From: Bernardetiaceae bacterium
GTDB lineage: Bacteria > Bacteroidota > Bacteroidia > Cytophagales > Thermoflexibacteraceae
Reading direction: 5' to 3'
NCBI GenBank assembly: GCA_025454895.1
Contig: JALONO010000075.1
Span: forward strand, 1 to 34,213
DNA length: 34,213 nt
Shown: positions 1-34,213 of the stretch, piece by piece
Layout: each line of letters opens with the position of its first letter
Numbering within the stretch: position 1 is the stretch's first letter
Notes under the pieces: generated by a model
Told to the model about the DNA's origin: nothing
Databases searched by the model: none
The model's input: only the letters and a program-made list of their open reading frames with translations
Translations under genes and position numbers: made by a program

Positions 1-843
1 CACAAAGCGGTTGTTGTCCACGTAGCTGGGCAGCATTTTGGCCCCGTTGGGCACGGCCCCTTCCAGCACGATCCAGCCTTGGTAACCGATTTCGTCGAGC
101 ACTTGCCGGACTTTTTGGTAGTCCACCTGGCCCTGGCCTAGCAGCGAGCCGTTTTCTTTAAAATGGATTTCGCAGATGTTTTGCTTGCCTAGCCAGTACA
201 TTTCTTCAAAAATATCGTAACCGCGCACGGTGGAGTTGCACACATCGTAATACACCTTTACGTTGGGCGAGCCAACGGCGTTGACGATTTCCATGCTCTC
301 GCGGGCGCTCAGCCACGACTCGATGCCCAGGGTTACTTTGGCCTTTTCGGCCTGGCCCGCCACTTTTTTGAGCCGCCCGATCACGGTTTTTTTACCCGCC
401 GGGTCGTTGCGGAGGTCGCCGTTAGGTTCAAAAAACGCCAGCAGCACCACGGGGGCCTTCAGGTTCTTGGCCACTTGAATGCTATCGGCCACCCATTGCT
501 CGGTGCGCGGGTCGGTTTTGTAGGGTACGTGGTTCAGTTCGCCAATGGCCAGGCCGCCCACCGCCACTTTGTGCTTTTTGGCGGCCTGGCGGTAGGCTTT
601 TTGCACCTCGGGGCGGCGGAGTTGCATGTCGTCTTGGGCGGTGCCCAGGCTCACCTGCACACCGTCCAGCCCAATTTGTTGGGCCAGGGCCAGGGCTTCC
701 ACCTTGCCCATCGCGTCCAGCGACCAGTCGCAGGCCCCGATGCGGAACCGGGGGCGCGGCCCGGCCCACAGCGGGGCAAACGGGGCCAACGAAAATGCCA
801 GCGCGCTGGCAGACAACTGTTGGAGGACTTGGCGGCGGTTCAT
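1..843 (-). CDS. Sugar phosphate isomerase/epimerase-like TIM-barrel protein, 3' end cut by window edge
   Basis: The minus-strand frame starts at the ATG complementary to 841-843 and stays open for 281 codons to base 1. The N-terminus MNRRQVLQQL followed by a hydrophobic stretch ending near PLWA looks like a Tat-type export signal (RR at 3-4). The body resembles the xylose isomerase-like TIM-barrel (AP endonuclease 2) superfamily. Four candidate divalent-metal ligands sit in the expected order: E175 (LGIESW), D200 (YYDVCN), H227 (EIHFKE) and E261 (VLEGA). Such exported proteins in Bacteroidota usually act on sugars or inositols in the periplasm, but the substrate cannot be read here. It diverges from the plus-strand OmpA-family gene and no operon partner is visible. 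The family call is fairly firm; the specific reaction is unknown. Confidence 0.85.
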   Translation of the reverse strand, partial: MNRRQVLQQLSASALAFSLAPFAPLWAGPRPRFRIGACDWSLDAMGKVEALALAQQIGLDGVQVSLGTAQDDMQLRRPEVQKAYRQAAKKHKVAVGGLAIGELNHVPYKTDPRTEQWVADSIQVAKNLKAPVVLLAFFEPNGDLRNDPAGKKTVIGRLKKVAGQAEKAKVTLGIESWLSARESMEIVNAVGSPNVKVYYDVCNSTVRGYDIFEEMYWLGKQNICEIHFKENGSLLGQGQVDYQKVRQVLDEIGYQGWIVLEGAVPNGAKMLPSYVDNNRFV

Positions 844-1070
844 GGGCGAAGTAAGGTTGCTCGGGCTGCAATTTACACGCTAGGGCGAAATTGTGCCAAA
901 TGCGGCGGTCTAACGGCCAGCTGGGCAAACCCACTTTTTTCCGCAACTTTGCCCAGCACAGTTTTTGTACTGGCAAGGGCGCGCCGGGCGGCCACGCTTA
1001 CCGTCGGGCTTAAAATACAATCGGGATCGAGAAATCGCTCTAAATTATTGACAATCAGGTTAGTCAACAC

Positions 1071-3017
1071 ATGAAAATCTTCAACATCGGTTTAAGGGGT
1101 CGCGCCGCCGTTTGCGGGCTGCTGGTTTGGTGGGCTTTGGCCCCAGCGGCTTGGGCCCAGTTGAGCACTACTTCGAAAAAAGCCGAAAAACTTTATGAGG
1201 AGTCGAAGGAGTACCTGCGGGCGCGCGACTTTGATCGATCTATCAAGGCCCTCAACAATGCCATCGAGGCCGACCCCAAATTTGTGGAGGCCCATTTTGC
1301 CCTGGCCCAGGCTTATTCCACCTTGTTGCAAAAAGAGAAGGCTGAGGTGCATTTCCGCCGGGCGGCCGAGCTAAGCCCCGACGACAAACGGTTTGCCCCG
1401 CTTTACCTGCAAGTGGCCCAGTTAGACTTGCAGGCGGGCCAGTTTACCCCGGCCAAGGCCAACTTGGAAAAGTTCATCAAATACGCCAACCCCTCGGCCC
1501 AGCGGCAAATCGACGCGGCCAAACGCCAACTGGCCGACTGTAATTTTGCCATTGAGGGCATCAAGAACCCGCTCAACATCAATCCCCGACCGGTGAGCAA
1601 AAACATCAACCGCCAAGCGTTGCAGTTTTTTCCCGTCCTCAGCGGCGACCAGCAGCAAATGTTGTTCACCGCCCGGCTCAGCCCGGATAAAAACAGCGAT
1701 GAGAATATCTACATCAGCACCAAAGCCAATGGCGAATGGGGCGAGCCGGTGTACCTCAAGGAACTGAACACCCACACCAACGAGGGCACTTGCACCATGT
1801 CGGCCGACGGGAAGACCCTCATTTTCACCGTTTGCCAAGAAAGCGAGAGCCGCCAAACCTTTGGCAGTTGCGACCTGTTTGTGAGCTACAAAGTAGGCGG
1901 GGTATGGCAGGCCCCGCTCAACCTGGGCCGCGAGGTCAACTCGGACCGGTGGGATACCCAGCCCTCGCTCTCGGCCGATGGGCGCACGCTCTACTTCGTT
2001 TCGGACCGGGCGGGCAGCGTGGGCGGCACCGACATTTGGCGTTCGCGCCGCAACGAAAAAGGCCAATGGCTGCCCGCCGAAAACCTGGGCCGCGAGGTAA
2101 ACACCCCCCGCAGCGAGCTAGGCCCGTTTATCCACGTGAACGGCAAAACGCTCTATTTCGCCTCCGACGGCTACGTGGGCATGGGGGGCTACGACCTGTT
2201 TAAAACCGAACGCGAAGGCGGCCGCTGGGCCACGCCCCAAAACCTGGGCTATCCGCTTAACGACCAGCGTAACCAAGTGGGCTTGTTTGTAACCGCCGAT
2301 AGCAAATGGGGCTATTACTCGCACGAGGTGAGCAAAAACGGGATGCCCCACAGCAGCGAAATTTACGAGTTTGAACTGCCCGAGGCCATTAAGCCCAAAA
2401 CTTCGAGCAATTATGTGAAAGGCGTGGTGTACGACGCGGCCAGCAAGCGCAAACTGGCCGCTAAAGTGGACCTGGTGAACCTGGCTAACGACACCACCGA
2501 GGCCACCGTTAGCTCCGATGCCGTGGACGGCGGCTACCTGATCACCCTCAACCGGGGCAGCGAGTACGCGCTGTACGTCAATTGTCCGGGTTATTTGTTC
2601 AAAAGCCTCTCGTTCAACTATGCGGGCAACGAGGGCACGGACGTGGTGATCGACATCCCGCTCGAGCGCGTGGGCAAAGGCTCCAAAATTGTGCTCAACA
2701 ACCTCTTTTTCGAGACCGGCAAGTGGGACCTGCAAGAAAAATCCCAAACGGAACTTAATCGGTTGCTAAGCCTGCTGAAGCAAAACCCGGACATCAAGGT
2801 GGAAATTGGCGGCCATACCGACGATGTAGGCTCCGACGCGGCCAACCTGGAGCTATCCCGCAAGCGCGCCCAGGCCGTGGTGGATTACCTGACTAAGGCC
2901 GGGGTGCCCACCGCCCGCCTGCTGAGCAAGGGCTACGGCGAAACCAAGCCCCAGGCCCCCAACGACGGCGATGCCAACCGCGCCCTCAACCGCCGGATTG
3001 AATTTGTGGTGCAGTAG
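1071..3017 (+). CDS. PorE-like outer-membrane OmpA-family protein (TPR, PD40 propeller, CarboxypepD-like, OmpA C-terminal)
   Basis: The protein has 648 residues. A signal peptide ends at AWA29. TPR-like helices (about 35-140) follow, then repeated PD40/WD40-like blades (about 185-430, with SADGKTL, SADGRTLYF and NGKTLYFASDG), a carboxypeptidase-regulatory-like beta domain (about 440-530) and an OmpA C-terminal peptidoglycan-binding domain (about 540-648, with IGGHTDDVGSD and LSRKRAQAV). This is the domain order described for PorE of the Porphyromonas T9SS, which is thought to tie the machine to peptidoglycan. No lipobox cysteine is obvious, unlike a lipoprotein form. The nearby PorP/SprF protein and type-B sorted cargo fit a T9SS role. 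Bacteroidota often carry several PorE paralogues, so this could be a cargo-specific one rather than the core subunit. Function is inferred from architecture. Confidence 0.85.
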   Translation: MKIFNIGLRGRAAVCGLLVWWALAPAAWAQLSTTSKKAEKLYEESKEYLRARDFDRSIKALNNAIEADPKFVEAHFALAQAYSTLLQKEKAEVHFRRAAELSPDDKRFAPLYLQVAQLDLQAGQFTPAKANLEKFIKYANPSAQRQIDAAKRQLADCNFAIEGIKNPLNINPRPVSKNINRQALQFFPVLSGDQQQMLFTARLSPDKNSDENIYISTKANGEWGEPVYLKELNTHTNEGTCTMSADGKTLIFTVCQESESRQTFGSCDLFVSYKVGGVWQAPLNLGREVNSDRWDTQPSLSADGRTLYFVSDRAGSVGGTDIWRSRRNEKGQWLPAENLGREVNTPRSELGPFIHVNGKTLYFASDGYVGMGGYDLFKTEREGGRWATPQNLGYPLNDQRNQVGLFVTADSKWGYYSHEVSKNGMPHSSEIYEFELPEAIKPKTSSNYVKGVVYDAASKRKLAAKVDLVNLANDTTEATVSSDAVDGGYLITLNRGSEYALYVNCPGYLFKSLSFNYAGNEGTDVVIDIPLERVGKGSKIVLNNLFFETGKWDLQEKSQTELNRLLSLLKQNPDIKVEIGGHTDDVGSDAANLELSRKRAQAVVDYLTKAGVPTARLLSKGYGETKPQAPNDGDANRALNRRIEFVVQ

Positions 3018-3071
3018 GGGGGAGGGCTCATTCTTCTAACTCCGATCTCTCAGTTCCCCCATCCGAGGCAA

Positions 3072-3104
3072 AACCCTCCAAGAGTTTGGAACTCTTGGAG
3101 GGTT
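3072..3104. repeat. Perfect 15-bp palindrome with 3-nt loop (terminator or interspersed palindrome)
   Basis: The left arm AACCCTCCAAGAGTT (3072-3086) pairs perfectly with the right arm AACTCTTGGAGGGTT (3090-3104) around TGG. It lies 55 bases after the OmpA-family stop. No T-run follows on the plus strand, so it is not a textbook intrinsic terminator, though it could end or protect the transcript. Its extreme symmetry suggests a mobile palindromic element of the REP type. Copy number outside the window is unknown. Confidence 0.6.
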
Positions 3105-3222
3105 GGCCTTAAACGTTGGTAGTTTACGACTCGATGCCGGGCGCAGTTAAGTGCATCTTTTAAACTTGTTTGGCCAGATTAGCCTTACTTAGGTCTTCAG
3201 GGCTTGTTCATCGGCGGCTTGT

Positions 3223-3268
3223 CTTGTCCAAATTGGCTCGTGGTATGCCAGGGGTTAATTTGGACAAG
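3223..3268. repeat. 12-bp inverted repeat with 22-nt spacer
   Basis: CTTGTCCAAATT (3223-3234) is matched exactly by AATTTGGACAAG (3257-3268). It lies in the 347-base gene-free stretch 3018-3364, which is AT-richer than its flanks and holds nothing else recognisable apart from the palindrome at 3072-3104. It may be an operator or a transcript hairpin upstream of the GLPGLI gene, or a relic. No promoter of the TAnnTTTG type is seen between it and 3365. Confidence 0.4.
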
Positions 3269-3364
3269 GTAAGCTTGATAGACATTAATCCAATTAGCTC
3301 ATTGTTGTTCTTGTTTCGCAGCCTAACTTAGAGCGATAGTGTCCTGTCTCAACCTTTCTATATT

Positions 3365-4170
3365 ATGTTAAGCCAAATTTTGTTTAGTATTTTAGGCTTA
3401 GTCGCTTTACTAACCCTTCCAGTCCAAGCTCAGCCCAAAGCCTTCCAGGGCTGGGTGAGCTACCAAGGTCTACCACTTCCGAGTGACGTAGTTTCATCTA
3501 AGTTGACTGACACTTTATTCATTGCCGGGCCGGACAGTGCGGTACATAAAAGGATGAGCACCAGCCGTTACTATGATTTTCCCGTGGTTAAGCAAATCAC
3601 TTCCTTCACTATTTATGGTCAGCGCACTCGCCGCTTTTCCTATTTACACCATACCCGATTGGACAGGTCTATCAGCGAACCGACGTTATTAGAAGGGATA
3701 TTCCTTGATTCCCTCGAGCGGGCCAGGTGGGCTAAGCGCACCGTAGAAATCATACCGCTCGACAGCACCAAGAGTATTCTAGGCTACCCCTGCCGCCTGG
3801 CCTTGGTCAAAACCCGGCACACCTACTTCGGCGAGCCGCGCGAAGCGTCCGTGATGGTGTTCTACACCGATCAACTGCCCAACGTAACCGACGAGTACGA
3901 CGGGCTGCCGGGCCTGCCGCTGGAGACCTGGACCCCCACCGACCGCCCCCGGCCCGACGGTAAGCTCCACAACCACCGCTGGGCCACCAACATCGTGGCG
4001 GGTGGCATGTTCCCTTGGGCCTATTTTGAGCCGCGAAAAGTGTCTGATAACATAGTCAAAAAATTACCACCTATCAAATATAGCCAAAGCTATTTGAAGC
4101 GGCTTAAGTGGCCAGCCCCGCTGCGCCCCCCCGGCCCCGCCCAGGCAAATTCCCTTGGGACCGGTCATGA
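3365..4170 (+). pseudogene. GLPGLI family protein, probably frameshifted at a C7 tract near its 3' end
   Basis: The ATG at 3365 opens a signal peptide ending near PVQA22. The body carries the family signature as GLPGLPLE at about residues 181-188, preceded by MVFYTDQLP. GLPGLI proteins are secreted Bacteroidota proteins of unknown function. As sequenced, the frame runs on to 4381, over 200 bases into the next gene, with an implausible tail. Adding one C to the C7 run at 4126-4132 would move translation into the frame ending at TGA 4168-4170, which overlaps the ATG at 4167 of the next gene in an ATGA arrangement. I therefore place the natural end at 4170. Codon use in the first 400 bases is AT-richer than in the rest. 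The frameshift may be a homopolymer sequencing error rather than a true mutation. Confidence 0.65.
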
Positions 4171-4776
4171 AGCGGGGCAAGCGTTGGTGGTGGGCCGGGC
4201 CGGGGGCAGGCCTATTGCTACTGGTTGCGTGGTGGCTGGCCAGTCAGGCATCGCCCGCTGGCTGGCGGGCCAAGCAGGTTACCGCCGACTCGCTGTTGAC
4301 CAGCCTTCGCCCACTCATTTGCGCGCAGTTGCCTGCGGCCTACTATCCCCAGCAAGAGGTGGTGGCCATTGTGTATCCTGAATTGTTGCGTTACGCCCCG
4401 GTGCAAGATATGATTGAGTGGGAGGTAAGCCGTAGGTTGTTCCGCCTCCGACTCGGCGCAAGTACGGGCCGAAAGGTTGGCCCGGTTGGAGCAACCAAGT
4501 TGGCAAATCCAGTACTTGAAGGGGTTTTATGAGGTCGTGCATCACAAATATCCTCAAGTTAAACAATATGCACCCGAGAAAAGGGTGCGCCTCATGGCTT
4601 TGGCCTATAACGTTGGTTTCCACCTGCCCGAAGCCAAGCTGTGGCAATGGCAATCGGTCAAATACTTCCCTTATGGCAATATGGCCAAATTTTTAGGGCA
4701 AGCTAACACCCACAGTTACACCGACTTGGCGGCGCAATTCTTCTTGCAAGCCCCAAGCCATGTGTGGTGCGAATGA
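4167..4776 (+). pseudogene. Broken gene for a lytic-transglycosylase-like or related membrane-anchored protein, two frames
   Basis: The first part starts at ATG 4167 (MKRGKRWWW, then a hydrophobic anchor) and reads well to about 4440 (YPELLRYAPVQDMIEWEV), then drifts out of coding-like sequence. From about 4441 the next frame reads naturally through QPSWQIQYLKGFYEVV and LMALAYNVGFHLPEAKLW to the stop at 4774-4776. The two parts look like one gene split by a frameshift, possibly with loss of an internal segment. The PEL-RY and AYNVGF elements recall a Bacteroidota family I associate loosely with lysozyme or transglycosylase folds, but that function is uncertain. The predicted start overlaps the corrected GLPGLI stop, suggesting the two were translationally coupled. 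Confidence 0.5.
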
Positions 4777-4853
4777 GGTTAACCTGGCCTCCAGCCTAAT
4801 GCAAACGTTCGTCTCAACCCTGTATTCTCCCGCCAACGGGTTAACTCTGGCCC

Positions 4854-4898
4854 AAAAAAACCAACCCCAAAGGCTTAGAGAACCCTTGGGGTGGTTGG
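4854..4898 (-). terminator. Intrinsic terminator of the PorP/SprF operon
   Basis: Read on the minus strand, a hairpin formed by the segment around CCAACCACCCCAAGGG and its partner around CCTTTGGGGTTGG (plus-strand 4861-4898) is followed directly by a run of seven T (plus-strand A-run 4854-4860). It lies 40 bases beyond the PorP/SprF stop, between convergent genes. Confidence 0.75.
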
Positions 4899-4937
4899 TC
4901 ATCCTCATTCATCGGTTTACTTGCTGAAAATCAACGG

Positions 4938-6020
4938 TTAAAACCCGCGCCGTTTGCTGCTGGTTTTGGGCTTTTGCTTGGGCGTGCGTTTCATGTACAG
5001 GCGGTTGGGCCTAAAAGTAGGCCCGGGGCTGGACGGGTGCTCGATTTTACGCCGGAATTTGGTGTTGCTGCGGCCTTTTTGGGCACCAAACACCTTGGTT
5101 TTTAGGTGGTTGAACTTGTAGCCCAGCATAATCTCGTTGGTGCTGCCCGCAATGTTCTGGATCTCGGAGGTGGCGAAGTCGCGGGCGAAGCCCACCCGCA
5201 GGCGCTTGATGTGGAGGCCCACCGCCGCCACGCTGGAATAGTTGGTGCGGTAGGCCGCGTTGAACCACAGCGTGTTGTTCCAGGTGTACTGCACGCCCAC
5301 GTCGAACTGCATGGGCACGGCCCCGTTGCCCACCCGGCGCACCATCAGCATCGGCTCGATGCGGTGGACCTCGTCAAAGGTTTTGAGCGTGCAGCGGGCG
5401 GCCAGCAAAAAGTGCGGCACCATCTGGATGTCGTTGTCGTTTTGGTCAATGGAGCGCAGGCCCGCCGTGAGAAACTGCGGCATCGTAAACCCGATCTGGA
5501 ACTTGTCGCGGAACATGTAGTTCATCCCAAAAGTGAACTCTACGCCTTGATAGTTGCCCGTGTTGTCAATGATTTTGGGGTCGTTGGGGTTGACCACGTA
5601 AATATTGCTGAGGTCGATGCGGTTGGTTACCAGCCCGCCCGTGAGGCCAAAGGAGAACACGGAGCTGTTTTCGTATAGTTCAAAAATGTGGTAAGCATAG
5701 GTAAAATGCACCTTGTTTTGCTGGAACAGGCCAATCCGGTCTTGGAACACGTTGACCCCCACGCCGCTGCGGTATTCGTAAAACGGCAGGTCGATGGTGG
5801 CCAGCAGGGTGGTGGGCGCGCCGGGAATGTTAGTCCACTGGTTGCGGTAGGTCAAATTGACCGAGGCAAAGCGGTCCAGCCCGGCCCAGGCGGGATTGTA
5901 AATGAGCGGGTTGTTAAAGTACTGGCTAAACAACGGCACCTGCTGGGCCTGGATTTTGGGGGTTATCGTAAGCCAGGCCAGGGCGAGCAAAGGGCCGGCT
6001 TTCAGTAATGTTTTCTTCAT
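4938..6020 (-). CDS. PorP/SprF family type IX secretion outer-membrane protein
   Basis: The product has 360 residues with a signal peptide ending at about IQA25. The family's N-terminal block follows: QQVPLFSQYFNNPLIYNPAWAG. A beta-barrel-like region with alternating strands extends to about residue 312 (EIMLGYKFN). SprF of Flavobacterium johnsoniae is needed for secretion of its operon partner SprB, and type-B T9SS cargo genes are typically followed by such a gene. Here the 1209-residue cargo gene lies 103 bases upstream on the same strand, so the pair almost certainly forms an operon. Unusual is a basic, proline-rich tail of about 45 residues (315-360, with FRRK, RTPKQKPK and SSKRRGF) beyond the barrel. 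It could contact peptidoglycan or a periplasmic partner, but that is inference. Confidence 0.9.
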   Translation of the reverse strand: MKKTLLKAGPLLALAWLTITPKIQAQQVPLFSQYFNNPLIYNPAWAGLDRFASVNLTYRNQWTNIPGAPTTLLATIDLPFYEYRSGVGVNVFQDRIGLFQQNKVHFTYAYHIFELYENSSVFSFGLTGGLVTNRIDLSNIYVVNPNDPKIIDNTGNYQGVEFTFGMNYMFRDKFQIGFTMPQFLTAGLRSIDQNDNDIQMVPHFLLAARCTLKTFDEVHRIEPMLMVRRVGNGAVPMQFDVGVQYTWNNTLWFNAAYRTNYSSVAAVGLHIKRLRVGFARDFATSEIQNIAGSTNEIMLGYKFNHLKTKVFGAQKGRSNTKFRRKIEHPSSPGPTFRPNRLYMKRTPKQKPKTSSKRRGF

Positions 6021-6084
6021 AAAACCCTCATTTTGAATACTTTGGTTAGAAAAATCTTTCTGCCTAAATTTTTAACTGGCGAAA

Positions 6085-6122
6085 GGCCCAGGGGCGGCGG
6101 TTGGCTAGGGCCGCCCCCGGCC
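6085..6122 (-). other. GC-rich intercistronic hairpin
   Basis: GGCCCAGGGGCGGC (6085-6098) and GCCGCCCCCGGCC (6110-6122) form a nearly perfect stem around an 11-nt loop, right after the stop of the 1209-residue protein. There is no T-run, so it more likely stabilises or processes mRNA between the cargo gene and the PorP/SprF gene, letting the two be expressed at different levels, than terminates transcription. Confidence 0.5.
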
Positions 6123-6123
6123 C

Positions 6124-9100
6124 TTAGTTGAGCACGGTAAATGACCCTCGGAGCGGCCGGTTGCCCGTGCCCGCCCTAATGAGGTAAAAGTACACGCCGT
6201 TGGGGATCACCTTACCGTCAATGGTACCGTCCCAATTGTTACGGTAATTGCGGCGTTGCAAAATCTCTTGCCCCCAGCGGTTGAAAATGATCACCGTGTT
6301 CTCGGGGAAACTTTCCAACCCGTCCACGTGCAGCACGTCGTTGCGGCCGTCTCCGTCGGGGGTGATGATGTCCACTACGCGCAGTACGTTGGCCAGGTCG
6401 GTGGCCACCCGCACCACCATGGTATCCACACTGGTACACCCGGCCGGGTCGGTGCCCCGCACAATGTAGGTGGTGGTTTCCAAGGGGGCGGCAATGGGGT
6501 TAGGGATCGAGTCGTTGTCCAGCCCATCGCGCGGGAACCACACATAGCGCGAGGCCCCGGTGGCATTGAGGCGGATGCTCTGCCCCACGTTCACGATGGT
6601 GTCAGGCCCGGCATCCACGTCCGGCAAGTCCAAGACCCGGATGGGTACCGACAAACTGGTGTCGCTGAAGCAACGGTTGCTCACAATGCGGCGATAGTAG
6701 GTGGTGGAGTCGGGGCCAACGTCGAGCACCAGGTTTTCGGCCACGGCCCGGTTGATGTTGGTCCACTGGCGGCGGTTGCGCGAGGTTTGCCACTGATAAC
6801 GGAACACGTTGGTGCCGTCGTCGGGCATTTGGCCGCGCAGCGTATCGGGCCGGCTGCCCCGGCAAATGGTTTGGCCACCGCCCAAAATTTGGTTGCCCCG
6901 GATAAACCGGGTGATGAACACCGTGACTACGTTACTGGTATCCACAAAACACTCGGTAAACACCAACCGGCGGAAACGGGAGGTTTGGTTAATATCGGGG
7001 AAGAAGTCTCGGGTGGAGGCCACCGTTTGCCAGGCTTGGCCCGTGCCGCCCACTTGCCGCTGCCAAACGAATTGGAAATTGCCGTCGCCGCCCACGGGCA
7101 CGCTGCCGCGCAGGGTATCGGGGCGCACGCCCAGGCAAACTTCCTGGTTATCGCGGATGCGGTTGTTGTCCACCCGATTGATAATGGTGATTTTGATGAT
7201 ATTGCTCGTGTCGGGCCGGCATTGGTTGGCCACCACCACCCGGCGCACGTAAGTGGTGCGGATCAAGTTGGGCGGCGAGTAGTTCACTGAAGTATCGGCC
7301 AAGGCCCAGCCCAGGGGCCGCCCTAGGGTGTCGGCCTGGGTGGATACCTCCCAGCGGTAGCGGTAACCCCCGCCCCCGCCCTGGGGGATCTCGCCCCGGA
7401 TGGGGTTGATGGGGCTGCCCTCGCACAGGGTTTGGGTACCCGTAATGCGGTTATTGGTCAGGTCCGGCACAATGCTTACAAACACCCGGTTGCTCGTATC
7501 GCCTTGGCAGCCGTTGAACACAATGCGGCGGAAATAGGTGATGCGGCGGGTCAAGAAACCGGGGCGGTACTCCATGCTGGTGCCGGGGTCGCGGCGGTTA
7601 GCCTGGGCGGTATCGCGGCTAAAGCCAGCGGTGTCGATGTTGGCCCAGTTCACGGTATCGGGGGATAGCTGCCACTGGTAGCGGAAACTGCCCAACGGCG
7701 AAGTGGACGAGGTGCCCCGGAGGATCAAGGCCCGGGCACTCACCGTATCGTTGTTACAGTTGATGGTAGAGCCGCTGATGGTGTTAGGCCCGTAGTTAAA
7801 GGCCCGGCCCAGGCGGATCACGTTACTGGTATCGGCCACGCAGCGGCTGCGCACAATGCGGCGGATGAAGGTGGTATCGGAAATATCCTCGACCCTAAAA
7901 GCGATGCTATCAGCCGTGCCCCGGTTGTTCCAGTCGCGCCGGTTGAGCGATGATTGCCAAAGGAAGCTGTACTGCCCACCCCCGCCGTTGATCGAGAAGG
8001 TGCCGCGCACGTTCACGCGCGTGGTGTCGCCCGCGCAAACCACGTCGCGGTCCGAGCGGATGACGTTGCCGTTAATGGGCCTGACCACGCTAATGGCCAC
8101 CACGTTGCTGGTGTCGGTGTTGCAGGGGCCTACCACCAGTCTTCTAAAATAAAGCGTGGTATCGATCCGGTACAAAGGCAAAAAGGTGGAAAAAGTATCG
8201 GCCCGGTTGGCGGTGTCGGCCCGGAGCCAGGTGCGGCGGTTGGCCGAAACTTGCCACCGGAACCGGAAGTTCACCGTGTCGCGGGTGCGCAAAATCGAGT
8301 CGAGGCGGATGGTGTCGCGCAAGGCCAAGGCCCGGCCGCCCCGGCACACCTCTTGGTTAAAGCCCACGATGTTAGACGGGAAACGCGGCGACCGCACCAC
8401 CCGCACCACATTGCTGGTGTCCACAAAGCAGATGCTATCGGCCACCAGTCGGCGGAACAGCACTGTATCGTTGGTGATGCGCTGCGGGCGGAAATTGACG
8501 GTAGCGTCTTCGTTGCGCCAGGTGCGGCCTTGGTTAATCGAGCTTTGCCAGGTGTAGCGCAGCCGACCCGCTCCGCCAGTAACTGGGCTAACCCCCCGGA
8601 AGGTGCGCACCGAGTCGCCCGGACACAAAATGTACGAACTGCGGATTTGGTTGTTTTGGATGCGGCCAATGAAGGTAACCGACACAGTGTTGCTGGTGTC
8701 GGTGGTACAGCGGCCGTCGGAGGCCAGGCGGCGGAACTGGGCCCGCACGCCCAGCGAAGGTGGCTGGTACTCGGCCGTGTTGCCGCCCACGTTTACCCAG
8801 GTACGGCCGCCGTCGGTGGTGCGTTGCCACTGGTAAGTAATGGGTAGGCGGATGGGCGAAGTAACGGCTGGCCCCCGCAGGTTAGGGATGGCCTGGCCTT
8901 CGCAAAACACCGACTCGCGCGGCTCGATTCGGCTCCCACTCACAAAACAGGGGTTTACCCGCACCACCACTGTATTGAGCCACAGGGTTACCCCCGGCAC
9001 GTTGGAGTTGGTGATGCGCAACCGGTAGCCGCCCTGGTCTTGCAACCGGCGGATGTCGTCGATAAACAAGTCGGAAGTGGAGGACGAAGGCCCAAACGGG

Positions 9101-9753
9101 GCCCCGTTTTTAAACCATTGGTACACGTTGGCCGTGCCGCCCACCCGGGGCACAAACCGCAGCACGGCCCGCTCGTCGAGGGTGAGGGTGGTGTCGCGGC
9201 CCAGGCTATCCTGTGGGGCCAACGTAGCCCCGGCCACACTGCTATTAGGCTCAAAACTATCAAAGGCCAACTGGTTGTTGGCCGCGTTGAGGCTGGTAAG
9301 GCTGGTGGTGGTCCTGAAACTGGGCAAACTAGTGAGGAAGTTGCGGTTCAGGTTAATGGTGGTGATCCTGGTCAAGGTAGCCAACCGCTCGGGCACGGCC
9401 CCGGTGAACTCGTTGTTGGCCAGGTTGAGGGTGGTTAGCTCGGTGAGGGCCCCGATCTCGGCCGGGATGCGCCCGCGTAGGCGCTGGCCACTCAGGTTAA
9501 GGCCCGTAACCCGCCCGGTAGCATCGTTGGGGGTAACGGTTACGCCCGTCCAGGTGTTGATGCTGGCCAGGGCGTTGGGGGCATCCACGGGCCAGGCCAA
9601 ACCCGTAGTGGGGCCGCCAATAGCCGTATAAATTGCCCGTAAGGCGGTCAAGTCTGCTTCGCGGCCCGCGTTGGGGTTGGGCGTTTGGGCTTGGGCGGCC
9701 CCCAACAAGTTCAGTCCAATAATAAAGGTGAGGGTATATCTCCAAAAGCGCAT
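6124..9753 (-). CDS. Large secreted LRR / tandem-repeat protein with type-B T9SS (gliding-motility-associated) C-terminal domain
   Basis: This 1209-residue protein starts with a signal peptide ending near AQA22. It has a leucine-rich repeat segment (about 80-165, e.g. LTTLNLANNEFTGAVP), an Ig-like domain (about 180-268) and then eight related Ig-like modules of roughly 85-100 residues (about 275-1040). Each module carries a C..DTSN motif and most a YxWQ or FxWQ motif. A PKD-like domain follows (about 1045-1125). The last 83 residues match the gliding-motility-associated CTD: ITPDGDGRNDVL, IFNRWGQEI, NWDGTIDGK, IPNGVYFYLI. Type-B CTD proteins are exported by T9SS and held at or released from the cell surface; an adhesin or surface-filament role is plausible. 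Its PorP/SprF partner is next downstream. The repeat modules are diverse, arguing against recent slippage expansion. Confidence 0.9.
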   Translation of the reverse strand: MRFWRYTLTFIIGLNLLGAAQAQTPNPNAGREADLTALRAIYTAIGGPTTGLAWPVDAPNALASINTWTGVTVTPNDATGRVTGLNLSGQRLRGRIPAEIGALTELTTLNLANNEFTGAVPERLATLTRITTINLNRNFLTSLPSFRTTTSLTSLNAANNQLAFDSFEPNSSVAGATLAPQDSLGRDTTLTLDERAVLRFVPRVGGTANVYQWFKNGAPFGPSSSTSDLFIDDIRRLQDQGGYRLRITNSNVPGVTLWLNTVVVRVNPCFVSGSRIEPRESVFCEGQAIPNLRGPAVTSPIRLPITYQWQRTTDGGRTWVNVGGNTAEYQPPSLGVRAQFRRLASDGRCTTDTSNTVSVTFIGRIQNNQIRSSYILCPGDSVRTFRGVSPVTGGAGRLRYTWQSSINQGRTWRNEDATVNFRPQRITNDTVLFRRLVADSICFVDTSNVVRVVRSPRFPSNIVGFNQEVCRGGRALALRDTIRLDSILRTRDTVNFRFRWQVSANRRTWLRADTANRADTFSTFLPLYRIDTTLYFRRLVVGPCNTDTSNVVAISVVRPINGNVIRSDRDVVCAGDTTRVNVRGTFSINGGGGQYSFLWQSSLNRRDWNNRGTADSIAFRVEDISDTTFIRRIVRSRCVADTSNVIRLGRAFNYGPNTISGSTINCNNDTVSARALILRGTSSTSPLGSFRYQWQLSPDTVNWANIDTAGFSRDTAQANRRDPGTSMEYRPGFLTRRITYFRRIVFNGCQGDTSNRVFVSIVPDLTNNRITGTQTLCEGSPINPIRGEIPQGGGGGYRYRWEVSTQADTLGRPLGWALADTSVNYSPPNLIRTTYVRRVVVANQCRPDTSNIIKITIINRVDNNRIRDNQEVCLGVRPDTLRGSVPVGGDGNFQFVWQRQVGGTGQAWQTVASTRDFFPDINQTSRFRRLVFTECFVDTSNVVTVFITRFIRGNQILGGGQTICRGSRPDTLRGQMPDDGTNVFRYQWQTSRNRRQWTNINRAVAENLVLDVGPDSTTYYRRIVSNRCFSDTSLSVPIRVLDLPDVDAGPDTIVNVGQSIRLNATGASRYVWFPRDGLDNDSIPNPIAAPLETTTYIVRGTDPAGCTSVDTMVVRVATDLANVLRVVDIITPDGDGRNDVLHVDGLESFPENTVIIFNRWGQEILQRRNYRNNWDGTIDGKVIPNGVYFYLIRAGTGNRPLRGSFTVLN

Positions 9754-9887
9754 GGCAAATGATGAGGGTTCAGTTTTGGTTGGATACTACAAACATCCAA
9801 TCAAATTTGATGCAACAATTTAAAATGTAAGATTTTTGCCGGGCAAAGTCGACCCACCGGCCAAGGGGCAAGCCGGTGCTACGGCCA

Positions 9888-9914
9888 TTGGGACGGCCTG
9901 GCGCGTTATCTTTG
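9888..9914 (+). promoter_or_regulatory. Bacteroidota-type promoter for the GNAT gene
   Basis: TTG at 9888-9890 lies 16 bases before TATCTTTG at 9907-9914, a full match to the TAnnTTTG -7 element with slightly short spacing. The expected start point is only a few bases before ATG 9928, so the transcript would be nearly leaderless from that ATG. Confidence 0.5.
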
Positions 9915-9927
9915 CCCGGCAATCACG

Positions 9928-11118
9928 ATGTTTAATGAACGAATGGCGTATTATTTAAAAGAGGTCAAAGACCGGGCCACAGCCCGCGATTTTTTGCTTT
10001 TTCCGGTAAAACTTTATGCTAACGACCCCCATTGGGTGCGCCCGCTGGATGCCGATATGGAAAAAGTGTTCGACCCGGCCCGTAACCCGCATTTCCAGCA
10101 TGGCCGGTGTGCCCGCTGGGTGCTGGCCGACCAAGGCGGGCAAATGGTGGGGCGGGTGGCGGCCTTCGTCAACGACAAGACCGTGTGGCTCGGCAACGAC
10201 CAGCCCACCGGCGGCCTGGGCTTTTTTGAGTGCATCAACGATCAAACGGCGGCTTTCCTGCTGTTCGATGCGGCCAAGAACTGGCTCCAGGCCCAAGGCA
10301 TGGAGGCCATGGACGGGCCGATCAACTTTGGCCAGCGCGACTCGTGGTGGGGCCTGTTGGTAGAGGGCTTCGAGCCGCCCAACTACGGCATGTTCTACCA
10401 TTTCCCCTACTACCAGGCCCTGTTCGAGGCGTACGGCTTCCGCGAGTACTTCCGCCAGTACACTTACCGCCGGGTGGTGGCCGAGGGGCTGCACCCTATT
10501 TTAACGGCTAAGGCCAACCGCATTTTACAAAATTCGGATTATCAATTCAAAATCCTGGACAAAAAGCAATTGGCCAAGTTTGCCGAAGATTTCCGCACCA
10601 TTTACAACCAGGCGTGGGTGAACCACGAGGGCGTGAGCGAGCTTACGCGCGAGCAGGCGCAAGAGTTGCTCAAGCAGATGAAGCCCATTCTGGACTCGCG
10701 CGCGGTGTTTTTCGGGTATCACCAAGCTGCCCCCGTGGCCTTTTTTATCAATATCCCTGACCTGAACCAGGCCCTCAAGTTCATTGGTACGGGCAAGCTC
10801 AACTGGTGGGGGTTGCTTAAGTTTGGCTGGTTTAAGCTCACCAAAGGGTTCGATAAGATGATTGGGGTGGTGTTTGGCGTGGTGCCCGCCCACCAGGGCC
10901 GGGGGGTGGAGGCGGCCCTCATCGAGTTCTCGCGTACCTACGCCCACCTGCCCGATTTCCCCTACCGCACGCTGGAAATGAACTGGATCGGCGACTTCAA
11001 CCCCAAAATGATGAAGTTATCCGAGATGATCGGCGGCCAAGTGGCCAAAACCCACGTTACCTACCGCCTGCTGTTCGACCCCGCCCGTGAGTTCAAAAAG
11101 CCTGCGGTGATGAAGTAA
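9928..11118 (+). CDS. YghO-like GNAT-superfamily protein
   Basis: The product has 396 residues. It resembles a family of about 370-400 residue acyltransferase-like proteins related to E. coli YghO. The N-terminal block DFLLFPVKLYANDPHWV and the block GPINFGQRDSWWGLLVEGF are typical of that family. A GNAT-like acetyl-CoA loop appears as PAHQGRGVEAALIEF near residues 322-336. The substrate is unknown. An alternative ATG at 9943 (MAYYLKEVKD) would remove five residues and would leave a longer leader from the promoter at 9888-9914. It stands alone between the divergent T9SS cargo gene and the hydrogenase operon. The GNAT assignment is good; the biological role is not known. Confidence 0.8.
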   Translation: MFNERMAYYLKEVKDRATARDFLLFPVKLYANDPHWVRPLDADMEKVFDPARNPHFQHGRCARWVLADQGGQMVGRVAAFVNDKTVWLGNDQPTGGLGFFECINDQTAAFLLFDAAKNWLQAQGMEAMDGPINFGQRDSWWGLLVEGFEPPNYGMFYHFPYYQALFEAYGFREYFRQYTYRRVVAEGLHPILTAKANRILQNSDYQFKILDKKQLAKFAEDFRTIYNQAWVNHEGVSELTREQAQELLKQMKPILDSRAVFFGYHQAAPVAFFINIPDLNQALKFIGTGKLNWWGLLKFGWFKLTKGFDKMIGVVFGVVPAHQGRGVEAALIEFSRTYAHLPDFPYRTLEMNWIGDFNPKMMKLSEMIGGQVAKTHVTYRLLFDPAREFKKPAVMK

Positions 11119-11228
11119 GCCTGCGGCCTTGCTGAACCAGTTTGCTTCATTGTCCAGTTTTACCTCGTTGATTACAAGGTATTTGCCCGCTAATCTGCCC
11201 GTTTTGTCCCCCGGCCGGGCCTTGGCTT

Positions 11229-11289
11229 ATTTAGAACGAAAATAATTTAGAAAGTTTTTTCTAAATCCCGTTTTTCTTCCTTACCTTAG
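11229..11289 (+). promoter_or_regulatory. Candidate hydrogenase operon control region with palindromic operator
   Basis: A perfect inverted repeat with half-sites ATTTAGAAA (11245-11253) and TTTCTAAAT (11258-11266) is separated by four bases. A third copy of ATTTAGAA lies at 11229-11236, 16 bases upstream in direct orientation. TACCTTAG at 11282-11289 is one base off the TAnnTTTG -7 element, which would place the palindrome across the -33 region. This geometry suits binding by a dimeric regulator. No regulator gene is in the window and the factor is unknown. Confidence 0.5.
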
Positions 11290-11328
11290 CGTGCGAACTG
11301 GAAACAACCATTTAACCTACCTTAAATT

Positions 11329-12309
11329 ATGGCAAACGTAGTGTGGTTACAAGGCGGGGCATGTAGCGGCAACACCATGTCGTTCCTTAATGCCCAAGAG
11401 CCTACCGTGGTGGAATTGGTTACCGATTTCGGCATCAACATCCTCTGGCACCCGTCCATTGGCTTGGAAATTGGCGAGCAGGTAACCGATTTGTTGAACG
11501 ACTGCCTGGCCGGCCGCCAGCAGTTGGATATTTTGGTGTACGAAGGCTCGATCATCAAAGGGCCTAACAACACAGGTACCATGAACTTCTTCTGCGACCG
11601 GCCCATGAAAGACTGGGTAGCCGACCTGGCCAAAGTAGCCGGCTACGTGGTGGCCATTGGCGACTGCGCCACCTGGGGTGGCATCCCGGCCGTGCCGCCC
11701 AACCCCAGCGAGTCGACCGGGATGCAGTTTCATAAGAAGGAGAAAGGCGGTTTCCTGGGGGCCAACTACAAGTCGAAAGGTGGCCTGCCCGTGATCAACA
11801 TCCCCGGCTGCCCGGCCCACCCCGACTGGATCACCCAGATTTTGGTGGCCATTTCCACCGGCCGGATCAAAGATGTGCTCATCGACGAGTTCCACCGGCC
11901 CAAGACCTTCTTCACCGACTTTGTGCAAACCGGCTGTACCAACGCCATCAGTTTCGCCCAAAAAGTGGACGCCCACTTTGGTAAGCGCGGCGGCTGCTTG
12001 TTCTACGAGGTGGGCTGCCGAGGCCCCATGACCCGCGCCAGTTGTAACCGCATTTTGTGGAACCGCCAAAGCAGTAAAACCCGGGCCAATCACCCGTGTT
12101 TAGGCTGCACCGAGCCGGGTTTCCCCCACCACGACCTGGTGAAGGGCAGCGTGTTCAAATCGCTCAAATACCTGGGCTTTTTGCCGCAGGACGTGCCCTC
12201 GGGCAATTCCCGCCTGGGCTACTACATGCGGGCCGGCTTCGAGAAAGTACTGGGCGGGGCCGAAATCGTATTAGGGGCTAACCGCGAACACTTTGAAACC
12301 TCGAAATAA
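11329..12309 (+). CDS. hupS: Group 2a-like uptake [NiFe]-hydrogenase small subunit
   Basis: The 326-residue protein starts WLQGGACSGNTMSFLNA, as in cyanobacterial HupS and actinobacterial Huc small subunits, and lacks a Tat signal, so the enzyme is cytoplasmic. It carries the Fe-S relay from the active site. The proximal cluster site has only C12, C113 (GDCATWGG) and C161 (GCPAHPD). The distal site has C203, C223 and C230, with Q/T where the usual histidine stands. The medial site has C239, C257 and C260 (CLGC). Three ligands per site fit the all-[3Fe-4S] relay reported for the mycobacterial Huc enzyme, which oxidises atmospheric H2. The large-subunit gene follows after 21 bases. Subgroup 2a is inferred from motifs. 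Confidence 0.93.
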   Translation: MANVVWLQGGACSGNTMSFLNAQEPTVVELVTDFGINILWHPSIGLEIGEQVTDLLNDCLAGRQQLDILVYEGSIIKGPNNTGTMNFFCDRPMKDWVADLAKVAGYVVAIGDCATWGGIPAVPPNPSESTGMQFHKKEKGGFLGANYKSKGGLPVINIPGCPAHPDWITQILVAISTGRIKDVLIDEFHRPKTFFTDFVQTGCTNAISFAQKVDAHFGKRGGCLFYEVGCRGPMTRASCNRILWNRQSSKTRANHPCLGCTEPGFPHHDLVKGSVFKSLKYLGFLPQDVPSGNSRLGYYMRAGFEKVLGGAEIVLGANREHFETSK

Positions 12310-12330
12310 TCCCTTAACCAAGTAAATAAA

Positions 12331-13929
12331 ATGGGAACACTAAAAGAATTGAATATTTCCCCCGTCGGTCGGGTGGAAGGCGACCTGGACGTAAAAGTGT
12401 ACATGGAGGACGGCGTGGTTACCCGCGCCCACACCCAAGCGGCCATGTTCCGGGGGTTCGAGAAAATTATGGAGGGCAAGGACCCGCAGTCGGGCCTGAT
12501 TGTAACGCCCCGGATTTGCGGGATTTGCGGCGGCTCGCACTTGTACTGCGCCTCGTCGGCCCTGGATACCGCCTGGAAAACCAGCCTGCCGCCCAACGCC
12601 CTGCTGCTGCGGGCCATCGGCCAAGGCACGGAAACCATCCAATCCATCCCCCGGTGGTTCTACGCCATTTTCGCCACCGACATGGCGAATAAAAAATTCG
12701 CCAACAAACCGCTTTACGCCGAAGTAGTGAAACGCTTTTCGGCTTATGTGGGCACCTCGTTCCAAACCGGGGTAACCGCCAGCGGCCGCCCGGTGGAAGT
12801 GTATGCGCTGTTTGGCGGCCAGTGGCCCCACTCTAGCTACATGGTGCCCGGCGGGGTCATGTGCGCCCCCACGCTCAAGGACATTACCCGCGCCCACGCC
12901 ATCATGAACCAGTTCCGCAACGACTGGCTGGAGAAAGTGTGGCTCGGCTGCTCGATTGACCGGTACTTGCAGGTCAAGTCGTGGGACGACCTGCTGGCCT
13001 GGGTGGACGAGAACGAAAGCCAGCGCAACAGCGACCTGGGCCTGTTTGTGCGGGCCAGCCTCGAGTTTGGGATGCACAAGTTTGGCCAGGGCGTGGGCAA
13101 ATTCATCGCTTACGGCACCTACTTGCACAAAGACCATTATCAAAAACCCACCATCGAGGGCCGCAACAAAGCCCTAATCAGCCGCAGTGGTTATTTCGAC
13201 GGCAAGCAGTACCACGAGTTCGATCATTTGAAGATCAAAGAACACGTGTCGCACACCTGGTTCGAGACCGTGCCCGCCGCTCACCCTTGGGACCAGCCGC
13301 TGCCCACCCCCGTGCCTTCGCAAAACCTACTCAGCACCGACTTTAGCGGCAAATATTCTTGGTCTAAGGCCCCGCGCTACCTGGAAATGGCCGCCGAGGC
13401 TGGCCCGCTGGCCCGGGTAGTGATCAACGCTGATCCTAGCCACCGTTTCGGCGACCACCAAATCTACGACCCGTTGTTTGGAGATATTTTGCAAAAGCTC
13501 GGCCCCAGCGTGTTCACGCGCGCCCTGGCCCGGATGCACGAGGCCCCTCGGCTGTTCACCCTCATCAACGACTGGTTGGGTCAAATTGACCTGGACGGCG
13601 ATTTTTACCACAAACCCGTGGAAATCGACGGCAAGGGCTTTGGGGCTACCGAGGCCGCCCGGGGTGCCCTGGCCCACTGGATCGAGGTGAAGGACGGGGT
13701 GATCAAAAACTACCAAGTGATGGCCCCCACCACCTGGAACGTAGGCCCCAACGACGACGAGGGCAAGTCAGGCCCGATCGAGGCGGCCCTGGAAGGTACC
13801 GAGATCGAAGACCCGCACGACCCCGTGGAGGTGGGCATGGTAGCCCGCTCGTTCGACTCGTGCCTGGTGTGTACTGTGCACGCCCACGACCAAAAGAGCG
13901 GCAAGGAACTGAGCCGGTTTAAGCTCTGA
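12331..13929 (+). CDS. hupL: Group 2a-like uptake [NiFe]-hydrogenase large subunit
   Basis: The 532-residue catalytic subunit holds the NiFe(CN)2CO centre. The N-terminal metal motif is RICGICGGSH with C63 and C66. The C-terminal motif is DSCLVCTVH with C511, C514 and H517. The 15 residues after H517 (AHDQKSGKELSRFKL) are the extension expected to be removed by the maturation protease after nickel insertion. The early block SPVGRVEGDLDVKV is also typical. The gene follows the small subunit closely and the protease gene follows it. A 7-bp hairpin (13959-13965 with 13972-13978) sits in the 145-base gap before the protease and may protect the structural-gene mRNA. Length and motifs indicate an intact enzyme. 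Confidence 0.95.
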   Translation: MGTLKELNISPVGRVEGDLDVKVYMEDGVVTRAHTQAAMFRGFEKIMEGKDPQSGLIVTPRICGICGGSHLYCASSALDTAWKTSLPPNALLLRAIGQGTETIQSIPRWFYAIFATDMANKKFANKPLYAEVVKRFSAYVGTSFQTGVTASGRPVEVYALFGGQWPHSSYMVPGGVMCAPTLKDITRAHAIMNQFRNDWLEKVWLGCSIDRYLQVKSWDDLLAWVDENESQRNSDLGLFVRASLEFGMHKFGQGVGKFIAYGTYLHKDHYQKPTIEGRNKALISRSGYFDGKQYHEFDHLKIKEHVSHTWFETVPAAHPWDQPLPTPVPSQNLLSTDFSGKYSWSKAPRYLEMAAEAGPLARVVINADPSHRFGDHQIYDPLFGDILQKLGPSVFTRALARMHEAPRLFTLINDWLGQIDLDGDFYHKPVEIDGKGFGATEAARGALAHWIEVKDGVIKNYQVMAPTTWNVGPNDDEGKSGPIEAALEGTEIEDPHDPVEVGMVARSFDSCLVCTVHAHDQKSGKELSRFKL

Positions 13930-14074
13930 TGATGAAATCGGAATCCCGTTTTACGGATGATCGTTAACAAAAACGATCAAAAAAACGGATTTGCCAGCAG
14001 TTAGTTTGAGTTTTACCCATATAAGTTCACCCTTGCTGGCTCGGTTTCGGGCCGGCAAGGTTTTTTCACCGCTT

Positions 14075-14587
14075 ATGCCCGCTGTAAAAACCGCCATCCT
14101 TGGCTTTGGCAACCCCGTCCGCAGCGATGATGCCGTAGGCCCCTACGTGATCGAGCAGTTGCAGAAACGGCTCGCTGACCAGCCCGACGTGTCGCTGTTC
14201 GACATGGGGACCTCGGCTTTTGAGGTGCTGTTTAAGTTGCAGGGCCACCCGCGCATTTGGTTAGTGGATGCCGTGCTTAATACCGGAGAACCCGTGGGCA
14301 CGCTTTACAAAGTGCCTGCTGACGAACTAGCCCGCGCCCCCCAAGATGACCCGCTGGTGTTCTTGCACAGTTTAAAGTGGGATCAGGCACTTTCTTACGC
14401 CAAAAAAATCTTGCGCGACGAGTACCCCACCGACATCGAGGTGTACCTGATCGCGATTGACAACACCCGGCTGGCAATGGGCCTTAGCCCCGAGGCCCGC
14501 CAGGCCGCCGACCGCGTGGTGGACTTGCTCACCGAGGCCCTGGCCCAGCCCGCCGTTACCCCCATTGAGCCATCTATTGCCCCATGA
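14075..14587 (+). CDS. hupD: Hydrogenase maturation endopeptidase (HupD/HybD family)
   Basis: I choose ATG 14075 (MPAVKTAILGFGNPVRSDDA), giving 170 residues; an upstream TTG would add an unlikely leader. The enzyme cleaves the C-terminal extension of the large subunit once nickel is in place. Residues equivalent to the nickel-sensing triad of E. coli HybD can be picked out: D19 in the SDD motif (glutamate in HybD), D65 (WLVDAV) and H98 (FLHSL). The GFGNPVRSDDAVG block is diagnostic. The stop overlaps the ATG of the next gene by four bases, so translation is coupled. Confidence 0.92.
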   Translation: MPAVKTAILGFGNPVRSDDAVGPYVIEQLQKRLADQPDVSLFDMGTSAFEVLFKLQGHPRIWLVDAVLNTGEPVGTLYKVPADELARAPQDDPLVFLHSLKWDQALSYAKKILRDEYPTDIEVYLIAIDNTRLAMGLSPEARQAADRVVDLLTEALAQPAVTPIEPSIAP

Positions 14588-14895
14588 GCCTGCTGCAACT
14601 GAAAGACAGCCACTTGCATTTTAAAGCCCCGCTCGTTGCCCAGGCTTTCGCCGACGATGAGCAGGTCAACCTCGTTTTTTACCCTGACCGCCGGGTGCTG
14701 CTGGTAGCGGGTAAATCCAAGTTGTTTTTTGAGAAGTTACATAAAACTCACTGGCGGATGTTAAAAGCCCGCAATTTGGTAGGCGACAAATCGGTCGATG
14801 TCCGCGAAATTTTGATCGATGAAGACCTGGACGACACCGACCGCCCGCTCGATTACGAAGTAAAAACCACGGGGATTATCAATATTAAATTTTAA
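14584..14895 (+). CDS. Unknown 103-residue protein coupled to the hydrogenase protease gene
   Basis: The ATG at 14584 overlaps the protease stop (ATGA), so the two are co-translated. The protein is small, without signal peptide or membrane segment and without cysteines. It is charged at both halves, with a basic middle (KSKLFFEKLHKTHWRMLKAR) and an acidic stretch (ILIDEDLDDTDRP). I do not recognise a family. Position argues for a role in hydrogenase assembly, stability or electron transfer. It is not an obvious HypC or a HupE, and it has no Fe-S motif. It is the last gene before a 293-base gap. Confidence 0.75.
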   Translation: MSLLQLKDSHLHFKAPLVAQAFADDEQVNLVFYPDRRVLLVAGKSKLFFEKLHKTHWRMLKARNLVGDKSVDVREILIDEDLDDTDRPLDYEVKTTGIINIKF

Positions 14896-15006
14896 AACCG
14901 GGCGATTTTCCCAAAATCAAAGTGAGATTATGAATTTTGTAAAGTATTGATAATCAAATAGAAAAAGCCGTTTAGTCATTAGATCTCTTGCAGATTAGAT
15001 TTTTAG

Positions 15007-15022
15007 CCGGGTGAAAGCCCGG
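15007..15022. other. Short GC hairpin downstream of the hydrogenase structural operon
   Basis: CCGGG (15007-15011) pairs with CCCGG (15018-15022), followed by AGTTTTCG. It could be a weak terminator ending the hupS to 103-residue-protein transcript. The stem is only 5 bp, so this is tentative. Confidence 0.35.
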
Positions 15023-15063
15023 AGTTTTCGCTCGAAATCCGCCCTTTTTTGGCCCCACCCTAT

Positions 15064-15082
15064 CCCTCCCCGTCGGGGAGGG
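15064..15082. repeat. Perfect 8-bp palindrome with 3-nt loop
   Basis: CCCTCCCC (15064-15071) is followed by GTC and GGGGAGGG (15075-15082). It lies in the gap between the 103-residue protein and the TPR protein and may be an interspersed palindromic element or a terminator. Apart from this, the hairpin at 15007 and an ATTAGAT pair near 14980-15000, the gap holds nothing recognisable, and no TAnnTTTG promoter is seen. Confidence 0.4.
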
Positions 15083-15188
15083 GACGCAATTTCGGTCCCA
15101 GAAAGGGTAATTTGAAAGGACTTTAGTCTAGTACGCAAGAGGTCTATTTATTCATGCAATCATTTAAAATAAACTCAATCAGTTATTT

Positions 15189-16700
15189 ATGCTGTTGAAT
15201 ATCTACACCTTGGCCCCCCTGGCCTCCCAAGTGGCCCAGATTATCGGTCAAGAGCCACGGTTGGGCGAACTGGTGGGCATCCGGCTCATGCCTGAATACT
15301 ATCCCGTGCCCGACTCCCACAGCCTCATTGTGGACGAGGAGGGCATTATCGTACCCCTGGATTGGTACAACGAAACGCCGCCTTTCCAGTTTGCGCAGCC
15401 CTTGGCGTTTACGGGCCCCCATTTACTGGGCCTTGTGTACGCGCGCCTGAGCAACTACCAACGGGCTTACGAATTGCTGGCCCGCCTGCCCCTGCTGGTC
15501 GAGGTGGATTTATTGAACCGCTTGCAGCATGGGGCCACGTTGCCTTTGGGCGAGTTTACCGCCCCGGAAGAGGGGCCGTTTGCCCGCTACCGGGCTGCCC
15601 ACAACCAGGCCGTGCTGATGCACTACGGCCAACTCCCGGCCGATTTGGAGGAAGTGAAACGCCAATACCACACCGCCGGTGGCCTGGCCCCCAACGACGA
15701 GCTGCGGGCTTACACCGCGCGGCACTACGCCGCCCTCCTGGCCGACCACGGCCAATGGGCCGAGGCGGAGCAATTGTTGCCCCTGGCCATTAGCTACGCC
15801 CTGTCCGACGAAGGGAAAATCGCCCTCAAAGACCTGCTGTACCACGTGTGGCTGGCCCAACTGACCGTGCCCTACCATCCCGGCCGCTTGGAACAGTTGA
15901 AAACCACACTGTGGGAAGTGTTCCAATTTTATGAACAAAATGGCAAACGGCCGCAACTGGCCCTGGCCCTCACCGATGCCGCCCACGTGGCCAACCTGAG
16001 CAACAGCTTTGCCGAGGCCCTGGGCTACATTAACCGGGCCATCCAAATTTTTGCCGAAGAAGAACTGCCCGAACTGCTCGCCAATGCCCAACTGCGCAAG
16101 GGTACTTTGCTCTACACTTGGGCCCAGGGCGGCCAGCCTCAGTTTTACCGGCCCGCGATGGAGGCTTATCAAGAAGCCCTCAAGCAGTTTACCAAAGAAA
16201 CCCAGCCGGATATTTTTGCCGATATTCACCACAACCTGGGCGTGATCTATTCCGAAATCCCTGACGAAGCGAAGAAGAAGAGCATCTGGGCCTCGGTGTC
16301 CACCACTTCGTTCCGCGAGGCGTTGCTGTACTACAACAAGGAGCAGTTTCCTTACGAGTACGCCATGATCTGCAACAACTACGGCAACGCCCTCACCAAG
16401 TACCCGGCGGCGGTTAAAACCGACAACTACGCCCGGGCCTTGGAACAGTACGACGAAGCCTTGAGCGTCCGCTCGGCGGCGGCCCACCCTTACGAGCGGG
16501 CCCTCACCCTGCTCAATTACCTGGAAGCCGCCTGGTTTGCGGGCCATAACACCGACCAACTGGATCCCGCCCGTTACGCCACCATGCTGGCCTATGCCCA
16601 GGAAATCCCCCGGCTGGTGGACGATGCCTCGCTGCGGGCCGAGGCCGCACGCCACTTGGAAAAACTGGAACTGGCCCGCCAGGCCCTCGCCCTCACCTAG
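15189..16700 (+). CDS. TPR-repeat protein linked to hydrogenase maturation genes
   Basis: The 503-residue protein is predicted cytoplasmic, with no signal peptide. The first 100 residues (with LPLDWYNETPP-like segments) do not look like TPR. The rest is helical with degenerate tetratricopeptide repeats, clearest at about 245-300 (ALALTDAAHVANLSNSFAEA) and 335-440, including NLGVIYSEIP and NNYGNALTKY. TPR proteins serve as protein-protein scaffolds. hypA begins 7 bases after its stop, so it is very likely a hydrogenase assembly or complex-scaffolding factor. I recall TPR genes also accompanying group 2a loci in other bacteria, but this needs a neighbourhood search. It has no enzymatic motif. 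Confidence 0.8.
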   Translation: MLLNIYTLAPLASQVAQIIGQEPRLGELVGIRLMPEYYPVPDSHSLIVDEEGIIVPLDWYNETPPFQFAQPLAFTGPHLLGLVYARLSNYQRAYELLARLPLLVEVDLLNRLQHGATLPLGEFTAPEEGPFARYRAAHNQAVLMHYGQLPADLEEVKRQYHTAGGLAPNDELRAYTARHYAALLADHGQWAEAEQLLPLAISYALSDEGKIALKDLLYHVWLAQLTVPYHPGRLEQLKTTLWEVFQFYEQNGKRPQLALALTDAAHVANLSNSFAEALGYINRAIQIFAEEELPELLANAQLRKGTLLYTWAQGGQPQFYRPAMEAYQEALKQFTKETQPDIFADIHHNLGVIYSEIPDEAKKKSIWASVSTTSFREALLYYNKEQFPYEYAMICNNYGNALTKYPAAVKTDNYARALEQYDEALSVRSAAAHPYERALTLLNYLEAAWFAGHNTDQLDPARYATMLAYAQEIPRLVDDASLRAEAARHLEKLELARQALALT

Positions 16701-16707
16701 AACTGCC

Positions 16708-17052
16708 ATGCACGAAGCCTCCCTGGTGCGCAGCATTTTCCGGTCGTTGGAAGACAACTTCCCGCCCGAGCGCCTGGCCGTCCTCGAGCGCGTGTACCTG
16801 CGCGTGGGTCTGCTGGCCAATGTGGAACCGGTGCTGATGCAAAACGCCTTTGCCGCCGTGCAGGCCACCGAGGCCCGCTACGAAACCGTGGAACTGGTGA
16901 TCGAGGTGTTGCCCATCAAAGTATTTTGCCCCACCTGCCAAATCGAGAGCCTAGTGGAAAATTACCGCTTTGTGTGTGCCTGTGGCCGCCCGAGTAGCCA
17001 AGTAGTGCAAGGTACCGAGTTGCTCATCCATCAAGTGGAGTTTCGGGAGTAG
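16708..17052 (+). CDS. hypA: Hydrogenase nickel incorporation protein HypA
   Basis: The 114-residue protein starts MHEASLVRSI, carrying the Ni-binding M1-H2-E3 terminus. The structural zinc site is C74-x2-C77 and C90-x-C92. The second pair is CxC (CACG) rather than the CPxC usual in HypA, so the zinc loop is one residue tighter. HypA delivers nickel with HypB into the large subunit. None of hypB, C, D, E or F is in the window. The gene sits 7 bases after the TPR gene and its spacing implies co-transcription. Confidence 0.92.
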   Translation: MHEASLVRSIFRSLEDNFPPERLAVLERVYLRVGLLANVEPVLMQNAFAAVQATEARYETVELVIEVLPIKVFCPTCQIESLVENYRFVCACGRPSSQVVQGTELLIHQVEFRE

Positions 17053-17343
17053 GGAGCTGGCCCGGCGGCTAACCAACCGGCGGCAAAGCCTCTTTATAAA
17101 CCTCAAAACTAGCAAGCCGTTCGGCAAACCAGGTTGAAGGTGATGGAGGATAAAGTGTTGGTTACAATCGTTTTGCCCCACTCGTTTTGGGTCGCCTCAC
17201 CCATTCATCCCCAAAAAATTGGTTAGATTACCGAAGACGTAACCTTTTTGTAACCAAGGGTTTACCCGCTTAATTTTTACCGAGGGGCCAGAATTAGGAG
17301 TGGGCGGTGTAATTTCGGGGCACCATTGCCAAACCAGGGCTTC

Positions 17344-18705
17344 ATGCACGAAACCCCGCTCACCGAGGATTTTCTGGGCCGTTTCAAGGCCGCCATCGAC
17401 CTCCAGGATGAAAAATACATCCACAGCGTGGTCGACGACCTGTTCGTGCAAGACATTTCGGCCATTTTGGACGAACTGGACATTCCCCAGGCTAAGTATG
17501 TAGCCCAACTGCTGGACAGTAAAGTAACGGCCGACATCGTGAGCAACCTGGACCCGGACGTGCGCAAGCCGTTTTTGGCCGCTTTTGCCCCGCCCGAGAT
17601 CGCCAGCTTTGTCGACTACATGGACTCCGACGACGCGGCCGATTTGCTCAACGAACTGCCTGTGCGCGCCCGCGAAGAAGTGTTTGCCCAGTTGGATGCC
17701 GAGCAGGCCCAGTACGTAAAACCCCTGCTCCACTACGAGCCGGGTAGTGCGGGCGGCCTCATGGCCACTGAATTGGTAAAGGCCAACCTCAACTGGACCG
17801 TGCGCCAATGCATCGACGAAATCCGCCACCAGGCCGAAAACGTGGACAAAATCTACTCGGTGTACGTGGTGGACGATAAAAACGTGCTCCAGGGCCGCAT
17901 TTCGCTTAAAAAAATCATCATCGCCCGCGACGAGCAATTGGTGGCCGACCTATTTGTGGAAGATATTGTGGCCGTGGAGACCTACCGGGATGGGGACGAA
18001 GTGGCCGCCATCATGCAGAAATACGACTTGGAGGCCATCCCGGTGGTCAATGTGAAAGGAGAGTTGCAGGGCCGCATCACCATCGACGACATGGTGGACT
18101 TGATCAAAGAACAGGCCGAGAAAGACCTGCAAGCCCTGGCCGGGATCAGCGAAACCGTGGGCGAAGATGATAGTGTGTGGCGGCTCTCCCGCGCGCGCCT
18201 GCCCTGGCTGCTCATTGGCATGTTGGGCGGTATTTTGGGGGCGCGGTTCATCGGCCTGTTCGAGGGTGATTTGCTGCAAGTTCCGGCCATGGCGTTTTTC
18301 ATCCCCCTTATTACGGCCACGGGCGGTAACGTGGGCATCCAATCGTCCACCATCATTGTCCAAAGCCTGGCCGAAAAAGATGCCTTTGCCAGCAGTGCCT
18401 GGCAGCGGTTGTTCAGGGTGCTGCTGGTGGCCATCCTCAACGGATTGGTGATATCGTTAGTGGTGTTTGGGTTTAACATGCTGCTTTTCAACAACCTCAC
18501 GCTCTCGGTGGTGGTGTCCATCGCCCTGTTTAGCGTGGTGCTGATTGCCTCGGTGATGGGCACGGTTACGCCGCTGGCCCTCAACCGGCTCGGCATTAAC
18601 CCGGCCCTGGCTTCGGGGCCTTTCATCACCACCGCCAACGACCTCATGGGCCTGCTCGTGTATTTTCTGGTGGCCCGGCTGGTGTTCTACTGGTTCCCGG
18701 CGTAG
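17344..18705 (+). CDS. mgtE: Magnesium transporter MgtE
   Basis: ATG 17344 gives 453 residues, the normal family length; an in-frame TTG at 17326 is less likely. The N-terminal helical domain (about 1-120, with EPGSAGGLMATELV close to the CBS junction) is followed by two CBS domains (about 125-250), the plug helix and five membrane segments (about 275-453). The pore-lining blocks PLITATGGNVGIQSST and LGINPALASGPFITTANDL are present. MgtE is a Mg2+-gated channel of the inner membrane. The 291-base upstream gap shows no M-box-like structure that I can recognise and no clear TAnnTTTG promoter. The gene appears monocistronic. Confidence 0.93.
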   Translation: MHETPLTEDFLGRFKAAIDLQDEKYIHSVVDDLFVQDISAILDELDIPQAKYVAQLLDSKVTADIVSNLDPDVRKPFLAAFAPPEIASFVDYMDSDDAADLLNELPVRAREEVFAQLDAEQAQYVKPLLHYEPGSAGGLMATELVKANLNWTVRQCIDEIRHQAENVDKIYSVYVVDDKNVLQGRISLKKIIIARDEQLVADLFVEDIVAVETYRDGDEVAAIMQKYDLEAIPVVNVKGELQGRITIDDMVDLIKEQAEKDLQALAGISETVGEDDSVWRLSRARLPWLLIGMLGGILGARFIGLFEGDLLQVPAMAFFIPLITATGGNVGIQSSTIIVQSLAEKDAFASSAWQRLFRVLLVAILNGLVISLVVFGFNMLLFNNLTLSVVVSIALFSVVLIASVMGTVTPLALNRLGINPALASGPFITTANDLMGLLVYFLVARLVFYWFPA

Positions 18706-18770
18706 GTTCGCAAATTGCAGCCGCGTAATGGCGCGTAATGGGTTAGCCGCTAATTAGATAGAGTGGGATG

Positions 18771-19212
18771 CTATTTACTCCGGCCCTCGATTTCGGCCAC
18801 GAGTTCATCGTACCAGGCTTGGCCGTAGCGGCGCACGAGTGGGGCCTTTAAAAAGCGGTAGAGCGGCACGCCCAGGGCTTTGCCGTGGTGGCAGGCCGGT
18901 TTGCAGATGCTCCACTGGTGGTAATTGAGGGCTTCCACGGCCCCGTTGTCGTAACTGGTAACCCTAATGGGATACAAATGGCAAGAAATCGGCTTGCGGA
19001 AATCGGTTTTGCCGGCCAAGTACGCCTGCTCGATGCCACATTTGAGGATCCCCCGCTCGTCGCGGATGGCGTAGGCACAGGCCCCGCCGCGCTTCCAACG
19101 GGGCCCCTAAATCACCTTCCACACAACAAGCCCCTTTGCACTTTTCCAAGTCGCAAACGAAGAAATTTTCGGCAATGTCGTCGCTAATGACCGTGTGTTG
19201 CACTAGAATCAT
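18771..19212 (-). pseudogene. DUF3109 family protein with an out-of-frame internal deletion
   Basis: The ATG at 19210-19212 opens the family N-terminus ([27 protein letters not shown]) and reads to about 19095. The family's C-terminal half continues in another frame ([50 protein letters not shown]) to the stop at 18771-18773. Compared with the usual length of about 190 residues, roughly 40-45 residues are missing at the junction near 19094-19100, and the loss is not a multiple of three. The cysteine clusters on both sides survive. DUF3109 proteins look metal-binding, with unknown function. As sequenced only a truncated 82-residue product would be made. Confidence 0.8.
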
Positions 19213-19404
19213 ACGGGCTGTCAGGAAGGTGGGGTTAAAGTCTTGTCAATACTAAAATGACTAAATGCTTGCAGGATTAAATGAGTGGTTTCCTTGGTTA
19301 TCAATTACTTACAGCCCTAGCACCGCGCAATTTTCATGCGATTTCGGCCTAAAATGCGTAGAAGCAAATGCCAGTAGGGTCGTCGCTTGCTTGCAATAAT
19401 TAGC

Positions 19405-19437
19405 TGAAAAAGAAATAACGATTAGGCAATCGTTATT
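19405..19437 (-). terminator. Intrinsic terminator of queD
   Basis: On the minus strand AATAACGATT and AATCGTTATT form a perfect 10-bp stem around GCCT (plus-strand 19414-19437), followed by TTTCTTTTTC-like T-rich sequence. The stem begins within the queD stop region. Confidence 0.75.
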
Positions 19438-19855
19438 CTTCGCCAAAATATTCCACGAAATTTTTAGGAGTTTCCACCAGTAGCAAACTGTGGAGCTTGG
19501 CCCGCCCGGAGGCGGCCTCGATTTTAGGGGCCAAAATTTTCCAGAATTCCATGACCAGGATTTCACAACTGGCCATTTTACCCTCGAGGAAATCCACGTC
19601 CAAATTGAGGTTACGGTGATCCACCTTGTCAATGACGTTGCGCTTGATGATATCGCCCAGCGTTTTGAGGTCGATCACAAAGCCGGTATCCGGGTCGGGC
19701 TTGCCCTTCACGGTAACGGTTAGCTCAAAATTGTGCCCGTGCCAGTTGGCATTGGCGCAGGGTCCGAATACTGCTTCGTTCTGCTCCTGACTCCAGCGGG
19801 GGTTATATAATTTGTGAGCGGCGTTGAAATGTTCTTTTCGGCAAACGTAAACCAT
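19433..19855 (-). CDS. queD: 6-carboxytetrahydropterin synthase / 6-pyruvoyltetrahydropterin synthase-like (QueD family)
   Basis: The 140-residue length fits the family. Zinc ligands H14 (NAAHKL), H39 and H41 (WHGHNFEL) are present, with the catalytic cysteine C33 (GPCANANW) and the VDHRNLN motif near residues 78-84. The enzyme converts dihydroneopterin triphosphate to 6-carboxy-tetrahydropterin in queuosine synthesis, or acts as a pyruvoyl-tetrahydropterin synthase; the NPRWSQEQN block resembles the eukaryote-like subgroup common in Bacteroidota, so the exact product is uncertain. No other queuosine gene is nearby. It has its own promoter-like element and terminator. Confidence 0.88.
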   Translation of the reverse strand: MVYVCRKEHFNAAHKLYNPRWSQEQNEAVFGPCANANWHGHNFELTVTVKGKPDPDTGFVIDLKTLGDIIKRNVIDKVDHRNLNLDVDFLEGKMASCEILVMEFWKILAPKIEAASGRAKLHSLLLVETPKNFVEYFGEE

Positions 19856-19883
19856 AGCTTAGCACACTTAAGAAAAAAGCGGG

Positions 19884-19891
19884 CAAAGTTA
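19884..19891 (-). promoter_or_regulatory. -7 element upstream of queD
   Basis: The minus strand reads TAACTTTG, a full match to TAnnTTTG, ending 28 bases before the start codon. No TTG is found at the usual distance upstream, so support is partial. Confidence 0.45.
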
Positions 19892-20083
19892 GTCATTTTT
19901 GACGGTGGCTGCACCGGGGTGTCATGCGCCGGACTGCCCGAAGCCGGGGCCGGGATATCACGGAAGGTTTGTCGGTCAGTTTGTACCACGTTTAAGGCGG
20001 TAATTGTTAAGTCAGAGGATAGCAGTGCAGTAGGGGCGGTGGCAAGGCCCACCGCCATTACCGGGCGGGGCTTGGTCAGGTCG

Positions 20084-21511
20084 TTATTCTACCCAATGCA
20101 ACTTGAGCATGTTAGTGCGCCGATGTTCGCTCATGGGCGTAGTGGCCGTACTAATGAACAGGTCGCCTGGTTGGAGAAGCCCCTGGTCCACCAAAATTTT
20201 TTCGGTAGCGGCTAGGGTTTCGCGGGTACTGATAAACTTGTCGTAATAGAGGCACTTGACCCCCCACAGCAAGTTGAGGGTGGTAAGTAAATGCTTATTT
20301 TCCGTAAAAACAAATATTGGCGATTTTGGGCGGCGGCTCGATATCTGAAAAGCACTGTAACCCGACTTGGTGAGGCACAAAATGGCCTTGGCCCCGGTCA
20401 TCTCGGCTAGGCGGCAAGCCGAGTGGCTGATCATGTTGGCACTGTAAATATCCTTGTTTTCCTCTTTTTCCACAAAGTGGTATTTGTTGTAGATGGCCTG
20501 GTGGTGCTCCGCCGCCGCCAAGATACGGTTCATCGCCTTCACGGTTTCGGTGGGGTAGCGGCCGCTGGCCGTTTCGGCACTGAGCATCACGGCATCGGCC
20601 CCGTCCATCACGGCGTTGGCCACATCGTTGGCCTCGGCCCGGGTGGGGCGGGGGTTGGTGATCATGCTCTCCATCATCTGGGTGGCCACAATCACGGGTT
20701 TGGCGGCTAAAATACACTTTTGGATGATGTTTTTCTGGGCCAGGGGCACGTCTTCCATCGGCACTTCCACGCCCAGGTCGCCGCGGGCCACCATCACCCC
20801 GTCGGTGGCCTCGATAATCTCATCGATGTGTTGGAGCGCATTGGGGGTTTCTATTTTGGCCACAATACGGCTCACGTTGCCGTGTTTTTTAATGATTTTT
20901 CGGAGATCAAGCAGGTCGTGGGCGTTGCGCACAAACGAGAGGGCCACCCAGTCCACTTGGTTTTGGAGGCCAAACAGCAAGTCTTCATGGTCTTTGGCCG
21001 TGAGCGAGGGTTCCGAAACCGCCGTGTTGGGCAGGTTAATGCCTTTTTTCGATTTCACTAAACCGCCGTACACCACCACGCAGCGCACCTCGGTGGTAGT
21101 AACCGATACTACTTTGAGCTCAATGTTCCCGTCGTCGATCAAAATCGGCTCGCCGGGGCGCACGTCCTTGGCCAGGTCGTAGGTGGAGGTAAACTTGGCC
21201 CGGGTGGCTATTTCCTTGTCGTTGGTGATGATGACTTCCTCGCCGGGGTTGATTTGGATGCCGTTGTTCTCCACCTCGCGCAGGCGGATTTTGGGGCCTT
21301 GGAGGTCTTGTAAAATGGCAACACTGGTGCCCAGGGTTTCGTTGAGTTCCCTAATGTGCTGGATTACTTTGAAGTGGTCCTCGTGCGAGCCGTGGGAAAA
21401 ATTAAGGCGGAAAACATCCACGCCGGCATGGATGAGTTCCATTAGTTTTTCGCGGGTGTTGGAGGCTGGGCCTACGGTGGCCACAATTTTGGTACGGTTA
21501 TTCAAGCTCAT
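20084..21511 (-). CDS. pyk: Pyruvate kinase
   Basis: The 475-residue protein matches the single-domain-set bacterial enzyme. It converts phosphoenolpyruvate and ADP to pyruvate and ATP in the cytoplasm. Visible signatures are KIVATVGPAS at the start, FRLNFSHG, LQDLQGPKIR, the Mg/K-site block VMVARGDLGVEVP, VATQMMESMI and the ANAVMDGADAVMLSAETASG segment. The C-terminal domain is complete. A GC hairpin (20035-20056) lies 28 bases beyond the stop without a T-run. The gene is divergent from the GGGP synthase gene. Confidence 0.96.
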   Translation of the reverse strand: MSLNNRTKIVATVGPASNTREKLMELIHAGVDVFRLNFSHGSHEDHFKVIQHIRELNETLGTSVAILQDLQGPKIRLREVENNGIQINPGEEVIITNDKEIATRAKFTSTYDLAKDVRPGEPILIDDGNIELKVVSVTTTEVRCVVVYGGLVKSKKGINLPNTAVSEPSLTAKDHEDLLFGLQNQVDWVALSFVRNAHDLLDLRKIIKKHGNVSRIVAKIETPNALQHIDEIIEATDGVMVARGDLGVEVPMEDVPLAQKNIIQKCILAAKPVIVATQMMESMITNPRPTRAEANDVANAVMDGADAVMLSAETASGRYPTETVKAMNRILAAAEHHQAIYNKYHFVEKEENKDIYSANMISHSACRLAEMTGAKAILCLTKSGYSAFQISSRRPKSPIFVFTENKHLLTTLNLLWGVKCLYYDKFISTRETLAATEKILVDQGLLQPGDLFISTATTPMSEHRRTNMLKLHWVE

Positions 21512-21717
21512 AAGTAGAGTGGCTTTGCTTAATTTGCGCCGCTTTTGAACAGCGGGGTGCGCTAAAAATGAGTGGTTAGGCGCTAACCGGGTGCGAATAT
21601 TGGCCTTTTTTGCTGGAAGCCCAAATTAATAAGCCGTTAAGCGGCCCGCCAGGCGGGCGGGCCCACCGGCCTAAAGTTGTTGAGGGGGCGGCCAGTGGCC
21701 GTTGCCGGTTTTTATTT

Positions 21718-22455
21718 ATGAGCTTACTTTCAAAAATCGAACAGTTGCGCGCCACTGGGCGCAAAGGGTTGGCCATTTTGGTGGACCCCGACAAAACTAG
21801 CCCCACCGGCTGTACCCAACTGTTGGCGGCCTGCGCGGGCCACCAACCGGACTGCTTTATGGTGGGCGGGAGCCTCATTACCAGCCCCCATTTGGAAGCC
21901 GTGGTGGCTTTTTTCAAACAAGAAACCGAGGTGCCGGTGCTGCTGTTCCCCGGCCATTATTCGCACGTGTGCCCCCAGGCCGATGCGCTGATGTTCCTGT
22001 CCTTGATTTCGGGGCGCAACCCGGAGTACCTCATCGGCCAGCACGTGGTGGCCGCCCCGCACTTGCGCCGCAGCGGGTTGGAAATCATTGCCACGGGCTA
22101 TTTGCTGGTACACGGCGGCAACCTCACCACCGTGGCCTACATGAGCAACACCACCCCCTTGCCGCCCGATAAGCCCGACCTCACCGCCGCCACCGCCCTG
22201 GCCGGGGAAATGCTGGGGCTGAAAATGCTCTATTTAGATGCGGGCAGCGGGGCCCAATGGTCCGTGCCTCCCGCCTTGGTGGAGGCCGCGCGCTCGGTTA
22301 CCCAGGTACCCCTCATCGTGGGCGGGGGCATCCGCGAGGTGGCCACGCTGCGCCAACTCTACGCCGCCGGGGCCGACCTAGCCGTGATTGGTACGGCTAG
22401 CGAGCAGCAGCCCGGTTTGTTGCCGCAGTTGCTGGCCGCCCGGTATGCAGGCTAG
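21718..22455 (+). CDS. Geranylgeranylglyceryl phosphate synthase family protein (PcrB-like)
   Basis: ATG 21718 gives 245 residues (MSLLSKIEQL); the frame is open further upstream but that part is GC-hairpin sequence and not conserved-looking. The TIM-barrel prenyltransferase motifs are clear: LVDPDKTS, MVGGSLIT, FPGHYSHV, DAGSGAQ, LIVGGGIREV and VIGTASEQQ. Family members join a prenyl diphosphate to sn-glycerol-1-phosphate, making ether-lipid precursors in archaea and in some bacteria including Bacteroidota. Chain length cannot be judged. The carotenoid ketolase gene follows after 91 bases, which has its own -7 element, so they share prenyl-diphosphate chemistry but may be transcribed separately. 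Confidence 0.9.
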   Translation: MSLLSKIEQLRATGRKGLAILVDPDKTSPTGCTQLLAACAGHQPDCFMVGGSLITSPHLEAVVAFFKQETEVPVLLFPGHYSHVCPQADALMFLSLISGRNPEYLIGQHVVAAPHLRRSGLEIIATGYLLVHGGNLTTVAYMSNTTPLPPDKPDLTAATALAGEMLGLKMLYLDAGSGAQWSVPPALVEAARSVTQVPLIVGGGIREVATLRQLYAAGADLAVIGTASEQQPGLLPQLLAARYAG

Positions 22456-22507
22456 GGGGCCGGGTGCTTGCCCTTGGGCGGCAAACTTTCTGCCCGCCGG
22501 GTTAGTT

Positions 22508-22515
22508 TACCTTTG
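22508..22515 (+). promoter_or_regulatory. -7 element upstream of crtW
   Basis: TACCTTTG at 22508-22515 fully matches TAnnTTTG and lies 31 bases before ATG 22547. At the -33 position only CTTTC (22486-22490) is seen, so the upstream half is weak. Confidence 0.45.
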
Positions 22516-22546
22516 CGAGCCAAACCTGCTAAAACCACCCTTGGCC

Positions 22547-23260
22547 ATGACCACGAATACTTGGGCCAAGCCCTCCGACAATACTGGCGTATGGATCGCC
22601 CTGGTGATTGTAACCTTGTGGGCGGCCACCCTAGTGGTGGGCCTGCTGGTAGTGCCGCTCGACTTCGCCTCACCGTTTACATACTTGCTGGTGCTGTTGC
22701 AAACCCACTTGTACACGGGCGTGTTCATTACCGCCCACGATGCCATGCACGGGCTGGTATCGCCCAACCGCCGCCTCAACGCCTGGATCGGGCGGATTTG
22801 CTGCGGGTTGTTTGCCTATAATTTTTATGGCAACCTCAACCGCAAGCACCACCTTCACCACCGGTTTGTGGCCACCGATCAAGACCCTGACTACCATGCG
22901 AGCGGGCATTTCTGGCGGTGGTACCTCAGTTTTGCGTTACAATACGTAAACATTTGGCAGATTTTGCTGATGGCCCTCACCTACAACGTGCTCAAAATTT
23001 GGATCGACTACCAAAAACTGATCGTATTCTGGATGCTGCCCTCGGTCGTTTCCACCTTCCAACTTTTCTACTTTGGCACTTACTTGCCGCACCGGGGCGA
23101 GCACGCGCCGGATAATGCCCACAAATCGCGCAGCCAGGCCCAAAACCACTGGTGGGCCTTTTTAACCTGTTACTTTTTCGGCTACCACTACGAGCACCAC
23201 CACTCCCCAGGCACGCCTTGGTGGCGATTGTACCTAGAAAAAGAAAAAAGCGCGGCTTAG
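22547..23260 (+). CDS. crtW: CrtW-type beta-carotene ketolase
   Basis: ATG 22547 (MTTNTWAKPSDN) gives 237 residues, near the usual CrtW length of about 240; the frame stays open upstream into the GGGP synthase gene but that is not protein-like. It is an integral membrane di-iron oxygenase adding keto groups to the beta-ionone rings of carotenoids. The histidine motifs are HDAMHG, RKHHLHHR and HYEHHHSPGTPWWRL. The block FWMLPSVVSTFQLFYFGTYLPHR closely parallels Paracoccus CrtW. This would yield echinenone/canthaxanthin- or astaxanthin-like pigments. No other crt gene is in the window. A beta-carotene hydroxylase is less likely because of the PWWRL end and overall match. Confidence 0.92.
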   Translation: MTTNTWAKPSDNTGVWIALVIVTLWAATLVVGLLVVPLDFASPFTYLLVLLQTHLYTGVFITAHDAMHGLVSPNRRLNAWIGRICCGLFAYNFYGNLNRKHHLHHRFVATDQDPDYHASGHFWRWYLSFALQYVNIWQILLMALTYNVLKIWIDYQKLIVFWMLPSVVSTFQLFYFGTYLPHRGEHAPDNAHKSRSQAQNHWWAFLTCYFFGYHYEHHHSPGTPWWRLYLEKEKSAA

Positions 23261-23522
23261 CGGCTGGGCAGTTACCAAGTTCGCACCTATATTTAAGCCC
23301 GGCCGGGAACCATACCTCTTTATGTCATTGTCAATAGAGGATTACCTTGTTTTGTGAGTGCTGGCGATTGGTCTTTTCTTCTCCCTAAAAGTCGATGATG
23401 TTTACACCAAAGTCAGGTAGAAATTGTGGGTTCTTTGTCGTTTAAATGATTGATAACCTATAGAACAAGCATTTAAGTGTTCAATCATTTGGTCGTTTTA
23501 GTATTAACTATCCGCTGCGCGT

Positions 23523-24878
23523 ATGAAACAAATCCTCGTGCTGGGCGCCGGGCGCTCGTCATACACCTTGATCCAGTACCTATTGTTCCACGCTGCGCAG
23601 GAGAAGTGGCACCTTGTAGTAGCCGATACGGATTTAAAGGCCGCCCAGGGCAAAATTTTGGGCCTTGACGGCCAGCCCCACCCCTTAGCGGGAGCCGCTC
23701 TGTTTAATGGAGAAGACCTGGAGGCCTGCGATAGCCTGGTGATGACGGCCGATTTAGTAGTGTCGCTATTGCCCGCCCACCTGCACCTTAACGTGGCCAA
23801 GGCCTGCCTCAAATTTGCCCGGCCGCTGGTAACGGCCTCGTACGCCGCGCCCGAAATGCGGCAGCTTGATGCCCAAGCCAAGCAACGTGGCGTGCTGTTG
23901 CTCAACGAGTGCGGGCTGGACCCCGGCATCGACCACGCCAGTGCCATGCAAACCATCCACCAACTCAAGGCCGAGGGGGCAAAACTGCTGGCCTTTCGCT
24001 CCTACACGGGCGGGCTGCTGGCCCCGGAAAGCGATAACAACCCCTGGCATTACAAATTTACCTGGAACCCCCGTAACGTGGTGGGGGCGGGCCGGGGCAT
24101 GGCCAAGTATATTGTCAATGGCCAGTACAAGTACGTGCCTTACCACCGTCTTTTTTCTCATTTGGAGACCATCAAGGTGGAGGGCTACGGCGAGTTTGAA
24201 GGCTATCCCAACCGCGACTCGCTCCAGTACCGCGACCAGTACGGCCTAGACCAAATCCCCACCATGATCCGCGGCACGCTGCGCCGCCCCGGATTTTGCC
24301 AGGCTTGGAACGCCTTTGTGCAACTGGGCATGACCGACGATAGCTTTGTGATCGAGAACTCCGCTAATTTGACCCATCGGGAGTTCACCAACAGCTTTTT
24401 GCAATATAGCCGGGTGTTTTTGGTAGAAGAAAAACTGGCCCAGATCATGAACGTGAAGCCCGACTCCGAGCTGATTGGCCGGTTGCGATGGCTGGGCCTG
24501 TTCGACCATAGCAAAATCGGGCTGCACCGGGCCACCCCCGCCGATGTTCTGCTCAAAATCCTCCAAGAAAAGTGGGCCTTGGCCCCCGACGATCGCGACC
24601 TGATTGTGATGCAGCACCAATTTGAGTACACTAACTCGCATGGGCGGCAATTGCTCACCTCGTCGTTAGTGGTGCAGGGCGATAACCCGCAAAATACCGC
24701 CATGGCCAAAACCGTGGGCCTGCCTTTGGGCATCGCGGCCCGGCTCATCCTCAACGGCAAACTGGCCTTGGCGGGGGTGCAAATCCCCACCCTGGCCGAA
24801 ATTTATACCCCCTTGCTCAACGAACTCACCGAGTGGGGCGTCCGGTTCACGGAAACCGTTACGTCATTAGAAGAGTAG
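23523..24878 (+). CDS. Saccharopine dehydrogenase-like protein (glutamate-forming/saccharopine reductase type)
   Basis: The 451-residue protein has an N-terminal Rossmann fold with LGAGRSS (residues 6-12) and a C-terminal saccharopine dehydrogenase domain. Diagnostic blocks are LLNECGLDPGIDH, SYTGGLLAPESDNNPWHYKFTW, GTLRRPGFCQAWNAF and MAKTVGLPLGIAA. Such enzymes act between lysine, 2-oxoglutarate and 2-aminoadipate semialdehyde; in bacteria usually in lysine breakdown. ATG 23523 begins MKQILVLGAG, an ideal start. It stands alone, with a terminator behind it. Cytoplasmic. The family is clear but direction and physiological role are inferred. Confidence 0.9.
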   Translation: MKQILVLGAGRSSYTLIQYLLFHAAQEKWHLVVADTDLKAAQGKILGLDGQPHPLAGAALFNGEDLEACDSLVMTADLVVSLLPAHLHLNVAKACLKFARPLVTASYAAPEMRQLDAQAKQRGVLLLNECGLDPGIDHASAMQTIHQLKAEGAKLLAFRSYTGGLLAPESDNNPWHYKFTWNPRNVVGAGRGMAKYIVNGQYKYVPYHRLFSHLETIKVEGYGEFEGYPNRDSLQYRDQYGLDQIPTMIRGTLRRPGFCQAWNAFVQLGMTDDSFVIENSANLTHREFTNSFLQYSRVFLVEEKLAQIMNVKPDSELIGRLRWLGLFDHSKIGLHRATPADVLLKILQEKWALAPDDRDLIVMQHQFEYTNSHGRQLLTSSLVVQGDNPQNTAMAKTVGLPLGIAARLILNGKLALAGVQIPTLAEIYTPLLNELTEWGVRFTETVTSLEE

Positions 24879-24915
24879 GTTGATGTATTATTTTGTCAAA
24901 AAAGACATTTTTTTG

Positions 24916-24950
24916 AACGTGTCTCCCGGCGTTACCAATGGAGACACGTT
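24916..24950 (+). terminator. Perfect 11-bp stem terminator after the saccharopine dehydrogenase gene
   Basis: AACGTGTCTCC (24916-24926) pairs perfectly with GGAGACACGTT (24940-24950) around a 13-nt loop, 37 bases after the stop. GTTTTG follows. The stem overlaps the TTG of the next promoter. Confidence 0.65.
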
Positions 24951-24978
24951 GTTTTGTGCCCCCCAAACGCTACCTTTG
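24949..24978 (+). promoter_or_regulatory. Bacteroidota-type promoter for the polytopic membrane protein gene
   Basis: TTG at 24949-24951, then 19 bases, then TACCTTTG at 24971-24978, a full consensus match. It would give a leader of about 125 bases before ATG 25114. Nothing recognisable as a riboswitch is seen in that leader. Confidence 0.65.
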
Positions 24979-25113
24979 TCATGATTACTTTAACTGCGTT
25001 CATTTAGTTTGTTGAAAAACAATGCTTTGCGCTTTTAGTGGACGCGCTTGCTACCCTGGTAAGTGGATACTCCTACTGGTTAGCAAATTTTCGTTTTACC
25101 AAAAAATCCATGT

Positions 25114-26316
25114 ATGGATTTAGCCTATTTAAATAAAATTTTTGGCCGACATTTTTCCGCCATTGCGGTGTTCGTCGGCTCGGTGGCGATCTTGTTATAC
25201 TTTAAACAACCTACGCACCTGCTTCGTTTGGGCGTATTAGTAGGCTTAGGCCAAACCTTGGCCGTAGTGGGCTTGCGCCACTTTGCCCTGCGTCACGGCG
25301 AAACGTTGAGCGGCTGGCGGCAATTATTGCATGTGTTTTTTGCCCCTCGGCCCCATTTGAGCATCGGGGGGCTGGTCATTGGCGTGGCCAGTTACACCTT
25401 GCTACTGGTTCAATACTTGCAAGGGCCGGTGCTCCCTTTGTTCCAACAAGCCATCACGCTTTCGGCCGGTTTCCTGTCGGCATCTTCATTGATAAGCCTC
25501 CTGGCGGGCTGGTTGTTAGAGGGCCTTTACGAGCCTTCGGTCAACTACCGGCTGGAGGACGAATACGTCGAGATATTCTTGGCCGCGATGGTGGCCAGTG
25601 CTTTTTTGGGCATTACTTACGCCAATTTACCCGTGTTCCAGGCCCAGGCATGGTCTTACAGTCTGGTATTGCTGCCCTTTTTGTTGGGCCTTGCCAGTTT
25701 ACTCATCAATTTCGGCATGGCGTTTATCTTGGAACACCCTCGGGTCAAACAATTGGCCAACCCGCATTTGGTCAGTTTTGCGGCCATGATGCTGCTGCTA
25801 GTGGCCATGCGGTTGTTGTTAGATTCTTTGCTGCCTGCCGAGTGGGTAAAGCATGGGCACACCTATCAAGCCTTCCATTTGCGTTATATATTATTGAGTG
25901 CCGTTTTTGGCGGGTTCCTGGCCGGGCGTTTGGCCAGTTTGTACCAGTACTTTGCCAAAAACTTTGTGGACTTTTTGTTGGAAACCCGGCTACCCCTGTA
26001 CGTGAGCGTGCCCGTGCGTTTGGGCATCAATTTAGGATTGGCCTACCTGCCCATGCTCATTGCCGGGCTGGCCATCACCTTTGGCTACCTCTACGGCGAC
26101 TTGTACGGGGCGTTCCTGGCCCTCCTGGGGCTGGTATCAAACGCAGGGGCCACCCGGCTGGTGGTGGCCAACTGGCTTTTGCCCGGCCAATGGCTAGACC
26201 TTAGCCAAGGCGCACGCCGTAAACTGAACCTGCTCATGCCCTCCTTGGCAGAACTTTGGGCCCGATGGCGCGCCCCGCGCCCGGTCAACCGCCAGGCTCA
26301 ACCAGTGGCGCACTGA
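25114..26316 (+). CDS. Polytopic membrane protein, possibly a degenerate membrane-pyrophosphatase relative
   Basis: The 400-residue protein has about ten hydrophobic segments (roughly 15-30, 36-55, 83-101, 112-135, 153-170, 180-205, 218-240, 256-277, 302-325 and 330-351) and a basic tail. I do not recognise it with certainty. Segments such as FGGFLAGRLASLYQYF, PVRLGINLGLAYLPML and YGDLYGAFLALLGLVSNAGA resemble, in spacing and flavour, the C-terminal half of proton/sodium pyrophosphatases. However, the length is about half and none of their acidic pyrophosphate-binding motifs are present. If related, it has lost hydrolysis. It has its own consensus promoter and lies upstream of the tRNA-tuf operon. 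The function is unknown. Confidence 0.7.
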   Translation: MDLAYLNKIFGRHFSAIAVFVGSVAILLYFKQPTHLLRLGVLVGLGQTLAVVGLRHFALRHGETLSGWRQLLHVFFAPRPHLSIGGLVIGVASYTLLLVQYLQGPVLPLFQQAITLSAGFLSASSLISLLAGWLLEGLYEPSVNYRLEDEYVEIFLAAMVASAFLGITYANLPVFQAQAWSYSLVLLPFLLGLASLLINFGMAFILEHPRVKQLANPHLVSFAAMMLLLVAMRLLLDSLLPAEWVKHGHTYQAFHLRYILLSAVFGGFLAGRLASLYQYFAKNFVDFLLETRLPLYVSVPVRLGINLGLAYLPMLIAGLAITFGYLYGDLYGAFLALLGLVSNAGATRLVVANWLLPGQWLDLSQGARRKLNLLMPSLAELWARWRAPRPVNRQAQPVAH

Positions 26317-26426
26317 GCCTGCCTAGCTTTTTTGTGGCTAACCGGCCTTGTCAACCACTTTTGGATCGGTTTTTTCACTGTCGGCAAGTCCTTTTTCGCT
26401 CCTTAGCCGAAAAAAACCGTGCAAAG

Positions 26427-26458
26427 TTTTGAGGATACCCGAAAGCCTTATAATTTTG
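26427..26458 (+). promoter_or_regulatory. Promoter of the tRNA-Tyr/Gly/Thr-tuf operon
   Basis: TTTTG at 26427-26431 is followed after 19 bases by TAATTTTG at 26451-26458. Both elements match the Bacteroidota consensus and the spacing equals that of the promoter at 24949-24978. The first tRNA starts 45 bases further on. Confidence 0.75.
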
Positions 26459-26503
26459 CAGACCATTTTCAAAAGTGGGTAATTTTAGTCCTTTTTCATC
26501 GCT

Positions 26504-26586
26504 GGGGAGATACCAAAGTGGCCAACTGGGGCAGACTGTAAATCTGCTGTCTTATGACTTCGAAGGTTCGAATCCTTCTCTCCCCA
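26504..26586 (+). tRNA. tRNA-Tyr (GTA)
   Basis: The acceptor stem GGGGAGA pairs with TCTCCCC at 26579-26585. The anticodon loop shows GTA (CTGTAAA), and the long variable arm is that of a class II tRNA. The T arm contains GGTTCGAATCC. The 3' CCA is not encoded. It is the first gene of the tRNA-tuf cluster. Confidence 0.96.
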
Positions 26587-26647
26587 CACCGGATTTTGAC
26601 TACAATTAATTCATTGAATTTCAATAAGTTAATTAGTCATTTATACT

Positions 26648-26720
26648 GCGGGAGTAGCTCAGTTGGTAGAGCGGCAGCCTTCCAAGCTGCAGGTCGCGGG
26701 TTCGAGCCTCGTCTCCCGCT
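26648..26720 (+). tRNA. tRNA-Gly (TCC)
   Basis: GCGGGAG pairs with CTCCCGC (26713-26719). The anticodon loop CTTCCAA gives TCC, and the D arm reads TAGCTCAGTTGGTAGAGC. No CCA is encoded. It lies 61 bases after tRNA-Tyr. Confidence 0.96.
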
Positions 26721-26755
26721 CGCTTGTGTAAAGCAACCAATAAGCAATTTAGTAA

Positions 26756-26827
26756 GCCGTTGTAGCTCAGGGGTAGAGCACTTCATTGGTAATGAAGAGG
26801 TCGGGAGTTCAATTCTCCTCAACGGCT
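26756..26827 (+). tRNA. tRNA-Thr (GGT)
   Basis: GCCGTTG pairs with CAACGGC (26820-26826). The anticodon loop TTGGTAA gives GGT. No CCA is encoded. The order Tyr-Gly-Thr before tuf is a widely conserved bacterial arrangement. Confidence 0.96.
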
Positions 26828-26832
26828 CATGA

Positions 26833-26853
26833 AATTTGCTAACTTTGCAAATT
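26833..26853 (+). promoter_or_regulatory. 7-bp inverted repeat containing a -7-like element in the tuf leader
   Basis: AATTTGC (26833-26839) and GCAAATT (26847-26853) flank TAACTTT; TAACTTTG at 26840-26847 fully matches the -7 element. No TTG lies at the right distance upstream. It could be a secondary tuf promoter or an RNA processing hairpin between tRNA-Thr and tuf. Confidence 0.4.
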
Positions 26854-26897
26854 AGTTAAATATTTATTCTAAACAACGATTAATTTAAGTTTCAGCA

Positions 26898-28085
26898 ATG
26901 GCAAAAGAAACGTTTGACCGTTCCAAGCCCCACGTAAACGTTGGTACTATTGGCCACGTTGACCACGGCAAAACCACCTTGACCGCCGCCATCACTAAGG
27001 TGTTGGCCGAAAAAGGGTTGGCCGAGAAACGCGATTTCTCCTCGATCGACAACGCACCCGAAGAGCGCGAGCGTGGTATCACCATCAACACTGCCCACGT
27101 AGAATACCAAACTCAAAAGCGTCACTATGCGCACGTTGACTGTCCCGGCCACGCTGACTATGTAAAGAACATGGTTACTGGTGCCGCTCAGATGGACGGT
27201 GCCATCATCGTGGTAGCTGCTACCGACGGCCCCATGCCCCAAACCCGCGAACACATCCTGCTGGCCCGCCAAGTAGGCGTACCCGCCCTGGTGGTGTTCA
27301 TGAACAAAGTGGATATGGTGGACGACCCCGAATTGCTCGACTTGGTTGAAATGGAGGTTCGCGAATTGTTGAGCTTCTACAACTTCCCTGGCGACGATAT
27401 TCCCGTAATTCGTGGTTCGGCCCTAGGTGGCCTCAACGGCGAAGACAAGTGGGTAAAAACCATCGAGGAATTGATGGATGCCGTTGACTCTTACATTCCC
27501 CTGCCCGAGCGGATGATCGATAAGCCGTTCCTGATGCCGGTAGAAGACGTGTTCTCTATTACTGGCCGTGGTACGGTAGCTACTGGCCGTATCGAGCGTG
27601 GGGTGGTAAACGTCGGCGACAGCGTTGACATCATTGGCATGGGTGCTGCTGGCCTCAAGTCGACTGTAACCGGGGTAGAAATGTTCCGCAAGCTATTGGA
27701 TCGTGGCGAGGCTGGCGACAACGTGGGCTTGTTGCTCCGTGGTGTTGATAAAGATGCCATCCGCCGTGGTATGATCATCTGCAAGCCCGGTTCGGTAACC
27801 CCGCACACCGAGTTTAAAGCTGAGATTTACGTGTTGTCAAAAGAAGAAGGTGGCCGTCACACGCCGTTCTTCAAAGGCTACAACCCTCAGTTCTACTTCC
27901 GTACCACTGACGTAACAGGTACCATTACCCTGCCTGACGGCGTGGAAATGGTAATGCCTGGCGATAACATCACTATCACCGTGGTGCTGCAAAAAGAAAT
28001 CGCGATGGAAAAAGGCTTGAAATTCGCTATCCGCGAAGGTGGCCGCACCGTAGGTGCTGGTCTGGTAGCCGAAATCCTCAAATAA
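26898..28085 (+). CDS. tuf: Elongation factor Tu
   Basis: The 395-residue GTPase brings aminoacyl-tRNA to the ribosome. G motifs are GHVDHGKTT (G1), [12 protein letters not shown] (G2), DCPGHADYV (G3) and NKVDM (G4). Domains 2 and 3 are complete and end in [11 protein letters not shown]. Codon choice is more uniform and less GCC-rich than in neighbouring genes, as expected for a very highly expressed gene. It is co-transcribed with the three upstream tRNAs and closed by a strong terminator. tRNA-Trp, secE and nusG, which often follow, are absent. Confidence 0.98.
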
Positions 28086-28104
28086 GTTTGATACAATATG
28101 TAGC

Positions 28105-28131
28105 AAAAACCCGGCGAAAGCCGGGTTTTTT
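28105..28131 (+). terminator. Strong intrinsic terminator of tuf
   Basis: AAAAACCCGGC (28105-28115), a GAAA tetraloop and GCCGGGTTTTT (28120-28130) form an 11-bp perfect stem running into a T-run, with a second T-run at 28133-28139. It lies 20 bases after the stop. Confidence 0.92.
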
Positions 28132-28161
28132 GTTTTTTTGGCCAACCATGAGCTATTTTTG
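28130..28161 (+). promoter_or_regulatory. Possible promoter for the FG-GAP/VCBS gene
   Basis: TATTTTTG at 28154-28161 matches TAnnTTTG, with TTG at 28130-28132, 21 bases upstream. The start codon at 28173 would then have a very short leader. The TTG overlaps the tuf terminator. Confidence 0.4.
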
Positions 28162-28172
28162 GACAAAAGGCG

Positions 28173-29378
28173 ATGATAATGAAAGCAAGGTTTGCGCTCC
28201 TGTTGATTGGCTGGCTGGCCGCAACGGGTACGATTGCCCAGCCCGCTAACTGGCGGCATTTGAGTACGGAAGGTGGGCAGTTGCCCATCCCCTGGACAAG
28301 CACCCAGCAAACGGCCTCCCAAATCGCCGACCTCAACCGCGACGGCCTGCCCGACATTATTTTGGCTTGCCGCCAAGTAGCCCCAGCGGTGGTGGCCTAT
28401 GTGCGCAAAGGTGCCAGTTGGGAGCGGCACGTGATCGAGGCCGAATTCCTGACCGTAGAAGCGGGCGGGGCCACGGCCGATATTGACCAAGATGGCGACC
28501 TGGACATCGTTTTCGGGGGCGACTGGCAGAGCAATGCCGTTTGGTGGTGGGAAAACCCACATCCTAACCAAGACCCTAATACGCCCTGGAAACGGTTTCT
28601 GATCAAAAATGAGGGGGCTAACCAGCACCACGACCAAGTTTTTGGCGAGTTTAAGGACAAGGGCAAACTGCAGTTAGCCTTTTGGAACCAAGGTGCCAAA
28701 ACCCTTTACCTGGCCGAAGTTCCCCAAAACCCGAAGGCAGGCCCTTGGGCGTACCGGGCGTTGCTTACCGGAGAGTCGGGCGGACAAATGGCTTACCCGG
28801 AGGGCACCGCCAAAGCCGATATTGATGGGGATGGGCGCGAAGACCTGCTGGCGGGCAACCTGTGGTTCAAATACAACCCAACCACCGATACGTTTACCCC
28901 CATCCGGTTTGGGGCGGAAGGGGGCCGCCTGGGCGTGGCCAAGTTCAAGCCCGGCCGCTACCCGCAGATTGTGGTGGCCCCCGGCGATGGCAAGGGCCAA
29001 CTCATGCTGTACACCTGCCACGGCCAGCCCGATCGCCCCGCCGATTGGCAAGGGCAGGACATTGGCCAGCGCGAGATGAGGCATAGCCATACCTTGGAAA
29101 TCGCGGATTTGAACGGCGATGGCCACTTGGATATTTTTTGTGCCGAAATGGCCAAATGGTCAGAGAAGCAGACCGAGCCAGATAACCCGGCGGCCGAAGC
29201 CCTTATTTTTTACGGAGATGGGCAAGGTGGTTTCCGTAAAACCGTGTTCCTGACCGGGTTTGGCTTCCACGAGGGCCGGGTGGCCGACTTGGACGGCGAT
29301 GGCGATCAGGACATTGTGAGCAAGCCCTACAACTGGAAAGCCCCCCGGCTGGACATCTGGTTGCAAGAGAAGAAGTAA
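28173..29378 (+). CDS. Secreted FG-GAP/VCBS repeat protein
   Basis: The 401-residue protein (or 399 from the ATG at 28179, which gives the more usual MKARFALLL start) has a signal peptide ending near TIA22. It has repeated calcium-binding blade motifs: DLNRDGLPD (53-61), DIDQDGDLD (103-111), DIDGDGRED, DLNGDGHLD and DLDGDGDQD. These belong to the FG-GAP/VCBS beta-propeller family, which in Bacteroidota is found in secreted or surface proteins linked to carbohydrate binding or adhesion. No catalytic domain and no T9SS sorting domain are seen. The substrate is unknown. It lies between tuf and the convergent copA gene. Confidence 0.88.
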   Translation: MIMKARFALLLIGWLAATGTIAQPANWRHLSTEGGQLPIPWTSTQQTASQIADLNRDGLPDIILACRQVAPAVVAYVRKGASWERHVIEAEFLTVEAGGATADIDQDGDLDIVFGGDWQSNAVWWWENPHPNQDPNTPWKRFLIKNEGANQHHDQVFGEFKDKGKLQLAFWNQGAKTLYLAEVPQNPKAGPWAYRALLTGESGGQMAYPEGTAKADIDGDGREDLLAGNLWFKYNPTTDTFTPIRFGAEGGRLGVAKFKPGRYPQIVVAPGDGKGQLMLYTCHGQPDRPADWQGQDIGQREMRHSHTLEIADLNGDGHLDIFCAEMAKWSEKQTEPDNPAAEALIFYGDGQGGFRKTVFLTGFGFHEGRVADLDGDGDQDIVSKPYNWKAPRLDIWLQEKK

Positions 29379-29548
29379 GGCAAGTAATCTAATGTTGTTA
29401 GCTGATAATCAATGGTTTGAGAGTAGTAATCCTGCCCGCAAATCGGCTTACAGCAAAATCAAAGGGAGATTTTGCGTCGGTAATCCTTGAAATGATTGGC
29501 AATCAACTAGCACAATAGTTTGAGGAGCCAAGCATTGCAGTTTTGGCA

Positions 29549-31759
29549 TTAAATAGGCTGCCACTTGAGCCGCAGGCTGTTGAGCACCACCGATACCGAG
29601 CTAAGGGCCATTGCCCCTCCGGCTAGCATGGGGTTGAGCAAAAAGCCGTTAAACGGGTAAAGGATGCCCGCCGCTACCGGAATACCGATGAGGTTGTACA
29701 CAAAGGCCCAGAACAGGTTCTGGCGCACGGTAGCCACAGTGCGGCGCGATAGGCGTAAGGCCCTGGCAATGAGGCGCAAGTCAGGGTGAATGAGGGTGAT
29801 TTTAGCAACGTCGACGGCCAGGTCGGAGCCTTGGGCCAGGGCGATGCTGAGGTCGGCCCGGGCGAGGGCCTCGCTGTCGTTGATGCCATCGCCCACTACG
29901 GCCACGGTGTGCCCTTGAGCTTGCCGTTGCCGCACCCACTCGCCTTTTTGGGTGGGCAGCAGTTCCGCTTGCACGTGTTGGATGCCCAATTGGGCAGCGA
30001 CGGCCTGGGCCACGGCGGGCCGGTCGCCGGTGAGGAGGTGGACCGCCAGGCCCATTGCTTGCAACTCGCGCACGGCCTCGGCGGCGTGGGGCCGCAGGGG
30101 GTCGGCCAGGGCTAGGAGGGCCAGCGGCCCGGCCTGGTTGCCAAACCAGATGACGGTATGGGCCAGGTTTTCCCACTCGGCCAGTTGGGCGGCCGCCTGG
30201 GGGGATAAAGCGGTGGGTGGCCCCAGGTCTGGTTTGCCCACCCAGTAGGCATCGTTTTGGTAACCCCCTTTGGCCCCTTGCCCGGCCAGGTTCTCGAATT
30301 GGGCGAGGGGCACGGGCTGAACCCCTTGTTGGGCCAGCCAAGCGGTTACGGCGGTGCCTAACGGGTGGGTGGTGCGGGCCTCGAGTGCATGGAGCACGGC
30401 CCAGCCGGTAGCTTCCCGCGCAGGCGGCCCCAACCAAACGTGGCCCACTACCTGGGGTTGCCCCAAAGTCAGCGTGCCGGTTTTATCCAGCACGAGGGTG
30501 TCCACTTGGCGGCCCCGCTCCAGGCTCTCCGCATCTTTGACGAGCAGCCCGGCCTCTGCCGCGCGACCAATGCCCACCATGAGCGCGGTGGGCGTGGCCA
30601 ACCCCAGGGCGCAGGGGCAGGCAATGACCAGTACAGTAATAGCCGCTAACGCGGCGTGGGCCAGGGCCTGCTGGCCGCCCCAAACCAGCCAAACCACGGC
30701 CGTGAGTAGGGCCAACCCAAGTACCGTAGGCACAAACCGGGCCGCTACTTGGTCCACCAGCCGCTGCACCGGGGCTTTGCTGCCCTGGGCTTCGCGCACC
30801 CGCCTAATAATCTGGGCCAGTAGGGTTTGCCCGCCCAACTGCTCGGCAACCAGGCTGAAGCTACCTTGTTGGTTGAGCGTGCCGGCAAACACGCGGTCGC
30901 CGGGGGCTTTGGCCACGGGCAGCGGCTCGCCGGTGAGCAGGGCCTCCGCCACGGTCGAGTGCCCCTCGGTTACCCGCCCGTCCACGGGCACTTGCTCGCC
31001 CGCGCGCACGAGCACGGTTTCGCCTGGGCGGAGCTGGGCCAGCGGGATTTCCACCGCTTGGCCTTGCCGCCACACCCGCACGGTTTTTACTTGCAGGCCC
31101 AGCAGTTTTTTCAAGGCCGAAGTAGTGCCGGCTTTGGCCCGGGCCTCGAGCCACTTGCCCAGTAGCACAAAACTGACGATGACCGCCGCCGCCTCGTAAT
31201 AAGGGTGGGCATGCAGGCCCCGCTGGTGCCAAAACTCCGGGTAAATAGTATTAAATAGGCTGAAAATGAGGGCAATACCCGTGCTCAAAGCTACCAGGGT
31301 ATCCATATTGGCCCGGCCGTGGCGGGCTTGTTTAACCGCATTGACGAAAAACGGCCCGCCAAAACCGAGCACTACGGGCAAGGTGCAGGCCAGCATTACC
31401 CAGTTGGCCCCGGGTAGGTCCATGAAAAACATGCCCAGGACAAACACGGGCAAGGTGAGCAACCCGGCCCCTAGTACCCGCCTGCGAAGGTGGCGCAAGG
31501 CGGTGGCCTGGGCTTGGGCTTGCTGCTCGAGGGCTGCTTCTTCAGCCTCCGCGATCACCAGGTCGTAGCCGATGGCCCGGAGGCTGCGTTGCAGGTCGGT
31601 TGGGGCCACCTGGGTTTCGTCGTAGCAGACCGTAACCGTTTGGGCCGCGTAGTTGACGGCCGCTTCGGCCACGCCCGGTTGGGCTTGGAGGGTGCTCTCC
31701 ACGCTGGCCGCACAGGCGGCGCACATCATCTCCAATACGGGCAGGGTTTGGGTGGTCAC
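29549..31759 (-). CDS. copA: Copper-translocating P1B-type ATPase (CopA)
   Basis: The start is GTG (complement of 31757-31759), since a stop lies just upstream; length is 736 residues. There is one N-terminal heavy-metal-associated domain with MCAACAAS (C13, C16), then eight membrane segments. Other motifs are TGEPLP (277-282), the metal-site CPC at 381-383 (IACPCALG), phosphorylation D425 in DKTGTLT, a THPLGTA nucleotide-domain motif and [10 protein letters not shown]. The final membrane pair contains [23 protein letters not shown]-type residues characteristic of Cu(I) exporters. It pumps Cu(I) out of the cytoplasm. No cue-type regulator or chaperone gene adjoins. Silver or other ions are less likely. 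Confidence 0.94.
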
Positions 31760-32013
31760 GGCTTAGTTCCAAGCCGTTACAAAATTTTAGGTTTGTTGTA
31801 TAAGATAATTAGGTAAACTGCGTTTTATGATAGTATTCAAGAAATCGTTTTATTGAAGACAAGTGAGAACAAATTTAGGAGTGTCCTGTTTTATGGCCGG
31901 AAACATGGAATTTGAATTTTATAACTATCGCTTAGTGGTAGTTGTTATTTTTTTCATAGAGTTGATTATCTTGACCAACTATCTTTTTCTTTCATTAAAT
32001 TAAAATTGTGCAA

Positions 32014-33209
32014 ATGAAAAAGTTAACGTTTTCTCTACTTCTCTCTCTCTCTCTCTAACTTAGCACTAGCGGGTGCTTGGGCTAGCGACAATCACCCATG
32101 TAATTGGTTTAGCTACCGTTATAGGGTGAGTGTGAGTATCGATCAACTCACCTGTGAAGGCGGCTTTAACGTTTACAGAAATATTTATTCATCCTCCGAT
32201 AGGGCTTGCTCCTTTCCCGTGAGTGTCGGTGGCCAATTTGAGTACCAGGTCATCTATCTTGGCTGTACCCCGATACCTTATTTTGGACAAAAGGCTTATG
32301 TATATGCTTATTGCGGGTCAGATACGTGTTACCAAAATTCTTACACTATTGGTACGTCCATGACTGCTGGCTCCCCATTGGCTACGAGTGTTTTCCGTGC
32401 AAACTCGACCATGCGGTTGCCTGTATTGGGTAAAATGGGTGATGTTAGCCGTAGCGGTTGCCGAATGTCGCAAGGAGAGTCGATTAAAAGGGGGCAGTCC
32501 ATTATTTTAAGAAACTTAAGGACAACCCTTAGTCACGGCAAGGGTTTTGGTACGGAAGCCCTGTCGCAAGTGGTTGTGTGGTATGCGGAAAGTAAGGAAG
32601 ACACACTGATTACCGAGAAAAAAATACTTTGGGAAGGTAAAATAGGGCTGACCAATGGCGCACTTAAAACCTATGGCGGTTTTGATATGAGCTATGCCAA
32701 AACCCGAAGCATCAATGCCGATTCGGTGGTGATGGAGTATAATGTTCCCGAATACGTGGTGAACTTACCGGCCCACATTGATATGGATAGGGTAGTGGTA
32801 ACTTACCATTCTGATGCTCGAGGCGGCTTGGATGCGAAGGCTCAACAGGCCGAGGTAGCGGAGTATGCCCTGTATCCGAACCCGGTGGATGGTCAAATCA
32901 AGATCAACTTTAAAACTGCTTTAGAAGCTGTTTGAGTTATTTTCTATGGCTGTAAGCACCATCTTTTGGCTGCAACTTCACCACCATTCTTGACCATAAA
33001 TCTATTATGGCATGTACTTCTTAGCCGAAGACATGGAAGGCGCGATTTATTACGGGCCTAACCATGACCAACAAAAGACATTCAAGCTAGAAAAAGGAAA
33101 AAAGGAATACCAAGTCGACGCAAACGACATCCCTAGCGGGGTTTTGATCATTGAGTTGCGTAATAAGTATGCGGTTTTTGAGCGTAAGAAACTCATCAAA
33201 ATGAATTAA
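32014..33209 (+). pseudogene. T9SS-secreted protein gene broken in the signal peptide CT repeat and in the type-A sorting domain
   Basis: ATG 32014 begins a signal peptide (MKKLTFSLLLSLSL) that meets TAA 32056-32058 right after a (CT)8 tract at 32041-32056. In the +1 frame the rest of a good signal peptide (SNLALAGAWA) and a cysteine-rich, otherwise unrecognised body continue to 32935. (CT)9 or (CT)6 would restore one frame. The body ends in the start of a type-A T9SS sorting domain (AEYALYPNPVDGQIKINF). A stop at 32933-32935 and about 65 bases of non-coding-like sequence intervene. The domain then resumes in another frame from about 33012 (MYFLAEDMEG, DIPSGVLIIELRN, KKLIKMN). The first break could be phase variation; the second makes a working secreted product unlikely as sequenced. 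Confidence 0.75.
32041..32056 (+). repeat. (CT)8 dinucleotide microsatellite inside a signal-peptide coding region
   Basis: Eight CT units run from 32041 to 32056, immediately preceded by TT. As sequenced they put the start frame into a TAA at once. Adding one unit or losing two puts the signal peptide in frame with the body, as expected of slipped-strand phase variation. Confidence 0.85.
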
Positions 33210-33215
33210 CTCGAA

Positions 33216-33260
33216 ACCCTGTCCAACTTTAGTAAATCAAAAGTTGGGCAGGGTCATCTT
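33216..33260 (+). terminator. Terminator after the broken T9SS cargo gene
   Basis: ACCCTGTCCAACTTT (33216-33230) and AAAGTTGGGCAGGGT (33240-33254) form a 15-bp stem with one G-T pair and a 9-nt loop, followed by CATCTTTT. It sits just after the stop at 33209 and before the next gene at 33284. Confidence 0.75.
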
Positions 33261-33283
33261 TTACCAGTAACTCACCAACACTT

Positions 33284-34057
33284 ATGCGCAATTTAATTTG
33301 GTTGTTAGGGTTGATTTGCCAGACAGGTTTGGCCCAAACGTGGCACTTACAGTTAGCTTGGCAGCGCACCCATACCAACTTGGTGCGGAGTGACCTACCC
33401 AGTCAGTTGAATGCCGCTGGTACCACGGGCCGACATGGAGGAATGGTAGGACTTGAGCGCGACTTAGGCAAACGTTGGTGGGTAGGTGGCTATTTTTCAA
33501 TGGGGGAGATGAACTACCAAGTGCAAGGTTCCCTCTCCAATGAATTTGAACTGTCGGGCACCTACCTGCCCCAATACTTTGGCCGGGCACTAGAGGCCCG
33601 GGTAGGCTTTATGCCTTGGCAAAGCTCGATTGGCCGGTTGCGCCTTTTGTTGAATACTGGATTATCGGTTCATTGGGTGCGCCAAAATGGCCAAACTTAT
33701 TCCACGTTTACTTTCGGGAACAGCGATTTTGAGTGGAGCCAAGTTGGCTTTACTCTCATGCGGAATTTGGATTTACACGAAGGGCAATTTACCTCACTTA
33801 ACGTTGGGGCCGAACTTCGGTGGAATCTCTCCAGGCGCATGGGCGTGCGCCTAGGAGGTCAATATGGCTATGCCTTGTCCGCCATGCCCACCGCGTATTA
33901 TGCGGTGGATGTTCGATACAAACGGAAAAGCTCGGATCAAGTAAGTTTCAATCAAGTCCGTTACCAGATGGCCCCCCGACTAAACCGGTTGGTGGTAGAG
34001 ATGGGCTGTTTTTACTCTTTCGGGAAGATCAAAAGCCATGAGTCTGAACCGAGATGA
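33284..34057 (+). CDS. Predicted outer-membrane beta-barrel protein
   Basis: The 257-residue protein has a signal peptide ending near GLAQ18. It shows alternating hydrophobic/aromatic strands typical of a porin-like barrel (WWVGGYFSMGEMNY, LEARVGFMPW, LLLNTGLSVHW, LNVGAELRWNLS, VRLGGQYGYAL). The last strand-like stretch, LVVEMGCFYSFGKI, is followed by about 8 polar residues. I recognise no specific family. Its codon use is AT-richer than the core of the window, like the preceding broken cargo gene. The terminator at 33216-33260 argues for separate transcription. Role unknown. Confidence 0.7.
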   Translation: MRNLIWLLGLICQTGLAQTWHLQLAWQRTHTNLVRSDLPSQLNAAGTTGRHGGMVGLERDLGKRWWVGGYFSMGEMNYQVQGSLSNEFELSGTYLPQYFGRALEARVGFMPWQSSIGRLRLLLNTGLSVHWVRQNGQTYSTFTFGNSDFEWSQVGFTLMRNLDLHEGQFTSLNVGAELRWNLSRRMGVRLGGQYGYALSAMPTAYYAVDVRYKRKSSDQVSFNQVRYQMAPRLNRLVVEMGCFYSFGKIKSHESEPR

Positions 34058-34145
34058 GAGATTTACTTATCGTAAAGTAAAATCAACCCTCCCCTTACTT
34101 TTTATGGAAGAGAGTTGCTTTGCGAAATTATCGGGACGGGAAACC

Positions 34146-34213
34146 CTAGTGCGACAATAAAACCGACTGAAATTCAGGCTCCTCTGCTTCCATGAGGCCC
34201 TGGGCGTTGAGGT
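34146..34213 (-). CDS. 3' end of a gene entering from the right edge
   Basis: On the minus strand one frame is open from the window edge to TAG (complement of 34146-34148) and encodes LNAQGLMEAEEPEFQSVLLSH. Its codon use looks like the window's GC-rich genes, and the other two frames are less protein-like. Too short to name. Confidence 0.45.
   Translation of the reverse strand, partial: LNAQGLMEAEEPEFQSVLLSH

Follow-up and report, generated by a model that had tools for sequence, protein, structure and literature searches.

The opa genes of Neisseria carry CTCTT repeats in the leader, and in Bacteroidota the main known route to phase variation is DNA inversion. Parts of a 2025 review name only inversion as the mode of phase variation for Bacteroides (PMC11868660). 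In Helicobacter pylori oipA a CT tract lies within the 5' signal-peptide codons, and the number of its units sets the gene ON or OFF via the reading frame (PMC10564699). The genes described here resemble oipA, and also sabA, babB and other hop genes, in that a CT tract is located in the leader of a surface protein and that several genes of one family are involved. Unlike the hop genes, however, they code for lipoproteins and T9SS cargo of Cytophagales instead of Hop porins, and here the switch is read from sequence alone. With Neisseria opa they share the repeat in the signal-peptide codons, the multigene family and the independent ON/OFF states, but the opa repeat is a pentamer and its products are integral outer-membrane proteins of Pseudomonadota. 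With the inversion systems of Bacteroides (capsule promoters, SusC/SusD) they have in common the phase variation of surface structures and the phylum, but those systems employ an invertase and inverted repeats, whereas the genome studied here would rely on a change of repeat length that needs no dedicated enzyme. No record of repeat-based phase variation in Bacteroidota was found in the open-licence literature. As far as this literature shows, repeat-length switching would be new for the phylum, the mechanism itself being known, as in H. pylori oipA.

The window, i.e. the whole stretch of 34,213 nucleotides that was analysed, is contig JALONO010000075.1 from the draft genome of a Bernardetiaceae bacterium (4.58 Mb, 389 contigs, 95.6% completeness). 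Towards its end, on the forward strand, an ATG (32014-32016) opens a frame of signal-peptide codons that closes at TAA 32056-32058 after 14 amino acids (MKKLTFSLLLSLSL*; 32014-32058). The leader contains a (CT)8 tract at 32041-32056, read directly from the sequence (TRF calls TC x 8.5 at 32040-32056). In another frame of the same strand follows the body of a secreted protein (32057-32923), which begins where the signal peptide ends (..NLALAGAWA-SD..) and reaches into the first part of a T9SS type A sorting domain (..YALYPNPVDGQIKINFKTAL). The ORF as such runs from 32057 to a stop at 32933-32935, i.e. over 292 amino acids. When the number of units is changed in silico, 6 and 9 units join the signal peptide to the body, and 4, 5, 7, 8, 10 and 11 units give products of only 12-17 amino acids. 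The re-phased frame displays a Sec signal peptide by inspection (MKKLTFSLLLSLSLS..LALAGAWA-SD); signal peptides were assigned by eye throughout. The first-pass annotation had stated that the length of the CT repeat cuts the ATG and signal peptide off from the body and that nine or six units would give an unbroken signal peptide joined to it, and both statements hold. Dinucleotide shuffling of the window, repeated 100 times, never yielded a (CT)8 tract, and a Markov estimate predicts about 2e-5 tracts of eight units for the whole genome, so that the tract is far beyond chance. Start codon and body are thus separated by a non-triplet tandem repeat of a length well above chance, as is typical of a contingency locus.

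The assembled body matches no family in Pfam or NCBIfam, including the Hop porins, and the likeness to H. pylori is therefore one of mechanism only. No paralogue of the window gene was found within its own genome, and an AlphaFold model of the body, computed from 2 sequences, has a mean pLDDT of 44 and was not used for a fold search. Two other ways of expressing the body were considered and rejected as main explanation: programmed frameshifting, as the homologue in Thermoflexibacter ruber has neither a tract nor a shared slippery site, and a downstream start within the body (GTG 32126), as this would omit the signal peptide.

Beyond ..YPNPVDGQIKINFKTALEAV the body is cut short by a MITE-like repeat that begins at 32924. 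This MITE piece comprises 97 bp on the forward strand (32924-33020), extends from the left end GAAGCTGTTTGAGTTA... to ATGGCATGTA, followed by only CTTC of the right end, and provides the stop codon TGA 32933-32935 after ..LEAV. It is flanked by the two copies of a TTA target-site duplication, read from the sequence at 32921-32923 and 33021-33023. On its 3' side the rest of the sorting domain (33024-33209, forward strand; AEDMEGAIYYG...ERKKLIKMN*) continues the body's reading frame across the empty site. The piece has 7 further matches in the genome (83-100 bp, 94-100% identity), where the element is present about a dozen times, partial copies included; a longer query brings out copies of nearly full length (about 150-170 bp; C117:2313-2464, C344:3869-4035), along with half copies, several of them at contig ends. 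The 97-bp insert is a MITE-like insertion, and its short form may be real or may reflect an assembly collapse inside the repeat. Several contigs break inside the MITE.

If the MITE is left out, the flanks are in frame and the C-terminus scores 28.1 bits against PF18962 (cut-off 27) and 19.1 bits against TIGR04183, the latter under the cut-off of 23. As judged by this profile match, the window gene is T9SS cargo by ancestry: with the MITE left out it combines, like T9SS type A cargo (TIGR04183 / PF18962), a Sec signal peptide with a C-terminal sorting domain, and it departs from that type by its out-of-frame leader, the MITE-cut domain and the TIGR04183 score below cut-off. With the MITE in place, the body matches neither profile, and the assembled gene is without a whole sorting domain at any CT phase. 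Consequently, as the MITE cuts this domain, re-phasing alone would not yield a normal T9SS cargo; a switch to ON would now produce a protein that is exported via Sec but has a truncated sorting domain, and its export or anchoring by the T9SS would probably be lost. The term switchable T9SS cargo, used in the first-pass annotation, is hence apt for the gene's ancestry, the missed TIGR04183 cut-off aside, but not for its present state, and that annotation overlooked a second lesion, i.e. the MITE that supplies the stop. The organism itself very probably possesses a T9SS: the window encodes a PorP/SprF family protein (4938-6020; TIGR03519, 224.9 bits) as well as a cargo of T9SS type B (6124-9753; TIGR04131, 55.6 bits).

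The tract of the window gene is part of a small set. CT/GA tracts of at least 6 units occur only four times in the 4.58-Mb assembly, and all four are located directly behind the start codon, in the export leader of an exported protein. One of the two CA tracts, an (AC)14, likewise lies in an export leader, and AT tracts of at least 7 units are absent from the whole assembly. Apart from the window, the genes concerned are C212 ((CT)10 at C212:23304-23323), which codes for the lipoprotein MKIILSLSLSLILITAC and is ON; C252 ((CT)11 at C252:7623-7644), which is OFF with a body open over 327 codons; C285 ((CT)8 at C285:4477-4492), OFF with a body open over 344 codons, a call made less certain by an alternative GTG that is in frame with the body just 5' of the tract; and C299, where the (AC)14 (C299:4162-4189) is placed between ATG and lipoprotein signal and the gene is OFF with a body open over 368 codons. 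In the assembly the leader is thus out of frame in 4/5 tract genes. In silico, every one of the five loci is ON at some unit numbers and ends in a premature stop at others. The OFF bodies of C252, C285 and C299 are intact and join the leader in one of three phases; the window gene, in contrast, has no intact body, being cut by the MITE.

C212, C252, C285 and C299 are paralogous lipoproteins (C285-C299, E = 2e-18), so that the five tracts represent fewer than five independent events. A profile built from the four retrieves no fifth member in the genome, i.e. 4/4 members found carry a tract. Homologues of these lipoproteins are present in 35/390 Cytophagales genomes, own genome counted, and none of the 29 homologous loci examined in other Cytophagales genomes has a dinucleotide tract of at least 5 units. 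This suggests that the tracts originated in this lineage and do not simply follow from the presence of signal peptides. A further (AC)11 tract (C84:5464-5485; L055 1963-1985) precedes a small ORF for an exported protein (MKAKVIKMLMVAFCLVTGAPDQ..) by about 45 bp and is possibly a switch in the promoter or leader region.

Similar tracts are found in other genomes. A start-codon-plus-CT pattern detects 3 loci in the own genome and 10 loci in 8/389 other genomes of the order, and a stricter version detects 9 loci in 5/394 other genomes of the phylum. Several of the matches elsewhere in the phylum are out of frame and followed by long intact bodies. Tandem paralogues in genome G270 have 8 and 18 CT units, respectively, between near-identical flanks, and in G447 one paralogue has 13 units (OFF) and another 11 (ON), the tract being the sole indel near the start. 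These differences in length between paralogues are the nearest to evidence for slippage that we obtained, and they fit slipped-strand phase variation. A gene in G465 (L088 349-1552) encodes a T9SS type A cargo with (CT)10 in the leader, is OFF and has an intact sorting domain (TIGR04183 37.5 bits, cut-off 23; PF18962 36.6 bits, cut-off 27), and as a candidate for a T9SS cargo that can be switched it is cleaner than the window gene. Some pattern matches do not represent switches: L062, L087 and L089 show no long body joined to the leader in the phases examined; the leaders of L064, L065 and L066, of six units, are in frame.

A second lipoprotein family, unmatched to that of the window genome, comprises L063 and L070 (G270) as well as L061 and L069 (G327); the two genomes represent two genera of a single taxonomic family. 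The leaders of these genes contain 7 to 18 CT units and are all OFF, and L069 has a further stop within its body. Two more sets of exported proteins consist of three paralogues each, L090, L099 and L103 (G447) and L091, L096 and L098 (G760); here the CT tracts of the leaders have 9 to 18 units, one gene is ON and the others are OFF, and the body of L098 is shortened.

How the state of the window gene came about can be explained in several ways. It may be a decaying pseudogene, in which drift of the CT number brought the leader out of frame and the MITE cut off the C-terminus, with no selection to switch. This we consider a possible, though not the probable, course of events. Two independent lesions in one gene are in line with decay, as is the scarcity of homologues: searches in the proteins of 98 relatives, in 390 genomes of the order and in two scans of 84,980 species revealed only one clear homologue, in T. 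ruber, a member of the Thermoflexibacteraceae (Cytophagales) like the window genome (28-30% identity), and beyond it just one match of 31 residues. The T. ruber homologue (L010 1450-2563) lacks a CT tract and is itself broken twice, by an in-frame TGA (1519-1521) just after the signal peptide and by a frameshift in the sorting domain. Taken alone, the family of the window gene would fairly be read as one in decay. The 292-codon body, however, is free of other stops, and decay of a single gene does not predict a tract of the same type, placed alike, in three further genes that are OFF but have intact bodies.

Errors of assembly or consensus offer another route to the same picture: the true tract would preserve the frame, the MITE piece would be a collapse and the gene would be intact. 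Dinucleotide tracts are prone to consensus errors, and among the 389 contigs several start or end inside the MITE, so that the joint 33016/33017 may be a collapsed repeat. Nevertheless, this explanation is unlikely as four OFF tracts would have to be misread identically, and the TTA duplication together with the in-frame empty site indicates a real insertion, whatever its true length. Finally, the tracts might be a mere by-product of codon use and of signal peptides rich in Leu and Ser, with no role in switching. An LSLSLS stretch does fit the core of a signal peptide and C212 is in frame, but 4/5 tract genes are out of frame, the (AC)14 of C299 encodes HTHTHT ahead of the hydrophobic core, and homologues in relatives do without tracts. 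Moreover, codon usage does not account for the CT tract because TCT is rare, providing 3.8% of the Ser codons in the window (CTC provides 20% of the Leu codons); given LSLSL, the probability of CTC TCT CTC TCT CTC is about 1e-5. We thus regard a by-product as highly improbable.

The set of tracts is best explained by phase variation of exported proteins through strand slippage, which we propose with good confidence. Slipped-strand mispairing in replication would add or remove CT units within the leader codons; start codon and signal peptide would thereby come to share the frame of the exported body or lose it, about one third of the unit numbers being ON. The genome would then harbour at least five contingency loci, i.e. 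those of the four paralogous lipoproteins and that of the window gene as a former T9SS cargo, which would switch in living cells and presumably confer a fitness benefit. The tract of the window gene would belong to this set, and later insertion of the MITE would have silenced the gene, in the assembled population at least. The idea that CT slippage turns genes ON and OFF, first raised for the window gene, gains strong support on the scale of the genome (4/4 CT and 1/2 CA tracts in export leaders, three intact OFF bodies, the tract lengths of paralogues elsewhere) and weaker support for that gene itself. With moderate confidence we further propose that several Bacteroidota lineages have independently evolved phasomes of CT/CA tracts in export leaders, which would switch small gene families encoding surface lipoproteins as well as T9SS cargo, the window gene being a switchable T9SS cargo that was later silenced by a MITE.

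If this is true, the type of switch known from Helicobacter and Neisseria extends to a phylum that comprises gliders, degraders and gut commensals, and environmental Cytophagales possess a repeat-length phasome whose targets are lipoproteins and T9SS cargo. As annotation pipelines readily label tract genes as frameshifted or as pseudogenes, such genes are easily lost.

Downstream of the window gene, a strong hairpin with a T-rich stretch (33216-33254, forward strand; MFE -24.3 kcal/mol, z = -6.0) is likely to act as terminator between this gene and the next, although it is absent from the list of a consensus terminator scan. The next gene (33284-34057, forward strand) encodes an outer-membrane beta-barrel-like protein with a signal peptide and a weak Pfam match (PF03797). 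Genes for small proteins of this kind are located directly 3' of the window gene, of the lipoprotein genes C285 and C299 and of the T. ruber homologue (window 33284-34057; L059 1284-1931, reverse strand; L056 3201-3860, forward strand; L010 2587-3399). BLASTP detects no homology between the barrels of the window and of T. ruber; a clear sequence relationship exists only for those that follow C285 and C299. For 3/5 tract genes a copy of the MITE is located within the gene or no more than about 3.3 kb away (window 32924-33020, C212:20310, C252:3326), a nearness that looks above expectation for about a dozen copies in 4.58 Mb.
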